Shown here: positions 1 through 64,000 of the stretch, in pieces
How the letters are laid out: the number at the start of each line of letters is the position of its first letter
Position numbering within the stretch: position 1 is the stretch's first letter
Source: Bacteroidota bacterium
GTDB taxonomy: Bacteria; Bacteroidota; Bacteroidia; CAILMK01; JACPUW01
Direction of reading: 5' to 3'
NCBI GenBank assembly: GCA_016192035.1
Contig: JACPUW010000035.1
Span: 116,323 to 180,322, forward strand
DNA length: 64,000 nucleotides
Program-made: the position numbers and the translations under genes
Notes under the pieces: generated by a model
Told to the model about the DNA's origin: nothing
Seen by the model: only the letters and a program-made list of their open reading frames with translations
The model's database searches: none

Positions 1-2141
1 TTTTGGTATAGGTGTTTGGTGTCCCACACGGTGCGGCCCTGTTCCCTTGACTCGTCAAGCAGTATGGGGGTAACGTGTATGCCCCCCATAAATGCCAGTT
101 TGGCGTTGATGCCCAGCACGGTAGAGCCCTTTTGTGGACTCAGTTGCCACTCCTTGCCCCCAAGCAGGTTGGCCATGGTGTTGGTATTCCAGGGAGTATT
201 GCGTTCCACTCCATCTTTTGGGGTGTATTTGCTCTCAAATACCGATGCCGTGGCCAGCATATAAAACCCCCGGTGCATGTACCGCTCGGCGGTAAACTCC
301 AGGCCGTAGTTGCGTCCGGTGCCCTCGTTCACCATCTTTTCGGCAGTGTAGCTGTCGTAGCTGTTTATGGCCGATTCGGGGTTGGCGGGATTGGCATATA
401 CCGGCACCTGGCCCAGCGCCTGGTAGTACCCTTCCACTTTTATGCGGTAGTGGCTGCCCAGTACCTGTTCCACGCCGGCCACCAGGTGGTTGGCCCGCAT
501 CATGCGCAGGTGCTTATTGGGCTGGGTGGTGGTGCTGCCCTCCTGTGATTGTGCCAAATAGGTGAGCAGCGAACCCGGACGTGTATGCCTGCCGTAGCCC
601 CCGGTGAGGTAGGTAGTGCTGCCCACTTGCCAGCGCATGCCCAGCCTGGGCTCCAGTGAATGGTCGCCACTGAGCAAGAAATGGGTGTAGTGTAGGCCCG
701 GCACGATGGAAAGCCGGGGCCCGGGCCGGTACCGCCATGACACAAACCCTTGTGCCAAACCGGCATTGCCCTTGTCGTCCAGGTTTTTTACCCAGGCTTC
801 AAGCCCCTGGTCCCAGTACTCGGCCTCCATGTCAAACAGTTGGTGGGTGTAGTACAGCCCCCCGCGCAACTGGTTAGACGCATTGATTTTATGGTCTATA
901 ATGGCTTGGCCGCGCAGCGCTGTTTTGTGGAGTGCATCGGCAAAGTTTCTCACAAATGCCCCATCTTGGCCCCGCTCCTCCTGCCAATAGGCACTCCCGT
1001 TCACCGAAGTGGAAACCGATGAATGGAGGAACGTGTGCTTAGACAACGAAATGCCGTGTTTGAGAATAAGGGTGCCCATATAGGCCGAATAGCTGTTTCT
1101 AAACACTTCGGTCTCCACGCCATCCAGGGTGTCTATGGCGCGGTCATTTATGGTGCTGTAGCCGCCCAGGCCCACCAGGGTAAACTTGCCCGCCTTGCCC
1201 GCCGGCAGCACCGCCTTGAATGAGGCATCTTGGTACTTGGGTATGCCGCCAAAACTGATCACGTCCAGGTTGTCAAGTATGGCCAGGCTCGAGTAGCGGT
1301 AGTTGGCCAAGTAGGTGCCTTTCTGCTGTCCATAGCCTATGGGACCCTCAGCGGTCAGGTCCACCCCCAGCACCCCGGCCGAAAAGGAATACTCGCGTTT
1401 TTGGTCATTGCCAGAGCGCAACCACATGTCCATCACGCCTGAGTAGGCATTGCCATACTCTGGGGCAAAGGCCCCGGTAAGAAAATCCGAGTTGGCCAGC
1501 ATGGCACTGTTGAGCGCGTTGATGGGGCCACCCGTGGTGCCCTCATCGGCAAAGTGGTTGGGGTTGGGTATTTCTACGCCTTCCAGCCGCCAGCAAATGC
1601 CGTGCGGGGAGTTCCCCCTTACCACTATATCATTGTTGCCCATAGGGTTTGAAGCCACCCCGGCAAAATTGGCCGCCATGCGGGCAGGATCGTTGAAGGT
1701 ACCCGCAAACCGGCTGGTTTCTTCTACCGAAAGGGTGCGCGCACTCGTGGTGAGCATTTCGTTTTTTAGGGCAGCCTTATCGGTGCTGGCCCCTATCACC
1801 ACCTCGGTCATTTTCACCACCGACTCGCGCAGCGCTACCTGCACCACCAGTTGTTTGGCCGAGGTGAGCACCAGGCTTGGCATAACCTGCTCTTCATAAC
1901 CCATATAGCTCACCGCCAGGTCTATGCGGCCCACCGGCACGCGCTCTATCACAAAGTTTCCCTCCGCGTCGGTTGACGCGCCCAGGGTAGGATTGGAGCC
2001 CAATACCACCACGGTAGCGCCTATGAGCGGCTGGCGCGTGTCTATGTCGCTCACCTGGCCCCTAATGGTTTGCCGCAGGGACTGGCCCCACAAGGCCGTA
2101 GATAAAACCAAGGCCATGAACAAGATAAAGATAGATTTCAT
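1..2141 (-). CDS. TonB-dependent receptor (SusC-like), 3' end cut by window edge
   Basis: Outer-membrane active transporter driven by TonB. About 713 residues are visible and the C-terminal barrel strands lie outside the window. It begins MKSIFILFMALVLSTALWGQ, a clear signal peptide, followed by a carboxypeptidase-regulatory-like domain (about residues 25-105, with the phrases IRGQVSDIDTRQPLIGATV and VPVGRIDLAVSYMGYEEQ). A plug domain follows with NNDIVVRGNSPHGICWRLEG and the DFLTGAFAPEYGNAYSGVMD stretch, then barrel sequence rich in aromatic-ended strands. The start codon lies 11 bp after the stop of the repeat surface protein upstream, so the two are probably one operon. The substrate cannot be read from the sequence, and no SusD-like partner is visible on this side. 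The family call is firm; the specificity is open. Confidence 0.93.
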   Translation of the reverse strand, partial: MKSIFILFMALVLSTALWGQSLRQTIRGQVSDIDTRQPLIGATVVVLGSNPTLGASTDAEGNFVIERVPVGRIDLAVSYMGYEEQVMPSLVLTSAKQLVVQVALRESVVKMTEVVIGASTDKAALKNEMLTTSARTLSVEETSRFAGTFNDPARMAANFAGVASNPMGNNDIVVRGNSPHGICWRLEGVEIPNPNHFADEGTTGGPINALNSAMLANSDFLTGAFAPEYGNAYSGVMDMWLRSGNDQKREYSFSAGVLGVDLTAEGPIGYGQQKGTYLANYRYSSLAILDNLDVISFGGIPKYQDASFKAVLPAGKAGKFTLVGLGGYSTINDRAIDTLDGVETEVFRNSYSAYMGTLILKHGISLSKHTFLHSSVSTSVNGSAYWQEERGQDGAFVRNFADALHKTALRGQAIIDHKINASNQLRGGLYYTHQLFDMEAEYWDQGLEAWVKNLDDKGNAGLAQGFVSWRYRPGPRLSIVPGLHYTHFLLSGDHSLEPRLGMRWQVGSTTYLTGGYGRHTRPGSLLTYLAQSQEGSTTTQPNKHLRMMRANHLVAGVEQVLGSHYRIKVEGYYQALGQVPVYANPANPESAINSYDSYTAEKMVNEGTGRNYGLEFTAERYMHRGFYMLATASVFESKYTPKDGVERNTPWNTNTMANLLGGKEWQLSPQKGSTVLGINAKLAFMGGIHVTPILLDESREQGRTVWDTKHLYQ

Positions 2142-2152
2142 ATGGCTTATGA

Positions 2153-3379
2153 TCAATTAAATGAAGGTGAAAACCTCAATCCGCCCTGGGCGCCCACGTA
2201 GGCACTCATTTGGGTACGGCCCCAGTCGTAGTCCCATGATGGCACCTTAATGATTTCCCGGGCATATGGATGTTCGCCGCTGCGGTGCTCCCACCACCAC
2301 AATTGGTTGAAAGTAGGCCCCACAAACAACTCGATTTGGGGCATCAATTTGGCCGACACGCTTAATTCCAGCTTGTTGAGCATCAAAAAATGGTCATATC
2401 GCCAGTGGTTTTCTACTATCTGGTGGCTATTGGCCTCTATATCCAGGGCCAGGCGTTTGCCCAGGGGCAGCTTGGTGCCCACCCCATAGCCATAGCTAAA
2501 CAGCAAAGCTTCTTTGGTAGGCCGCATGCCCAGGGTAAACACGTTGTAAAACTTGGTGGTACCCGTTTTAAGGGCCGCGGTGACAAACAGGTTTTCGTGG
2601 GTTTTGATTTCCATTGCCTTGTAGCCCTTGGCCGACAGGTTGATCAAACCTATGGCCATGCCGCTGCCTATGGTGTCACTTATGTTCACTATGCCCAGCT
2701 GGAGCCCGTCCACTCGCTGGGCCACATTGATAAACCCGCTCACCTGATGGCCCTTTACCAGTCGTGCAACATTGGCAAATCCTGAAATCTGTCCGCCCAG
2801 TAGGGTGTCGGTCACCACGTTGGCAAAACCTGCCGCCTGGTATCCGGCGGTGCGCCCGGTGGCCACGTTGGCAAATCCGCTTATCTGCGCCCCCTGCACC
2901 GGCCCCACGGCTATATTGGCAAACCCCGCCCCCTGCACCCCCCAGAGTCCATCAGCCGCCAGATTGGCAAACCCCGCAGCTTGCCAAGCCTTTGTTTCAC
3001 CGGCCGATATGTTGGCAAACCCCGCAGCTTGTAGCCCACTTGTATTGCCCACGGCCAGGTTGGCAAATCCCGATAACTGAGCGCCATACACGTTGCCACC
3101 CACAGTGTTGGCAAATCCGGCCAACTGGGCGCCCCGCATGTGCGACCTAAGGTGGTTGCTAAACCCGGCCATTTCCACGCCGTCAAGGCCACCCTGGTAG
3201 CCCGAAATCAGGTTGATAGACACGGTGTTTACACAGTTTGGTGCTTCCAATCCATTGGTTCCCAATGGGAAAAAGAAAGTAATCTGGCCCGGGCGCTGCA
3301 GCATGGAGTCGGCATGCTGCGCCAGGCAAAGCATAGGGGCCAAGAGCAGCCCCATGATAAATGGGTAAATGGTTCTCAT
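2153..3379 (-). CDS. Surface protein with ten 16-residue GFAN repeats (LA_2272-like)
   Basis: A protein of 408 residues starting MRTIYPFIMGLLLAPMLCLA, a signal peptide. A longer frame starting 13 codons upstream would bury that peptide, so the ATG at 3379 is preferred. The middle (about 2690-3180) holds roughly ten copies of a 16-residue unit of the form GFAN-x7-G-x-Q-x2, for example GFANLAVGNTSGLQAA. The last units decay to GFIN, GIVN and GLIN. The C-terminal 150 residues look like outer-membrane beta strands. Repeats of this kind occur in the LA_2272 surface-repeat family; their job is unknown and a beta-solenoid fold is my inference. It lies directly upstream of a TonB receptor and is probably co-transcribed with it. 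Confidence 0.8.
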   Translation of the reverse strand: MRTIYPFIMGLLLAPMLCLAQHADSMLQRPGQITFFFPLGTNGLEAPNCVNTVSINLISGYQGGLDGVEMAGFSNHLRSHMRGAQLAGFANTVGGNVYGAQLSGFANLAVGNTSGLQAAGFANISAGETKAWQAAGFANLAADGLWGVQGAGFANIAVGPVQGAQISGFANVATGRTAGYQAAGFANVVTDTLLGGQISGFANVARLVKGHQVSGFINVAQRVDGLQLGIVNISDTIGSGMAIGLINLSAKGYKAMEIKTHENLFVTAALKTGTTKFYNVFTLGMRPTKEALLFSYGYGVGTKLPLGKRLALDIEANSHQIVENHWRYDHFLMLNKLELSVSAKLMPQIELFVGPTFNQLWWWEHRSGEHPYAREIIKVPSWDYDWGRTQMSAYVGAQGGLRFSPSFN

Positions 3380-3814
3380 GAATGTTGATTTTAGCACCCC
3401 AGACAGGCAGCTGGGCAAATACCCCTATTGGGGCAATGAGAACCTGGGTACTTTTTTTGGGGTATTTCAAATCAAACTCACCTATTGCGCTCATATACAG
3501 ATATTATGCAGCTAGGCCATGAGGTTTGCCCAGTGCCCGGCCCTTGTTTCTTGGTGTGCGTAGGCCTGGCCTCTCCGTTGGGGCGGCTGGTGTGGCTTGG
3601 TCATATGCCTGTAGGGATAGGTTGGGGGTTGAACCGTTTTCCATTTTCAAGAAATATCTTTTTGAGCACCACAACTTTTTTGTTCAGCCTGCCCAGCGTG
3701 CTGCCTTAGCCAAAGCCTTCATTGCTCTACGCCAACCGCGTATCACTACCCAACTGATTGAAAAACAAATCAATCATGGTTTGGTTATTGAATTATCCTC
3801 ACAGTATCCGTAGG
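3380..3814. other. 435 bp gap without a convincing gene
   Basis: Lies between the 5' end of the repeat surface protein and the 3' end of the transposase gene. Short open frames exist on the + strand (3485-3709 and 3526-3813), but neither has a signal peptide, a recognisable motif or a promoter box. I see no terminator hairpin or tRNA. The frame ending at 3813 has protein-like composition near its end (FVQPAQRAALAKAF) and could be a gene remnant. Confidence 0.4.
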
Positions 3815-4567
3815 TCATGGTTTATAAAATTTATCATCATTCCATTTGGATGGATTGTTCATTATATATTTCGAAATGTTTTGATAGGATTGTTCATCCC
3901 GTATGATGCGTTCCCAATAATTGCGTTGCCAAATTTTCCCCATTTTGGGTACAGGGTTTACCCCGGCCCATTTTTGTTTATAAATATCCAAACATGCATT
4001 TGCCACCAATGATTTGTAGGCACCCACAATGTCGGAAACGGTCGGGGCAATCCCTTGCGGTTGCCCGTTTTGAATATCGGGTTGCCCGTTTTGAATATCG
4101 GGTTGCCCGTTTTGAATATCGGGTTGCGGGTTTTGAATATCGGGTTGCGGGTTTTGAATATCGGGTTGCCCGTTTTGAATATCGGGTTGCCCGTTTTGAA
4201 TATCGGGTTGCGGGTTTTGAATATCGGGTTGCCCGTTTTGAATATCGGGTTGCGGGTTATTTAGGGCAAGGGTAAACCTTGCCCCTATGGGGGTATCGTT
4301 CAACGAAATAATACCATGCATGTGATCGGGCATTATTTGAAATACATCCAATTCCATATTTGGAAATCGTTCCACCAATTTTGCCCATTCGTTTTGGGCA
4401 ATGTCCCCATATTGGTTCAAAATCATTTTGCCGTTTTCAATTTTCCCGAAACGCCAAATCCTATCCTGACAACATATTGTTATAAAATACAATCCTGCCT
4501 GCGAATAATCGTAGCCTTTTAGGCGTATGGACCTTCGTCGATGGATTTTTGGATTGTACTTGGTCAT
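3815..4567 (-). CDS. IS200-like / REP-associated tyrosine transposase with heptapeptide repeat insert
   Basis: A single-strand HUH-type transposase, or a RAYT-like domesticated relative, of 250 residues. The N-terminal half has RSIRLKGYDYSQAGLYFITI and the HUH motif in MPDHMHGII. The C-terminal half has GAYKSLVANACLDIYKQ, whose Tyr is probably the nucleophile (inference), then GKIWQRNYWERIIRDEQSYQ and the family ending YIMNNPSKWNDDKFY. Between the halves sit nine tandem copies of a heptapeptide, GQPDIQN or PQPDIQN, so the gene is longer than its relatives. The frame is intact. I see no IS605-style accessory gene or clear terminal hairpins, so it may be an immobile single-copy RAYT. Confidence 0.87.
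   Translation of the reverse strand: MTKYNPKIHRRRSIRLKGYDYSQAGLYFITICCQDRIWRFGKIENGKMILNQYGDIAQNEWAKLVERFPNMELDVFQIMPDHMHGIISLNDTPIGARFTLALNNPQPDIQNGQPDIQNPQPDIQNGQPDIQNGQPDIQNPQPDIQNPQPDIQNGQPDIQNGQPDIQNGQPQGIAPTVSDIVGAYKSLVANACLDIYKQKWAGVNPVPKMGKIWQRNYWERIIRDEQSYQNISKYIMNNPSKWNDDKFYKP
4066..4256 (-). repeat. 21-bp tandem repeat (nine copies) inside the transposase gene
   Basis: Nine in-frame 21-bp units with almost no divergence except one codon: each starts with Gly (GGC) or Pro (CCG or CCC) followed by QPDIQN. Read on the minus strand, the order is P,G,P,G,G,P,P,G,G. It falls in the variable linker between the HUH and tyrosine halves. Near identity suggests recent expansion by slippage or unequal exchange. 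Confidence 0.95.
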
Positions 4568-4891
4568 ATTTCTTTTTGAGGGGCTTTTCTGTTTTATTGC
4601 CGCCGTAGTACCTATTGCCCAGACCTGTTAAGGCGCAATAGGCTTCGAAAATAATAAACATCGTACACCAATCCCGGACCGCTATTAAAGGGGCAAACTC
4701 AAAGGGGGTTGCCGGTGCCACCATGAGCGTGTGTTTCGATCAAGTCACCAAGGTGAACCGTAACAGCCACCTCCCGTATAGCCACTATGGCGAATTGTTT
4801 TGGCAGCCAGTAACCTTAGGTCTTTAATCATGATCCCGCGTGGCTTCCAGCCTGTCGGTGGAAACCTAAAATGTTTTGAGTTAAATAGCTC
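4568..4891. other. 324 bp gap between transposase and hutU
   Basis: Holds the transposase upstream region and the hutU 3' flank. An 87-codon minus-strand frame (4461-4724) overlaps the transposase start and has no family features, so I do not call it. No strong hairpin terminator or TAnnTTTG box is seen here. Confidence 0.4.
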
Positions 4892-6586
4892 TTATCCATT
4901 CGATTTTATTCTTTGGTTTAGGTCTAGCCCATGCCGCTTGGCTGTTTCTTCTGCCAGCTCATATCCAGCATCGGCATGCCTTATTACGCCCATTGCGGGG
5001 TCGTTGTGCAACACACGGGCCAAGCGAGCGGCTGCCTCGGCAGTCCCATCGGCCACTATTACCACCCCGGCGTGCAGGCTGTAGCCTATGCCTACCCCGC
5101 CACCGTGATGTACCGATACCCAAGTGGCCCCACCAGCAGTATTGATCAGGGCATTCAGTATGGGCCAGTCGGCTATGGCATCGCTGCCATCTTTCATCCC
5201 CTCAGTTTCCCTGTTGGGCGAAGCCACCGATCCGGTATCTAAATGGTCGCGGCCTATCACTATGGGTGCCTTCACCTTACCTGTCCTTACCAATTCGTTG
5301 AAAGCCAGGGCGGCTTTTTGTCTCTCGCCCTGGGCCAGCCAGCAAATGCGTGCCGGCAAGCCCTGAAAGGCTATGCGTTCCTGCGCCATATGGATCCACC
5401 GTGCCAGCCCCTCGTTATCAGGAAACAGCGATAGGATGGTCCGGTCAGTTTCATAAATATCTTCTGGATCGCCTGAAAGGGCCACCCACCTAAAAGGGCC
5501 TTTGCCCTCACAAAACAGCGGTCGTATATAGGCCGGCACAAAGCCCGGAAAGTCAAACGCGTTTTCCACCCCTTCTTCCAGTGCCCTGCCCCGCAGGTTA
5601 TTGCCATAGTCAAATGTGATGGCCCCCCGTTTTTTGAGCTCAAGCATCAGCCGCACGTGTTTGGCCATGCTGGCACGGGCCAGTTTCATGTATTCATCGG
5701 GTTGCGAATTGCGCAGCAGGGTGCCCTGGGCCGGGTCTAGTCCCTGGGGCAGGTATCCATTGAGCGGGTCGTGGGCTGATGTCTGGTCGGTGAGCAGGTC
5801 AGGGCAAATGCCCCTTTCCATAAGCCGCTCCAGCAAGTCCACTATGTTGCCGTGGTAGGCTACTGACCGGGCTTGACTTTTGGCCTTGGCATCCAGGGCG
5901 GCGTTTATGGCCTTGTCCAAGCCCTCATGCCATTCATCAAGGTAGCGGGTGTCTATGCGCCGTTTTATCCGCCAGGCCTCTACTTCAGCCACCAGGCATA
6001 CGCCATGGTTCATGGTTACGGCCAGGGGTTGCGCCCCGCCCATGCCGCCCAAACCGGCAGTTACGCTTAGGGTTCCGGCAAGGCTGCCGCCAAAATGCTG
6101 CCGCGCGGCCTCCCCAAAGGTCTCATAGGTGCCCTGCACTATTCCTTGTGAGCCTATGTATATCCACGAACCCGCAGTCATTTGGCCGTACATGGTGAGC
6201 CCTTTCTTTTCCAGGGCCAGAAAATTGTCGAACGTGGCCCAGTGAGGTACCAGCATCGAATTGCTAATAAGCACCCTGGGGGCATTGGCGTGGCTTGGCA
6301 ATATACCCACCGCTTTTCCCGACTGTACCAGCAGGGTCTCCTCATCGCCCAGTTGCTTTAGGGCTAGGAGTATGTCTATGAGTGCCTGTTTATTGCGCGC
6401 CGCCTTGCCCGATCCGCCATATACCACCAAGTCTTCTGGCCGTTCGGCGTTTTCGGCATCCAGGTTATTGAGCAGCATCCTAAAGGCCGCTTCTTGCTGC
6501 CAGCCTTTACAGTGCAGTTCCGTTCCCCGTGGCGCATGTATTTTCTTTAAGTCAATGTGTTGAATGGCATCAATGGTATATTCCAT
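4892..6586 (-). CDS. hutU: Urocanate hydratase (urocanase)
   Basis: Converts urocanate to 4-imidazolone-5-propionate, the second step of histidine breakdown, in the cytoplasm with tightly bound NAD+. The 564 residues match the family length of about 555. Diagnostic stretches are [12 protein letters not shown] near residue 55, the glycine-rich NAD-binding segment [19 protein letters not shown], and [20 protein letters not shown], which carries the conserved catalytic-region Cys. The start ATG lies 27 bp downstream of a CAAATGTA box (TACATTTG on the coding strand), which fits a Bacteroidetes -7 element. No hutH, hutI or hutG gene is visible nearby, so the rest of the pathway must lie elsewhere. 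Confidence 0.97.
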
Positions 6587-6613
6587 GAAAGGGCTTCCTT
6601 TGGTAGGTTTTCA

Positions 6614-6621
6614 CAAATGTA
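6614..6621 (-). promoter_or_regulatory. -7 box TACATTTG for hutU
   Basis: Matches the Bacteroidetes TAnnTTTG -7 consensus on the minus strand, 27 bp before the hutU ATG. There is no perfect TTTG at -33. Confidence 0.55.
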
Positions 6622-6656
6622 CAATGGGCCCATAGGCCAACCCCATGGCACGGGCA

Positions 6657-7307
6657 TTACTCACCTATGGGCACACTTTCGCCCAGAAACTTCGGCTTCT
6701 TTTCTATTAGCAAGTCTATGAATACTTTGGAGCGGGCAAAAACTTCACGTATCCGGGTTTTCAAGCCGTTGTGCCGTTCCACATCGCGGGCATTGTAGGC
6801 TATGGCGTTTATGCCGTGGGCATGGGCTAAAAAAACCGCCCTTTCATTGTGAAAGCGTTGTGATATAATGGTATAGGTATCCTGCCCAAATACTTCCTTG
6901 CAGCGCACTATGGAGTCTAGTGTGCGAAAGCCCGCGTAGTCAAGTACTATCCGCTCACGGGGTATCCCCGCCTCGAGTAGGGCATTCAGCATATCGCGAG
7001 GCTCATTGTAGGTCACCTGCCGGTTATCGCCGCTTACCAGTATATAGTCTATTTTGCCCAGTTGGTAGAGTGCCGCCGCAGCCGCTATTCTGTTTGTAAA
7101 ATACATGTTTGCCCGCCCATTAGCCACCTTTTTGCTGGTGCCCAGCACCAGGCCTACCCGGTTGTAGGGCAGTTCTTCCATGCTGCTGTAGGTGTATTTA
7201 TAGGCATAGAACCCTATGGTAACATAGGCCCCTAATACCAAGGAGAACAGTACCAACAATGTCCATAACAGGGTACGGCGCTTTACTAAGCGTATGTGGG
7301 GTTTCAT
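6657..7307 (-). CDS. sanA: SanA/YdcF-like (DUF218) inner-membrane protein
   Basis: A protein of 216 residues with one N-terminal membrane anchor (about residues 12-34, TLLWTLLVLFSLVLGAYVTI) and a periplasmic DUF218 domain. Typical SanA phrases are LVLGTSKKVANGRANMYFTN, ILVSGDNRQVTYNEPRDM, IVLDYAGFRTLDSIVR and ISQRFHNERAVFLA. In enterobacteria SanA affects envelope permeability to vancomycin at high temperature; the chemistry is not established. It lies 70 bp upstream of hutU on the same strand, but hutU has its own -7 box, so they need not be one operon. Confidence 0.9.
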   Translation of the reverse strand: MKPHIRLVKRRTLLWTLLVLFSLVLGAYVTIGFYAYKYTYSSMEELPYNRVGLVLGTSKKVANGRANMYFTNRIAAAAALYQLGKIDYILVSGDNRQVTYNEPRDMLNALLEAGIPRERIVLDYAGFRTLDSIVRCKEVFGQDTYTIISQRFHNERAVFLAHAHGINAIAYNARDVERHNGLKTRIREVFARSKVFIDLLIEKKPKFLGESVPIGE

Positions 7308-7397
7308 GGTAAGCCGCTGGCAGGGAGTGGTTGGGCGAATATCGTGAAGCTATTGTAAACTCCGCTGCATAGGGAAGCGCACCTTATGGGCAGTCCC

Positions 7398-7405
7398 TAC
7401 TTTTG
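7398..7405 (+). promoter_or_regulatory. -7 box TACTTTTG for the T9SS gene at 7431
   Basis: Matches TAnnTTTG. It ends 25 bp before the ATG at 7431, which supports that start over the upstream in-frame ATG at 7386. Confidence 0.55.
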
Positions 7406-7430
7406 CGGCCAATTAATCACTACTCTTACC

Positions 7431-9809
7431 ATGAAGCATTTGTTTACCACATTGTTGGCTTTGTTGGTCTTTTCTGCGGCCCATGCCCAGACCGATTGTT
7501 CAGACCTGTTTTTCTCCGAATACATTGAAGGATCGAGCAACAACAAAGGACTTGAAATTTTTAACCCATCAAAAGGCACCATTGACCTGACAGGGTATGT
7601 GGTGGCCTTGTTTTCAAATGGCAGCACCAATCCTTCTTACACCCTGGCACTCAAAGGGAAACTGGCTTCGGGCGCTACTTACCATATCGTAAACTCATCG
7701 GCCAATGCCACCATTAAGGCTTTTGCCGATACCACACACTCGGTAACTTTCTATAACGGCGACGATGCCGTGGTGCTGGGCAAGGTAAACGGTATGTCCA
7801 TTGATACCCTTGATGTGATAGGTATTGTGGGCCAAGACCCCGGCACCAATTGGAAAGTGGGCACCGGTGCTACCAGTGAGTACACACTGGTGCGCGCTGA
7901 GTCGGTTAAGGCCGGCACGCCACGCTGGAAAGTGGGTGCTACCCAGTGGGATGTGTATGCACAGGATGAGTTTTCCTATTTCGGCAGCCACACCTCAGAT
8001 TGTATGAAATCTACTTCAGCCCAGGGCTTGGTTGACTTTGACCGTTCTGCCTATTCGGTAGGCGAGGCTGGAGCGGGTTTGGCAGCCGTGGTTTCGGTAG
8101 ATACCGTGTCGCCCAATGATACGGTGCGCGTACATGTATGGACCGAGGACGGAACGGCAGCCATTAATACCCACTACACGTTTGACGATACGGTACTGAT
8201 TTTTACGCATACCAGCCTGATTGATACCGTAGAAGTGGGCATTATGGACAATCCCATTTATCAAGGCGACCTGATGTTTAGCCTAATACTGGAGGTACAG
8301 GGCGCCAATGCATCAGGCGGGCTTGATACAGCCGCCGTCACCATCATGGATGATGAGTACCCTTGGGTAAGCATAGCTAAACTGCGGGAGACCGACTCCA
8401 CGGGCGCCATACTCTACAGCGGCAAAAAGGTGTGGAGCGGTGGCATAGTAAACACGGCCACCAGCTTCAATGCCTCGTCCCTAAACATTCATTTTCAGTC
8501 GGGCGGGCATGGCATGGGTATGTTCTTTTCGCAGCCGGGATATACGCCCCAGGTGGGCGACAGCATCATTATCCTTGGCACTGTTAGCCAGTACAACGGG
8601 TTGGCCCAGTTTGGCAGCGCCGATTCATTTGCCGTAATTTCTAGTGGCAATCCGGTGGTATCCAAAGTGGTTACCACACTTGATGAGTCCACTGAATCAC
8701 TTCTCATTACCATCAAAGACTTAGTACTGGTAGATCCGGGCCAGTGGAAATCATCGGGTTCGTTTAACGTGGACATCACCAACGGGGTTGACACCTTTGT
8801 GATGCGCATAGACAGCGACACCGATATAGACGGACAGCCCGCCCCTGGCGTAGCCTTTAGCCTCACAGGTGTTGGTGGCCAATTTGACAGCCAAGTGCCC
8901 AGATTTGAAGGATACCAGATTCTGCCCAGAAACATGATGGACATAAACCTTTCGGAATATGACCTTACCATAGCGCAGGTCCGCCAAAACGATAGCTCTG
9001 GCAACCCATTGTACCTGGGAAGGGTGGTGCGCACCCGTGGTGTAGTAAATACAGGAGCCTCGTTTAATGGCAGTGGCATACAGATTTCCATGCAGAGTGC
9101 AGGTTGGGGCATAACCCTCTACGGCAGCGGCACCGATTATGGGTATGGCAACTTTGCCTTTGGCGACAGCATAGAGGTGCTTGGCACCCTGCGCCAGTAC
9201 AATGGTTTGGCCGAAATAGATTTTATAGATACCATCATAGTGCACGCCACCGGCTTGCTCATAGAGCCAGTGGTAGTAGATACACTTGATGAAACCGCTG
9301 AATCTAAGTTAATTAAATTTGAAAAGGTGCAATTGGTAGATACCATGCAGTGGAAACAGTCGGGCTCTTTTAACGCCACTTTTGCCCAGGGGGCCAACAA
9401 CTTCGCACTGCGGGTGGACAGCGATACCGATATACCGGGCATGTGGGCACCCAAATCCACCTTTGACCTTATTGGCATTGGAGGCCAGTTTGACGGAACC
9501 CTTCCATTTGATGGTGGTTACCAACTGTTCCCGCGCAGCCGCGCCGATGTAGTGCTTCCCGTGTCGGTGGCTGGCCAACTGAACGACGGGTTGCGTGTGT
9601 ACCCCAACCCCACCAGCGGCAAGGTGTTCATAGACGGCGCTACCGCTTCTGTAAGTGTAGAAGTGTATAATTTGGTGGGTACCAGGGTACTGTCGTTTGC
9701 CAATGTGCAAAATGGCTTAGACCTTTCGGCCCTGCCAAAGGGTATGTATATCTTGGATGCCTCTTCAAATGGTTCGCCGCTGTTTACCCGAAGGGTAATC
9801 AAGAACTAA
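7431..9809 (+). CDS. T9SS cargo: lamin-tail and Calx-beta domain protein
   Basis: A secreted or surface protein of 792 residues. The signal peptide is MKHLFTTLLALLVFSAAHAQ. A lamin-tail domain follows (about residues 22-185; LFFSEYIEGSSNNKGLEIFN), then a Calx-beta repeat (about 205-310; SVGEAGAGLAAVVSV, ending AAVTIMDDEYP). Two copies of a roughly 180-residue unit come next, starting VSIAKLRETDSTGAILYSGK and LTIAQVRQNDSSGNPLYLGR. Both contain a GDSI-(I/E)(I/V)LGT core and look like OB-fold modules. The C terminus (LRVYPNPTSGKVFIDG to KGMYILDA) is a type A sorting domain. LTD proteins with this layout are often found beside secreted nucleases, but no nuclease motif is seen here. It is followed by a clear terminator. 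Confidence 0.9.
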   Translation: MKHLFTTLLALLVFSAAHAQTDCSDLFFSEYIEGSSNNKGLEIFNPSKGTIDLTGYVVALFSNGSTNPSYTLALKGKLASGATYHIVNSSANATIKAFADTTHSVTFYNGDDAVVLGKVNGMSIDTLDVIGIVGQDPGTNWKVGTGATSEYTLVRAESVKAGTPRWKVGATQWDVYAQDEFSYFGSHTSDCMKSTSAQGLVDFDRSAYSVGEAGAGLAAVVSVDTVSPNDTVRVHVWTEDGTAAINTHYTFDDTVLIFTHTSLIDTVEVGIMDNPIYQGDLMFSLILEVQGANASGGLDTAAVTIMDDEYPWVSIAKLRETDSTGAILYSGKKVWSGGIVNTATSFNASSLNIHFQSGGHGMGMFFSQPGYTPQVGDSIIILGTVSQYNGLAQFGSADSFAVISSGNPVVSKVVTTLDESTESLLITIKDLVLVDPGQWKSSGSFNVDITNGVDTFVMRIDSDTDIDGQPAPGVAFSLTGVGGQFDSQVPRFEGYQILPRNMMDINLSEYDLTIAQVRQNDSSGNPLYLGRVVRTRGVVNTGASFNGSGIQISMQSAGWGITLYGSGTDYGYGNFAFGDSIEVLGTLRQYNGLAEIDFIDTIIVHATGLLIEPVVVDTLDETAESKLIKFEKVQLVDTMQWKQSGSFNATFAQGANNFALRVDSDTDIPGMWAPKSTFDLIGIGGQFDGTLPFDGGYQLFPRSRADVVLPVSVAGQLNDGLRVYPNPTSGKVFIDGATASVSVEVYNLVGTRVLSFANVQNGLDLSALPKGMYILDASSNGSPLFTRRVIKN

Positions 9810-9838
9810 GAAATTGTAATTCAATTATTAACAACGAT

Positions 9839-9863
9839 AAAGCCCGGCCATTGGCCGGGCTTT
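9839..9863. terminator. Intrinsic terminator shared by convergent genes
   Basis: Perfect hairpin AAAGCCCGGCCA/TTGGCCGGGCTTT between the T9SS gene (+) and xerD (-). It can serve both directions. Confidence 0.85.
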
Positions 9864-9914
9864 GTTGTGCTAGCCTGTTCCCCTGGGCATGCCCCGGCGG
9901 AGAGTAGGTGCCGT

Positions 9915-10865
9915 TTATCCCGCTATTTGATACCGGGGATGGTGCCGCTCCAATACCTGTCGCAGGTGGCTTCGGTCTAAATGGGTATAGATCTCGGTGG
10001 TGGTGATGCTTTCGTGGCCCAGCATGTCTTGTACGGCCCTTAGGTCGGCCCCACCTTCTACCAAATGCGTGGCAAACGAATGCCTGAAGGTGTGCGGACT
10101 TACTGTTTTGCCTATCCCGGCCTTTTCCGTTAACTCTTTTACTATGTTGAAAATCATAACCCTGCTTAGTTTTTGGCCCCTTCGGTTCAGAAAGAAAATA
10201 TGCGAATGCCCGTTTTGGGCTACCTGCTGCCGCCGTATATGGTCATAGTATAGGCGTGCCTGGGCCAGTGCCACCGACCCCATGGGCACCAGCCGCTCCT
10301 TGTTGCCCTTGCCTATTACCTGCAAAAACTCATCATCAAAGTGTACATTGGCTATTTCCAGGTTCACCAACTCGCTTACCCTCAGTCCACAACTATACAA
10401 CAACTCAATAATCGCCCTGTTTCTTTCGCCTTCCGGTTGTGAGCGGTCTATCTGGGCTATCATTCTTTCTATTTCATCTTGGCTCAGCACCGTGGGTAGT
10501 TTTCGGCGGGTCCTGGGGCTGTCCACAAACTTCATGGGGCTTTCGGCTATCAACTCTTCCATGGCCAGGTACTTAAAGAATGCCTTCATGCCACTGATAA
10601 TGCGGGCCTGTGACGTGGCCAAAAAACCCATTTCATGTATCCACTGCACGAACATATGTGCAGTTGTACTGTCAACTGCTTGGGGCATAATGGGTTTTTC
10701 GCTAATTTCAAGAAACTGGCAGAATTTCTCCACGTCGTCAAGATAGGCGTCCAGTGTATTGTTTGACAGGGCCTTTTCCAGTTTTAAATAAGATTTAAAC
10801 CCATTGATAAAGGGCTTCCATTTAGGCCATAGACTGGGTGCTTGGGGTGATGGCTCAGGCTGCAT
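9915..10865 (-). CDS. xerD: Tyrosine recombinase XerD-like
   Basis: Resolves chromosome dimers at dif together with XerC and FtsK. From the ATG at 10865 it has 316 residues; an upstream in-frame ATG at 10907 would add 14 residues that match nothing in the family. The N-terminal SAM-like domain has KSYLKLEKALSNNTLDAYLD. The catalytic domain shows Arg in YSCGLRVSELVNL, Lys in IGKGNKERLVPMG, His and Arg in SPHTFRHSFATHL, His in MLGHESITTTEIYTH and the nucleophilic Tyr in that last motif. The complete set and normal length argue for the housekeeping enzyme rather than a phage integrase. No dif site was recognised. Confidence 0.92.
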   Translation of the reverse strand: MQPEPSPQAPSLWPKWKPFINGFKSYLKLEKALSNNTLDAYLDDVEKFCQFLEISEKPIMPQAVDSTTAHMFVQWIHEMGFLATSQARIISGMKAFFKYLAMEELIAESPMKFVDSPRTRRKLPTVLSQDEIERMIAQIDRSQPEGERNRAIIELLYSCGLRVSELVNLEIANVHFDDEFLQVIGKGNKERLVPMGSVALAQARLYYDHIRRQQVAQNGHSHIFFLNRRGQKLSRVMIFNIVKELTEKAGIGKTVSPHTFRHSFATHLVEGGADLRAVQDMLGHESITTTEIYTHLDRSHLRQVLERHHPRYQIAG

Positions 10866-10966
10866 GGGTGGCCAAGTTATTGGGGCCCCACAAAGCCAGG
10901 TGGCCATGTTATCCCATGGCCTGTGTACTACACCTGTTTACTCGCCATCCACATGTGGATGAATGC

Positions 10967-12784
10967 CTATTGCTTCACAAATTGCCCTTGGCTTATGAGT
11001 GCTTCGCGGTCAAATACTTTTATTATATAGTGACCGGGCGGTAGTTGGTTGGTGTGCAGTATGATTCGGTGTTGTCCTGCCCCATAGGCATCATGGCTCA
11101 ACACCTGAAGTTGTTTGCCTGCCATGTCATACACGGCTATGGTTAAAATGCGCCGTTGGTTTAGATCAAACTCTAGGGTGGTGGCTTCCACGGCAGGGTT
11201 GGGATACACGGCGGACTTGGTAGGGGTACCGCCAGGGCCTGTGCCTACCTGCCCGTTGAGCGACATTTCAAACAAATAATTGTCAAATCGCCCGTTTGGC
11301 CCACCTACCAGGCCAAAAAGCCAGCAGGTATTGGTGTTGTACCGGCGGGCCAGGGTGATATAGTCGCCCCATCGCTCTACCTCGTCGCGCAGCACGTCCA
11401 CATAGCCGCTGCCTTCTTGCACCACCACCATATTGCCCACATTCAGTTCGTGGTCTATTGACAGCACGGCCAATTCAGGATAAATATCCTTGCTCGATTG
11501 GGTAAAGGCTATGATTACCGACTGGTCGCCAGGGGTGGTGCCAGCCGAGGCAATGGTAGGGAAGGAAAGCCCCATTTTTTTGGCATCGCGGTGAAGGGTT
11601 TTTGTATCCACTTTGCGGGTTTTTAGGTCCACACGGTAGTAGTTCACCGCTGAGTGGTAATTGATGGTAGCTGTGGTATGCACCACGTGCAGCACCTGGT
11701 CTATCACTATGGCATGTTTGGTCCGGTTATCGCCCAGGTTAAGTTGGTCGGTGGTGCCAAGCTGATCGCCCTCATTGGGCACATCGTAGTACATCACCTC
11801 CACATCAAAGGCGGTCAATTCGTTGGTACTTGGGTTTAATTCATAAATTTCCAAGTAATTGTTGTAATAATCGTTCGTGCAGGTAAAGAGTGCCCGGTTG
11901 CTAAAACCCCATGGGCTGCCTTGTTCCACGGGCACCACGGTGAATGCGGGTTCTCCATCGGCCATCAGGCCTTGCCAGTATTGGTAGTTTAGCTCATTGC
12001 CTGCATATCCCGTTTTTTTCTCTATGCCTATTACCAGCGGCTCCTTAAAGTCGCCGTTGTCGTCATACATGTTCACCGACACAAATAGGGTGGACTGGTT
12101 GACCGCAATATTGGGGTAATCCATCCACTGGTCTTTTTCAAGCATGTCGCCGGGCAGTAGGTAGCCGTTCCAACCATCCATGGGATTGTTGCTCACCGAA
12201 AAGAGCACCAGCAGTTCTGATGTGCTTGACTCGTGGCCGTTGAGTATCACCATCACAAACCGGTCAGTACTGCGGTCGTACATCACGCGGGGGTCAAACA
12301 TCCCACTTTTTAAATTCGAGAAATAATCGCGCGACAAGCGAAGGAAGGTGGTGTTGCCCAGTTCGGTGCCATCGGCGCGGTAGTAGTAAATGTTTGAATT
12401 GATGGCGCTCACTATGATGCCGTCGTTGCTCACAGCCACCGAATTGTCGGCTGGGGTATATCCATTATATACGTTTGCCTTAAATGACTGGATCACCACG
12501 GGGTCAACGGGCGCCGATGCCTTGCCGCTACTGCCTAGGGCCACATAGTGGCCCGTGTCGGGGACTGTGGAGAGTTGTTGCCTTTGCCTAACTGCCCCAC
12601 TGCCGGCATGTGCTATGCGCACTACTTGATGTTCCCAGGTATAATCAGAGCCTAGCCCAGGCACAAAGGCCGCTAAGGGAGTTGACTTAAAAGCCGAAGG
12701 CCCATACACCGTGGTGTGCTGGGCCTTGCTTATAGGTATGAGGCTTATGGTGAAGCCTATCAATAGCAATATTCCTCTTCTCAT
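10967..12784 (-). CDS. T9SS cargo protein, propeller-like, paralogue of 52319-54181
   Basis: A secreted protein of 605 residues: signal peptide MRRGILLLIGFTISLIPISKAQ, a long central region and a C-terminal type A sorting domain (SAVYPNPAVEATTLEF to LPPGHYIIKVFDRE). The central region has blocks such as NSVAVSNDGIIVSAINSNI, FDPRVMYDRSTDRFVMVILN and ERWGDYITLARRYN that recur in the 620-residue protein at 52319-54181. The repeated D-R-F-V and W-D-Y blocks suggest a beta-propeller (inference). Its ATG overlaps the stop of the upstream PKD protein gene as ATGA, so the two are translationally coupled. The function is unknown. Confidence 0.88.
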   Translation of the reverse strand: MRRGILLLIGFTISLIPISKAQHTTVYGPSAFKSTPLAAFVPGLGSDYTWEHQVVRIAHAGSGAVRQRQQLSTVPDTGHYVALGSSGKASAPVDPVVIQSFKANVYNGYTPADNSVAVSNDGIIVSAINSNIYYYRADGTELGNTTFLRLSRDYFSNLKSGMFDPRVMYDRSTDRFVMVILNGHESSTSELLVLFSVSNNPMDGWNGYLLPGDMLEKDQWMDYPNIAVNQSTLFVSVNMYDDNGDFKEPLVIGIEKKTGYAGNELNYQYWQGLMADGEPAFTVVPVEQGSPWGFSNRALFTCTNDYYNNYLEIYELNPSTNELTAFDVEVMYYDVPNEGDQLGTTDQLNLGDNRTKHAIVIDQVLHVVHTTATINYHSAVNYYRVDLKTRKVDTKTLHRDAKKMGLSFPTIASAGTTPGDQSVIIAFTQSSKDIYPELAVLSIDHELNVGNMVVVQEGSGYVDVLRDEVERWGDYITLARRYNTNTCWLFGLVGGPNGRFDNYLFEMSLNGQVGTGPGGTPTKSAVYPNPAVEATTLEFDLNQRRILTIAVYDMAGKQLQVLSHDAYGAGQHRIILHTNQLPPGHYIIKVFDREALISQGQFVKQ

Positions 12785-13611
12785 TCCGATTTATAGGCCT
12801 TCATAACGTAACTCGTCTGGCCATTGTTCAGGGTGAGGTAATATACCCCGTTGGCTGCACCTTGCCACAATGGAGTAAGCTCAATATGATGACTTCCAAT
12901 AGGATATGTCTGTTCTTGTTGGTAAATTACCTTCCCTGTTTGATCACTTAGGAAAAATGTGAGTGGGGTTTTTTCTTGCGTTTGGAAGCGCAGTACCGAG
13001 TGCGCTGAGGGATTGGGGTAGAGCGTCATTTGGTAGGTGTTTGTTTCGCCCACGCTTTCAAACGAATCTACAATCACTATGTCTTCGCTAAAGGTATCAT
13101 TGCACATAAAATCGGTATAGGCTATGAGTTTCACGGTATAGGTGCCGCTACCCGGGTAGGTGTGGGTAATTGAATCGGCGTACTTGATGTCGGTTTCGCC
13201 ATCGCCATAATCCCAATCTAGGCTCACAAAGTTCTCGCACTTAGGGTACAAGAGGCAAACAATGGAAATGGTTTTGTACTCAAAACGGGCAGTGGCCTTC
13301 AGTTCTACCTTTATAAGCTGGGTAGCGCTGTCTTTCTGTTTGGTTTCTTTGTCTATGGCCACCAATGACACGGTGAAGGAGTCAAGTTTGCTGTCAATGT
13401 CGTAAGAGTGCTTGGTTTTTTTTGTGTAATACACGGTGCCATCGCCCATGTACCACACAAAGGAATCGGAGTTAACCGATTGGTTTCCAAAATCTATCTT
13501 TTGGTTTTCGCACCATATGGATTTGGCCACATTGATGCGCGCCATAGGTGTTTGGCTCCAGGCCGGGGAGTTGAGCAGTGCCATGACTGCCATTAGGGTA
13601 AAGATTCTCAT
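12781..13611 (-). CDS. T9SS cargo: PKD-domain protein
   Basis: A secreted protein of 276 residues. The signal peptide is MRIFTLMAVMALLNSPAWSQ. Two PKD-like modules follow, with FVWYMGDGTVYYTKKTKHSY and LDWDYGDGETDIKYADSITH as the WDFGDG-type cores, the second continuing YPGSGTYTVKLIAY. The type A sorting domain runs from MTLYPNPSAHSVLRF to GVYYLTLNNGQ. PKD modules usually act as spacers or carbohydrate- or protein-binding units on the cell surface; no catalytic domain is present. It leads a two-gene operon with the propeller-like protein. A TATTTTTG box lies 30 bp upstream of the ATG. Confidence 0.9.
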   Translation of the reverse strand: MRIFTLMAVMALLNSPAWSQTPMARINVAKSIWCENQKIDFGNQSVNSDSFVWYMGDGTVYYTKKTKHSYDIDSKLDSFTVSLVAIDKETKQKDSATQLIKVELKATARFEYKTISIVCLLYPKCENFVSLDWDYGDGETDIKYADSITHTYPGSGTYTVKLIAYTDFMCNDTFSEDIVIVDSFESVGETNTYQMTLYPNPSAHSVLRFQTQEKTPLTFFLSDQTGKVIYQQEQTYPIGSHHIELTPLWQGAANGVYYLTLNNGQTSYVMKAYKSE

Positions 13612-13641
13612 ATAATTGGTATTTTAACAGTTCAGTCTTGG

Positions 13642-13649
13642 CAAAAATA
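13642..13649 (-). promoter_or_regulatory. -7 box TATTTTTG for the PKD/propeller operon
   Basis: TAnnTTTG match on the minus strand, 30 bp upstream of the ATG at 13611. No perfect -33 TTTG. Confidence 0.5.
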
Positions 13650-13726
13650 GCCCTTTGGCCCATAGATATGAAACCCGTGGGGCCAATCTGTAGCCGCAAG
13701 AATAACAAGGGCCTGTGCTCAAGGGC

Positions 13727-13734
13727 TACCTTTG
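13727..13734 (+). promoter_or_regulatory. -7 box TACCTTTG at trmD, possibly leaderless
   Basis: TAnnTTTG match that ends only 6 bp before the trmD ATG. Transcription would start at or next to the start codon. Confidence 0.5.
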
Positions 13735-13740
13735 CCTTTT

Positions 13741-14448
13741 ATGCGCATTGACATCATTACCATCTTTCCTGATATGCTGAGGGGTTTTTTCTCACAGGGC
13801 ATGCTGCCACGGGCACAGCAAAAGGGCTTGCTGGAGATACACTTGCACCAACTGCGCGATTATGTGGAAGGCAAGGGCAGCCGCAAGCCAGTGGACGACT
13901 ACGCTTTTGGCGGAGGGGCTGGCATGGTGATGGGCATAGGGCCCATAGCCCGTTGCGTAGAGACCCTGGAAAGGGAGGTGCGCTTTGACCACAAGATTTT
14001 TGTGACACCAGACGGGGAACGGTTGGGGCAGGCAAGGCTCAATTCCCTGTCTATATGTGGCAACCTGCTCATACTCTGCGGGCGGTACAAGGGGGTGGAC
14101 CAGCGCGTGCGCGACCACTTGATGGACCTGGAAATCAGTATAGGCGACTACGTGCTGACCGGTGGCGAGCTACCGGCGGCGGTACTGGTGGACGGCATAG
14201 CCCGGCTCATTCCAGGGGTGTTATCTGATGAGAGTTCGGCACTGCTGGATTCTTATCAGGGTGGATTGCTGGATGCACCTGTATATACCCGCCCTGCCGA
14301 TTACTGCGGACTTTCGGTGCCTGATGTGCTGCTGTCAGGGCATGAGGCCAATATAGAGGCTTGGCGCCTAGCCCAGTCCATAGAAAAGACCCGCCAGCGC
14401 AGGCCTGACCTGCTGCGGGGCACGGATGCATTGAGTGAGGAAAGGTAG
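13741..14448 (+). CDS. trmD: tRNA (guanine-N1-)-methyltransferase TrmD
   Basis: Methylates N1 of G37 next to the anticodon using SAM, which prevents +1 frameshifting. From the ATG at 13741 it has 235 residues, the normal size. Start [16 protein letters not shown]; then [29 protein letters not shown], the trefoil-knot SAM motif [15 protein letters not shown], and [18 protein letters not shown]. All are family hallmarks. A TTG three codons upstream is in frame but lies in the -7 box, so ATG is chosen. A second -7 box overlaps the trmD stop codon and should drive the next gene. Confidence 0.97.
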
Positions 14449-14453
14449 TTTTG
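14446..14453 (+). promoter_or_regulatory. -7 box TAGTTTTG overlapping the trmD stop
   Basis: The TAG stop of trmD forms the first three bases of a TAnnTTTG match, placed 7 bp before the TTG start and 19 bp before the ATG of the next gene. Confidence 0.5.
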
Positions 14454-14460
14454 CACCACC

Positions 14461-15087
14461 TTGACCCGATTGATGCTCATTTTGTTGTTCCTGCCGCTGG
14501 TTTTTATTGGCCTGCAGGGCTGCTATGCCCCGCTTACCTGGGGCAAAAAGGGGAGCTATAAGGACAGCACCCTCACCGTCTATCACTACAATTTTGATGG
14601 GTCTATTAGCGGCAAAACCTTGTTTACCTATAAGTCAAGAAGGAAATCGATAGTGGAGTTTACGGAATTTTTGCCGGTGGTCACGCTGGCTGTAAACCCT
14701 GACAATGCCCCGCCCGATACTTCGGGAACGGATACCCTTGCCGTAGCCAGCGGGCCTGATACGCTTACCGCTGCCATAACCCTGGATAAGCGGTTTTACA
14801 TAGACGACAATATCTATAGGCAGCGACAGAAAAAATTGAGCTATTACGATGGTGCAGAAGTGGTTAAGGAAAAGACCCGAAAGTCGTCAAAACTGCGCGA
14901 TGGCTGTGAGATAGTGATGGGCAAGCGCAGCAAGATGTATGACAATATGGGGGCAATTATATTTAAGGAGAACTATAATTTTTTGTATCACAGGCAAGTA
15001 AGATATATTTATGATGAAAGTGGCGGGAAATTGCAAAAGCGAAAAGTGAAATGCCAATTCAAGCCGAAATTTAGGAACTACCCATAA
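14461..15087 (+). CDS. Probable lipoprotein of unknown function
   Basis: About 208 residues. From the TTG at 14461 it reads MTRLMLILLFLPLVFIGLQGC, a lipoprotein signal peptide with lipobox LQGC. The ATG at 14473 would remove the only positive charge before the hydrophobic core, so TTG is preferred, though not proven. The mature part has no family I recognise. It is basic near its C terminus (KLQKRKVKCQFKPKFRNY) with many Tyr and Lys residues, and it has a Thr/Pro/Asp-rich stretch around residues 80-100 (DNAPPDTSGTDTLAVASG). It follows trmD closely but probably has its own promoter. Confidence 0.7.
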   Translation: MTRLMLILLFLPLVFIGLQGCYAPLTWGKKGSYKDSTLTVYHYNFDGSISGKTLFTYKSRRKSIVEFTEFLPVVTLAVNPDNAPPDTSGTDTLAVASGPDTLTAAITLDKRFYIDDNIYRQRQKKLSYYDGAEVVKEKTRKSSKLRDGCEIVMGKRSKMYDNMGAIIFKENYNFLYHRQVRYIYDESGGKLQKRKVKCQFKPKFRNYP

Positions 15088-15130
15088 TGGTGGGTCAAGC
15101 CCTAAGGCAAACCATTTTTAATTTGCCCAC

Positions 15131-16444
15131 TTGCACGTGACTGGTCATACCCCAGATTTTTTTACATCCATTTGGAACCGCCCGTTCCTGTGCCAGGCCG
15201 GGGAAGTGGTCACTTTCGGTGAATTTTTTCAATGGCAAGAAGCCCAATCGGCCGTGGGGCCGCACCAACAATGGCCAAATGGCGGGGTAGTGCTTGATGT
15301 CAGCGCTGTGATGACCGCATTCCCATGGTTTTATTTCTTGCTTACCCAGGGTTGCTCGGTGGTGCCGGTACATGGGCCTGGGGCACTTGGCTGGCTGGGC
15401 AATGACTCCGGACACTGGCAAACTTTTCTACAGCCCCAGAGGGAGGGCTATACCGCCAAGCCCCTGAAAGGGCAGGATACACTGGCGGGACAAGGGTCCT
15501 TCCTGGCCTTGTTTACCTCAGGCACCTCTGGCCACCGCCGGTTGGTGTACCACCATGCCATTCCGTTTCTCCGCACCTACCAGCCATATTTCATTGGCCG
15601 GCAGGTGCTTGTGTATTTTCCGCTGCACCACATATCGGGGGTTGATGCCCTGTTGCGCAGCTTATATCACGGCAATACGGTGCATGTGCCTCAATCCATA
15701 TCTGTGAGCGACATAGTGGAGTGCCTGGCAGCCCATGCTATGGATACCCTGTTGGCCTCTCCAAGCCTGTTGGGTAGCCTCTTGCTGTCGGGGCTACGTG
15801 GCAGCGACCTGCCGGCCCTAGAAAGGGTCTATCTGGGTGCCGATGCCTGTCCGTCCCATGTGCTCAAACAATTTGAAGCACGTTTTCCCGGGGTTAGGGT
15901 GTATAACCGCTACGCTTCCACCGAGTTGGGCACGGCCTTGACCCGCTCGGCGAGTAACCCTAGGGCTATCTCTTTTAGGGATGCAGGAAGCTACAAAGTG
16001 CGCCAGGGTGCCTTGTTCGTACGAAAGCCCTTGTCGCTGCATTGCATACAAGACCACGGAAAACCGCCTGTACCGGTGCGCAATGTGTGGTGGGAGACAG
16101 GAGATTTTGCCATGGAAACGTCGGAGGGATTGGTATTTGACCACCGACGGGAAGACCGCATGGTGGTGGGTGGCGAGAAGGTGCTGGCAGGGGAAATCGA
16201 AGCAGCCATCGCCCTGTTGGACTGGGTGGGACAGTGCAGGGCATATGCGGTGGATAATGAGCTCCTGGGCCAAGCTGTGGGTTTGGACATAGTGCTCAGG
16301 CAAAACATAGAATATGAGCTAGTTAAGGCATTAGTAAGGCAACACTGCATTAAATTGTTGCCGCCCAGCCATATGCCTGTGCAACTGCGGGTGCTTAAAG
16401 AATTGCCCAGCCCCTACCTGCTTAAAAAAGTGGGGGGAGAATAG
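15131..16444 (+). CDS. Diverged adenylate-forming (ANL) ligase, MenE-like
   Basis: An AMP-binding enzyme of about 437 residues that activates a carboxylate as acyl-AMP and passes it to CoA or a carrier protein. The ATP-loop motif is LFTSGTSGHRRLV, degenerate against SGTTGxPKG because the usual Lys-Gly is Arg-Leu. Others are the A5 motif YNRYASTELG, the A7 motif WETGDFA, the A8 hinge HRREDRMVVGGEKVLAGEIE and a C-terminal Lys in PSPYLLKKVGG, close to the A10 Lys position. It is shorter than most acyl-CoA ligases. No men genes lie nearby, so o-succinylbenzoate is only one possible substrate. No ATG is available; TTG at 15131 or GTG at 15137 must start it. Confidence 0.75.
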   Translation: MHVTGHTPDFFTSIWNRPFLCQAGEVVTFGEFFQWQEAQSAVGPHQQWPNGGVVLDVSAVMTAFPWFYFLLTQGCSVVPVHGPGALGWLGNDSGHWQTFLQPQREGYTAKPLKGQDTLAGQGSFLALFTSGTSGHRRLVYHHAIPFLRTYQPYFIGRQVLVYFPLHHISGVDALLRSLYHGNTVHVPQSISVSDIVECLAAHAMDTLLASPSLLGSLLLSGLRGSDLPALERVYLGADACPSHVLKQFEARFPGVRVYNRYASTELGTALTRSASNPRAISFRDAGSYKVRQGALFVRKPLSLHCIQDHGKPPVPVRNVWWETGDFAMETSEGLVFDHRREDRMVVGGEKVLAGEIEAAIALLDWVGQCRAYAVDNELLGQAVGLDIVLRQNIEYELVKALVRQHCIKLLPPSHMPVQLRVLKELPSPYLLKKVGGE

Positions 16445-16450
16445 CATGAA

Positions 16451-16670
16451 TTCACGCAAAGACCGCAAAGGGAAGTTCACGCAAAGACCGCAAAGGGGAT
16501 TCACACAATGGCCCACAAGGTCTTAGCGAGCTCTACGGATTCTTGGCGTGCTTTGCGTGAAAAGACTAGAAAAGAATGAAACCCAAGAAAGGACCGCAAA
16601 GGGGATTCACACAATGGTCCACAAGGTCTTAGCGAGCTCTGCGGATTCTTGGCGTGCTTTGCGTGAAAAA
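16451..16670. repeat. Two-copy intergenic repeat with inverted ends
   Basis: Two nearly identical direct copies of about 79 bp (16486-16564 and 16592-16670) differ at about two positions. Copy 1 is enclosed by a perfect 11-bp inverted repeat: TTCACGCAAAG at 16476-16486 and CTTTGCGTGAA at 16551-16561. A third TTCACGCAAAG lies at 16451-16461. The second copy keeps only its right arm. Confidence 0.85.
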
Positions 16671-16737
16671 GACATGGAAAGACATGGAAAAGGCAAACGA
16701 TTGCACAACTCCTATTTCTCTCCACAGGGTATAGCAT

Positions 16738-16790
16738 AAAAAAAACCGCCCAGAAGTAAGATACATCGATCTTACCTATGAGCGGCTTAT
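16738..16790 (-). terminator. Intrinsic terminator of the DUF1566 lipoprotein gene
   Basis: Read on the minus strand: outer GCCGC/GCGG arms, inner GTAAGAT/ATCTTAC stem, then a run of eight T. Confidence 0.75.
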
Positions 16791-16812
16791 TGTTAGGGCA
16801 AGCTGGCTTTTC

Positions 16813-17598
16813 CTAATCCTTGATTCTTACGCACATGCCTTTCATTGAATCTTCCTTGGCTCCTTCTATGCCAATGGGCACGAAGCTCCAGGGATAGTCA
16901 AATTCAAGGTAATACGCCGACTGGTCGGAACCCTCAGTACTTGACCAAAGATCAGCACGCCCGGTAGGAAGGTTTAGGCTATCAGCCGCATAGATTTCTT
17001 CTATCTCAGTGATTCCCGGCAAATACCAATCGGTAAAACCCAGGGTGGTCAACTCGGAACATTTTTTCGCGGCACTTGGCGCGGACAGCCCTGCCAGTTT
17101 ATCCGTATTCGATTTTCCGTCAGTAAAAGAGGTGGCACCCGTTTCCGCTTGCGGCCCCCAGTCGCTGGTAACAACGGCATCCTCATGCATCATGTACGTG
17201 GTAGATCCTACGGAAATTTCTATATGGCTTAAGGTGGTAAACTCTATTTCATTCCCATAGCCAGTGCCTACTTCATTGGTGGCATAGGCCCTTAGATAGT
17301 ATTTTGTCCCAATATCCAGGCCTGAAATTTCGGAGACAAAACTTCCGGTACCGGTGCCGTTCGTGGTAAGCGAATTATTGATGTTTGGCCCAGTCAGCGT
17401 GCTCCAGCACACACCGCGGGCTGTAATGTCACTTCCCCCATCATCGGTTACCGTTCCCCCGCTTTTGGCAGAGTTGCCCTTTATGTCGCTAAGGGCTATG
17501 GTTTCTACCGTGGGTTCCTTTTCTTTTTTGCATGAACCAATCCAGGTAACGGCAACTCCTAGGGTTAGAAGCGCCAAGATGTTTTTTACGGTCTTCAT
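16813..17598 (-). CDS. Lipoprotein with fibronectin-like and DUF1566 domains
   Basis: An outer-surface lipoprotein of 261 residues. The signal peptide MKTVKNILALLTLGVAVTWI ends at lipobox IGSC, followed by a charged KKEKEP linker. Residues about 30-125 form a beta-sandwich module common in Bacteroidetes lipoproteins (SGGTVTDDGGSDITARGVCW, then YYLRAYATNEVGTGYGNEIEF). The C-terminal 130 residues are DUF1566/Lcl-like, with LGFTDWYLPGITEIEEIY, DLWSSTEGS and KGMCVRIKD. DUF1566 is a C-type-lectin-like fold often found in surface adhesins. A possible -7 box lies about 160 bp upstream, implying a long 5' leader. Confidence 0.85.
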   Translation of the reverse strand: MKTVKNILALLTLGVAVTWIGSCKKEKEPTVETIALSDIKGNSAKSGGTVTDDGGSDITARGVCWSTLTGPNINNSLTTNGTGTGSFVSEISGLDIGTKYYLRAYATNEVGTGYGNEIEFTTLSHIEISVGSTTYMMHEDAVVTSDWGPQAETGATSFTDGKSNTDKLAGLSAPSAAKKCSELTTLGFTDWYLPGITEIEEIYAADSLNLPTGRADLWSSTEGSDQSAYYLEFDYPWSFVPIGIEGAKEDSMKGMCVRIKD

Positions 17599-17894
17599 AA
17601 TGTGTTTGTTAAATTATTAATATTTGTTGTAAGCTAATCCTTGGGTAGGTCTTTTGCTAAACCCGCAGTGCATAAGCTGCAAGCCCATTGTTCAATAATT
17701 GGGGAGAACGTTTGGTCTATGAGGCTCATTCATTGCTAATTTTTAAGACAACAAAGGCAAATGTACTGTTGCTATAGCCTTATCACTGTGCTTCACAAAA
17801 AATTGATCGTTACTATTCAAAACGGCCAATGGTGGGGTAAAATGGGTGGTTCTTATCATTGCGCACATAAAAACTGGAGCAACCATTCTCCGGA
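17599..17894. other. Intergenic region with a distant -7 box
   Basis: 296 bp between the SDR 3' end and the DUF1566 lipoprotein start. The only feature seen is CAAATGTA at 17758-17765 (TACATTTG on the minus strand), 160 bp from the lipoprotein ATG. I found no conserved RNA structure in the leader. Confidence 0.4.
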
Positions 17895-18590
17895 TTACAC
17901 CAAACCCCCTAGGTGCAGGGTTTCACCGCTCAGGTAGGTGTTGGCAGGTGCACATAGGAAGTCTATACAGTGAAGCACCTCATCCAGGCCTATACTGCGC
18001 CCCAGCACCGTCTTTTCCAAACCTTTTTGCCTATCTTCTTCCCGCATGTGCTCGCCCAGGCCCATCTCCATGGGGGGCAGCGATACCCCGTTTACCATCA
18101 CCATATAAGAGGCCAACTCCATGGCCGCCAGTTTAGTTACCTTGTCCAGTGCTGCCTTTGCTGCGGCATACCCCACCGTGCCCGCAAAATTGGCCGCTGC
18201 TGCGATGCTGCTTATGTTCACCACATGTCCGCCACCACCCACCATAAGCCTTGCAAACACCCTAAGGCAGGCTATGGGGGCCACGGCGTTAAGGGCAAAA
18301 CTATCTTCCACCTCTCCCTTGCCCAGCACCAGTAGGTAGTTCATCCTGGCCGCGCCCGCATTGTTTATAAGCACCTGTATGGCTTTGGCTTGTGCCTTTA
18401 TGCCCACAAAGGCTTGCTGTAGTGACGCCTCTTGGGTCAGGTCTGCCGCGTGGTGTATAAAGCGGGGGTGTTCCCACGCCGGCTTATACCGGCTTATGCC
18501 CCATACCCGGTGGCCCAGGCCTACATGGTGCTGGCATATGGCTAGCCCTAGACCACGGCTGCACCCCGTTACCACCACATGTCTATCCAT
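17895..18590 (-). CDS. Short-chain dehydrogenase/reductase (FabG-like)
   Basis: A classical SDR of 231 residues, NAD(P)H-dependent. The cofactor motif TGCSRGLG is at residues 8-15 and NNAG at 76-79. The active-site tetrad is intact: Asn101, Ser127 or Ser128, Tyr141 and Lys145 (YAAAK). Its start overlaps the stop of the acyl-carrier-like gene upstream by 8 bp, which points to a carrier-bound substrate such as a 3-oxoacyl group. No ketosynthase is adjacent; fabF lies 19 kb away in the fatty-acid operon. It resembles the SDR/ACP pairs of small secondary-metabolite or glycan-decorating clusters, but the product cannot be named. Confidence 0.88.
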   Translation of the reverse strand: MDRHVVVTGCSRGLGLAICQHHVGLGHRVWGISRYKPAWEHPRFIHHAADLTQEASLQQAFVGIKAQAKAIQVLINNAGAARMNYLLVLGKGEVEDSFALNAVAPIACLRVFARLMVGGGGHVVNISSIAAAANFAGTVGYAAAKAALDKVTKLAAMELASYMVMVNGVSLPPMEMGLGEHMREEDRQKGLEKTVLGRSIGLDEVLHCIDFLCAPANTYLSGETLHLGGLV

Positions 18591-18888
18591 GGTCTATCAA
18601 CTCTATTAAGTAATTTGACAAGAGGGAAACGTTCTTAAACGGTGATTGTGCCCGGCTAAAAATCTTTTGGTCGCCTATTACCACCACCTTGCCATAGCGG
18701 GTCAGGATTTCATCTTCCAAATCCATAATAAGTGATACCAAGGCCACCGAGTGGAGCACCCCAGCCTTGCCGTACAGCTCCGTGTCGGCCAGTAGCTCAT
18801 GCTCTAATCGTATAAGTCCTATATTATTATATGCCAGTATTTTGGCATGTACCATCTTAAAAATGTCATCGGGGTGGGGCCTTACCAT
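18583..18888 (-). CDS. Acyl-carrier-protein-like small protein
   Basis: A protein of 101 residues with ACP layout: helix 1, the LLADTELYGKAG loop, then VLHSVALVSLIMDLEDEI, which aligns with the DSLxxVxLIxxLE motif of carrier proteins. Ser47 sits at the phosphopantetheine position, but the preceding Asp is His and the following Leu is Val (HSV for DSL). The C-terminal helix segment (FKNVSLLSNYLIELIDHG) also fits ACP helix 4. A central insertion (YGKVVVIGDQKIFSRAQS) is longer than in AcpP. It overlaps the SDR by 8 bp. Whether it is phosphopantetheinylated is open. Assignment is by pattern only. Confidence 0.7.
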   Translation of the reverse strand: MVRPHPDDIFKMVHAKILAYNNIGLIRLEHELLADTELYGKAGVLHSVALVSLIMDLEDEILTRYGKVVVIGDQKIFSRAQSPFKNVSLLSNYLIELIDHG

Positions 18889-19043
18889 CAGTCAGGGTTT
18901 GCCCCGCAAAGAAACGCCTCGCGCATCCATGCTTGCCTCCCGGCCGCGCTATTGTCTTTCTGCACACGGGCTTTCACCCTTTTTTGCCCCCTGGGCAAAG
19001 TGAAATTGGTAAAACCTTCTTGCCCAGTGCTCAAACTGGGCAC

Positions 19044-19075
19044 AAAAAAAAGCCCCAGACAGTGCCAGGGCTTTG
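19044..19075 (-). terminator. Intrinsic terminator of rpoD
   Basis: On the minus strand AAAGCCC pairs with GGGCTTT around a short loop, followed by a run of eight T. It lies 18 bp after the rpoD stop. Confidence 0.85.
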
Positions 19076-19092
19076 TTTCTGTGGCATTTGCC

Positions 19093-19956
19093 CTATCCTA
19101 AATATGTCTTGAGCAACCTGCTTTTACTCGATTTTCTCAGTTTCCTCAGCGCTTTCTCCTTTATCTGTCGCACCCGCTCGCGGGTTAGGTTCACCTTTTC
19201 GCTTATGTCTTCATAGGAGTGCGGTATGTTGCCGTCCAGGCCAAAATGAAGGCGCAGTATCTCCCGCTCTTTTTCTGACAATATGCTCATCACCCGTGCT
19301 ATTTCACGTTGGAGTGACTCATGCAGAAGGGCGGTATCTGGATTGGGCTCTTGGTCGTTGGGCAGCAGGGTGAGCAGGCTCGCATCCTCGTCCTCATTTA
19401 TCGGTGCATCAATAGATACGTGCCTAGATGAGGTAGAAAGCGTGGTTTCTATCTCTTCTTGAGGCATTTCTAGCCTTTCGGCAATTTCGCGGGTGGTGGC
19501 CTCTCGCTCGTGGAGTTGCTCAAGTGCTGCGGCGGCTGCCCCTATCTTGCTCAGTGAGCCCACTTTATTGAGCGGTAGCCTCACCAAGCGCGATTGGTCG
19601 GCCAGGGCCTGCAGGATTGACTGCCTAATCCACCACACCGCGTACGATATGAACTTAAAGCCCCGCGTTTCGTCAAACCGCTGTGCTGCCTTTATTAAAC
19701 CCAGGTTGCCCTCGTTTATTAGGTCGCCCAAGGTAAGGCCTTGATTCTGGTACTGTTTGGCCACCGATACCACAAACCTCAGGTTGGCATTTACCAAGCG
19801 CTCAAGTGCCAGTTGGTCGCCATCCTTTATCCGTTTTGCCAGTTCTACCTCCTCCTGGGGGGTAATCATTTCCACTTTTGAAATCTCGTTCAGGTACTTG
19901 TCCAGCGACTTGTTTTCCCTGTTGGTAAACTGCTTGCTTATCTTAAGCTGTCTCAT
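19093..19956 (-). CDS. rpoD: Primary RNA polymerase sigma factor (sigma-ABfr type)
   Basis: The housekeeping sigma factor, 287 residues, the short form typical of Bacteroidetes with no region 1.1. Region 1.2: [20 protein letters not shown]. Region 2: [35 protein letters not shown] and the -10-reading [17 protein letters not shown]. Region 3: the [12 protein letters not shown] stretch. Region 4: LREREIL-type [16 protein letters not shown] and the -35 helix-turn-helix [20 protein letters not shown]. In this phylum it is known to read TTTG/TAnnTTTG promoters, which recur across the window. It is divergent from pheS with 217 bp between the starts. Confidence 0.98.
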
Positions 19957-20173
19957 GCAACAAAAGCTTTTTTAAATTTGATGTGAAGGGGAGTGGAGGA
20001 TAGCTACCTTAAGATCGACGGGCGCAAGCGGTATGTTTCATCAAATGGTAAACAACAATCCGTAGTGGCGCTTGCTATCAAATCTAAAGTAATTTTGAAG
20101 GCGCGAAAGTACATTTTTTTTGTCTAACCCGGGCTAACGGCCCCCGCTGCAAAATAGTTGTATCCTACCCCAC

Positions 20174-21172
20174 ATGTTTACCACACAGATAGACCAACTC
20201 CTAGCCGGCCTGGCACAAGAACAAATATCCAATTTACAAGAACTGGAAGCCTTCAGGGTCAAGTATTTGGGCAAGAAGGGAATTGTTGCTGCCCTATATG
20301 CCGAACTTAAAAACCTGGATGGAGAGGCCAAAAGGCTGGCCGGGGCTCAAATCAACGACCTTAAAAACCAGGTAAATGCCATAGTGGCCCAGGCTGCCCA
20401 GGACCACGAATCACGTTCAAATGTCAAGTCGCTAGAATCCATGGACTTGGGCTTGCCGCCTGCATTCAAGCCCCATGGCTGCCAACATCCCCTAACCCTG
20501 GTCACCAATGAGGTCATTGATATTTTTGCCCGTCTGGGTTTTACCGTTTCTACAGGCCCCGAAATAGTGGACGAGTGGACCAATTTTACCGCCCTAAACT
20601 TTCCCCAAAACCACCCTGCCCGCGACATGCAGGATACTTTTTTCGTGGACAATATGCCTGGCTATTTGCTTAGGACCCACACATCTGGCGTCCAGGTACA
20701 AGAACTGCTCAAAGGGGTCTTGCCCGTGCGCACCATCTCCCCAGGCATGGTGTTCCGCCGCGATAGTGATGCCACCCATTCCCCTTTCTTCCACCAGGTA
20801 GAAGGGCTCTATGTGGACCAAGGGGTGAGTTTTGCCGACCTGAAACAGGTGCTGTACCACTTTGTGAATGCTTTTTTTGGCAAGGGCACCGACTTTAGGC
20901 TCCGACCTTCCTATTTTCCTTTCACTGAGCCTTCTGCCGAAATGGACATAGCTTGGGTAAGGAATGGAAAACAAGGCTGGATGGAGATTATGGGCTGCGG
21001 ATTGGTGGACCCCGCCGTGCTGTCAAATTGCGGGGTGGACCCCGAGCTATACACCGGTTTTGCCTTTGGCATTGGTGTGGAGCGCCTTGCCATGCTCCGC
21101 TACGGCATAGCCGATATCAGGGTGTTTTATGAAAACGATATACGTTTCCTCAACCAATTCGCCGCACTCTAA
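20174..21172 (+). CDS. pheS: Phenylalanine--tRNA ligase alpha subunit
   Basis: The catalytic subunit of the alpha2beta2 class II synthetase. It has 332 residues, close to the family norm of about 340. The N-terminal coiled-coil arm covers about residues 1-85 (EAFRVKYLGKKGIVAALYAE). Class II motif 2 is GMVFRRDSDATHSPFFHQVE and motif 3 is GFAFGIGVERLAMLRYGI, and the phenylalanine-pocket phrase is MEIMGCGLVDPAVL. The beta subunit pheT is not in the window, as is common in Bacteroidetes. The stop overlaps the next ATG as TAATG. Confidence 0.98.
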   Translation: MFTTQIDQLLAGLAQEQISNLQELEAFRVKYLGKKGIVAALYAELKNLDGEAKRLAGAQINDLKNQVNAIVAQAAQDHESRSNVKSLESMDLGLPPAFKPHGCQHPLTLVTNEVIDIFARLGFTVSTGPEIVDEWTNFTALNFPQNHPARDMQDTFFVDNMPGYLLRTHTSGVQVQELLKGVLPVRTISPGMVFRRDSDATHSPFFHQVEGLYVDQGVSFADLKQVLYHFVNAFFGKGTDFRLRPSYFPFTEPSAEMDIAWVRNGKQGWMEIMGCGLVDPAVLSNCGVDPELYTGFAFGIGVERLAMLRYGIADIRVFYENDIRFLNQFAAL

Positions 21173-21621
21173 TGAGGGAGCAATCGGTTAAGGAATACAC
21201 CTACTCCCGCCGATATAAGTTTGTCTTTATTTGGCTGAGCAATGTCTTGCTGGTACTGCTTACACTGTCCATAGTGTACTGGAAACCCCTCCTGGTGTTG
21301 GCCAATGGATTTGTATGGGTAATCAACTATTACTTCTTGGCCAATTCGTTCAACAAGAAGTTGTTCGTGCACTACGAAGGAAAGTTTGTGTATAGAAATG
21401 TGTTTCGTCGCCGCCTGTCTTTCAATATAGAAGACATAGAACGCGTGGAGCTGACATCCATCCGCAAGGGCCTTATGATCAAGCTAAAAGAAGGCCGTGG
21501 TTTCGTGTTTCTTACCCCCTACTGGCGAAACTACAAGCTATTGTACCGATTTGTGCTCAACCGGGTGGATCCCGCTGCGGTGCCTGACCGTTTGAAGATG
21601 GAACGGGCCTTTGGTCTCTAA
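21172..21621 (+). CDS. Membrane protein of unknown function coupled to pheS
   Basis: A protein of 149 residues with two membrane segments (about 19-36 FVFIWLSNVLLVLLTLSI and 40-57 PLLVLANGFVWVINYYFL), then a basic cytoplasmic domain of about 90 residues (VHYEGKFVYRNVFRRRLSFN, VELTSIRKGLMIKLKEGRGF) whose beta pattern recalls bacterial PH-like domains. It is translationally coupled to pheS by a TAATG overlap, so it is probably made in step with the synthetase. No family name is certain. Confidence 0.75.
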   Translation: MREQSVKEYTYSRRYKFVFIWLSNVLLVLLTLSIVYWKPLLVLANGFVWVINYYFLANSFNKKLFVHYEGKFVYRNVFRRRLSFNIEDIERVELTSIRKGLMIKLKEGRGFVFLTPYWRNYKLLYRFVLNRVDPAAVPDRLKMERAFGL

Positions 21622-21640
21622 GGCCTACCCTCTATCTTTG
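21610..21640 (+). promoter_or_regulatory. Full promoter TTTG-N19-TATCTTTG for the 3-hydroxyacyl-CoA dehydrogenase gene
   Basis: Perfect -33 TTTG (21610-21613), a 19-nt spacer and TATCTTTG (21633-21640), 20 bp before the ATG. It begins inside the end of the upstream gene. Confidence 0.8.
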
Positions 21641-21660
21641 TCGCCCATAGCAACAACCTT

Positions 21661-22518
21661 ATGGAAATTAATGATATAGCATCGGTAGCCGTAGTGGGCG
21701 CCGGCACCATGGGTTCTGGCATAGCCCAGGTTTTTGCGCAAGCTGGTTACCCAACCCTTTTGTTTGACATTGGCCAACAGGCCGTTGACAAGGCCAGGGC
21801 CAGCATTACCGCCAACTTGGACAAGTCTGTGGAAATAGGTAAGATGAAACCCCATATTGCCCAACAAACCTTGGACAACCTCCGTTTCTCTACCGAATTT
21901 GGCAGTGTAAAAGCCCATTTGGTGCTTGAAGCCATAGTGGAAGACCTTCAGGCCAAAGCAGACCTTTTTAATGCGCTGCACCTGCAGAACCATCAAGATA
22001 CCGTTTTCGCCACCAATACTTCTACCATTCCCATTACCCAGTTAGGGGCCATGGTGCCGCTGCCCGGGCGGCTGGTGGGCATGCATTTCTTCAATCCCGC
22101 ACATATCATGAAGTTGGTAGAGGTCATTTCTGGCCTGGCCACCCGTACTGATGTGGCCGATACCTGCTGCCAACTGGCGCTCAAATTGGGCAAAAAACCC
22201 GTTATGGCCAATGATTCGCCAGGCTTTATTGTTAACCGGGTGGCCCGTCATTACTATGTGGAAGCACTTAAACTGCTGGAAGAGGGAGTGGCCGACTTAG
22301 AATCTATAGATAGGGTCATGGAAGCATCGGGTTTTAAAATGGGCCCTTTTAAGCTCATGGACCTCATAGGCATGGACACCAATTTTGCCGTTACCTCCAC
22401 TTTGTATAAGGCTTTTCATTACGACCCTAAGTTTAGGCCCAGCCGCATCCAAGAGCAAAAGGTGCAGGCCGGACACCTTGGGCGCAAGACAGGCCTCGGA
22501 TTCTATCACTATCCTTGA
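21661..22518 (+). CDS. 3-hydroxybutyryl-CoA (3-hydroxyacyl-CoA) dehydrogenase
   Basis: NAD-dependent oxidation of 3-hydroxyacyl-CoA, cytoplasmic. The length of 285 residues is the usual single-function form. The Rossmann motif is VAVVGAGTMGSGIAQVFAQA at residues 8-27 and the acidic residue ending beta-2 is in LLFDIG. The catalytic region contains the family signature MHFFNPAHIMKLVEVI, with the catalytic His and Asn, and NDSPGFIVNR precedes the C-terminal helical domain ending RKTGLGFYHYP. It could serve butyrate or PHB metabolism, beta-oxidation or aromatic degradation; nothing adjacent decides this. The rRNA methyltransferase follows after 12 bp. Confidence 0.93.
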   Translation: MEINDIASVAVVGAGTMGSGIAQVFAQAGYPTLLFDIGQQAVDKARASITANLDKSVEIGKMKPHIAQQTLDNLRFSTEFGSVKAHLVLEAIVEDLQAKADLFNALHLQNHQDTVFATNTSTIPITQLGAMVPLPGRLVGMHFFNPAHIMKLVEVISGLATRTDVADTCCQLALKLGKKPVMANDSPGFIVNRVARHYYVEALKLLEEGVADLESIDRVMEASGFKMGPFKLMDLIGMDTNFAVTSTLYKAFHYDPKFRPSRIQEQKVQAGHLGRKTGLGFYHYP

Positions 22519-22530
22519 CAAATCAACTAA

Positions 22531-23403
22531 ATGAACTATAAGGTTTTAAGCCCTTCTGCCTTTACCGAATACCAATTGCTGGACTGCGGAAATGGCGAGA
22601 AGTTGGAGCGTTTTGGCCAGCAAACGTTGATACGGCCCGAAAAACAAGCCGTTTGGTCGCCCCAACTCACGGCTGAGGCCTGGCGGCAGGTAGCCCACGC
22701 CCGGTTTGTGGGCAGCGATGAACAGGGTAAATGGGAACAAGTGAATGGCAGCCAGTCCACCTGGCGCATGCAGTACAGGTCATCTGTGCTCAGCATGAGC
22801 TTTTTGCTCAAACTCACGGGCTACAAGCACGTGGGACTGTTTCCCGAACAAGCCGCCCACTGGGATTATATTTTCCAATCGGCCAGGGCTATCAAGGGTG
22901 CCAAGGTGCTCAACCTCTTTGCCTATACAGGGGCAGCCTCTCTGGCGGCCAAGGCCGGGGGGGCTGATGTGGTGCACCTAGAAGGACTGAAGCAAATAGT
23001 GGCTTGGGCTAAGAACAACATGGAAATCAACAAGCTGGAAAACATTCGCTGGCTTCTTGAAGATGCCATCAAGTTTGTCCACCGCGAGTATAAAAGGGGA
23101 AACAAATACCAAGGCATCGTCCTGGACCCGCCCAACTACGGCATGGGGCCAGGCGGTGAGCGTTTTGTGCTCGAAGACCAAATTGGGGAACTCATTGATG
23201 GCGTGAACGCCATACTCGATAAAAACAGGTTTTTTGTGGTGTGCAACAGCTATTCGTTCAAGTTTTCGCCCCTTACCCTGGGCAACCTGTTTGGCAAAGG
23301 CCGGGGCGAAAGGGCTGAAGTGGAAATGGGTGAACTTGCTACCCCGTTTGCCAATGGCCAATACCTGGCACATGGCGTGTTTTACCGCGCACGGTCGCTC
23401 TAG
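22531..23403 (+). CDS. Class I SAM-dependent rRNA methyltransferase (RlmI-like)
   Basis: Probably methylates a 23S rRNA cytosine or guanine. 290 residues. The SAM-binding motif I is AKVLNLFAYTGAASLAAKAG and the catalytic motif IV is GIVLDPPNYGMG, the DPP(A/N)xG form of the RlmI/RlmK group. An N-terminal domain of about 100 residues ends in GLFPEQAAHWDYI. The acidic loop after motif I reads VVHLEGLKQIVAWAKNN rather than the usual VD-S-K form, so it is somewhat diverged. No PUA domain is seen at the N terminus, unlike E. coli RlmI. It is 12 bp downstream of the dehydrogenase gene. Confidence 0.87.
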   Translation: MNYKVLSPSAFTEYQLLDCGNGEKLERFGQQTLIRPEKQAVWSPQLTAEAWRQVAHARFVGSDEQGKWEQVNGSQSTWRMQYRSSVLSMSFLLKLTGYKHVGLFPEQAAHWDYIFQSARAIKGAKVLNLFAYTGAASLAAKAGGADVVHLEGLKQIVAWAKNNMEINKLENIRWLLEDAIKFVHREYKRGNKYQGIVLDPPNYGMGPGGERFVLEDQIGELIDGVNAILDKNRFFVVCNSYSFKFSPLTLGNLFGKGRGERAEVEMGELATPFANGQYLAHGVFYRARSL

Positions 23404-23429
23404 TTTCATCTTGCTTATCCCAGATTTTT

Positions 23430-23460
23430 TTTGGCGGCATTGCCGAAATACCTACTTTTG
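23430..23460 (+). promoter_or_regulatory. Full promoter TTTG-N19-TACTTTTG for rplS
   Basis: TTTG at 23430-23433, a 19-nt spacer and TACTTTTG at 23453-23460. It lies 36 bp upstream of the rplS ATG and shows that the longer frame from 23431 is not the true start. Confidence 0.8.
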
Positions 23461-23496
23461 CACCTCATTTTTTCAAGGCCTTTAAAATTTAGCCAT

Positions 23497-23844
23497 ATGA
23501 ACCCGATAATACGAGAGCTTCAAAAGGAAAACATAAGGACCGATATACCTGACTTCCAAGCCGGTGATACTATAACCGTGTACTATAAAATCAAGGAAGG
23601 CGATAAAGAAAGGGTTCAGCCTTTCCAGGGCGTGGTACTGCAGAGAAGGAGTTTTGGGGCTACCGAAACCTTTACCGTGCGAAAAATTTCTGGCGGTGTG
23701 GGCGTGGAGAGAATCATTCCGGTAAACTCCCCTTTTATTGACAGGATTGAAGTAAACAAGCGTGGCAAGGTCCGACGCGCAAGGATTTTCTACCTGCGCA
23801 GCCTCACCGGCAAAAAAGCCCGAATCAAGGAAAGAAGGGCATAG
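23497..23844 (+). CDS. rplS: 50S ribosomal protein L19
   Basis: A large-subunit protein at the interface with the 30S, 115 residues, the normal length. Start [20 protein letters not shown]; then the SH3-like core [60 protein letters not shown] and the ending [20 protein letters not shown]. The start ATG at 23497 is set by family length and by the promoter at 23430-23460. It is monocistronic: a terminator follows after about 40 bp. Confidence 0.98.
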
Positions 23845-23883
23845 GCCAAGTGCCATGTTCCCATCATTGACATAATGAACAAC

Positions 23884-23911
23884 AAAGGGAGGTTTGCAGC
23901 CTCCCTTTTTT
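23884..23911 (+). terminator. Intrinsic terminator of rplS
   Basis: AAAGGGAGG, a 7-nt loop, then CCTCCC and six T. It sits inside the upstream extension of the helicase frame, so the helicase must start later. Confidence 0.9.
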
Positions 23912-23976
23912 CATATAGCCCGCTTTATTTGCATGGTGTCTGCACGTGCACCGCGCCTTTCTATCCTAGCCCACCA

Positions 23977-26220
23977 ATGGCCGATTACCTACTAGAACTC
24001 AACGAATCACAGCGCCTGCCCGTGCTGCATGGCGAAGGCCCCATGATGGTGCTCGCAGGTGCGGGCTCAGGCAAAACCCGGGTGCTTACCTATCGCATAG
24101 CCCACCTTATCAACCAGGGAATCAAACCATACCATATACTGGCCCTCACTTTTACCAACAAGGCCGCCAAGGAAATGCGCGCGCGCATTGAAGCGCTCGT
24201 GGGGCCCGAGGCCAATCAAATATGGATGGGCACCTTCCACTCCATTTTTGCCAAGATCCTTCGGATTGAAGCGGCATACATAGGCTACACATCCCAGTTT
24301 TCCATATATGATACCGATGACAGCCGCAGCCTGCTCAAAACCATAGTGAAGGAACTGAACCTGAACAAAGAAACCTACAAACCCGCCAATCTGGGCTCTA
24401 AGATTTCCGGGCTCAAAAACAAGTTTGTTACCGCCGCCGCCTACCTCAATGACACCACAGCCCAAGAGGAAGACCGCCGTTCGGGCACCCCCAGGTTCGC
24501 CGAAATATATGCCCGTTATACCCAGCGCTGTTTCATGTCGGGCGCCATGGATTTTGACGATTTGCTCCTTAAGGTCAATGAGCTTTTCGACAAGTCATCA
24601 GAAACCCTGGCCAAGTACCAGAACAAGTTTAAATACGTGATGGTGGACGAGTACCAAGATACCAACCGGGTACAATACCTCATCATACAGAAACTGGCTG
24701 CCTTCCATAAAAACATTTGTGTAGTGGGCGACGATGCCCAAAGCATATACGCCTTTAGGGGGGCCAACATACAGAATATCATTAATTTTGAAAAAGATTA
24801 TCCTGGTTTTTCCCTATATAAACTGGAGCAGAACTACCGATCTACCAAGGTCATTGTCAATGCATCTTCGGGCATTATCAAGAACAACACCGTCCGCCTG
24901 GTAAAAGAAGTATGGACCCACAATGAAGATGGCGATAAAATTAAGGTACTCAGGGCTTCAACTGACGCCGAAGAAGGCAGGTTGGTGGCCAGCTCCATTT
25001 TCGAAACCAAAATGAACCAAAAGGCTGGCAACGCCGACTTTGCCATTCTATACCGCACCAACTCCCAGTCCAGGTCTTTTGAAGAATCGCTGCGCAAGCT
25101 CAACATACACTACCGCATAGTGGGTGGGCTTTCTTTCTATCAGCGCAAGGAAATCAAGGACATACTGGCTTATTGCCGTTTGGTGCTAAACCCCCGCGAC
25201 GAGGAAGCCCTAAAAAGGGTAATCAACTACCCTACCCGGGGAATTGGGGATACAACCCTGGAAAAAGTGGCCGAAATGGCCCTTGCGCAGGACTGCACAC
25301 TTTGGGAGGCACTGCAAATGGCCATACCGCCTGGTTTTGCCCCTGCCGTGGCTTCTAAGCTCCGTTGGTTTGTAGGGCTCATTCTGCAACACGCTCAATT
25401 GGTGGCCTATAAGGATGCCTATGAAGTGGCCCTGGAAATAACCAAGGCTTCGGGCATTATGGCCAAATTGTATGAGGACAAATCAATAGAAGGCATTTCC
25501 AGGTATGACAACATGCAAGAATTGCTGGCGGGCATTAAGGGTTTTGTAGAAGACGGACAACAACCCGATAAGTCGCTGGCCGCCTATATGCAGGAGGTAG
25601 CACTGCTCTCCGACTTGGACCAGAAGGACGACAATGCCGACCATGTAACCCTCATGACCGTTCATGCGGCCAAGGGGCTGGAGTTTCCGTATGTGTACAT
25701 AGTGGGACTGGAAGAAAACCTGTTTCCATCAAGTAGGTCACTGGGTTCCCGTGAAGAACTGGAAGAAGAGCGACGCCTGTTTTATGTGGCACTCACCAGG
25801 GCTCAACGCAGAGTGGTCATTAGCCATGCCATGCAACGGTTTAAGTATGGCTCGGTAGAATTTGCCGAGCCCAGCCGATTTGTGGCCGAACTGGATACCG
25901 AATTGCTCGATCAGCAAAGCGCTCACTATGATGACTTTGAAAGGAACCGACCAGGTTTTGTGCTGCCCAAGCCCGCCCGAATGGTCCCCGCACCCGGGCT
26001 CCAGCGAGTGGTGTCGGCACCATCGGCTACTTCAAAGACTGCCAGCCAGGAATCAGCCCATATCAAAATAGGACAGAAGGTGCTTCATGAACGTTTTGGA
26101 AAGGGCTTGGTTAACGCCATAGATGGTCAGCCAGGCAATGAAAAGGCCACCATTACCTTTGACATGTATGGCCAAAAAACCATTTTGCTTAGATTTGCCA
26201 AACTATCTGTTTTACAATGA
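23977..26220 (+). CDS. pcrA: UvrD/Rep family 3'-5' DNA helicase, PcrA-like
   Basis: A DNA repair and replication-restart helicase, 747 residues. It starts MADYLLELNESQRLPVLHGE; the in-frame ATG at 23875 lies before the rplS terminator and is rejected. The helicase motifs are complete: Ia/I VLAGAGSGKTRVLTYRIA, II VMVDEYQDTN, III GDDAQSIYAFRGANI, IV LEQNYRST, V LMTVHAAKGLEFPYVYIVGL and VI FYVALTRAQRRVVIS. The C terminus has the Tudor-like tail found in PcrA (GQKVLHERFGKGLVNAIDG and following). It leads a run of closely spaced genes through tlpA. Confidence 0.95.
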   Translation: MADYLLELNESQRLPVLHGEGPMMVLAGAGSGKTRVLTYRIAHLINQGIKPYHILALTFTNKAAKEMRARIEALVGPEANQIWMGTFHSIFAKILRIEAAYIGYTSQFSIYDTDDSRSLLKTIVKELNLNKETYKPANLGSKISGLKNKFVTAAAYLNDTTAQEEDRRSGTPRFAEIYARYTQRCFMSGAMDFDDLLLKVNELFDKSSETLAKYQNKFKYVMVDEYQDTNRVQYLIIQKLAAFHKNICVVGDDAQSIYAFRGANIQNIINFEKDYPGFSLYKLEQNYRSTKVIVNASSGIIKNNTVRLVKEVWTHNEDGDKIKVLRASTDAEEGRLVASSIFETKMNQKAGNADFAILYRTNSQSRSFEESLRKLNIHYRIVGGLSFYQRKEIKDILAYCRLVLNPRDEEALKRVINYPTRGIGDTTLEKVAEMALAQDCTLWEALQMAIPPGFAPAVASKLRWFVGLILQHAQLVAYKDAYEVALEITKASGIMAKLYEDKSIEGISRYDNMQELLAGIKGFVEDGQQPDKSLAAYMQEVALLSDLDQKDDNADHVTLMTVHAAKGLEFPYVYIVGLEENLFPSSRSLGSREELEEERRLFYVALTRAQRRVVISHAMQRFKYGSVEFAEPSRFVAELDTELLDQQSAHYDDFERNRPGFVLPKPARMVPAPGLQRVVSAPSATSKTASQESAHIKIGQKVLHERFGKGLVNAIDGQPGNEKATITFDMYGQKTILLRFAKLSVLQ

Positions 26221-26235
26221 ATACCCCATTGATTC

Positions 26236-26904
26236 ATGGATCTGGAATATACAACTAACCTAGAACCCCTAGTCATTCGCGAGTACGGTAGGTACATACA
26301 CCGCATGGTAGATCATGCCGTGAAAATAGCCGATCGTGACCGCCGCAATGCCGCTGCACGTGAAATCATTAAGGTGATGGAACTGCTCAATCCCGACCCA
26401 AAAAAGGGAGCCGACCACGAACACAAATTGTGGGACCACCTACACCTCATGGCCAAATACCAACTGGATGTGGATGCCCCTTACCCTAAACCTCCTGAGT
26501 CGCAACCACTCGATAAGGTGCGGGCCAAACCCAATTATCCCAAAGGAGGCATTAAATACCGACACTACGGACGCCTGGTAGAAGAAATGATCAAGGTGGC
26601 CAAAATGGAGCTCAATGACGAGACCCAAGATAAAATGAGCGATTTCATTGGAGCCTACATGAAGCTGGCCTATAAACAGTGGAACGAGCAGCGCATGTCA
26701 GATGAAATCATCAAGCACAATATCAAGGATATGTCTGATGGCCGACTGGAGCTTGACGAAATCATTGATATAACGGACGCCGTGCTATCCAACACCGCCA
26801 ACAACTTGGCCATAGGAACCAGGCCCAGCATGGTGGGTACAGGCGGCAACGTGGTGAGAAAAAAGAAAAAGAAGAAAAAGAAACGACCGAGTACAGGTCT
26901 ATAG
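26236..26904 (+). CDS. DUF4290 family protein with lysine-rich tail
   Basis: A cytoplasmic protein of 222 residues found only in Bacteroidetes. Helical, with the family phrases YGRYIHRMVDHAVKIADRDR, ELLNPDPKKGADHEHKLWDH and RHYGRLVEEMIKVAKME. The C terminus ends in an uninterrupted stretch of eight Lys (VVRKKKKKKKK, then RPSTGL) encoded by an A-rich tract. The role is unknown; the basic tail could bind nucleic acid (inference). It lies 15 bp after pcrA and 3 bp before murA; the DUF4290-murA pairing is common in this phylum. Confidence 0.9.
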   Translation: MDLEYTTNLEPLVIREYGRYIHRMVDHAVKIADRDRRNAAAREIIKVMELLNPDPKKGADHEHKLWDHLHLMAKYQLDVDAPYPKPPESQPLDKVRAKPNYPKGGIKYRHYGRLVEEMIKVAKMELNDETQDKMSDFIGAYMKLAYKQWNEQRMSDEIIKHNIKDMSDGRLELDEIIDITDAVLSNTANNLAIGTRPSMVGTGGNVVRKKKKKKKKRPSTGL

Positions 26905-26907
26905 TCT

Positions 26908-28215
26908 ATGCCAGAAGCCTTTAAAATAAATGGCCCCGTTCGCCTTAAAGGTGAAATCACTCCCCAGGGCGCCAAAAACGAAGCCTTGCAGGTGGTTTCT
27001 GCCGTGCTGCTCACCCCTCATACCGTGCGCCTGGAGAATGTGCCCGCCATCAATGATGTGCTGATGCTCATTGAAATCCTGCGCAATTTGGGCGTGCAAA
27101 TCACTAAGGTGGACAACAATACATACGAGTTTTCTGCGGCCAATATTGACATAGGCTACCTGGAAAGCCCTGAATTTCTCAAGCAGGGGGGGAGCCTGCG
27201 CGGGTCGGTCATGATCATGGGCCCCTTGCTGGCCCGCTTTGGCAAAACCGTGATTCCAAAACCCGGCGGTGATAAAATTGGGCGAAGGCGGATGGATACC
27301 CATTTTGAGGGAATTGAAAAACTGGGCGCCCGGTTTCACTATGACCCTCATGCCCATGTGTTCCACGTGGATGGCTCCAAGCTAACCGGTACTTATATCC
27401 TGCTGGATGAGCCTTCGGTTACCGGTACTGCCAATATTACCATGGCCGCCGTACTGGCCAAAGGGGCCACCACCATATACAATGCCGCCTGTGAACCGTA
27501 CAACCAGCAGTTGTGCAACATGTTGGTGTCTATGGGGGCCCGCATGGAAGGCATAGGCACCAATAGGCTTACCATACATGGGGTAGAAAGCTTGGGCGGC
27601 TGCACCCACCGTTGCCTGCCCGACATGATTGAAATTGGTTCATTTATGGGCATGGCGGCCATGACCGCCTCTCAGTTGCGCATCAAGAACGTGCGATATG
27701 ACATGCTGGGAAATATACCCGGTGTCTTTAAAAAACTCGGGATCAATTTTTGGCTGGAAGATGACGATATACTTGTGGATCAACGAGATGTGTGTCAAAT
27801 TTCTAATTTTATCGATGGGTCCATACTCACGGTATCCGATGGCCCCTGGCCCCTGTTTACCCCTGACCTTATTTCCATAGCACTCGTAACGGCCATACAG
27901 GCCAAAGGCAATGTGCTCATCCACCAGAAAATGTTTGAAAGCCGGTTGTTCTTCGTGGACAACCTCATTGATATGGGCGCTCAGATCATTCTCAACGATC
28001 CGCACCGCGCCACCGTGATGGGCCTGGGCAGGAGCCAAGGCCTACGGGGTATTACCATGCGCTCACCCGACATCAGGGCCGGGGTGGCACTCCTCATAGC
28101 TGCCATGTCAGCCCATGGTGAAAGTACCATTCAAAACATTGTTCAAATAGACCGGGGGTATGAAAACATTGACACCAGGTTGAACGCACTGGGTGCCGGT
28201 ATTGTTAGATGCTAG
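26908..28215 (+). CDS. murA: UDP-N-acetylglucosamine 1-carboxyvinyltransferase, Asp-type
   Basis: First committed step of peptidoglycan synthesis: adds enolpyruvate from PEP to UDP-GlcNAc. 435 residues, an inverse-alpha/beta barrel with phrases GAKNEALQVVSAVLLTPHTV, GSLRGSVMIMGPLLARFGK and MRSPDIRAGVALLIAAM. In the active-site loop the residue that is Cys115 in E. coli is Asp122 here (KPGGDKIGRRRMDTHFEGI). The same Asp is known in naturally fosfomycin-insensitive MurA of mycobacteria and chlamydiae, so fosfomycin insensitivity is predicted. It starts 3 bp after DUF4290. Confidence 0.96.
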   Translation: MPEAFKINGPVRLKGEITPQGAKNEALQVVSAVLLTPHTVRLENVPAINDVLMLIEILRNLGVQITKVDNNTYEFSAANIDIGYLESPEFLKQGGSLRGSVMIMGPLLARFGKTVIPKPGGDKIGRRRMDTHFEGIEKLGARFHYDPHAHVFHVDGSKLTGTYILLDEPSVTGTANITMAAVLAKGATTIYNAACEPYNQQLCNMLVSMGARMEGIGTNRLTIHGVESLGGCTHRCLPDMIEIGSFMGMAAMTASQLRIKNVRYDMLGNIPGVFKKLGINFWLEDDDILVDQRDVCQISNFIDGSILTVSDGPWPLFTPDLISIALVTAIQAKGNVLIHQKMFESRLFFVDNLIDMGAQIILNDPHRATVMGLGRSQGLRGITMRSPDIRAGVALLIAAMSAHGESTIQNIVQIDRGYENIDTRLNALGAGIVRC

Positions 28216-28239
28216 TTTTCACTCCATTAAATTACCAAT

Positions 28240-28758
28240 ATGCGTAGAATTATCTTCCTCGTTGCCTTTGCGGCCCTCACTTTGTCTGGCACTGCACCTA
28301 AACAGTCCATTGGCCTGAACGTGGGTGATGTGGCCCCCAACATAGTACAAATGGGAGTAAATGGAAAGGAACTAAAACTAAGTGACTTGCAGGGCAACAT
28401 GGTGCTTATTGACTTTTGGGCTTCTTGGTGCGGGCCATGCCGCAGGTCCAATCCCCAATTGGTTTCTATATACAAGAAATACAAGGAAAAGAAATTCAAA
28501 TCACATAAGGGCTTTACCGTGTTCAGTGTTTCGCTTGACAGCAAGCGCGAAGACTGGGTAAAAGCCATTGCCGACGACAAACTGGAGTGGCCCCACCATG
28601 TGAGCGACCTAAAATACTGGCAAAATGCAGCCGCCCAACTCTATAAAGTCAAGGCAATACCCCATACGGTGCTCATTGATGGCAATGGCGTAATCATTGG
28701 CAAAGACATAAGTACCAATGTGCTGGACTATGAACTGTCAAAGCGGCTGGCAAACTAG
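28240..28758 (+). CDS. TlpA-like thiol-disulfide oxidoreductase
   Basis: An exported thioredoxin-fold protein of 172 residues. The N terminus MRRIIFLVAFAALTLSGTAP is a signal peptide. The redoxin domain has IDFWASWCGPCRRSNPQL with the CxxC pair at Cys64 and Cys67, then the cis-Pro motif VKAIPHTVLIDGNG. It resembles periplasmic TlpA/ResA reductases that keep cytochrome c or envelope protein cysteines reduced. It follows murA by 24 bp and is probably in the same transcript. Its partner is unknown. Confidence 0.9.
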   Translation: MRRIIFLVAFAALTLSGTAPKQSIGLNVGDVAPNIVQMGVNGKELKLSDLQGNMVLIDFWASWCGPCRRSNPQLVSIYKKYKEKKFKSHKGFTVFSVSLDSKREDWVKAIADDKLEWPHHVSDLKYWQNAAAQLYKVKAIPHTVLIDGNGVIIGKDISTNVLDYELSKRLAN

Positions 28759-28832
28759 CCCGTGACATATTGGCATTGTGTTTTTTTTGGCAGCAAGTTT
28801 GACAAAGCGCGGCCAAAACCTAAACCCCACCT

Positions 28833-29393
28833 ATGACTGACGAGAAATTGGAAGCCTTTGGCGATGAGCTGCTTGAACAACCAAAAGCCGAAGCTCAAGA
28901 AGGGAACCCTACTGGTAATGACGGCGATATGGCCGTAGATGAAGATAGGATTGAACAATTGGAAGGGGAAAAGAAAGAATTGCAAGACAAATACTTGCGG
29001 CTTTACTCTGAGTTTGAAAACTTCAGGCGCCGCACTGCCAAAGAAGGCATGGAACTCCGCCTATCGGCATCAAAAGACCTGATCATGGAGCTACTGCCGG
29101 TAATCGATGACTTTGAAAGGGGACTGGAAGCCGTGGCCAAAACCGGCAATGAAGCCGCTGCGGTTGAGGGTATGGGTCTGATTTACAATAAAATGAAAGC
29201 CATATTGGAGCGAAAGGGCCTCAAGGCCATGGAGAGCAAGGAAAAGGAGTTTGACCCTGACCTGCACGAGGCACTGACCAAACTCTTGGCCCCAAACGCC
29301 AACATGAAGGGTAAGGTGCTGGATGAAATTGAAAAGGGGTATCTCCTGCACGACAAAGTAATCAGGCACGCCAAGGTGGTGGTAGCCGAATAA
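28833..29393 (+). CDS. grpE: Nucleotide exchange factor GrpE
   Basis: Releases ADP from DnaK in the Hsp70 cycle. 186 residues: an acidic low-complexity N terminus, a long coiled coil (about 45-90, [20 protein letters not shown] then [12 protein letters not shown]) and the C-terminal beta domain with [13 protein letters not shown] and [16 protein letters not shown], the family signature. It pairs with dnaJ 19 bp downstream. DnaK is not in the window. I saw no CIRCE or HrcA operator. Confidence 0.97.
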
Positions 29394-29412
29394 ATTCCAG
29401 CCACTTATACAT

Positions 29413-30561
29413 ATGGCCAAAAGAGATTATTACGAAGTACTTGGGGTGGCACGCGGTGCCAGCAAAGACGACATTAAGCGGGCATACCGCAAAATGGCCA
29501 TCAAGTACCATCCCGACAAAAACCCAGACGACAAGAACGCCGAAGAGATGTTTAAAGAGGCCGCAGAGGCCTATGACGTGCTCTCCGACGACGATAAGCG
29601 TGCCCGATACGATAGATACGGTCACCAGGCAGTGGGCAGCGGTGCCGGGTTTGGTGGTGGCGGTATGTCCATGGACGACATTTTTAGCCATTTTGGCGAT
29701 GTGTTTGGCGATGCGGGAAACCCATTTGAATCGTTTTTTGGTGGCGGACGGGGCCGCGGCAGGGCACAAACCAAGGGCGCCAACATACGGGTGAAAGTGA
29801 AACTGTCACTGCATGAAATAGCCAATGGGGTGACCAAGAAGCTCAAAATCAAGAAAGACGTGGCCTGCCAGACATGTATGGGTAGCGGCGCCAGTTCGTC
29901 TAATGCGGTGAAAACCTGCAACACTTGCGGCGGTGCCGGCCAAGTGAGGAGGGTAACCAGCACATTTATCGGCCAAATGGCCACTACCAGTACCTGCCCC
30001 GCCTGCCAGGGCATGGGCAAGGTGGTAACCGATAAGTGCCGCAACTGTTATGGCGAAGGCAAGGTGACCGGCGAAGAAATCGTGGAGGTGAGCATTCCGC
30101 CTGGCGTGCACAACGAGGTACAGCTTAGTGTGCGCGAAAAGGGTAACGCCGCCCGCTTTGGGGGTATCAACGGTGACCTGATAGTGGTGATTGAAGAAGA
30201 AGAACACGAAGAACTTACCCGTGACGGAAACAACGTGATCTACGACCTTCACCTATCTTTTCCGGATGCCGTGCTGGGCACCGAACTGGAAGTGCCTACC
30301 ATAGATGGCAAGGCTAAAATAAGCATCCCCCCTGGCACACAAGGCGGTAAGATATTTAGGCTCAAGAATAAGGGCATACCTGACCTGAACGGCTATGGCC
30401 GGGGCGACCAATTGGTGCATACCAATATTTGGGTGCCCAAAAACATTAGCCCTAAAGAAAGGGCCGCCATAGAAAAACTCCGCGATTCGGTGGATTGCAC
30501 CCCTTGCCCTGACAAGCAGGACAAGTCTTTTTTTGAGCGGGTCAAGGAGATTTTCTCCTAA
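29413..30561 (+). CDS. dnaJ: Chaperone DnaJ (type I Hsp40)
   Basis: A co-chaperone that stimulates DnaK ATPase activity. 382 residues, complete type I layout. J domain residues 1-70 with HPD in IKYHPDKNP; a Gly/Phe-rich linker (about 75-120); a zinc domain with four CxxCxGxG modules ([32 protein letters not shown]); C-terminal substrate domains with [20 protein letters not shown] and [20 protein letters not shown]. Downstream of grpE in the same operon. Confidence 0.98.
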
Positions 30562-30574
30562 ATCCCTTTGTGAT

Positions 30575-30832
30575 TTATGGAGTGCAGTCCCAGCTATAGT
30601 GCACGCCGTCTTTTTCATAGCTGGCATTGGCCTCCACCTCTTTCAGTGTGGACCCACAGTATTCCCTTATCTCCTTGTTTGTTTCTGTGCCTACCCCCTC
30701 TATGGTCAGGGTTCGGGTTAGGGTGCAGTCGCGGCATTTTTGGCAACTGCCCAAAGCCAGCCACACCGGGACAACAGTCAATAAAACAAGCCCATGACGG
30801 GCCAAACCTAAGGGTAAACGGTCTTTGGTCAT
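30575..30832 (-). CDS. Small cysteine-rich lipoprotein
   Basis: 85 residues. The N terminus MTKDRLPLGLARHGLVLLTV leads to lipobox LGSC. The mature part of about 55 residues has five Cys counting the lipid-modified one (CQKCRDC, then REYCGS and WDCTP), suggesting disulfides or metal binding. No family name. It converges on dnaJ with 13 bp between the stops. Only modest support: the signal peptide and lipobox are the main evidence. Confidence 0.6.
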   Translation of the reverse strand: MTKDRLPLGLARHGLVLLTVVPVWLALGSCQKCRDCTLTRTLTIEGVGTETNKEIREYCGSTLKEVEANASYEKDGVHYSWDCTP

Positions 30833-30893
30833 CTCATTTGGTTATTACAAAGAAAGTACCTGCCGGGAGAAAGCTGGGGTTAAGCCAACTGGT

Positions 30894-30901
30894 TACTTTT
30901 G
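30894..30901 (+). promoter_or_regulatory. -7 box TACTTTTG for the two-component operon
   Basis: TAnnTTTG match, 22 bp before the kinase ATG. No perfect -33 element. Confidence 0.5.
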
Positions 30902-30923
30902 TTAGCCCTGGCATACCCACTAC

Positions 30924-32522
30924 ATGAACAAGCGCAAACTCACCGCCATTACCGTGGCCATGGCCATTGCCCTAATTGGCATTGTGTCTATACAGGTCTA
31001 TTGGGTAAACAATGCTTACGCCACCATCAAGGAGCGCTTTTTCTACGAACTTGACAACCGGCTGGACAAAGTGATAGATCGGTGCGGCGTGCTTCTTACC
31101 CTCCATCTAATCAATGACATAGACAAAAAGGGTTTTGCTGGCATGAGCAATTTTGAATCAAAGGAAAAGGTGCTTTCCAACATAGATTCTACCGAAATCA
31201 TGTTCAAGCGGTACACCGTGGACATAGAAGAGGTACTGTTTGAACCAAGCACCGAAAAACAGATCCGCCGCAGCGGCAAGGACCAGGCCGATGGGGCAGG
31301 GGCTGATTCATCCCAAACCGGCTTGAGCATGAACGGACACCTAGAGTCGTCCACCATTGCAAAGGATAGCCAAGCGGTGAATTTTAGCGAATTGCGACGC
31401 AACGAGCAGGGCCAGTTGTTCAGGTTCATCAGTTCATTCATACACTCCCCAGCCAATAATGACCCGCTCCTGTTGCAGCGCATCATAGATTCCCTGCTCA
31501 ACATTGAAGTGGCAGGCATGTCGCCTCCCCTTAATTTCAGGTACGAGATACTCGATGGGCCCGCCGATACTTTTGACACCTTCTTGCCTGGTACGGGTAC
31601 CGGTGACCCCGATGGTAGCCACATACTCAAGAAGATCTTTCCCCATGCCGTGAGCCCCAATCAAATGCACCTTTTGGTGCGTGTGGTTGACCCGCTGCGA
31701 GCCGTGCTCAAGAAAATGAGACTGGTCTTGATTACCTCGGTTATATTTCTCATTATCATAGTCTATTCGTTTTTCTATACCCTGAGCAGCCTGGTGCGCC
31801 AAGACCTGCTCAACCAAATGAAAAGCGACTTTATTAACAACATGACGCACGAGCTAAAAACCCCCATTACCACCATAGCCCTGGCCACCGAGGCATTGTT
31901 GGACCCCAACGTGGAGATTTCGCCACAGAATGTGCACAATATGAGCAAATTGATAGCCAAGGAAAGCAATAGGCTAAAGCAACAGGTAGAGCGCGTACTG
32001 CAAATGGACCGCATGGACAGGCATAAAATAGACTTACGGCTGGAGCCCATGCCCCTTAACGATTTCTTAAATGAAATCATAGAAAACGTGCGCATTCAGG
32101 TAGAAACCAAAGGTGGTAAGCTCACCTCTTTGCTCCATGCCAATCCAGACAAAGTGTGCATTGATGCCCTGCATATTGGCAATGTGATTTACAATCTGAT
32201 AGACAACGCTATAAAATACTCCACCGGTCCGCCCGAGATTTTTATCCATAGCTACAATGGCACCGACCAGGTGCTGGTGGATGTGGAAGACAAAGGAATC
32301 GGTATTCCAAAAGAATTACAACCGCGTATATTTGAACGCTTTTACAGGGTACCTACCGGAAACCTTCACAACGTAAAGGGATTCGGTCTGGGATTGGCCT
32401 ACGTAAAAGAGATGATGGTACAACACCAAGGCGACATAAAGGTGATAAGCCGGGTAGGCAAGGGAAGTACCTTTACATTGATTTTTCCAATTCATAAATA
32501 CTGCAAGAATGAAGAGTCCTGA
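30924..32522 (+). CDS. Sensor histidine kinase
   Basis: A membrane sensor kinase of 532 residues. TM1 about 8-28 (AITVAMAIALIGIVSIQVYW); a periplasmic sensor region of about 235 residues, rich in Asp/Ser, with no named domain; TM2 about 267-290 (LVLITSVIFLIIIVYSFFYT). The HisKA dimerisation helix has the phospho-accepting His309 in FINNMTHELKTPITTIALAT. The ATPase domain has N box NVIYNLIDNAIKYS, G1 VEDKGIGIPKEL, the F box RIFERFYRV and G2 GFGLGLAYVKEM. The stop lies inside the start of the response regulator (14-bp overlap). The layout recalls RprX/RprY of Bacteroides, but the ligand is unknown. Confidence 0.95.
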   Translation: MNKRKLTAITVAMAIALIGIVSIQVYWVNNAYATIKERFFYELDNRLDKVIDRCGVLLTLHLINDIDKKGFAGMSNFESKEKVLSNIDSTEIMFKRYTVDIEEVLFEPSTEKQIRRSGKDQADGAGADSSQTGLSMNGHLESSTIAKDSQAVNFSELRRNEQGQLFRFISSFIHSPANNDPLLLQRIIDSLLNIEVAGMSPPLNFRYEILDGPADTFDTFLPGTGTGDPDGSHILKKIFPHAVSPNQMHLLVRVVDPLRAVLKKMRLVLITSVIFLIIIVYSFFYTLSSLVRQDLLNQMKSDFINNMTHELKTPITTIALATEALLDPNVEISPQNVHNMSKLIAKESNRLKQQVERVLQMDRMDRHKIDLRLEPMPLNDFLNEIIENVRIQVETKGGKLTSLLHANPDKVCIDALHIGNVIYNLIDNAIKYSTGPPEIFIHSYNGTDQVLVDVEDKGIGIPKELQPRIFERFYRVPTGNLHNVKGFGLGLAYVKEMMVQHQGDIKVISRVGKGSTFTLIFPIHKYCKNEES

Positions 32523-33219
32523 AACAAAAGTCCTAATGGTAGAGGACGATGACAGCCTAGGTAGCATACTCCGTGAGTATCTCAACCTCAAAGGCTACGA
32601 GGTAGTACATGCCAAAAACGGCCAAGAAGCACTTGATAAGTTCTGGGCCGAAAAATTTGACCTGGTGTTGCTCGATGTAATGCTGCCCAAACTGGATGGG
32701 TTTAATGTGGCCCGCGACATACGCGAAAAGGAAGAAGGCTATACGCCCATTATCTTCCTCACCGCCAAGACCATGCAGGCCGACAAGTTGGAAGGCCTGA
32801 AAATCGGTGCCGATGACTATGTCACCAAACCGTTTAGCATGGAAGAGCTCCAGCTGCGAGTTGAAGCCATTATGCGCCGGTTTAGAATAGGCAATGGCAA
32901 TCAAATGCCTGACATGAAGATCTATAAGATGGGCAAATACACGTTTAACCGACTGCTCAAGACCCTGGTGGATGACGAGGGCAAGGAAAAAGGCCTCACC
33001 GACAAGGAAGCCTCCCTGCTGGAACTGCTCGTCATGAACCGCAATGAGGTGCTCAACCGAAAGGATGCCCTTATGAAAATTTGGGGAGATGACGATTACT
33101 TCAACGGCCGGAGCATGGACGTGTATGTGACCAAGCTGCGCAAAATGCTGGCCGACGATAAAAACGTTAAACTGAACAACGTACACGGCGTAGGGTACCA
33201 ACTTATCGTGCTGTCGTAG
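32509..33219 (+). CDS. OmpR-family response regulator
   Basis: A DNA-binding partner of the kinase, 236 residues. The receiver domain is residues 1-120 with acidic pocket VEDDDS, phospho-accepting Asp56 in LVLLDVMLPKLDGF, the conserved Thr in FLTAKTM and Lys in DDYVTKPFSMEEL. The C-terminal winged helix (about 135-235) has LTDKEASLLELLVMNRNEVL, LMKIWGDDDYFNGRSMDVYV and VHGVGYQLIV. It overlaps the kinase gene by 14 bp. Targets are unknown. A 14-bp palindrome follows its stop codon. Confidence 0.96.
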   Translation: MKSPETKVLMVEDDDSLGSILREYLNLKGYEVVHAKNGQEALDKFWAEKFDLVLLDVMLPKLDGFNVARDIREKEEGYTPIIFLTAKTMQADKLEGLKIGADDYVTKPFSMEELQLRVEAIMRRFRIGNGNQMPDMKIYKMGKYTFNRLLKTLVDDEGKEKGLTDKEASLLELLVMNRNEVLNRKDALMKIWGDDDYFNGRSMDVYVTKLRKMLADDKNVKLNNVHGVGYQLIVLS

Positions 33220-33226
33220 GCCTGCG

Positions 33227-33240
33227 GGGCCAATTGGCCC
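33227..33240. promoter_or_regulatory. 14-bp perfect palindrome before the tRNA-Cys promoter
   Basis: GGGCCAATTGGCCC, ending exactly where the -33 TTTG begins. It could be a weak terminator for the response regulator or an operator. Evidence is the symmetry only. Confidence 0.35.
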
Positions 33241-33271
33241 TTTGGCGTACAGCGGCAGATACCTACATTTG
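33241..33271 (+). promoter_or_regulatory. Full promoter TTTG-N19-TACATTTG for tRNA-Cys
   Basis: Perfect -33 TTTG at 33241-33244, a 19-nt spacer and TACATTTG at 33264-33271. The mature tRNA starts 19 bp downstream of the box. Confidence 0.85.
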
Positions 33272-33290
33272 CCCCGCCGATAAAAAAAAA

Positions 33291-33364
33291 GGCACCGTGG
33301 CCGAGAGGCTAGGCAGAGGTCTGCAAAACCTCGTACACCAGTTCGAATCTGGTCGGTGCCTCCA
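33291..33364 (+). tRNA. tRNA-Cys (GCA)
   Basis: Folds as a 74-nt cloverleaf: acceptor GGCACCG/CGGTGCC, D stem GCC/GGC, anticodon stem GAGGT/ACCTC around loop CTGCAAA with anticodon GCA at 33323-33325, T loop TTCGAAT, discriminator T, and an encoded CCA at 33362-33364. It is preceded by a perfect sigma-ABfr promoter and followed 2 nt later by a strong terminator, so it is a single-gene transcript. Confidence 0.98.
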
Positions 33365-33366
33365 AT

Positions 33367-33403
33367 AAAAAAAGCGGATGACCTCTGGGCCATCCGCTTT
33401 TTT
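33367..33403. terminator. Bidirectional terminator after tRNA-Cys
   Basis: AAAAAAGCGGATG pairs with CATCCGCTTTTTT. It serves the tRNA (+) and the convergent EGF lipoprotein gene (-). Confidence 0.9.
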
Positions 33404-33420
33404 ATTGCGCTATGCTATAA

Positions 33421-34002
33421 TCAATAGATGTACGACACCGTAAGATCAACCTCGGTTTTGCCTGAGCTGCTTTTTAGGCTTATCACCTCCGGAAAGCCTG
33501 CATAAACATCCTTAAACTTCAAGCGGATGCTGCCCATAAACTCAAAAACAGGGTTGAGTCCGTCAAAATCGTAGTCTGACACTTCTATGGTTACCTCACT
33601 GTTGAGGTTAGATACCTTATAGTTGCACGGTATGTCGTACAATTGGCCTTCAGTGGCATCCTCATGTACCTGTGTGGTGAGGTTGGTGGGTTCAAAATAC
33701 TTGTTTTGCAAGTCCATAACCCTAATGGTCAGGTCTGGCAGCAAACCGTTTTCAGCGTTGTCCCAAGTGCCGCCCAGGTTGTCGCCAGGGAATTTCTTGA
33801 TGGTCATTTTGCTCACCGATATGCTCTTGGGCACCTTCTCTTCATCGCAGAGAGCACCTGTATAGCCTACTTCACAATCGCAGGTGCCTTCCTTACACGC
33901 TCCGTTCACGCAGCTCACCCCGGCACAAGGGTCTTCAGTGCCACAGGCATCCAAGCCCCAAATAGTCAGGCCTATGAGGGCCATAAATAAAAACTGTTTC
34001 AT
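33421..34002 (-). CDS. Lipoprotein with one EGF-like module
   Basis: 193 residues. Signal peptide MKQFLFMALIGLTIWGLDAC with lipobox LDAC. Residues about 24-53 form a compact six-Cys EGF-like module (CAGVSCVNGACKEGTCDCEV then GYTGALC). The rest is a beta-rich domain (GDNLGGTWDNAENGLLPDLT, IPCNYKVSNLNSEVTIEVSD) that looks like a C2-type or similar sandwich. The EGF module matches those of the tandem lipoproteins at 61.8-63.9 kb, but the C-terminal domain differs. A TATATTTG box lies 19 bp upstream of the ATG. Confidence 0.85.
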   Translation of the reverse strand: MKQFLFMALIGLTIWGLDACGTEDPCAGVSCVNGACKEGTCDCEVGYTGALCDEEKVPKSISVSKMTIKKFPGDNLGGTWDNAENGLLPDLTIRVMDLQNKYFEPTNLTTQVHEDATEGQLYDIPCNYKVSNLNSEVTIEVSDYDFDGLNPVFEFMGSIRLKFKDVYAGFPEVISLKSSSGKTEVDLTVSYIY

Positions 34003-34021
34003 GATCGTCGGGATTTTTGCT

Positions 34022-34029
34022 CAAATATA
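34022..34029 (-). promoter_or_regulatory. -7 box TATATTTG for the EGF lipoprotein gene
   Basis: TAnnTTTG match 19 bp before the ATG at 34002. A TTG-like -33 sits 21 nt further upstream. Confidence 0.5.
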
Positions 34030-34040
34030 TGCCCCGCTGC

Positions 34041-35093
34041 CTAGGCATTCCAATCATGGCGGTCCATACCGGCCACCGCCTGGGTAAGTAGGGCTATGCA
34101 ATGGGCTATGTCATGTGTATGTGCCATTTCCACCACTTGGTGCAGGTGGCGCGTGGGTATGGATATGGCCCCGGCTATGGCCCCGTTTTTTCCCGTGCGC
34201 TGAAGGCCGGCAGTATCGGTTCCCCCAGCCGTAAGTATCTCTAGTTGATAGGGTATATCCCCTTCCACCGCTATTTTTTTCAGGTAAGACACCATCCTGG
34301 GGTCGCATATGGCTGAGGCATCCATCACCTTGATGGCCGCACCCTTGCCCAATTCGGTAATGCGTTCTTGCGGCCTGGCCCCAGGCAGGTCATAGGCCAC
34401 CGTGGTGTCTATGGCAATCCCAAAAAATGGATTGATCTGGTGCGCGGCCACCTGCGCCCCGCGAATGCCCACTTCTTCCTGCACGGTAAACACTGCGTGA
34501 AAATCATAGGGTATGGTTTGGGCGGCCAGTGCTTCCAGGGTTTTTACCAACACGTACACGGCCACCCTGTTGTCAAGTGATTTGCCGTTCACGCAATGAC
34601 CCATGCGGATCAGGGCACGCTCCCGGGTTATCGGATTGCCCACTTCCACTTTTTCCATCACCTCCCCTTTGCTTAGGCCCATATCAATGAAAAAGTCTGA
34701 AATTTTTGATGCCTTTCCGCGCTCTTCATCGGTCATCATATGAATGGGCTTGGCACTCATCACTCCTATCAAATCTTCCTTGCCGTGCACCAATACCCGC
34801 TGGGCGGTGAGTGTCTTGGGGTCAAATCCCCCCAGGGTGTTAAAATACACAAAACCATCGTCGTCTATGTAATTTACCATAAACCCTATTTCGTCCAGGT
34901 GCGCGGCTGCCATTATTGGCCTATCGCTGTTTTGGCCTTTTTTCACCGCCACCAGGTTGCCCAGGTTGTCCACCCACCAATGATCAACCAATGGTTTTAT
35001 GTGGTTGATTACCAAGTCTCTAATTCTCTTTTCATATCCAGGGGCACCCGGTGTTTCCACCAGCGCTTGCAGCAGTTCAAAGTCTATGGCCAT
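34041..35093 (-). CDS. M42 family metalloaminopeptidase
   Basis: A cytoplasmic dinuclear-metal peptidase of the M42 (glutamyl/deblocking aminopeptidase) family, 350 residues. Expected metal ligands and base are present in order: His in MAAAHLDEIGFMV, Asp in NGKSLDNRVAVY, the Glu pair in FTVQEEVGIRGAQVA, Asp in IAIDTTVAYD and His in IPTRHLHQVVEM. The TAGGTDTAGLQ stretch is also typical. Members form large tetrahedral dodecamers that trim peptides. It follows pyk on the same strand, but its own -7 box overlaps the pyk stop codon. Confidence 0.93.
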   Translation of the reverse strand: MAIDFELLQALVETPGAPGYEKRIRDLVINHIKPLVDHWWVDNLGNLVAVKKGQNSDRPIMAAAHLDEIGFMVNYIDDDGFVYFNTLGGFDPKTLTAQRVLVHGKEDLIGVMSAKPIHMMTDEERGKASKISDFFIDMGLSKGEVMEKVEVGNPITRERALIRMGHCVNGKSLDNRVAVYVLVKTLEALAAQTIPYDFHAVFTVQEEVGIRGAQVAAHQINPFFGIAIDTTVAYDLPGARPQERITELGKGAAIKVMDASAICDPRMVSYLKKIAVEGDIPYQLEILTAGGTDTAGLQRTGKNGAIAGAISIPTRHLHQVVEMAHTHDIAHCIALLTQAVAGMDRHDWNA

Positions 35094-35119
35094 GTTTGGT
35101 AAGTGTTTGCGGGCAGCGG

Positions 35120-35127
35120 CAAACTTA
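35120..35127 (-). promoter_or_regulatory. -7 box TAAGTTTG overlapping the pyk stop
   Basis: The TAA stop of pyk is the first three bases of a TAnnTTTG match, 26 bp before the M42 peptidase ATG. Confidence 0.5.
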
Positions 35128-36555
35128 AATCACGGATATTTTGATGGTGTTCGTGCGCATGCGCTCCTTTATGGGCATGGAGGCCGTATTAATTACAATA
35201 TCACCCTGGAAAACAAGACCGTTCGCCATTAGTATGGCATTTACTTCTTCTATGGTCTGATCGGTGCTCACATAGTTGTTGTAGAAAAACCCCCTCACGC
35301 CCCATACCAGGCTTATCTGGGTGAGCAGTTTTTTGTTTCCAGAGAAAATAAATACATGCGCCTTAGGTCTAAACGAACTGATTTTCATGGCGGTATAGCC
35401 TGACACGGTCATGCTCGCTATGGCCTTGGCCCCTACGGCTTGTGAGGTTTCTACCGCGTATTTGCACAGGGCGTCTGACAGAAAAGTGGGCGAACCGTCC
35501 TGGGGTAGGTATCCTTGGTTGTAGATGGGCAATTCCTCTTCCACCCGGCCTATGATCCGTTGCATCTTGCGGATCACCTCCACCGGAAACTGTCCTACCG
35601 ATGTTTCCGCGCTCAGCATCAGCGCATCGGCGCCATCGAGTACCGCATTGGCCACATCGTTGATCTCAGCCCGTGTGGGCTGGGGTGAAGTCACCATGCT
35701 CTCCATGATTTGGGTGGCTATGATCACTGGTTTCGATTTGACCAGGCATTTCTTTACTATGCGCTTTTGCGCCATGGGCAGTTCCTCTATGGGCAATTCT
35801 ACCCCCAGGTCACCCCTGGCTATCATGATGGCGTCGGCGGCATCTATTATGGAGTCTATGTTTTTTAGGGCCTGTGGTTTTTCTATTTTGGCTATTATCC
35901 TGGCCGCGCTCTGCCTCGACTCCAGTATCTGCCTTAGCGTGAGTATGTCATAGGCTTCACGCACAAATGAAAGGGCTATCCAGTCGGGGTTGTGGTCTAG
36001 TATGAATTCTAGGTCTTCCAAGTCTTTATCGGTAATGCAGGGCAGCGACACATTGGTGTTGGGCAGGTTCACACCCTTGTTTGACTTGAGCTGGCCACCA
36101 TGTACCACCACTGTTTCTACCAGGTCTTTGTTGTTTGATTGCACTACCTCCAGCACCATTTTGCCATCGTCCAGCAACAGGCGGTCGCCTTTTTTCACGT
36201 CGCGGGCTATATCTGGATAGGTGATATACGTGGTCTGCTCATTTACCAAGTCCTTGTTGGTGGTGAGGTTAAACACAGCCCCTTGGCGCAGTTCCATGCC
36301 TCCTTCGGGCATTTGACCTACCCTAATCTTGGGGCCTTGTATGTCGCACATGATGGCCACGTGCAAGCCCAACTCCTGGTTGAGCTTTCTTACCAACTCC
36401 ATGGATGCCAGGTGCTCCGCGTGCAGGCCGTGTGAAAAGTTCAAGCGGCACACGTCAAGCCCCTCCAGGAACAGTTGTCGCAGCACCGTTTCATTTGTGC
36501 TGGCGGGCCCCAGCGTGGCTATAATCTTGGTCCGGTTAAAGATGGGTTTATACAA
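35125..36555 (-). CDS. pyk: Pyruvate kinase
   Basis: Last step of glycolysis: PEP and ADP to pyruvate and ATP. 476 residues, normal length. Start FNRTKIIATLGPASTNETVL; LNFSHGLHAEHLASMELVRK; active-site lysine in IIAKIEKPQAL; metal site AIMIARGDLGVELPIEELP; and VIIATQIMESMVTSPQPTRA. The C-terminal regulatory domain is complete. Its start overlaps the upstream IPExxxVDY gene stop by 8 bp, an arrangement common in Bacteroidetes. Confidence 0.98.
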   Translation of the reverse strand: MYKPIFNRTKIIATLGPASTNETVLRQLFLEGLDVCRLNFSHGLHAEHLASMELVRKLNQELGLHVAIMCDIQGPKIRVGQMPEGGMELRQGAVFNLTTNKDLVNEQTTYITYPDIARDVKKGDRLLLDDGKMVLEVVQSNNKDLVETVVVHGGQLKSNKGVNLPNTNVSLPCITDKDLEDLEFILDHNPDWIALSFVREAYDILTLRQILESRQSAARIIAKIEKPQALKNIDSIIDAADAIMIARGDLGVELPIEELPMAQKRIVKKCLVKSKPVIIATQIMESMVTSPQPTRAEINDVANAVLDGADALMLSAETSVGQFPVEVIRKMQRIIGRVEEELPIYNQGYLPQDGSPTFLSDALCKYAVETSQAVGAKAIASMTVSGYTAMKISSFRPKAHVFIFSGNKKLLTQISLVWGVRGFFYNNYVSTDQTIEEVNAILMANGLVFQGDIVINTASMPIKERMRTNTIKISVI

Positions 36556-36961
36556 AGTGTTTCAGTTTTTTGGGAGGAATAAAACGTTTGTCAACGGCAA
36601 AAATACCCTGTACGCTTCCCAGCTCCAGTAACCGCTGTTTTACTGTTTCAACAACAAAATGGGTATGGGTTTCTGGAAAAATCAGGAGAAAATCGGCCAT
36701 GTGCACGCGGGGTAAGAACATTCCATCTGGCGTTTGGTTCTTGAGCAGGTAGATACTGGCCTTATCGTATTGGGCCACATACATATCCACATGGCTATGG
36801 CCTTCTATCAAATTGGTTGGCATCAAAGTGACCGTTCCGCCTATGGCTTTTTCAAAAAAATATGCCATGCGGTAGAAATCCACCGCACAGCTTATGCCCA
36901 GGCAAGCCAAGTCTTTTGGTATATCTTGTTCATTTATTGATAGCTTCTCTTTGCGGGGCAT
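36548..36961 (-). CDS. IPExxxVDY family protein
   Basis: A protein of 137 residues typical of Bacteroidetes and usually beside pyk and the acpP-fabF-rnc genes, as here. The naming motif is degenerate: LPRVHMADFLLIF stands for IPExxxVDY. The C terminus (VQGIFAVDKRFIPPKKLKHF) also fits. No catalytic site is visible; function unknown. It overlaps pyk by 8 bp and is divergent from acpP with 180 bp between the starts. Confidence 0.82.
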   Translation of the reverse strand: MPRKEKLSINEQDIPKDLACLGISCAVDFYRMAYFFEKAIGGTVTLMPTNLIEGHSHVDMYVAQYDKASIYLLKNQTPDGMFLPRVHMADFLLIFPETHTHFVVETVKQRLLELGSVQGIFAVDKRFIPPKKLKHFV

Positions 36962-37141
36962 GGTAGTGGCGTATTGGGCGGGGGTATGTGGGCAGGGTCG
37001 GTTCCTCTTGTGCTATTCAGCGCAATACATGGATCCAGGCTGCTGTTTGTCCATTATGGGGAATTGTCTCGCACAAAGTTCTTACAAGTTGATATGGACA
37101 AAAAACTATTTCTTTGCAGCCAAATTTAAAAGCATTTAAAG

Positions 37142-37381
37142 ATGTCAGATGTTGCCGCAAAAGTAAAAGCGATTATTGTTGAGAAATTGGGAGTTGACGA
37201 AAGCGAGGTGACGACGGAAGCCAGCTTCACCAATGATTTGGGCGCCGATTCTCTTGACACGGTGGAGTTGATCATGGAGTTTGAGAAATCGTTCAATGTA
37301 TCCATACCTGACGAGGATGCCGAAAACATCCAGACCGTAGGTGAAGCGATAAAGTACCTTACCGAGAAAACAGCGAAGTAA
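37142..37381 (+). CDS. acpP: Acyl carrier protein
   Basis: Carries growing fatty acids on phosphopantetheine. 79 residues, standard. Ser37 in the [11 protein letters not shown] motif is the attachment site. Acidic helices match FabF-binding ACPs ([20 protein letters not shown]). The 5' flank is strongly A/T-rich (AAAGCATTTAAAG), as is usual for well translated genes of this phylum that lack a Shine-Dalgarno sequence. First gene of acpP-fabF-rnc. Confidence 0.98.
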
Positions 37382-37392
37382 TCCTTCGACCT

Positions 37393-38646
37393 ATGACGTC
37401 AAGGCGAGTAGTAGTTACGGGCTTAGGGGCACTGACCCCTCTGGGCAACGATGTTCCATCGTTTTGGGAGAACTGCATAGCCGGTATAAGCGGCGCTGCC
37501 GAAATCACCAAGTTTGATGCCTCTAAGTTCAAGACTCGCTTTGCCTGTGAGGTAAAGGGCTTTGACATAGAACGCTACGTGGACAAAAAGGAGGCTAGGA
37601 AGCTCGATCCCTTTGTGCACTATGCCATAGCGGCCTCCGACGACGCCATAGCCGATTCGGGAATTGACTTCAAGGCCATGGAGGCCCACCGCGCCGGGGT
37701 TATTTGGGCCTCGGGCATTGGGGGGCTGCATACCTTTTATGAGGAGGTAACCGCTTTTGCCACCGGCGATGGCACCCCCAGGTTCAACCCGTTTTTTATT
37801 CCCAAAATGATCATTGACCTGGCGGCTGGCCATATTTCCATCCGCCATGGACTGCAGGGAGTCAATTTTAGCATTGTATCGGCCTGTGCCTCATCTACCC
37901 ACGCCATTGGCGAAGCCTTTACCTATATCAAGGCGGGCAAGGCTGATGTGATTGTGACCGGTGGCTCCGAAGCGGCCATTACACCGCCCGGCATTGGTGG
38001 TTTCAATGCCATGAAGGCCCTTTCTACCCGCAATGAAAGTCCCGCTACCGCCTCCCGTCCTTTTGACGCTACCCGCGACGGATTTGTGATGGGCGAAGGC
38101 GGTATTTGCTTAATACTGGAAGAGTATGAACATGCCATGGCCCGTGGGGCTAAGGTATATGCCGAATTGGTGGGTTACGGCGCCACCGCCGATGCCTACC
38201 ATATAACCGCTCCCCACCCCGACGGCGATGGGGCCAACATGGTGATGCGCACTGCTTTAAAAGAAGCTGGCCTGGAACCATCAGATCTTGACTACGTGAA
38301 TGTGCACGGTACATCCACACCCCTGGGCGATGTGGCAGAACTCAAGGCAATTCGCGCCGTTTTTGGCGATCATGCCTTTGCACTCAATGTAAGCTCTACC
38401 AAGTCTATGACCGGACACCTACTGGGTGCTGCAGGTGCCATAGAGCTCATGGCTTGCGTGCTGGCAGTGAAACACAATGTGGTTCCCCCAACCATAAACC
38501 ACCAGGTAGCCGATGAACAAATTGATCCCCGGTTTAACCTCACGCTCAACCACAAACAAGAGCGTACGGTAAACTATGCCTTGAGCAACACCTTTGGGTT
38601 TGGCGGGCACAACGCATCGGTAATCGTGAAAAAGTTTGGCATCTAG
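37393..38646 (+). CDS. fabF: 3-oxoacyl-ACP synthase II
   Basis: Elongates acyl-ACP with malonyl-ACP. 417 residues, the family length. The catalytic triad is intact: Cys165 in SIVSACASSTHAIGEA, His in VNVHGTSTPLGD and His in NTFGFGGHNASVIV; the conserved Lys lies in SSTKSMTGHLLGAAGA. It is 11 bp downstream of acpP, and its last codons overlap the TTG start of rnc. Confidence 0.98.
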   Translation: MTSRRVVVTGLGALTPLGNDVPSFWENCIAGISGAAEITKFDASKFKTRFACEVKGFDIERYVDKKEARKLDPFVHYAIAASDDAIADSGIDFKAMEAHRAGVIWASGIGGLHTFYEEVTAFATGDGTPRFNPFFIPKMIIDLAAGHISIRHGLQGVNFSIVSACASSTHAIGEAFTYIKAGKADVIVTGGSEAAITPPGIGGFNAMKALSTRNESPATASRPFDATRDGFVMGEGGICLILEEYEHAMARGAKVYAELVGYGATADAYHITAPHPDGDGANMVMRTALKEAGLEPSDLDYVNVHGTSTPLGDVAELKAIRAVFGDHAFALNVSSTKSMTGHLLGAAGAIELMACVLAVKHNVVPPTINHQVADEQIDPRFNLTLNHKQERTVNYALSNTFGFGGHNASVIVKKFGI

Positions 38647-39409
38647 TTTTTTTGATAGGCTAATACGGGCTTTTCTGGGGCCCAAAGACCAGCAATACCA
38701 AATTATTGTTGATTTACTGGGTTTTAGGCCCAAAGACTATAGCCTATACAAAACTGCCCTGAGGCATAGCTCGGTCATTTACACCAAGAAACTGGAATTG
38801 GAGTCCAATGAAAGACTTGAGTTTCTTGGTGATGCGGTGCTTGACTTGGTAGTTTCCGAAAAACTCTATTATGAATTTCCCGATAAAAATGAGGGTGATT
38901 TGACCAAGTTGAGGGTCAAGCTGGTTAATCGCTCATTTCTCAACGAAGTAAGCATACGGATAGGCCTGCCATCCCTGCTCCATCAATATGTGGGCAAGAA
39001 GAAAGACTTGCTAAAAACCCAGCACAATATCTATGGCAATGGCTTGGAGGCATTCATTGGGGCTATTTATGTGGATAGGGGATTGGTATATGCCCGTAAA
39101 TTCATAGAGCACCGGCTGTTTGAAGGCGAAGCGGTGTACGATATAATTTTTGACAACGACAAGGATTTCAAAAGCAAACTGGTGAGCTGGTGTCAACGAA
39201 AGGGATTTCATCTCGATTTCTTGGATGAAGTGAGCATGGAGCCTGAACTTTTTACCGTAAGGGTGGCCATAAATGGCGAAAAATGGGGACAAGGCATAGG
39301 GCGGCGCAAGAAAGTAGCGCACCAAAGGGCTTCGGAAAATACCATCCAGCTTATGGAAAAAAAAGGCTACCGGTTTGATGAAGAGCTGGTTGCCCAGCCA
39401 CAGGCCTAA
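38636..39409 (+). CDS. rnc: Ribonuclease III
   Basis: Cleaves double-stranded RNA in rRNA and mRNA processing. 257 residues. The signature NERLEFLGDAVLDLVVSEKL and the second acidic cluster EAFIGAIYVDRG are complete. The C-terminal dsRNA-binding domain spans about 175-245 (FKSKLVSWCQRKGFHLDFLD, GIGRRKKVAHQRASENTIQL). The start is TTG at 38636, giving MASSFFDRLIRAFL, inside the fabF 3' end with an 11-bp overlap. The stop overlaps the stop of the convergent TonB receptor by 4 bp. Confidence 0.96.
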   Translation: MASSFFDRLIRAFLGPKDQQYQIIVDLLGFRPKDYSLYKTALRHSSVIYTKKLELESNERLEFLGDAVLDLVVSEKLYYEFPDKNEGDLTKLRVKLVNRSFLNEVSIRIGLPSLLHQYVGKKKDLLKTQHNIYGNGLEAFIGAIYVDRGLVYARKFIEHRLFEGEAVYDIIFDNDKDFKSKLVSWCQRKGFHLDFLDEVSMEPELFTVRVAINGEKWGQGIGRRKKVAHQRASENTIQLMEKKGYRFDEELVAQPQA

Positions 39410-41709
39410 AACCGCGCATTCAGCCTAAACGCTATGTTTCGCGGGGCTTCCATGAGTCCAGGCCTCAGGCTATATGCCTTGTTGCCCACATTATTGGCCA
39501 CCACCGATAGCATAAAACCGTCTTTGGGCTCATAGGAAATGCGGGTATTCACTATGTACACAGCTGCTGCATGGTCTTGTCGGTACTGTCTGAGGCCCGG
39601 CACTATAAATCCCTCAAACACGGCATCTATGGCTTCCATGGCGCTGTAGCGGTTGGCCGAAGAGCCTATGGACCATCTCCGGTACCCCAACTCCACATCA
39701 TATTTGAAGGTGTTTCGAAACCTGTATTTGAGCACGTTGCGCTTGCTAGATGAGTGGTAGGCGTTGAGCTGCCCCTCGGTGGTGGGACTGGTGTAGGCTT
39801 GGGCTGAGGTGTCAAACTGTTCGAACCTGGGGTTTACCAGGGTGTGGCCTATGAGGTGTTCCAGGTGCCAATGCCCTGTAGTAAGGCGGCCGGCCAATAC
39901 GTATTCTAACCCGCTTATCCGGGTATTGCCCACATTCACACTTTGAAATCCGGTTTGAAACAAGTCTATAAAGTTGAATTCAATCATGTTGAAGTAACGG
40001 CTCTCAAACACTGACACATCCAGGTAGCCTTTATAGGGGCCTAGTGCAGTGCCCTGTCTAAGGCCCAGTTCGGCAGTCCAGCCCGATTCTGAGCGGAGGT
40101 CAGGATTGGGGCTAATGGGTATCCCACCAAAGGTGGTTTTGATAAACTGCTCTGCTACCGTGGGATAGCGATAGCCCTGGCCCCATGAGGCGCGCAGGAA
40201 AGTGGTGCGGGACAGGCGGTAATTTGTACCTACCCGCAGCACCGGCCTTGCTTCTTGCCTAAGGCCATTGGGTATGCTGTCGCACACCGTTTGGCCAGTT
40301 ATGGGGTCGGTTTTGCAGTTGAAAAGTTCCGGGGTGTGCAGCCGGTTCATCTCATACCTCAGTCCGCCCACCAAGGCCATTCGGTTACCTATTTTTTTGT
40401 CCACCTGTAGGTAAACCGCCAGATTGACGGTGGCAAATGAAGTATCGCCGTATAATGGGGCACTAATCTGGTTGCGCATGTGCACTACCCCTGTGGTAAC
40501 GGCAAGCCGTTGTTTATCAAATAGCCGGTGCAACTGGTACTCCCCATAGCCCAGCGTGGACTTGTTTGACCTACCGCCATTGGCCCGGTTGTCCACATGG
40601 TGTAACCTGCCCAGCAACCTATGCCGGTTTCCGTAGCGGTCCAGGTACTGCAGGTTGGGGTCCAGGTTGTACCGCCGCGCCTCTACCGCGCTATAGGTGC
40701 CCGGGGCTCCCACAAAAAGGCTATCAGTGCCTTTCCAGAAAAAAAACTCCGAACTGCTGGCCCGGTTCACATTGAACGCCAGGCCCAGGCTGAGCTTATT
40801 GGTTACCTGTTGCTTTAGGCTTCCGCTAAGCCGGTGGTAGTTTTCATGGGTGCCCTTGTTATAGCTATCCAAATCTTTGGCAAAAGTGCCCAGAACCCAC
40901 TGGGTTTGGCCTATCCGCGCCTTGTGGTAGAGGGAAAAGCCCCCTTCAAACGGAGGTGGCCCACCTGTCCATTGCTGCCCGTCAATAGGTGAAAACAGGG
41001 TGCCATAGGTAAAAAATCCCGTTTCGGGTTTGTCGGTGGCGTACTTGGTCCGCAGGTTGATTACCCCATTCATGGCCGATGAGCCGTAGAGGGACGAAGC
41101 AGCCCCTTTAAGTACTTCTATCTGGTGGGCCAGTTCCAGTGGTAAGTCGTTCCACTGTGGAAAACCGGCATCGGCTTGCAGTATGGGCACATCGTCAAGA
41201 AGCACCAGCACCCGGCTACCCGCACCATAGCTAAAGCCTGATCCGCCCCTTATATTGGGTTGTCCGTCAAGTATTTCTACTCCTGGCACCCGTTGTAGTG
41301 CCTTGTCGGCCGAGGTGGAGTTGTTGCGGGCTATCAGTTCGGTGCCCAGCACCTCTATGGTCACGCTGCTCTCAGCGGCTTTCACCTCGTACTTGCTCCC
41401 TGTTATCACCGTTTCGCCGAGCACCTGGTCAACGGGAATCATTTGAAGCACATAGCGCTGGCCCTCTGCCAGGTCTAAGTAGGTTTCCAGGTCATCATAC
41501 CCCAGGTAGCTCAGCTCCACCCGGGTGTTGCCGGTCAATCCTTCCAATACAGCCTTTCCATCTATATCGCTAATATAGTGTAGGTTGCCCGCAGTTATAT
41601 GTGCTCCCACCAGGGCTTGGCCCGTGTGTGCATCCTGTACCACGAGCAACTGTGCCTGGGCCACTATGTAAAGGAACAGGCACGCCAAAACCAAAAGGCC
41701 ACTGCGCAT
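39406..41709 (-). CDS. TonB-dependent receptor, complete
   Basis: An outer-membrane receptor of 767 residues. It begins MRSGLLVLACLFLYIVAQAQ, a signal peptide; a frame 16 codons longer would place residues before it. A carboxypeptidase-like domain (about 20-95) is followed by a plug with QVLGETVITGSKYEVKAAES, LQRVPGVEILDGQPNIRGGS and ASSLYGSSAMNGVINLRT, then a 22-strand-type barrel ending in Phe (AFRLNARF). The plug resembles vitamin B12/colicin-type receptors more than SusC, but the substrate is not determined. It is divergent from a T9SS gene with 61 bp between the starts, and a shared control region is likely. Confidence 0.94.
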   Translation of the reverse strand: MRSGLLVLACLFLYIVAQAQLLVVQDAHTGQALVGAHITAGNLHYISDIDGKAVLEGLTGNTRVELSYLGYDDLETYLDLAEGQRYVLQMIPVDQVLGETVITGSKYEVKAAESSVTIEVLGTELIARNNSTSADKALQRVPGVEILDGQPNIRGGSGFSYGAGSRVLVLLDDVPILQADAGFPQWNDLPLELAHQIEVLKGAASSLYGSSAMNGVINLRTKYATDKPETGFFTYGTLFSPIDGQQWTGGPPPFEGGFSLYHKARIGQTQWVLGTFAKDLDSYNKGTHENYHRLSGSLKQQVTNKLSLGLAFNVNRASSSEFFFWKGTDSLFVGAPGTYSAVEARRYNLDPNLQYLDRYGNRHRLLGRLHHVDNRANGGRSNKSTLGYGEYQLHRLFDKQRLAVTTGVVHMRNQISAPLYGDTSFATVNLAVYLQVDKKIGNRMALVGGLRYEMNRLHTPELFNCKTDPITGQTVCDSIPNGLRQEARPVLRVGTNYRLSRTTFLRASWGQGYRYPTVAEQFIKTTFGGIPISPNPDLRSESGWTAELGLRQGTALGPYKGYLDVSVFESRYFNMIEFNFIDLFQTGFQSVNVGNTRISGLEYVLAGRLTTGHWHLEHLIGHTLVNPRFEQFDTSAQAYTSPTTEGQLNAYHSSSKRNVLKYRFRNTFKYDVELGYRRWSIGSSANRYSAMEAIDAVFEGFIVPGLRQYRQDHAAAVYIVNTRISYEPKDGFMLSVVANNVGNKAYSLRPGLMEAPRNIAFRLNARF

Positions 41710-41770
41710 GTGGCCAAAAATAGGTGATGACGACAGCGATTCTGTATATTCACCCATTCATTTTTTCATT

Positions 41771-42550
41771 ATGGCCCATATACCTGCCCTAATCCTGTTG
41801 GCTTGCATTCCCATTGGCGCGGTGGCGCAGCACTGTGTGCCTGACCCTGACCTGCCCGACAGCATAAACGGGGTGTTCCCCATGCCGTACCATGCCACTT
41901 CCAATCCGGGGGGCGGCATCCGCGACACGGCCTGTGTGGGGGCCGGTTATGCCTTTGTGCTTACGGCTATAGTGGGTGAGGTGTTTACCTTAGGTACCAC
42001 CACTTTGCCGCTCGATTCCTTGTGGCTCGATAAGAAAACCGCAGTAGAGGGCTTGCCGTCAGGCTTATCCTATTCTTGTTATCCTGAGAATTGCGTTTTT
42101 AGCAAGAACAGCAGGGGCTGCGTGGTACTAGAGGGTACCCCCAGTGAGGGCACCCAGGGCGTACACCAGCTTAAAATTTCCGGGAAGCTGTATGCCAATG
42201 GGTCAAAATTTGGGCTGCCGCTCAGTTTTCCCGACCCAAACATAGCACCTGGCGAATATGCCCTGGTGGTGGCCAGGGCCAGTGAGCCGCCCTGTGTGAT
42301 GGGTATGGGGCCCACCAAAGACCAAGGGGGCCTTAGGGTGTATCCCAATCCGTTTGCCCATGAGGTGCGGGTGAAAATTGACCAAAAGGCCAGTATCCGA
42401 ATTTGCTCACTTGCCGGGGCCACGCTCTATAGCCAGGACCTGCCCGCCGGTGTATCAGCTATACCGCTGGGCCACTTGCAGGCTGGGGTGTACCTATTGG
42501 AAGCCACGACAGGAAATGATGTTAAGAATATGAAAATCAATAAGATATAA
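41771..42550 (+). CDS. T9SS cargo protein, divergent from a TonB receptor
   Basis: A secreted protein of 259 residues. Signal peptide MAHIPALILLACIPIGAVAQ from the ATG at 41771; an upstream ATG at 41708 overlaps the divergent receptor gene and is less likely. The mature domain has three conserved Cys pairs (DTACVGAGYAFV, YSCYPENCVFSKNSRGC), a layout known from other small Bacteroidetes T9SS proteins with a putative Ig-like domain. The C terminus is a type A sorting domain (GGLRVYPNPFAHEVRVKI to LQAGVYLLEATTG). Function unknown. Confidence 0.85.
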   Translation: MAHIPALILLACIPIGAVAQHCVPDPDLPDSINGVFPMPYHATSNPGGGIRDTACVGAGYAFVLTAIVGEVFTLGTTTLPLDSLWLDKKTAVEGLPSGLSYSCYPENCVFSKNSRGCVVLEGTPSEGTQGVHQLKISGKLYANGSKFGLPLSFPDPNIAPGEYALVVARASEPPCVMGMGPTKDQGGLRVYPNPFAHEVRVKIDQKASIRICSLAGATLYSQDLPAGVSAIPLGHLQAGVYLLEATTGNDVKNMKINKI

Positions 42551-42708
42551 AATTTTGACGCCATGAATTTGGATTTGGGCCTAATAAAGCGAAGGTAAAC
42601 ACGGAGGTGATTTTTGCCGTGTACTGACCGCATGGAACAATCAGGCGGGTTTTCGGAAAACACAATGATTAATTAACATAGATTGACAATGGTGTTCGTT
42701 TTATTGTT

Positions 42709-42716
42709 TAGCTTTG
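42709..42716 (+). promoter_or_regulatory. Possible -7 box TAGCTTTG
   Basis: TAnnTTTG match in the 281-bp gap before the secreted protein at 42832, about 115 bp upstream of its ATG. Weak without a -33 element. Confidence 0.35.
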
Positions 42717-42831
42717 GGTCTTCTTTTCACAAGGTGCCGGCTTTTGAATTACTTTTTGAAAAGACGGGAATTAATCACCGACCACCCGTTATCCAAGGTA
42801 TGGGATGTTAACTAACTTAATGTATTTCATT

Positions 42832-43287
42832 ATGCTACACAAATTTTTTGTTGTTTGCCTTTTTGGAATGCTTGGATTTCTCCCCGCCATGGGCCAGAGA
42901 ACCCAGTGGCCTGTCCATGTCACCAAGTATGACGGAGTAGGTGGTTGCAGCTTCAATGTCCAGATACAGTATTGCTGGCTCGAAGACCCGAACGAAGGGG
43001 TGAAATTGAGGCGGGTAAGCTGGACCATGGGGCCGGGCACTACCACTTTCGATCCCATAGCCCTGGGGTTTGAAACCACGGGCGAGTTTTCGCCTGAAAC
43101 ACCTACCCCTATTGTATCCCTCACCATTAATGGTGTTGTTATTGATGTCAATAACCAATGTGCCTGTTTTCAGAGGGGGAACTGCTGTATGAAGGTGTGC
43201 CTTACCGCCACTGCCATCACCATTGACTATTTCAGTTGCTCCGGCTCCAGTTTTGTGCATGATTGCACCGTGTTCCACCCATTTTAG
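42832..43287 (+). CDS. Small secreted cysteine-rich protein
   Basis: 151 residues from the ATG at 42832, which places the signal peptide MLHKFFVVCLFGMLGFLPAM at the very N terminus. The mature part of about 128 residues has ten Cys, including CACFQRGNCCMKVC, and ends SSFVHDCTVFHPF. No sorting domain, lipobox or known family. Disulfide-rich composition suggests an extracellular protein. A strong terminator follows. Confidence 0.7.
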   Translation: MLHKFFVVCLFGMLGFLPAMGQRTQWPVHVTKYDGVGGCSFNVQIQYCWLEDPNEGVKLRRVSWTMGPGTTTFDPIALGFETTGEFSPETPTPIVSLTINGVVIDVNNQCACFQRGNCCMKVCLTATAITIDYFSCSGSSFVHDCTVFHPF

Positions 43288-43303
43288 TTTGTATGACTTT
43301 AAG

Positions 43304-43337
43304 GCAAGGGGCGGCCATCCGCCCCTTGCTTATTTTT
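43304..43337 (+). terminator. Intrinsic terminator after the cysteine-rich gene
   Basis: 11-bp perfect stem GCAAGGGGCGG/CCGCCCCTTGC with a 4-nt loop, then a T-rich run. Confidence 0.88.
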
Positions 43338-43356
43338 AACATCCAATTTGTACCAC

Positions 43357-45132
43357 ATGAAACCAACAATGACATTCGTAATGGCAGCCCTATGGGCGGC
43401 CACCGCGCTGGGCCAGGTAGAACAGTCCATAAAAATAGACCGACTGCTTAGGGACAACGATGCCAAAAGATCTTATCGTGTTTATGAAGAAAAAGGCATG
43501 ACCGACGTGGCCGTAGCGGGCAGGCAACTGGCCATGGCTGCCATAAGTGACAATGACCACGTGGACATAGGCCATGGCAGGGTGTACCTGCCTATGGCGA
43601 GCGAAGGGGATAAGGGCCTGATCCTGGCGGGCTACGACCTGCTGGGCCGTCAGCTGGAGTGGGCCATGACCGGCAGCGGGCCTGACATACTGCGCTGCAA
43701 GGTAACCGCCGTGCCCACGGGTTTTGTGGCGGCGGTGGCATTTAGGGGGCAAATGACATTTGAGGGCAAGACGTATGCCGCCATAAACTACGTGGATGCC
43801 CTACTGATATATGTGGGCCCCGGCGGACAGCTTATCAACGTAAAACAGGTGCAGGGCCTGGAGTTTCAAAGTTTGAGTGCCTGTGGCCAAAACGTGCTCT
43901 TGGTGGGGGGATTTAGAAAAAGTTCTACCATTGATGGCCTACCGCTTGAAAAACCCTCCGATGAGCATCAATATTCCACGTTCTACTTTTTGTGCAGCCC
44001 CAGCGGAAACCGTAATTGGCTAAAAAGGGGGGCATACTTTATGACAAGCCATGCAGAGCCATATACGTTTCTTGTACAAGACCATATAGTGTATGCCAAT
44101 GAGGATGAAATAGGGATATGGACAACGACAGAATCGGGTACAGTGCCCATGCATCTTAACTACGAGGATAGCCTAGTGCAAACCCCATGGTTCAAGAGTC
44201 GGCCATTTATGGTGCGCCATATCCTTTTGGTTATCGATGCCAAGACGGGGGCATTGCGCCGGTCGGCTACCTTTATTACCGATAATAACATAGGGCTGAA
44301 CTTTGTGCATGACTCGGCCGGCCAATCCATGGTCTCGCTTATGGGCAACGACTCCCTGCACCTGGACCCTGTGCAACCCAATAAAACCAGCCGCACCACC
44401 TATATCTATGGCAAGGAGTGGAGGTTCCCGCCGGGGGTACTGTACGCACAGGTGCAATTTGGTGAAAATGGACTGAAAATAAGCCCAATAGATATAAAGG
44501 AAAGCAGTGTCTATTATGTAAATCCCGGGCCTTTGGGTAGTCTGCCTTGCTACCTCTATATGCGCAGCCCGGCCTTAGCGGGTCAAGATTTCCCCGCCTT
44601 GGTGGGCCTTGACTCGTCATACCGGTACAGCTATGTGATAGGAAACAAGGGTACGGTGCCTGCGGTGAAATGTCGCACGGGCAGTTTTCCATTCAATGCA
44701 CTGAACTCTATCGTGCCCGCTCCCAAGTATTTTGACAACCGCTTTGTATCACTGGCCTTTGTGAGCAACCGCCCGTATTTACCGTTCAGCGAACCAGAGC
44801 GACAGGAGGGGGTTTACCGCCTGTGGTACACGGTAAAAGACCCGTCAATGCTGGCGTCGGCCAGCCCCGGCCTGTATATAGCCAATGCATTTAGTCCGGG
44901 CGCGGACGGCATCAACGATAGTTTCCACCTGGCCCTGCAAAAAGTGAAGGAAACACACTGGGAGGTATATGCCACTACCGGACAACTGGTGTATGAGGGC
45001 ACGGCGCCCTGGCGGGGCAGCCGCCCCAATGGCCAGATGTACCCCGCCGGGGTATATGCCTACCGGCTGCGGGCCACCGATGCCTATGGTGTAGAAAAAA
45101 CCTATAGGGGCACCGTGCAGGTATTGAGGTGA
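43357..45132 (+). CDS. T9SS type B cargo (gliding-motility-associated C-terminal domain)
   Basis: A secreted protein of 591 residues. Signal peptide MKPTMTFVMAALWAATALGQ; an upstream ATG adds only three residues. The central region of about 480 residues shows scattered beta-rich blocks of the kind found in SBBP or propeller proteins (VDALLIYVGPGGQLINVKQV, VLLVGGFRKSSTIDG) but no enzyme motif. The C terminus is a type B domain: ANAFSPGADGINDSFHLALQ, WEVYATTGQLVYEG and YPAGVYAYRLRATDAYG. Type B domains are recognised by the T9SS and attached or released differently from type A. It converges on the SPFH gene. Confidence 0.88.
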   Translation: MKPTMTFVMAALWAATALGQVEQSIKIDRLLRDNDAKRSYRVYEEKGMTDVAVAGRQLAMAAISDNDHVDIGHGRVYLPMASEGDKGLILAGYDLLGRQLEWAMTGSGPDILRCKVTAVPTGFVAAVAFRGQMTFEGKTYAAINYVDALLIYVGPGGQLINVKQVQGLEFQSLSACGQNVLLVGGFRKSSTIDGLPLEKPSDEHQYSTFYFLCSPSGNRNWLKRGAYFMTSHAEPYTFLVQDHIVYANEDEIGIWTTTESGTVPMHLNYEDSLVQTPWFKSRPFMVRHILLVIDAKTGALRRSATFITDNNIGLNFVHDSAGQSMVSLMGNDSLHLDPVQPNKTSRTTYIYGKEWRFPPGVLYAQVQFGENGLKISPIDIKESSVYYVNPGPLGSLPCYLYMRSPALAGQDFPALVGLDSSYRYSYVIGNKGTVPAVKCRTGSFPFNALNSIVPAPKYFDNRFVSLAFVSNRPYLPFSEPERQEGVYRLWYTVKDPSMLASASPGLYIANAFSPGADGINDSFHLALQKVKETHWEVYATTGQLVYEGTAPWRGSRPNGQMYPAGVYAYRLRATDAYGVEKTYRGTVQVLR

Positions 45133-45151
45133 GCGGCAAATGTTTATGGAC

Positions 45152-45180
45152 AAAAAAAAAGACCGGCACTGCCGGTCTTT
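45152..45180. terminator. Bidirectional terminator
   Basis: GACCGGC/GCCGGTC stem with a 3-nt loop. On the minus strand it is followed by a run of nine T, so it is strongest for the SPFH operon; the + side has three T then AATTTTT. Confidence 0.88.
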
Positions 45181-45199
45181 CAATTTTTAGGGCACTCGG

Positions 45200-46183
45200 T
45201 TAGGCGTGTTTGAACAGGTCTTTTATACCGCCTATGGAGCTGAGTATGCCAGTGGCCTCATAGGGCATATACACCACCTTGTTGTCCTGGCCTTCGGCTA
45301 TGACTTTTAGGGCATCTATGTATTTCATGGCTATGAGGTAGTTCACAGGGTCGCCTTTTTGGTTGGCCACGGCCTCTGCTATTTGCATAATGGCTTCCTT
45401 TTCGGCCTGTGCCACGGTTATTATGGCTTGTGCCTTACCCTCCGCATCCAGTATCTTGGCTTGCCGCTCGCCTTCGGCGCGGTTTATTTCGCTTTCCTTA
45501 AAGCCTTGTGCCTCCAGTATCTTGGCCTGTTTCATGCCCTCGGCCTCCAGGATGGCCGCGCGGCGGTCACGTTCGGCCCGCATCTGTTTCTCCATGGCGT
45601 TGCGTATGTCGGCAGGCGGGTTTATGTCCTGTATTTCCACGCGGTTCACCTTCACGCCCCATTTGTTAGAGGCCTCGTCAAGTATCATGCGCAGCTTGGT
45701 ATTGATCGTATCGCGTGACACCAACGATTCGTCCAATTCCAGTTCGCCGATCACGTTCCTAAGGGTGGTTTGCGTGAGTTTTTCTATGGCATCGGGCAAG
45801 TTGTTGATCTCATACAGTGCTTTTACCGGATCCATTACCTGAAAGTAAATAATGGCATTGATCTCTACCCCAACGTTGTCTTTGGTTATCACGTTTTGCT
45901 TGGGAAAGTCATACACCGTTTCGCGCAGGTCTATGCGGGTACGGGTTTTGAACCGGGCGTATTTTCTTCCGTCAAGTCCCTGCACCACATAGCGCCAGTT
46001 CATTTCGCGCGGTTTGTCAATTATAGGCAGGATCACGTTGATGCCCGAACTAAGGGTTTTGTGGTACCTGCCCAGCCGTTCAATGATCATGGTTTCAGAT
46101 TGCTGGATGATCTTGAAACCCGAAACAGCGAAGATGACGATGAAAATCGCCAAAAGTCCCACAATTAAGGTTGCTCCACTCAT
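45200..46183 (-). CDS. SPFH/band 7 stomatin-like protein
   Basis: A membrane scaffold protein of 327 residues. One N-terminal membrane segment (about 3-23), then the band 7 domain (EMNWRYVVQGLDGRKYARFK, VITKDNVGVEINAIIYFQVM, VNRVEIQDINPPADIRNAME) and a long Ala/Glu/Lys coiled coil (about 195-270) with repeated EAEG and AEGERQAKILDAEGKA phrases. It pairs with the NfeD gene 18 bp upstream, a classic partnership in membrane-domain organisation and quality control. Last gene of the recJ operon. Confidence 0.94.
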   Translation of the reverse strand: MSGATLIVGLLAIFIVIFAVSGFKIIQQSETMIIERLGRYHKTLSSGINVILPIIDKPREMNWRYVVQGLDGRKYARFKTRTRIDLRETVYDFPKQNVITKDNVGVEINAIIYFQVMDPVKALYEINNLPDAIEKLTQTTLRNVIGELELDESLVSRDTINTKLRMILDEASNKWGVKVNRVEIQDINPPADIRNAMEKQMRAERDRRAAILEAEGMKQAKILEAQGFKESEINRAEGERQAKILDAEGKAQAIITVAQAEKEAIMQIAEAVANQKGDPVNYLIAMKYIDALKVIAEGQDNKVVYMPYEATGILSSIGGIKDLFKHA

Positions 46184-46201
46184 TATGTTGTTTGTTATTG
46201 G

Positions 46202-46657
46202 TTATGCTTTTTTTACGGTTACCACTATGCTCTCGCGGGCCGTTATTTCCACCTTGGTCCCTATTTCTATGCATGTACCGTCTATCGACACGGCCTTCCA
46301 TTGGTCGCCGTCCACGGCCACATAGCCGGTGCCTTTGCTGTCATCTATTGCCTCTATTACTTTGCCCACTTTGCCCACCAGGCTGTCGGCGTTGGTCTTC
46401 ATGTTTTCCACCCCTTTATACCCTATTTTCATCACAAAAGGCCTCACCAGGAAAAAGGAAAGGGCGGTGCCCACCGAAAAGAAAATAAGCTGCCAGGTAT
46501 AGCTCATGCCCAGTGCCGATGCCAAACTTCCGGTGAGAAAACCTATGCCCAGACAGGCCGAAACAAAGGCTGGGGTAAATATCTCTATGATAAAGAATAA
46601 GATGCCCAATAATGCCCAAACCTGCCATGTGTCAAGTACCACGCCGAAAATCTCCAT
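46202..46657 (-). CDS. NfeD family membrane protein
   Basis: 151 residues from the ATG at 46657; a TTG eight codons upstream is possible but unneeded. Three to four membrane segments (WALLGILFFIIEIFTPAFVS, LGIGFLTGSLASALGM, LIFFSVGTALSFFLVRP) are followed by the soluble OB-fold of the NfeD C terminus (DSLVGKVGKVIEAI, GTGYVAVDGDQWKAVS, IGTKVEITARESIVVTVKK). It is the short NfeD form without the protease domain and is paired with the SPFH gene. Confidence 0.9.
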   Translation of the reverse strand: MEIFGVVLDTWQVWALLGILFFIIEIFTPAFVSACLGIGFLTGSLASALGMSYTWQLIFFSVGTALSFFLVRPFVMKIGYKGVENMKTNADSLVGKVGKVIEAIDDSKGTGYVAVDGDQWKAVSIDGTCIEIGTKVEITARESIVVTVKKA

Positions 46658-46687
46658 ACTTGCTGTTTGCGTTTGGTTCAAAAATAC

Positions 46688-47434
46688 TCATTCCATTGCC
46701 TTGGGCATTTTTTTTCGCAATTCAAAATTCTGCCCCAGATATACTTTTCTCACCATCTCGTCGGCGGCCAAATGCTCTGCGGTGCCGGCATTTAGGATTT
46801 TTCCTTCAAATAACAGATAGGCCCTGTCGGTAATGGAGAGTGTTTCCTGCACGTTGTGGTCGGTAATAAGAATGCCTATGTTTTTGTATTTCAGGGTAGC
46901 CACTATGCCTTGAATATCTTCTACCGCTATGGGGTCCACCCCGGCAAAAGGCTCGTCGAGCAAAATGAATTTAGGGCTAACCGCCAGGGCCCTGGCTATT
47001 TCCGTGCGGCGGCGCTCCCCGCCAGAGAGTAAGTCGCCCCGGTTTTTGCGCACCTTGTGCAGGCCAAACTCGTCGAGGAGCATTTCCAAGCGGGCCTTTT
47101 GCTCCTTCCTGCCCAAATGGGTCATTTCCAGTATGGCTTTTATGTTGTCTTCCACACTCAGCTTTCTAAAAACGGAAGGTTCTTGCGGCAGGTAACCTAT
47201 GCCCATTTGGCCACGCTGGTACATGGGCGATTTGGTTATGACCTTGCCATCCAGTAGGATATTGCCCGAGTTGGGCTTAATAAACCCTACTATCATATAG
47301 AAGGTAGTGGTTTTCCCCGCCCCGTTGGGACCCAACAATCCCACTATCTCGCCTTGGTCCACCTCTATTGACACACCATTTACCACGGTGCGCTTACCAT
47401 AGGTCTTAACCAGGTTTTCGGCGGTTAACTTCAT
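46688..47434 (-). CDS. lptB: LPS export ABC transporter ATP-binding protein
   Basis: The ATPase that drives lipopolysaccharide extraction and transport with LptFG. From the ATG at 47434 it has 248 residues; a longer frame would extend into recJ. Walker [21 protein letters not shown]-loop [20 protein letters not shown], signature [16 protein letters not shown], Walker [21 protein letters not shown] and H-loop [20 protein letters not shown]. The GVDPIAV context is LptB-specific among ABC ATPases. It overlaps recJ by ATGA. Confidence 0.96.
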
Positions 47435-49137
47435 GATTGCAAAAGTTTTATATCTTTTATATTGAGTTGCAGGTACCTGTTGTCCCGCCACTGGCGCCAT
47501 TCCAGGGTGTAGCAAAGGTCGGCCACCGGTTGGGCACACAGGGCCTCGTAGTGGGCAGCCAGGTTAAATGCCACTGCGTCTATAATGCCCCCCTGTGGGG
47601 TGCGCACCTGGAAACGCATGTGGTTTCCCGACATTACACTAAGGTTGATTACCGGTATCCCACGGCCCACAAAAACGGGACGCATGTTCATAGGCCCAAA
47701 GGGCCCCATACGCTCTATGTTTTTGAGTAAGGTCCAGCCCAGGTGGCCTATGCCCATCTCCATGTCATACCAAACCTTGGGAACCAGCATGTCAGTGCTT
47801 AGGCGATTTCTTACCGCTTGGTCAAACCGATGCTTGAACAGCTCCAAGTGTTCCCGGGGCAGGGAAAGCCCCGCCGCTGCTTGGTGCCCACCAAATTTTT
47901 TAAATAGGTCGCGGCATTCGCTCAGTGCGTCGTAGAGGTCAAAACCATCTACGGTCCTGGCGCTCCCTACCAGCAGTCCGTCATCGCCATTGGTAAGTAC
48001 CACGGTGGGTTTATATACTTGTTCCACCAGTTTGGCCGCCACTATGCCTACCACCCCCTTGTGCCAGTGAGGGGCATACGCCACGGTACAGAGCGAATGT
48101 GCCTGAAAGGCATCATGTGCCATGATTTCCAGGGCTTCGGCAACCATATCCCGTTCCAGCTCTTTCCTGTGGTCGTTTAGTTCGTTCACGCCCTCGGCCA
48201 GTTTGCCAATTACCAGAGGTGCCCCCCCAATGAGAAGTTCCACCGCGCTATGGGCATGGGCCAGCCGCCCGGCGGCATTGATTCGGGGGCCCAGTTTAAA
48301 CACCACGTCGGCTATATCATATTGGCGCTCATAGCCTGCGGTTTCCTTGAGCTGTGCTATGCCAGGTAGTGGGTTGGCATTGAGTTTCTCCAAGCCAAAG
48401 TGGGCCAGTATCCGGTTCTCACCAGTTATTGGGACTATGTCTGATGCTATGCTCAGGGCTACCAAGTCAATGTATTGGAAAGGGTCAGCCCGCAACACGG
48501 CAACCTTTAGGTTTAGGGCACACGCCAGTTTGAACGCTATTCCGCAACCACTCAATTCTTTATAGGGGTAGGGGCAACCTGGCTTTTTGGGGTTTAGTAT
48601 GGCATAGGCATCGGGCAGCACAGGCCCGGGCAGGTGGTGGTCGGCTATAATTAGGTCTATGCCCAGGGCTTTTGCCATAGCGGCTTGGGCTACCGCCGTA
48701 ATGCCACAATCTATGGCCACTATTAGCCCAAAGCCATGATGGGCGGCATGGGATATGCCTTGTTCCGAAATGCCATACCCCTCTTTTTGACGATCAGGTA
48801 CATAAAAGGCTATATTGCTGTATATCTGATTCATATACAGTATCATAAGGGCTACCGATGTGGTGCCGTCCACGTCATAATCGCCGTAAAACAAAATCTT
48901 TTCGCCCTGTTCCACGGCTTGCGCTATCCTGGTCACTGCACGGTCCATGTGGTGCATTTCAAATGGGTGGTGCAGCTGGTCCACCGAAGGGTTGAAATAG
49001 GCCCGGGCACTGTCCAGGTCACTAATGCCCCGCTGGGCCATCAGGGTGGCCATCACCGTGCTTATCTTCAAGTCATTGGCCAGTCTTTCAATATCTTGCT
49101 GGGTTCCACAGTCCCGCCGCAGCCATTGTTTGTCCAT
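47431..49137 (-). CDS. recJ: Single-stranded-DNA exonuclease RecJ
   Basis: A 5'-3' ssDNA exonuclease for recombination and repair. 568 residues, normal. DHH-domain motifs [28 protein letters not shown] and the DHH signature [10 protein letters not shown], then [20 protein letters not shown]; the DHHA1 domain is in [20 protein letters not shown]. First gene of the recJ-lptB-nfeD-SPFH series, with an ATGA overlap to lptB. No TAnnTTTG match lies before its ATG; CGAAAGTA, 6 bp upstream, is one base off. Confidence 0.97.
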
Positions 49138-49172
49138 TGTCCGAAAGTACGGCTTTGCACTTTACAGGGGAT

Positions 49173-49180
49173 TACCTTTG
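49173..49180 (+). promoter_or_regulatory. -7 box TACCTTTG for the porin gene
   Basis: TAnnTTTG match 11 bp before the ATG at 49192. A TTTG lies upstream with a shortened 15-nt spacer. It marks the true 5' end of the gene. Confidence 0.5.
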
Positions 49181-49191
49181 GCTCCAACAGC

Positions 49192-50381
49192 ATGAAGGCA
49201 TACCGCCAAACTTTCACCCCTTTTGAAATTCTAAGTGCACTGGCGCCAGGCGCAGTACCACAAGTTGTCGTGCCACATGGGGCTTTTTGTTGGGGGAAAC
49301 TGTTCGTGGCTTTGGTCGTCCTGCTCTTGGGCAATACCTGCGGGGCGCAGCCCGACACGGCGCTGGAGCAAAAGGCAGTCGTACACTTTTCGGGGTTCAT
49401 GGATGTGTATTATGCCTATGATTTCAATAGGCCGCAGGCGGGCATTCGCCAACCATTTTTTATAACCATAACCGGCACAAGGAGTGCAACCTTAATCTTG
49501 GCCTTATTAGGGCAACAATAAAACACCCCAAATACAAGGCCAACCTGGCATGGCAGGCAGGCACATATGCCATGGACAACTACGCTGGCGAACCCCAAAT
49601 GCTCCGCCATGTACATGAAGCCAATATTGGCCTGTGGCTCCACAAGAAAAATGGACTACGCCTGGATGCCGGAATTTTTAGTTCCATAATCGGTTTTGAA
49701 TCTGCCATTTCCATTGACAATTGGACATTGACCCGCTCATTGATAGCTGAAAATTCACCCTACTATCTTACCGGTGTCAAGTTGACCTACTTGCCTAACC
49801 ACACCTGGGAGGTGGTAGGCATGGTTTGTAATGGCTGGCAACGCATTAAAATGGTGCCCGGCAATTCCCTTCCTTCCTTGTGCACCCAGGTTAAGTTTAC
49901 CCCTTCGGAGAAGGTATGCCTGAATTGGAGTTCGTTTACCGGTACCGACGCCCCCGACACCACCAGGCGCATGCGATATTTTCATAATTTTTATGGCCAA
50001 TTCCAATTCAGCCCCAGGTTGGGTTTAATAGCTGGCATTGACCTTGGCAGTGAGCAAATAAACAAGGGTAGTCACAAATACGGTAGTTGGGTTGGAGCAG
50101 CTGTCATGGCGCGTTATGAACTGTGCAACCACTGGGCCACCGCGTTAAGGGCTGAGTACTACCATGACCCAAGGGGCATCATCATTGCCCCATCGGCGAT
50201 TGGCGGTTTCAAGGCATCCGGCATCTCAGCCAATGTGGACTATAAGGTGAACGGAGACTTTTATTGCCGATTGGAAGCGAGGTGGTTAGGTAGTGATGAC
50301 AGGATTTTCCAACAGCAGGGCCGAATGGTTGGGAACAATTTTTTTATTGTATCGTCCATGGCCTTGCGTTTTGATAAATAG
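49192..50381 (+). pseudogene. Outer-membrane beta-barrel porin, frameshifted at a T6 tract
   Basis: Encodes a porin-like barrel of about 395 residues in two frames. Frame 1 (49192-49521) starts MKAYRQTFTPFEILSALAPG, has a hydrophobic segment (LFVALVVLLLGNTCGAQ) and the family phrase FSGFMDVYYAYDFNRPQAG, then goes out of register after RQPFF. The T tract at 49456-49461 has six T. With seven, the frame continues FYNHNRHKECNLNLGLIRAT into YKANLAWQAGTYAMDNYAGE and the second part (to 50381), which has NGLRLDAGIFSSIIGFESAI, TLTRSLIAENSPYYLTGVKL and the ending MALRFDK, all typical of this barrel family. The cause is a one-base loss in the genome, phase variation, or a sequencing error. Confidence 0.85.
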
Positions 50382-50535
50382 AGTGGTAACATGTACTGCA
50401 ATAATTGATTGGCTCAGGTAAATCAAGGCTATCACGCCTAAGTACTGCCCCTATGCACCTAGTAGGCAGGTATTAAAGGCCCATGAGGCCTGGAAATCGG
50501 AACCCAAATTTGCCCGGCATAAAACCGATTGATGT

Positions 50536-51471
50536 ATGAGTATAAAAATCGTATTCATGGGAACCCCTGGTTTCGCGGCTGCGAGCCTTAGGGAGCTAAT
50601 AAAGGCCGGAATGGACATAGTGGCGGTGGTAACGGCGCCCGACCGTCCGTCTGGGCGTGGCCTGCAGGTTCACCAGTCGGAGGTAAAGCAAATGGCCCTG
50701 GCCCAGGGCCTGCCCATACTCCAACCGGAAAAGCTAAAGGACCCTGAATTTGTGGAATTATTGGCCAGCTATCGGGCTGATTTGTTTGTGGTAGTGGCAT
50801 TTAGAATGTTGCCTCAGGTTATATGGGCCATGCCCCACCGGGGTTGTATAAACCTGCACGCATCCCTACTGCCCAGCTACCGGGGGGCGGCACCCATCAA
50901 TTGGGCCATAATCAATGGGGAAACCAGGACAGGGGTTACTACTTTTATTATTGAAAAAGAGATAGATACAGGAAGTATTATCTTGCAGGAATCCCTAGAA
51001 ATTGCCCCCGATGAAACAGCCGGCGAGTTGCACGACCGGCTCATGGAACTGGGGGCAGCACTGATGGTGAAAACGGTTGAGGCAGTTAGGGACAACAAGG
51101 TAATATCCGTAAGTCAAGGAATCGCTAAAGATGCGCCCACTGCCCCCAAGATATTTAGGAATGACTGTGCCATTCAATGGAACAAGCCTTTGAGCCAGGT
51201 CTATAATCATATTCGGGGTTTGTCGCCCTACCCCGGGGCCTGGACCCTGCTGCACGGCAAGGTGCTCAAGGTGTATGCTGCCAAGCCCATATTTGGGGCA
51301 GCGCAGGGGGCTGTCGGGGCTTTGTCATTGGAAAACAATTCGTTGCTTGTAACGGTGCCTGATGGATGTTTGGAATTGCTGGTCATACAATTAGAAGGGA
51401 AAAAACGATTGACGGGCGAGGCGTTTGCCCGGGGGTATGACATACAGGGCGCATGCCTGGGGATGGGGTAG
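50536..51471 (+). CDS. fmt: Methionyl-tRNA formyltransferase
   Basis: Formylates initiator Met-tRNA with 10-formyl-THF. 311 residues, normal length. Start IKIVFMGTPGFAAASLRELI; the PDRPSGRGLQV loop; catalytic motif INLHASLLPSYRGAAPINWA with the essential Asn, His and Asp set (the Asp is in EKEIDTGSII). The C-terminal tRNA-binding domain holds IRGLSPYPGAWTLL. It is a single gene here; def is not adjacent. Convergent with a lipoprotein gene, 5 bp between the stops. Confidence 0.97.
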   Translation: MSIKIVFMGTPGFAAASLRELIKAGMDIVAVVTAPDRPSGRGLQVHQSEVKQMALAQGLPILQPEKLKDPEFVELLASYRADLFVVVAFRMLPQVIWAMPHRGCINLHASLLPSYRGAAPINWAIINGETRTGVTTFIIEKEIDTGSIILQESLEIAPDETAGELHDRLMELGAALMVKTVEAVRDNKVISVSQGIAKDAPTAPKIFRNDCAIQWNKPLSQVYNHIRGLSPYPGAWTLLHGKVLKVYAAKPIFGAAQGAVGALSLENNSLLVTVPDGCLELLVIQLEGKKRLTGEAFARGYDIQGACLGMG

Positions 51472-51476
51472 GGCAG

Positions 51477-52304
51477 CTACTTTTTCTCTATGGGTATAGA
51501 CTCGGTGTCGCCGGTGCTTTTTACCGCTACGGTTAGTTGGTAGGTTCCTGCTGGCAAATCTTTCATTTCCAACTCTATGTTTTTGCACCAACAGCCTTCT
51601 TCCAGCACCGTTTCGCCCAGTGTATTGGTGATAAAAACGGAGTGCTTTTTTCGTTGCCTAAAGGTAATGGATAGGCTTTGGCCCACCTGCTTGGATGATA
51701 GGTGCTCCACAAGGGTATATGGATTGGCATTCTTTTCTTTCTCCATGCCAACGATCTCTAGGGTATCCCATGGCAATTGGGCCATCACGTTGGCATACAG
51801 CACGTGCAGCACTTTTTCATTGGGGTCTAGGCTTATTTTGTCCTTGCCCGCCGCTATGATAAAGCCAGGCCGGTTTACTTCTGAGCGGGTCCAGAAGCGC
51901 AGCGTATCGTCTATGAGCCGCATTTGCGCTTCAAACTCCGCAAATCCCTTGATTAGGTTTCTCTTATGCTCAAATGCCGCAACCCAGTAGGCAGAATCGG
52001 GGTTGGTCTTTGCCAGGTAGTAGCGATCCCTAAAGCGCACGGCGGGGCCCCTATACAGCACCTCCCCATTGGTGCCCGTTACCAGGTTGTACTCGGATTT
52101 GGGGAGAAATTTCACCTTAAACGCTTGTATGCCAAAGGAAGAATGAATCAAAAAACTATCGCCCAACACCTTTTCCAGGTTCACGTACTTGCCTGTACAA
52201 GGCCCAGTAAACGCGCTAACTATGGCTTCGGTGGTCCCGGTAGGGCGGTTTTGGCATGCAATCATGAGCATGAGTGCCAGTAGGCTACCAATAGGTGGTT
52301 TCAT
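51477..52304 (-). CDS. Lipoprotein of unknown function with sorting-domain-like end
   Basis: 275 residues. Signal peptide MKPPIGSLLALMLMIAC with lipobox MIAC. The central region (about 30-200) has no known family (FGIQAFKVKFLPKSEYNLVT, FIIAAGKDKISLDPNEKVLH). The C terminus (SVFITNTLGETVLEEG, then LEMKDLPAGTYQLTVAVKST) resembles the last part of a T9SS type A sorting domain but lacks the YPNP-type front, so either it is a decayed domain or it shares the fold. It is the third gene of the tilS transcript, 14 bp after the propeller-like T9SS gene. Confidence 0.7.
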   Translation of the reverse strand: MKPPIGSLLALMLMIACQNRPTGTTEAIVSAFTGPCTGKYVNLEKVLGDSFLIHSSFGIQAFKVKFLPKSEYNLVTGTNGEVLYRGPAVRFRDRYYLAKTNPDSAYWVAAFEHKRNLIKGFAEFEAQMRLIDDTLRFWTRSEVNRPGFIIAAGKDKISLDPNEKVLHVLYANVMAQLPWDTLEIVGMEKEKNANPYTLVEHLSSKQVGQSLSITFRQRKKHSVFITNTLGETVLEEGCWCKNIELEMKDLPAGTYQLTVAVKSTGDTESIPIEKK

Positions 52305-52318
52305 TTTGGAAAAGTAGT

Positions 52319-54181
52319 TTATTCCTTAGGGGCTACCATCAATCGGCGGCTAAACAATTGTCCTGTGGTGCCATGAGCGGACAGGATATAGGTTCCCGGA
52401 GCCAGGGGGGCGGTGCTAAAGGAAAATTGGTTTTTGCCTGCCCTTGCCTCCCTGTGCAGCAATTGGGCAAGCACCTTGCCTTGGGTATTGAAGAGTACGA
52501 TAGCCACCATATCCGATGTCTTCAATTCAAAATCTACGGTAACCCAAGTGCTTTCAAATGAAGGGTTTGGGTAGAGGCTGGCGGGCAAATCCTTGTTGGC
52601 TACCAGGCCTTCATTGGAATTGTACCCGTATTTCTGGATCTCTGCTATCCAGGTGCCGTATTCGGTGCCCACGCTTACGCCATCACGCCCAAATGTGCCT
52701 GACATCCAGCACCGCCCTGGTTCATTGTATTTGGGCTGCATGCCCATATAGTCACCCCAACGCTCGGCGCCGCCCAATATGTTTATGTTGGAGTTTCCTT
52801 CACGCACGGTTTTAAGGTTAGAAAACTCCTTGCCGTCATAAAAGCTTATTCCACAGCCCGGATACTCGTAAAAGGAGGAATAGTTCATGCACATCACCGC
52901 ACTGAATTCCTCCTGGTTTCCGGTAAATGCCAAGCCGGGATACCCAAATTCCAGGGAGTCGTGCCCAAAGATTTGTGCCCGTATGCTTGGCTTTCCATCC
53001 ACGTCGTAGATATGGCCCAGGTATATGGCTGCGTAGTTGTTTGAAGTGTCAATGCTATTGGCCGCAAAAACAATTTGGTTATTTTCTAAGAAGGCATCCA
53101 ATATGCGGGCATCATTGGTTTGCAATTCAAGTGCGGGGTGTTTTTGGGCCGCATTGGGTGGTACCCCATAGGCTAGGTCGGCACGCAAAACCCCTATTTC
53201 CAGTTCGGTTTTGGGGTCGGTAGCTGTTCCGGTGAGCTTCAAAAAAAAGATGGTGTCGTTTTGTAGGTCAAAATTCCTGTCTGACAAGAAGTAGGCATGT
53301 GGGCCATAGGGTTTGCTGCCGCCCTTTACTGGGTGCAGGTTTCGTATGGGCTTGTTGCCAAAGCGTATGCCACTCCATAACTTAGGGTTGATGGCCTCAC
53401 CCTTATAGCCTTGGTCTTTATCTATCTGCCATATCACCGTTTGCTTAAAACTGGTTTGCCATGAACCACCTGGAGTGAGTAGGTTAATGGTGTAAAACAA
53501 CTCGCCATTTGAAATGGAAATCATGGGAAAGTCACTCCAACTGGAGTCGCTGAGTGGATTGCCCGGCAGGGCGTACATGTTCCAGTCACCGGTAGGATCA
53601 TTGGTTTGCGAAAAGGCAATGGTAATCATGCTAGTGGCCGCTGAGGTGCCATTCAGGTAGGTAACTATGAATCTGTCGGCTACCGGGTCATACAGTGCCC
53701 TGGGGTCAAACTTGTGCGCATCAATGTGCAGGGTATCCCCAAAGGCTTCCAAACTGCGTGATTGAAGCACCTTGCCATCGGTATTATACACCTGGATGGT
53801 GCTGTTGATAACCGACACGATCATTCCGTCGTTGCTAATGGCCAATGAATTGTCGTTTGGAATGTTGTTATAGGGATTGCCCTTGAAGTTGCGCATCACA
53901 AAGGGGGCCACTACCGGCGATTTCTTGAAGCTGGTTGCTCCTTTAGGTGTGTGGTAAGTTTTGGCTGGCAGTTGGGCCTTGATCAAGGACAGGTGGGCGG
54001 CAGCCGTGGTATGGCCGGGCAGCGGGGCCTCCAGGTGGCGCAGTACGGGGTAGAAATCGGGCCGGGCCTGTGCCATTTGGCATACCCCTGACCGCTCTAT
54101 GCGGAAAAGTGTAGTGTTCTGTGCTTCAATAGAGTTGATCCACAAAGACCCAAACAGGAGGAGCAGATAATATCGGTTCAT
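52319..54181 (-). CDS. T9SS cargo protein, propeller-like, paralogue of 10967-12784
   Basis: 620 residues: signal peptide MNRYYLLLLFGSLWINSIEA, a beta-propeller-like central region (inference) and a type A sorting domain (PASLYPNPSFESTWVTVDFE to LAPGTYILSAHG). Shared blocks with the paralogue include NSLAISNDGMIVSVINSTI, FDPRALYDPVADRFIVTYLN, TNDPTGDWNMYALPGNPL and GGAERWGDYMGMQPKYNEPG. Its ATG overlaps the tilS stop as ATGA, so a secreted protein is translationally coupled to a tRNA-modifying enzyme. Function unknown. Confidence 0.88.
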   Translation of the reverse strand: MNRYYLLLLFGSLWINSIEAQNTTLFRIERSGVCQMAQARPDFYPVLRHLEAPLPGHTTAAAHLSLIKAQLPAKTYHTPKGATSFKKSPVVAPFVMRNFKGNPYNNIPNDNSLAISNDGMIVSVINSTIQVYNTDGKVLQSRSLEAFGDTLHIDAHKFDPRALYDPVADRFIVTYLNGTSAATSMITIAFSQTNDPTGDWNMYALPGNPLSDSSWSDFPMISISNGELFYTINLLTPGGSWQTSFKQTVIWQIDKDQGYKGEAINPKLWSGIRFGNKPIRNLHPVKGGSKPYGPHAYFLSDRNFDLQNDTIFFLKLTGTATDPKTELEIGVLRADLAYGVPPNAAQKHPALELQTNDARILDAFLENNQIVFAANSIDTSNNYAAIYLGHIYDVDGKPSIRAQIFGHDSLEFGYPGLAFTGNQEEFSAVMCMNYSSFYEYPGCGISFYDGKEFSNLKTVREGNSNINILGGAERWGDYMGMQPKYNEPGRCWMSGTFGRDGVSVGTEYGTWIAEIQKYGYNSNEGLVANKDLPASLYPNPSFESTWVTVDFELKTSDMVAIVLFNTQGKVLAQLLHREARAGKNQFSFSTAPLAPGTYILSAHGTTGQLFSRRLMVAPKE

Positions 54182-55560
54182 ACATTCGAAACTACTGCCC
54201 CTCGACCTAAGCCAAATGGGGTTTGACTTTTTTTATCCCACCTAAATACCACAAAAGAATCATCTCCATGGTCCAGCGAAAAATACCGGTCTATCCTTTG
54301 CCCTACTATCCAGGCTATTCGTTCAGAAGTGCTTAACACGTACACCTGCGCTTTTTCTATGGGGTTGTGTTTGGAATTGGTGAGGTAGTCACTTAAGAGT
54401 TGGCTTCCTTTCATGCCATAGGGATTAAACCGCTGACCTTTTTTTGGCTGGGCAAGTACCATATTGTCAGGGAGTTTATGGGTAGGCATAAGCGCGTAAC
54501 CCGGTTCTTTGAGCAATGCGCGGTCATCACCGCTGCCTAGCCGCCAGGTCAGTGTGCCGTTGCCCGTTTCTGCTTTCCCACCCATGCGCAGGTCAATTCT
54601 TTGTTCATATGTTGGCTTGTGGGTGTATGGGCCTATAAGCAAGGTATTTCCGTGTAGGAACAGTGCATATTTTAAGGCCTGCCAGTGGCCTCCTGCTTTG
54701 GCTTTCCACACGTCATCAACCTGCCCAGGGCTGAACCCCAGTGGTATCAGTGATTCCATGAGTAGGTTATGGCCATGTGCCTGCCCACGTATGGCTGGCA
54801 AATCACAAGAGTAGTACCCGGTAGGGTTCCAAGTAAAATGGCGGTGTATGTCAATGTCGAGATAGTGGTGGTAGGCCAAGGCTATTTCATGCCACCTGTG
54901 CGCGTGTTGCCGCATGGTGTTTGGCCAGGATGGATTGATGGTGTCAAATAATGGCAAGATGTTATTGCGCAAATAGTTACGGGCGTATTTGTCGCTCAGG
55001 TTGCTGCTGTCGGTACGGTAGCACAAACCATGTTCTTTGGCATATTCCAACACCTGTTCGGTAGTGCAGTCAAGCAGTGGCCTCACTATGTCTCCATTGG
55101 TTGGCGGTATGCCGGTCATGCCCTGAAGCCCCGTGCCTTTAAGTAACCGGTAAATCAGTGTTTCCACATTGTCATTGGCGGTATGGGCGGTGGCTATTTT
55201 GCTGCATCCTAGCTCTTTGGCCACTTTTTGAAACCAATGGTACCTAAGCCTTCGGGCAGTCATTTGTATCGATTCTCCAGGCCGGGCTTCTGATAGTGTG
55301 TCCAAGCGAAGCTGGGCATGTGGCACCTCCATTTTTTGGGCTAATTCTGCCACAAAAAGGGCATCTTCATCACTCTCTAAGCCCCTAAGTCCAAAATTTA
55401 CGTGGGCTATGGCTAAAGGGTGTCCCAGGTGTTGGAGCACGTGTGCCATTACCACCGAATCCTTGCCCCCGCTCACGGTGCAGAGTACCCTCTGGCCAGG
55501 GCTGCACATCTGGTACCTGGACATAAATTCTGCAACATGCTGGGCAAAAGGCACTGCCAT
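54178..55560 (-). CDS. tilS: tRNA(Ile)-lysidine synthetase
   Basis: Converts the wobble C of tRNA-Ile2 to lysidine so that it reads AUA. From the ATG at 55560 it has 460 residues, close to the norm. An upstream in-frame ATG at 55713 would add 51 residues unlike the family and lies before the promoter. The PP-loop is VLCTVSGGKDSVVMAHVL at residues 26-43; other marks are IAHVNFGLRGLESDEDALFV, ATAHTANDNVETLIYRLLKG and DSSNLSDKYARNYLRNNILP. The C-terminal substrate domain is present. The -7 box ends 4 bp before this ATG, suggesting a leaderless mRNA. Confidence 0.96.
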   Translation of the reverse strand: MAVPFAQHVAEFMSRYQMCSPGQRVLCTVSGGKDSVVMAHVLQHLGHPLAIAHVNFGLRGLESDEDALFVAELAQKMEVPHAQLRLDTLSEARPGESIQMTARRLRYHWFQKVAKELGCSKIATAHTANDNVETLIYRLLKGTGLQGMTGIPPTNGDIVRPLLDCTTEQVLEYAKEHGLCYRTDSSNLSDKYARNYLRNNILPLFDTINPSWPNTMRQHAHRWHEIALAYHHYLDIDIHRHFTWNPTGYYSCDLPAIRGQAHGHNLLMESLIPLGFSPGQVDDVWKAKAGGHWQALKYALFLHGNTLLIGPYTHKPTYEQRIDLRMGGKAETGNGTLTWRLGSGDDRALLKEPGYALMPTHKLPDNMVLAQPKKGQRFNPYGMKGSQLLSDYLTNSKHNPIEKAQVYVLSTSERIAWIVGQRIDRYFSLDHGDDSFVVFRWDKKSQTPFGLGRGAVVSNV

Positions 55561-55564
55561 GATG

Positions 55565-55572
55565 CAAAGGTA
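55565..55572 (-). promoter_or_regulatory. -7 box TACCTTTG directly before tilS
   Basis: TAnnTTTG match on the minus strand, 4 bp before the chosen tilS ATG. It supports that start and a leaderless transcript. Confidence 0.45.
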
Positions 55573-55692
55573 CCCCAGGCCTGGATGATCCGTTTTTTTC
55601 CCTGTGTTTTGCCCGGCCGGGCAATGTATAAAGCGGGGTGGTTTCAGCTCCAAAGCCCACCCTGTGAAAGCCACTTGGAGCGTGTCCATGTT

Positions 55693-55702
55693 GGGGGGGG
55701 GG
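55693..55702. repeat. G10 homopolymer between tilS and cinA
   Basis: Ten consecutive G in the divergent gap, about 80 bp upstream of the cinA -7 box and 120 bp from the tilS box. Long G tracts are unstable and can change length. Confidence 0.9.
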
Positions 55703-55782
55703 CCATGTGGCAATCTTATCTAGTGTAGAGATAGCCAGATGGGGCGCGGTCATCTGCCCAGGAGTAGGCTAAACCATAGGGC

Positions 55783-55790
55783 TACCTTTG
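55783..55790 (+). promoter_or_regulatory. -7 box TACCTTTG for cinA
   Basis: TAnnTTTG match, 15 bp before the cinA ATG at 55806. No perfect -33. Confidence 0.5.
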
Positions 55791-55805
55791 CGTTTTGCAC
55801 ACCAC

Positions 55806-57053
55806 ATGAAGGCAGCACTGGTAATTATTGGCGATGAAATCCTTAACGGTTCCACCATAGATACAAACGCCCAGTTTCTGGCGCAGGTGCTTGATAGCCA
55901 AGGGATATTGTTGATGCGCAAGCTTACCGTGCGTGACCGTGCCCCAGAGATAACCCATGCCCTGGCCCAGGCGGCACAGGGAACAGACCTAATCATTACT
56001 ACCGGGGGCTTGGGCCCTACCAATGATGATATTACCAAACAAACCATTACCCAGTGCTTGGATGACGAATTGGTGATGGATGACCAGGTGCTGGCGCATG
56101 TAGAATCATTTTTTGCGCGGCGCCATAAGCCCATGTTGGAATCAAACCGGCGTCAGGCCTTGGTGCCCCGCAGGGCTGAGGTGCTGCACAATGACTTGGG
56201 AACAGCCCCTGGCCTTTGGTGCACATGGGGCCAAAAGGCCGTAGTGGTACTGCCCGGTGTGCCATATGAAATGAAGCACATAGTGGAGCACCGTTTGTTG
56301 CCCAAGTTGCAAGGATTGCAGGAAGCCAAACCCATCCAGCACCGCTATATACACACCGTGGGCGTGGGAGAATCGGTAATTGCCAATACGATAGCCCAAA
56401 TAGAAGCAGACCTGCCGCCCACCATTGGCCTGGCTTACCTGCCCAGCCCTGGTATAGTGAAGCTGCGGCTCACCGGGCTGGCCCATGGGGGCGATGATAT
56501 GGGCCAAAGCCTCGCTGATTTTTCACGGCAAATAGCTGATAAACTTGGTGATATAGTGTTTAGCACCGAAGCCAACGACAGTTTGCCAAAGGCCATAGGA
56601 AGACTGATGGCGCAGACTGGCAAACGCATGGGGACAGTTGAGAGCTGTACGAGTGGTTATTTGGCCCATATGATCACGCAAATTCCAGGTAGCTCATCAT
56701 ACTATGACGGTTCATTGGTGACATATTCCTATGCACTCAAAGAGAAGATGTTGGGAGTGAAACACGCAACCCTGGCGCAATACGGGGCGGTGAGCCAAGA
56801 AACCATACATGAAATGGCACAAGGTGGGCTTCAAGCCCTTGACGTAGATTATGTGCTGGCCACCAGCGGGATAGCTGGCCCTAGCGGTGGGTTGCCCAAC
56901 AAACCGGTGGGCACCGTATGGATAGCTGTGGCGGACAGGCAGGGGGTATGGCCAAAAAAATTTCAGTTTAATGCTGACCGCGTGCGCAACATACACCTCA
57001 CTGCCGTGATGGCCCTAGACATGCTGCGCCGCCGCCTAATGGGGCTGGCCTAG
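55806..57053 (+). CDS. cinA: CinA: NMN/damage-inducible amidohydrolase
   Basis: A two-domain protein of 415 residues from the ATG at 55806; a TTG six codons upstream lies in the -7 box. The N-terminal MoCF-like domain (MKAALVIIGDEILNGSTIDT, DLIITTGGLGPTNDDITKQT) is followed by a linker and the C-terminal CinA domain with deamidase phrases VESCTSGYLAHMITQIPGSS, YYDGSLVTYSYALKEKMLGV and LATSGIAGPSGGLPNKPVGT. The N domain is associated with nucleotide-metabolite hydrolysis and the C domain with NMN deamidation in NAD salvage. Convergent with lysA: the stop codons share CTAG. Confidence 0.95.
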   Translation: MKAALVIIGDEILNGSTIDTNAQFLAQVLDSQGILLMRKLTVRDRAPEITHALAQAAQGTDLIITTGGLGPTNDDITKQTITQCLDDELVMDDQVLAHVESFFARRHKPMLESNRRQALVPRRAEVLHNDLGTAPGLWCTWGQKAVVVLPGVPYEMKHIVEHRLLPKLQGLQEAKPIQHRYIHTVGVGESVIANTIAQIEADLPPTIGLAYLPSPGIVKLRLTGLAHGGDDMGQSLADFSRQIADKLGDIVFSTEANDSLPKAIGRLMAQTGKRMGTVESCTSGYLAHMITQIPGSSSYYDGSLVTYSYALKEKMLGVKHATLAQYGAVSQETIHEMAQGGLQALDVDYVLATSGIAGPSGGLPNKPVGTVWIAVADRQGVWPKKFQFNADRVRNIHLTAVMALDMLRRRLMGLA

Positions 57054-58285
57054 TCTTGGTCAGCGTATAACTGATGGGTGAGCAGGTCTTTCCAAGTTTC
57101 CCTTTTTCTTATCAAGCGGGCCTTGCCATCTTCTATGAGCACTTCAGCCGGGCGCGGACGGGAGTTGTAGTTTGACGACATGGAAAACCCATAAGCACCC
57201 GTATTGTGCATGGCCAGCACATCGCCCACCCGCACTTCGCTCAGCTTTCTGTCATAGGCAAATGTGTCGGTTTCACATATGTACCCCACCACGCTGTAAA
57301 TGCGCTGTACCCCCTTGGGGTTGCTCAGATTGGTCATGTGGTGGTAGGCATCATAAAACATGGGTCTAATTAGGTGGTTTTGACCCGAATCCACACCGGC
57401 AAATACGGTGGAAACCGTTTGTTTTACCACATTGGTTTTTACCAATAATATGCCCGCTTCACTCACCAGGAACTTGCCAGGTTCAAACCACAACTGCATG
57501 TCGCGGCCATAGGCTTCGCAAAATACCTTAAAGCGGTTGCCCAGTACCTTGCCCAGCTGTTCTATGTCGGTGGTCACATCGTCGGCTCGGTAGGCTACCT
57601 TAAAACCGGAACCCAGGTCTATGTAGCGCAGGTGTTCAAATTCTATGGCAATGTCAAACAAGAGCTCGGCGGCCCGGGTAAATACGTCGGGGTCAAGTAT
57701 GTCAGAGCCCGTGTGCATGTGAAGGCCTTCCACGCGTATGTGGTTTGCCTTTACCACGCGCATCACGTGCCGTATTTGATGGATGGATATGCCGAATTTG
57801 GAATCGATGTGCCCTGTCTGTATATGTGCATGGCCACCGGCCAGCACATGTGGGTTTATGCGTAGGCATACAGGTACTTGGTCTTGATATTCATGGCCAA
57901 AATGCTCCAGTATGGCTATGTTGTCTATATTGATATTGACACCCAGGCCCACCGCCTCCTCAATTTCTTCAAAAGACACACAGTTGGGGGTAAAGAGGAT
58001 TTCACTGGCTTGAAAGCCAGCGTGAAGCCCCAAGTGGACTTCCTGTATGGAAACGGTATCAAGCCCGCTGCCCATTTTGCGAAGCAACTTCATGATATTC
58101 AGGTTGCTATTGGCCTTGCAAGCATATTTTATATGCAGATCGGTAAGGGGAAAAGCCTGGACCAGGCGCTGGTATTGCCGGGCTATGGATTTTGCGCTAT
58201 ATACGTATAGTGGTGATCCATACTCATCTACCAGGTCCAGCAGGTCTATGCCGTCCAAGGAATAGCGGTCGTTTTCCAGTTCCAT
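57050..58285 (-). CDS. lysA: Diaminopimelate decarboxylase
   Basis: Last step of lysine synthesis, PLP-dependent, from meso-diaminopimelate. 411 residues. PLP-binding Lys57 in LHIKYACKANSN; the fold-III barrel continues with VEGLHMHTGSDI and FKVAYRADDVTTD. The active-site Cys-bearing element is VGYICETDTFAYDRKLSEV, then LAMHNTGAYGFSMSSNYNSR. Same family as ornithine decarboxylase; the C-E-S/T-x-D element and length favour LysA. Convergent with cinA (CTAG overlap) and divergent from serC. Confidence 0.95.
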   Translation of the reverse strand: MELENDRYSLDGIDLLDLVDEYGSPLYVYSAKSIARQYQRLVQAFPLTDLHIKYACKANSNLNIMKLLRKMGSGLDTVSIQEVHLGLHAGFQASEILFTPNCVSFEEIEEAVGLGVNINIDNIAILEHFGHEYQDQVPVCLRINPHVLAGGHAHIQTGHIDSKFGISIHQIRHVMRVVKANHIRVEGLHMHTGSDILDPDVFTRAAELLFDIAIEFEHLRYIDLGSGFKVAYRADDVTTDIEQLGKVLGNRFKVFCEAYGRDMQLWFEPGKFLVSEAGILLVKTNVVKQTVSTVFAGVDSGQNHLIRPMFYDAYHHMTNLSNPKGVQRIYSVVGYICETDTFAYDRKLSEVRVGDVLAMHNTGAYGFSMSSNYNSRPRPAEVLIEDGKARLIRKRETWKDLLTHQLYADQD

Positions 58286-58402
58286 GTAGTAGGGAGTTCT
58301 TGTATTTCGCCGCGAATATACCGGACTGGCAGGGGGCGTCAGGGAGATGTAGGAGGCTGGGGCTTGGTAACGTGGCGATAACCCCTAAGGGAATTGGGCG
58401 AG

Positions 58403-58410
58403 TACTTTTG
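58403..58410 (+). promoter_or_regulatory. -7 box TACTTTTG for serC
   Basis: TAnnTTTG match 18 bp before the serC ATG. It shows that the longer open frame reaching back into lysA is not translated. Confidence 0.55.
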
Positions 58411-58428
58411 CCGCAAATTTTTAGCGAA

Positions 58429-59508
58429 ATGCCACAACACAAAGTCCATAATTTCAGCGCAGGCCCAGGGGTGCTGCCCCAGGCGGCCATTGATGGGGCC
58501 ATGGATGCCCTCCGCAACTTTTCAGGTACGGGGTTGTCACTCATCACGGTATCACACCGAGGTAAAGAGTTTGAGGCGGTAATGGAAGAAGTAGTGGCCA
58601 ATGCCAAGGAGCTACTGGGCATACCTGCGGGGTATTCGGTGATTTTTGTGCAGGGCGGCGCCAGCTTGCAGTTTTATATGGTGGCGCTCAACCTGCTGCC
58701 CAATGGCCGAAAGGCAGCCTATTTAAACACAGGCACTTGGGCTACAAAAGCCATTCAAGAAGCGCAATTGGTGGGCCAGGTGGAGGTGGTAGCCAGTTCG
58801 GAAGACAAAAACTTCTCATATATACCTAAACAGTATGCAGTGCCTGCCGATGCGGCCTATTTCCACATAACTACCAACAACACGATATACGGTACCGAGC
58901 TCCACAGTGACCTCGACAGCAAGGTGCCATTGGTGGCCGATATGTCATCGGACATATGCAGCCGTCCGGTTGACATATCTAAATACGACCTCATTTATGC
59001 GGGAGCCCAAAAGAACATAGGCCCCGCTGGTGCTACCATGGTGATAGTGAAGGACGAATTGCTGCAAGGCATACAAAAGAAATTGCCTTCCATGCTGGAC
59101 TACAGGGTACATGTAAAGAATGGATCCATGTACAATACCCCTCCCGTATTCTCCATTTTTGTTATTAATGAGACTTTTAAGTGGTTGAAATCCATTGGTG
59201 GTTTGTCGGAAATGTACAAACTGAACCTGGAAAAGGCAGGGTTGCTATATGGTGAAATTGATGAGAACCCACTCTTTGTAGGGACTGCGGCGGTAGAAGA
59301 CCGATCGCTTATGAACGTGTGCTTTGTGCTGAAAGACAAATCAATGGACAACGAGTTTTTCGACTACTGCAAGCAGCACCATCTTAGCGGGTTGAAAGGC
59401 CACAGGTCGGTAGGAGGGTTTCGGGCATCTATATACAACGCCATGGGACGCGACAGTGTGGAGGCCCTGGTACACACCATGAAGGAATTTGCAAGTAAAT
59501 ACGCATAA
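58429..59508 (+). CDS. serC: Phosphoserine aminotransferase
   Basis: Second step of serine synthesis: 3-phosphohydroxypyruvate and glutamate to phosphoserine. 359 residues from the ATG at 58429, family length. Start KVHNFSAGPGVLPQAAIDGA; VIFVQGGASLQFYMVALNLL; substrate loop HITTNNTIYGTELHS; PLP Lys195 in DLIYAGAQKNIGPAGATMVI; FRASIYNAMG at the end. First gene of the serC-serA-DUF1015 operon. Confidence 0.97.
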   Translation: MPQHKVHNFSAGPGVLPQAAIDGAMDALRNFSGTGLSLITVSHRGKEFEAVMEEVVANAKELLGIPAGYSVIFVQGGASLQFYMVALNLLPNGRKAAYLNTGTWATKAIQEAQLVGQVEVVASSEDKNFSYIPKQYAVPADAAYFHITTNNTIYGTELHSDLDSKVPLVADMSSDICSRPVDISKYDLIYAGAQKNIGPAGATMVIVKDELLQGIQKKLPSMLDYRVHVKNGSMYNTPPVFSIFVINETFKWLKSIGGLSEMYKLNLEKAGLLYGEIDENPLFVGTAAVEDRSLMNVCFVLKDKSMDNEFFDYCKQHHLSGLKGHRSVGGFRASIYNAMGRDSVEALVHTMKEFASKYA

Positions 59509-59522
59509 ATCAATAGGATAAT

Positions 59523-60482
59523 ATGGCAAGGATACTGGCCAATGACGGCATAGCAGCCGATGCAAAAGTGATAATGGAAAAAGCGGGCCATGTGGTGGTG
59601 ACCGAAAAGGTACCTATGGACCAACTGGCCCAGGCCCTGGGTGGGTATGATGCCATCATAGTGAGAAGTGCCACTCAGGTGCGCCGCGACCTGATAGATG
59701 CTTGCCCAAACCTGCAATTTATAGGTAGGGCAGGGGTAGGCATGGACAACATAGACGTGGATTATGCACGCAGTAAAGGCATTACAGTGGCCAATACGCC
59801 GGGTGCTTCATCGGCCTCGGTGGCCGAACTGGCAGTGGCCCATATGTTTGCCCTGGTGCGGTTTCTGCACCGTTCAAATTCAGAAATGCCTGGACAGGGT
59901 GCGGCTGGATTCAACGCGCTAAAGAAAGCCTACTCAGAAGGAAAGGAACTCAAGGGTAAGACCCTGGGCGTGATAGGTGCCGGAAGGATAGGGATGGAAA
60001 CCATGAAACTGGGCGTAGGCCTGGGCATGAGGGTAATAGCCACCGATACCAGTCCAAGGGATATCCGATTTTCCCTTGATCTCCATGCTGACAATATTCT
60101 GGGCAGTGTAGAAGCCCGGGTACCGTTTGTGCCTAAGGAAGAATTGCTTGCCCAATCGGATTTTGTGAGCCTGCATGTGCCATTTACCGGCAGCCCGGTG
60201 ATAGGCAGCCAAGAAATAGACCTGATGAAGAGCGGCGCGGTGCTCATCAACTGTGCCCGTGGCGGCACGGTGGATGAAACTGCCCTGATACAGGCTTTAG
60301 ATTCCGGAAAGCTGGCGTTTGCGGGAATAGATGTGTTTGAAGAGGAGCCAAGCCACAATAAGGCATTGCTAGCCCATCCCAACACATCAGTTAGCCCACA
60401 CATAGGCGGCTCTACGCGAGAGGCCCAAGACCGCATAGGCACCGAACTGGCCCACACGGTGGTACGGTTTTTTTCTAAATAA
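59523..60482 (+). CDS. serA: D-3-phosphoglycerate dehydrogenase (short form)
   Basis: First step of serine synthesis, NAD-dependent. 319 residues, the short form with no C-terminal ACT domain, so no serine feedback site is visible. NAD motif LGVIGAGRIGMETMKLGV; catalytic Arg in LINCARGGTVDETALIQA, Glu in FAGIDVFEEEPSH, and His in VSPHIGGSTREAQDRIG. The serC-serA pairing and spacing (14 bp) support 3-PGDH over other 2-hydroxyacid dehydrogenases. Confidence 0.93.
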   Translation: MARILANDGIAADAKVIMEKAGHVVVTEKVPMDQLAQALGGYDAIIVRSATQVRRDLIDACPNLQFIGRAGVGMDNIDVDYARSKGITVANTPGASSASVAELAVAHMFALVRFLHRSNSEMPGQGAAGFNALKKAYSEGKELKGKTLGVIGAGRIGMETMKLGVGLGMRVIATDTSPRDIRFSLDLHADNILGSVEARVPFVPKEELLAQSDFVSLHVPFTGSPVIGSQEIDLMKSGAVLINCARGGTVDETALIQALDSGKLAFAGIDVFEEEPSHNKALLAHPNTSVSPHIGGSTREAQDRIGTELAHTVVRFFSK

Positions 60483-60542
60483 TAGGCCAACATATAAGGT
60501 CCCTCTGGGGTTATTGGCCATCCAACACACAAGCGCAACCCA

Positions 60543-61769
60543 TTGCCCGCAGTACTACCATTTAGGGGGGTAAGGCCCCATCAAGATTTGGTCAACGACC
60601 TGATGGGTCACCCCTTTGACCACGTAATCCTTGAAAAAGAGCAGGATATAGCACTTGAAGAAGTATGGGGCCGAGCAGGGCAGATAGGTTTTGACCTACA
60701 CCGCGAACCCCAGATGGAGTACTTCATACGCGTGGGCATAGGCTACCGCAAACTTCTGGAGAAAGGCCTTTTGCTGCTTGAGGATAGTCCATGTTACTAT
60801 TTGATAGGGGTGAACTGGAATGGGCAGTGGATACACGGCCTGGTAGGGGCCGTACACTATGCCGAATACTGGAGTGGCCATGTGAGGAAGCACGAGGAAA
60901 CGCTGGAAGCCAACGAAATGGAATTGGTGAAGATAACCGAAGCCATTGATTTCAATTTTAATCCCATTATGTTGGCCTATCCTGACCATCCACGCATTCA
61001 CCACCTGGTGGAAGAGGTGAGCATGCAATGGGAAACCTACCACTATTTTAACAATGAGCAGGTAGAGCATAAACTATGGGTGATACGTGACCCAGAAGTG
61101 ATAGCCGGAATAGGGCAAGCATTTGGTGAAGTGCAGGCTACCTATATAGCCGATGGCCACCACCGAATAGCCAGTGGGGCACAAGTAGCCCGTTTGCGAT
61201 CAGAAAAGGCAGGGGCGCCTGAGCATTCGCCGCACAACTATTTTATAGGCGTACATTTTCCGGCAAGCCAGATAAAACTGTATGAATTCAACCGCTTGGT
61301 AAAGGACTTGGGCCCCTATAGTACTGAAGGTTATATGCACTTGTTGGCCAATAAGTTTGCCTTGACCCGGCTTGATGGGCCATACCAGCCCTTGAGCAAG
61401 TTTTCATACGGCATGTACCTAGACGGTGGTTGGTATAGGCTAGATTACCTCCATGCCCATGACCTGGAGAATGATCCCTTTGCACGGCTGGATGTGGTGG
61501 TGCTGCGCCGGGAGGTAATCACGGGCATACTGGGAGTGAGTAACATGCGCACTTCAGACAAAATGGGGTTTGTAGAAGGCGTGCGTGGGGTAGGGCCCCT
61601 GGTACAGGCGGTGGATAGCGGCGGATATAGGGTGGCTTTCACCCTTTGTCCGGCCAGCATAGAGGAAATTTTTGCCATATCAAACCATGGGGAGACCATG
61701 CCGCCAAAGGCTACCTGCATAGAGCCGAAATTGAAAAGTGGCATGATTTCAAGGCTATTGAGTGAGTAG
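60543..61769 (+). CDS. DUF1015 family protein
   Basis: A protein of 408 residues found beside serC-serA in many Bacteroidetes. Start is TTG at 60543 (MPAVLPFRGVRPHQDL); no ATG precedes the conserved N terminus. The family hallmark ATYIADGHHRIASGAQVARL is complete, with HNYFIGVHFPASQIKLYEFN and VAFTLCPASIEEIFAISNHG typical of the rest. DUF1015 has a ParB/SerK-like fold and related enzymes make phosphoserine from serine, so a role in serine metabolism fits the neighbours, but no reaction is proven here. Confidence 0.9.
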   Translation: MPAVLPFRGVRPHQDLVNDLMGHPFDHVILEKEQDIALEEVWGRAGQIGFDLHREPQMEYFIRVGIGYRKLLEKGLLLLEDSPCYYLIGVNWNGQWIHGLVGAVHYAEYWSGHVRKHEETLEANEMELVKITEAIDFNFNPIMLAYPDHPRIHHLVEEVSMQWETYHYFNNEQVEHKLWVIRDPEVIAGIGQAFGEVQATYIADGHHRIASGAQVARLRSEKAGAPEHSPHNYFIGVHFPASQIKLYEFNRLVKDLGPYSTEGYMHLLANKFALTRLDGPYQPLSKFSYGMYLDGGWYRLDYLHAHDLENDPFARLDVVVLRREVITGILGVSNMRTSDKMGFVEGVRGVGPLVQAVDSGGYRVAFTLCPASIEEIFAISNHGETMPPKATCIEPKLKSGMISRLLSE

Positions 61770-61858
61770 GGCCGATTTGGGGATATTTAATTCTGGGCGG
61801 GTAGGACTTTTTATACAATGCCCTGCCAAAAATTAATGCTATAATTGCGGTAAATACA

Positions 61859-62806
61859 ATGATTAACATGAGAAAGATGCTTACTCCCGCGCTGCTCATT
61901 GCTCTTATGAGCGGCTTGATTTTTTTAACCGGTTGCCCTAAAGATCCCTGTGAGGAAGTAAACTGCGGCCTGCACGGCACCTGCGATGAAGGCAAGTGTA
62001 TATGTGAAGAAGGCTGGGGCGGTGACCTATGCGATTCGGACCTGACGGTGATTACCATACCCTCTGGCCATGTGGACATCATCATCCGCAAAAAAGCCAC
62101 AGGGGCGGTTTCCAACAATTTTAGCGGCTACGCCATCATGGGCAGATCAAAAGAAGAAATGTATTTTCTTGAAAACCAAGTGAGCAAGATACCCGACTTT
62201 GAGGTAGCCAAGTACAACCTAAAAGACTATGAAAACCTGGTGGAAAATGGGGTAGTGATAGACACGGCCTACTCAAGAAAGGGCGGTACCGACCCCGCCA
62301 CTAGCGGCAAGGCGGCCATTATCCATTTTGAGTCGGTGCCTGAGGGAACTTACTACCTGCATGTGTATGACGATAATCTCTACAAATGGGTGGGACTGGT
62401 TACCGTGACCGCTGCCGAAGGCGATGACCTGCTGTATGCCGATGTTGAGGCGCTCACCAGTGTGAAAATTACCGTGGCCCAATCAGTTATTGGCGGTTCT
62501 GAGCTGGATTCCAATGAGTTTAGGGTGTTTCCCCCGCATTCGCGCGATACACTGGTACATGTGCTAAAAAAGAACACCGACGACATACCCTTTGAGGCGC
62601 TGTATGAGGGCCGCACCACCACCATTCTCAACGAATTTGGGCAACAACAAGAAGGTTCTTACCTGCTTATGGATGTCCCGGTGAGGGAATACCTCTTTGT
62701 GGCCTACAATACCCAGTTTGCCAAGAAAGATGGGGAACAAGCATTTAAGACATTAAAAACCAGGAAGAACATACTGGAAAAGGTGCGCCTGAACTTTATA
62801 GAATAG
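61859..62806 (+). CDS. EGF-module lipoprotein, tandem copy 1
   Basis: 315 residues. MINMRKMLTPALLIALMSGL leads to lipobox LTGC. The EGF-like module at about residues 31-59 has six Cys (CEEVNCGLHGTCDEGKCICE then EGWGGDLC), followed by a beta-rich C-terminal domain of about 255 residues (VDIIIRKKATGAVSNNFSGY, GDDLLYADVEALTSVKITVA, EGRTTTILNEFGQQQEGSYL). About 90 percent identical to copy 2 and sharing the EGF module type with 33421-34002. A TATAATTG element, one base off the TAnnTTTG box, lies 11 bp upstream; the gap to copy 2 is 185 bp. Confidence 0.85.
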   Translation: MINMRKMLTPALLIALMSGLIFLTGCPKDPCEEVNCGLHGTCDEGKCICEEGWGGDLCDSDLTVITIPSGHVDIIIRKKATGAVSNNFSGYAIMGRSKEEMYFLENQVSKIPDFEVAKYNLKDYENLVENGVVIDTAYSRKGGTDPATSGKAAIIHFESVPEGTYYLHVYDDNLYKWVGLVTVTAAEGDDLLYADVEALTSVKITVAQSVIGGSELDSNEFRVFPPHSRDTLVHVLKKNTDDIPFEALYEGRTTTILNEFGQQQEGSYLLMDVPVREYLFVAYNTQFAKKDGEQAFKTLKTRKNILEKVRLNFIE

Positions 62807-62834
62807 GCATCCAACTAATAAAACACACAGTATA

Positions 62835-62860
62835 GGGGTGCCGCAAGCACCCCTTTTTTT
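62835..62860 (+). terminator. Intrinsic terminator between the tandem lipoprotein genes
   Basis: GGGGTGC, a 5-nt loop, GCACCCC and seven T. It makes copy 1 a separate transcript from copy 2. Confidence 0.9.
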
Positions 62861-62991
62861 GTTATCGCCATCAGGTGGCGATGCCTAGGGGCGGTGGGCG
62901 GGCTTAAATAAGGAATATCTTGGCATACCAAATATGGGCCCAGTAGTGCAAGGACTATGACTTTTTTTATCTATAATTGCGGGAAAAACAA

Positions 62992-63936
62992 ATGATTAAC
63001 ATGAGAAAGATGCTTACTCCCGCGCTGCTCATTACACTTATGGGCGGCTTGATTTTTTTAACCGGTTGCCCCAAGCCGTGCAAGGATATAGACTGCGGCC
63101 TACACGGCACCTGCGATGAAGGCGAGTGTATATGCGAAGAAGGCTGGGGCGGTGACCTATGCGATTCGGACCTGACGGTGGTGACCATACCCTCTGGCCA
63201 TGTGGACATCATCATCCGAAAGAAAGCTACTGGGGCGGTTTCCAACAATTTTAGCGGCTACGCCATCATGGGCAGGTCAAAAGAAGAAATGTACTTCCTT
63301 GAAAACCAGATGAGCAAGATACCCGACTTTGAGATAGCCAAGTACAACCTAAAGGACTACGAAAACCTGGTGGAAAATGGGGTAGTGATAGACACGGCCT
63401 ACTCAAGAAAGGGCGGTACCGACCCTGCCACCGGCGATAAGGCCGGCATGATCCATTTTGAGAATGTACCCGAGGGGACGTACTACCTGCATGTGTATGA
63501 CGGCAAACTCAACAAATGGGTGGGGCTGGTAACGGTAACCGCTGCCGAAGGCGATGACCTGCTGTATGCCGATGTTGAGGCGCTCACCAGTGTGAAAATT
63601 ACCGTGGCCCAATCGGTCATTATGGAAACCGAGCTGGATTCCAATGAGTTTATGGTGTTTCCGCCGCACACCAAAGATACTTTGAGCCATGTGCTAAAAA
63701 AGAACACCGATGACATACCCTTTGAGGCACTGTATGAGGGCCGCACCACCACCATTATCAATGAATTTGGACAGCAACAGAAAGGTTCTTACCTGCTTAT
63801 GGATATACCGGTGAGGAAATACCTCTTTGTGGCCTACAACACCCAGTTTGCCAAGAAAGATGGGGAACAGGCGTTTAAAACATTGGTAACCAGAAAGAAC
63901 ATACTGGAAAAGGTGCGTTTGAACTTTATAGAATAG
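62992..63936 (+). CDS. EGF-module lipoprotein, tandem copy 2
   Basis: 314 residues starting MINMRKMLTPALLITLMGGL, equivalent to copy 1; an in-frame ATG five codons upstream is ignored by comparison with copy 1. Differs at about 33 positions, concentrated in the segment after the lipobox (PCKDIDC for PCEEVNC, with one residue lost), in the loop YDGKLNK (YDDNLYK in copy 1) and near MVFPPHTKDT. The six EGF cysteines and the rest are conserved. A similar TATAATTG lies upstream (62972-62979), and it has its own terminator. Confidence 0.85.
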   Translation: MINMRKMLTPALLITLMGGLIFLTGCPKPCKDIDCGLHGTCDEGECICEEGWGGDLCDSDLTVVTIPSGHVDIIIRKKATGAVSNNFSGYAIMGRSKEEMYFLENQMSKIPDFEIAKYNLKDYENLVENGVVIDTAYSRKGGTDPATGDKAGMIHFENVPEGTYYLHVYDGKLNKWVGLVTVTAAEGDDLLYADVEALTSVKITVAQSVIMETELDSNEFMVFPPHTKDTLSHVLKKNTDDIPFEALYEGRTTTIINEFGQQQKGSYLLMDIPVRKYLFVAYNTQFAKKDGEQAFKTLVTRKNILEKVRLNFIE

Positions 63937-63961
63937 GGGTACAACGAGTATTTGACAAAAA

Positions 63962-63984
63962 AAAGGGCGCCAAAAGCGCCCTTT
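63962..63984 (+). terminator. Intrinsic terminator of lipoprotein copy 2
   Basis: AAAGGGCGC, loop CAAAA, GCGCCCTTT. Sequence unlike the terminator of copy 1, so the duplicated unit ends near the stop codon. Confidence 0.85.
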
Positions 63985-64000
63985 GCCGTTTTATATCCAA

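Follow-up and report, generated by a model that had tools for sequence, protein, structure and literature searches.

Why do two reading frames of one porin meet at a short run of T residues in this Bacteroidota genome? The window, i.e., the whole 64-kb stretch of DNA analysed here, has exactly six T residues at positions 49456-49461 of the plus strand. The original prediction placed the break of a porin gene at this tract, and it was found that both frames indeed belong to a single porin of the Pfam family PF07642 (BBP2, OmpL-like). The upstream frame opens at ATG 49192 or GTG 49270. Until it reaches the T run at 49461, it encodes a signal-like hydrophobic stretch and the first barrel strand, and it reads MDVYYAYDFNRPQAGIRQPFF before passing into off-family sequence; a stop codon at 49519-49521 closes it. 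The downstream frame (49461-50381 with its stop codon) begins with YNHNRHKECNLNLGL and has 306 stop-free codons from 49461 to 50378. Further stop codons in the joined frame, on whose absence the original prediction depended, were sought and none was found. A homology-free search for a change point in codon usage pointed to 49429-49506, the interval within 3 log units of the best position. A T6 run alone is commonplace, with 111 runs of at least six identical bases in the window. A null allele of the BBP2 porin gene, created by a recent single-base frame change inside the T run, is the reading that I moderately favour.

The C-terminal part matches positions 30-339 of the BBP2 profile with 277.7 bits, over the cut-off of 26.2. 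The N-terminal part by itself matches positions 2-27 with 16.5 bits (E 0.0054), below the same cut-off, and almost no profile positions are lost at the junction. For comparison, an intact relative, L035 of Siphonobacter sp. BAB-5405, covers positions 2-339 with 346.1 bits. The source genome (2.98 Mb in 44 contigs; completeness 100, contamination 0.11) has only two BBP2 matches, which are the two halves of this porin, so that it carries a single BBP2 gene. The gene lies between a divergent recJ (47431-49137, minus strand; NCBIfam TIGR00644, 512.7 bits) and fmt downstream (50536-51471, plus strand; TIGR00460, 252.8 bits). No NCBIfam model was found for the downstream half or for L035. Among the viral contigs searched, one stretch fits a pattern and no relative of the porin was found.

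What would the intact protein look like? A model of L035, built from an alignment of 31 sequences, has 16 long strands (mean pLDDT 87.2, pTM 0.84). The first residue of the downstream part of the window protein aligns to L035 residue 35, which lies between the strands at residues 8-21 and 43-55; the two frames thus join in the gap that separates predicted strands 1 and 2. If intact, the protein would probably be an ion-conducting porin of 16 strands, and the two halves as they stand could not form the barrel in one chain. The best solved folds for the model are OprO and OprP (Z 26.7 and 26.6, rmsd 3.1-3.2 over 305-306 residues), the pyrophosphate and phosphate porins of Pseudomonas aeruginosa, while general porins trail from Z 24.4 downward. 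Foldseek alone ranks OmpM1 first and places VhChiP and Omp32 also above OprP and OprO by E-value. The likeness to OprP and OprO is one of fold at 11-12% identity; those two are anion-specific, and the common fold shows no function. Sequence relatives of the BBP2 family profile were not found in the PDB at E values up to 1.

In the null-allele reading, codon choice for Pro-Phe-Phe-Tyr would have given rise to the T run. A ribosome setting out from the native start codon would stop soon after the signal peptide and the first of the barrel strands. The remaining 15 strands would lie in the other frame, lacking a signal peptide and hence export. Because the gene is split between two frames in this way, the allele should make no working pore.

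How old is the lesion? I counted deviations at 97 alignment columns that are conserved in at least 90% of sequences, using the window protein and 86 relatives (identity above 38%, near-full coverage of the query, no stop). The window protein deviates at 16 of the 97, and its nearest intact kin deviate similarly (L002, 16; L003, 17; L006, 16; L007, 19), while the mean of the 86 relatives is 3.6 and an outlier, L038, has 33. Since these deviations are alike, the lesion is younger than the divergence from L002, L003, L006, and L007. The window protein is divergent along with its own lineage and not decayed beyond it. In a simulation of neutral decay with 20 mutations (1.8% per site), the gene remained free of a further stop or indel in 5.5% of runs when 10% of mutations were indels, and in 46% of runs when none were. 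Thus, any real lesion is probably young: neutral change stays below about 2% on the assumption that indels make up 10% of mutations, and the bound weakens otherwise. A pseudogene in gradual decay would look different: no stop occurs in the 306 codons and the deviations equal those of intact kin, although the start region is ambiguous.

The start region deserves separate attention, as it had been claimed that the flanking coding sequence shows no other damage. This holds for the 306 downstream codons but is less clear at the 5′ end. ATG 49192 leaves about 36 residues ahead of the hydrophobic signal core, GTG 49270 is an alternative start, and codon usage does not single out a frame at 49250-49309. 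Given this ambiguity and the frame-neutral codon usage, a second small lesion may exist in the start region. A lost start codon was considered as such a lesion and was not counted; L003, a copy from the same genus, likewise has no ATG near the signal core. The box said to lie at the gene start is present: TACCTTTG at 49173-49180 of the plus strand, 11 nt before ATG 49192, fits TAnnTTTG, the -7 consensus of Bacteroidota. The window has 41 matches to TAnnTTTG on both strands. Besides that of the porin, 16 of 40 lie just 4-30 nt ahead of the ATG of an ORF that is 150 aa or longer (my count, which includes some intragenic boxes and has no shuffled control). Since so many boxes have a similar ATG, the layout of TACCTTTG and its ATG is ordinary in this window. 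The spacing between box and ATG suggests very short 5′ leaders in this organism.

Could the T run have been misread or misassembled, with living cells carrying an intact gene? I regard this as rather unlikely, while noting what speaks for it. The change is a single homopolymer base, the remaining gene is open, and its conservation equals that of intact kin. Decay simulated with 10% indels seldom leaves so clean a gene (the 5.5% of runs above). Apart from one base there is no mark of gene death, and an isolated assembly error would explain that equally well. Cleanness is weak evidence, however, when the zero-indel simulation leaves nearly half of the genes intact. A Pfam scan of 61 window ORFs (one antisense ORF dropped, one overlapping ORF swapped for its plus-strand rival, and both porin halves added) revealed no other split gene, although a split with a short N-terminal piece would escape it, as the porin did at threshold. 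Pfam families hit by two or more ORFs of the window comprise just a secretion-tail domain and two domains of EGF type. The picked ORFs of at least 150 aa, which were called mechanically, contain 90 runs of at least six identical bases and 29 of at least seven. A T7 run at 50339 in the same porin gene keeps the frame. All 11 TonB-barrel matches of the genome have an uninterrupted frame, 636 to 1253 codons long. Thus, general homopolymer trouble in this assembly is unlikely, and one isolated error in the T run is possible.

The original prediction had also offered a phase switch, in which tract length changes from cell to cell and turns the pore on and off. In its favour, the run is a homopolymer in the 5′ part of a surface-protein gene, and similar tracts act as gene switches in other phyla. 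However, T6 is short in comparison with the switching tracts of Campylobacter jejuni, which are mainly G9 and G10 according to PMC8355987. Nor is a tract retained in relatives: the longest T run in the 15 nt around the homologous site is six in 4 of 88 aligned loci and seven or more in 0 of 88. The site itself reads mostly x-F-[V/I/L/A]-Y in relatives, where the second Phe is a variable position. In a contingency locus one would look for a repeat tract that is long or conserved, and neither is seen here. Phase switching is therefore very unlikely, and the frame break is recent or technical, not a phase switch on present evidence. Of what was first offered, the data support a recent break by one base, whether real or technical.

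Still less credible is recoding, in which slippage of the ribosome or of RNA polymerase on the T run would yield some full-length porin: the required step is -1 and both Phe codons are TTT, so that re-pairing is possible, but the upstream frame reads A TTT TTT instead of the canonical in-frame heptamer X XXY YYZ of a programmed -1 frameshift, shuffled sequences fold as well as the 79 nt after the run (z -0.08), and intact relatives pass the homologous site in a single frame.

The frame break itself is ordinary, whether a recent null allele or an error of a single base. Where does the porin belong among its relatives? BBP2 matches at E of 0.001 or below occur in 28 of 60 related genomes. None of them is close: the best are 51% identical over the downstream part (a genome of another family) and 49% identical (the same genus); a relative from the same family reaches 56%, but over a fragment of only 110 residues. 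In the tree, which excludes L109 because its frame continues into kdpD and includes the partial L029, the window protein groups with L003, L002, and L029 (support 100/99). It sits on a long branch and has an unusual amino-acid composition; long branches meet there, and the inner order is unsure. The excluded L109:4001-5992, from a Chitinophagaceae MAG, is a stop-free porin frame that runs into a KdpD sensor-like domain and represents either a fusion or a lost stop codon. In L008 (G012:C43:116601-117233), the BBP2 match spans query residues 96-306 only and has two in-frame stop codons; from these stops and the partial match, the BBP2 gene seems to decay elsewhere too. Five loci of Pseudomonadota (L060, L101, L102, L105, and L106), including Nitrosospira, Nitrosovibrio, and Nitrotoga, i.e., ammonia- or nitrite-oxidisers and others, are close BBP2 relatives in one clade, and one of the five, L106, is flanked by a Kup gene.

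The relatives revealed a second trait, a link to potassium uptake. K+-uptake genes were found in flanks of up to 4 kb at 60 of 80 named loci, of which 55 have Kdp genes, five have Kup, and 20 have neither; these are the best 80 of 155 relatives, chosen as nearest to the query and thus biased to close kin, and the neighbour counts have no matched control family. Most of the 60 have the order kdpABC-porin-kdpD. All 52 ORFs with a KdpD sensor domain in these flanks share the strand of the porin, and 48 of them start from 16 nt before to 129 nt after the porin end (my count). The flanks were also scanned with KdpB, KdpA, Amt, and PII motifs. At loci lacking the KdpB motif, a Pfam scan of 99 of the 109 flank proteins listed gave five K_trans, five KdpD, and three KdpC. 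The queries for neighbours were taken from the loci themselves: Pfam bears out the identity of TrkH, TrkA, Kup, the KdpD sensor domain, and the DUF4118 kinase, and a separate search that of the KdpA of G032, while the KdpB and KdpC query proteins were labelled by eye.

In the 60 related genomes the link is looser. In four of the five with KdpA over the cut-off, a BBP2 match lies no more than about 4 kb away, and KdpA over the cut-off occurs in four of the 28 BBP2-bearing genomes. Against the K+ reading, by my count only seven of the 28 have BBP2 within about 4 kb of KdpA (G004, G011, G026, and G032), Kup (G026, G051, and G052), or TrkH (G020), where TrkH was sought in the fetched flanks only. 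Kup itself occurs in 35 of the 60. In G020, the BBP2 gene (L114) lies beside TrkH-TrkA and a DUF4118 histidine kinase; in G052, one (L118) lies beside Kup and a DUF4118 histidine kinase, and a second BBP2 gene of 476 aa adjoins Kup. More distant BBP2 genes also lie beside Kdp (L024 and L028) or Kup (the 476-aa gene, L118:3545-4972), and by these neighbours the K+ neighbourhood extends past the nearest BBP2 group.

The window copy differs from the group in two respects, the split into two frames and the absence of adjoining K+-uptake genes. The porins of Siphonobacter (L035) and Flavobacterium zepuense (L045) are 45-51% identical to it, with the same length and the same predicted barrel, and they sit between kdpC and kdpD, whereas the window copy sits between recJ and fmt. 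The window genome has one TrkH match and, at E 0.001, no match for KdpA, KdpD, Kup, or Amt. The closest kin, G001 of the same genus and G002 of the same family, have no K+ neighbour of BBP2 in the stretches fetched and no KdpA or Kup match either. The G001 copy retains an open frame, and that of G002 is cut by contig ends. Since G001 also has neither Kdp nor Kup and yet its frame is open, the missing Kdp and Kup are insufficient alone for the loss of the porin. In the window genome, the orphan location away from any K+ operon may have made this loss tolerable.

What, then, might the BBP2 group do? Passage of K+ through the outer membrane is usually credited to general porins. From the neighbours of the relatives, the group may serve as an outer-membrane entry pore for K+, and the intact porin of the window genome perhaps did so as well. 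A bolder proposal is that high-affinity K+ uptake has in this group a dedicated pore of the outer membrane, feeding uptake through Kdp or in some lineages Kup or Trk, an OprP-like channel for potassium; the window would then show such a pore cut loose from its operon and caught at its loss in a lineage without Kdp or Kup. I put this forward tentatively, as somewhat less than an even prospect. A BBP2 domain is also present in the porin KSMBR1_3177 of Kuenenia stuttgartiensis, which is reported to be highly upregulated under ammonium limitation in the one paper found that names this domain (PMC7438415). Ammonium is a small monovalent cation as well, and this induction speaks for a pore for cations rather than for K+ alone. 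A BBP2 porin serving ammonium through an Amt link was considered for the window genome and rejected; in contrast to the ammonium context of KSMBR1_3177, no Amt family match is present there. Among the papers listed, no title or abstract opening mentioned a link between BBP2 and Kdp. If the proposal is true, the porin encoded with Kdp would be a potassium-dedicated channel, and one could ask if permeability of the outer membrane restricts growth when K+ is very scarce. Pfam calls the family only a putative porin; the comparison gives it a candidate role that can be tested, and this link, inferred from gene neighbourhoods, is a more useful outcome than the frame break.

Another homopolymer of the window is a likelier candidate for slippage than the T6. 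A G10 run at 55693-55702, the longest homopolymer in the window, lies between the divergent tilS (minus strand) and cinA (plus strand), upstream of a -7-like box of tilS at 55572. The run falls within a mechanically called ORF and is probably upstream of the real gene.
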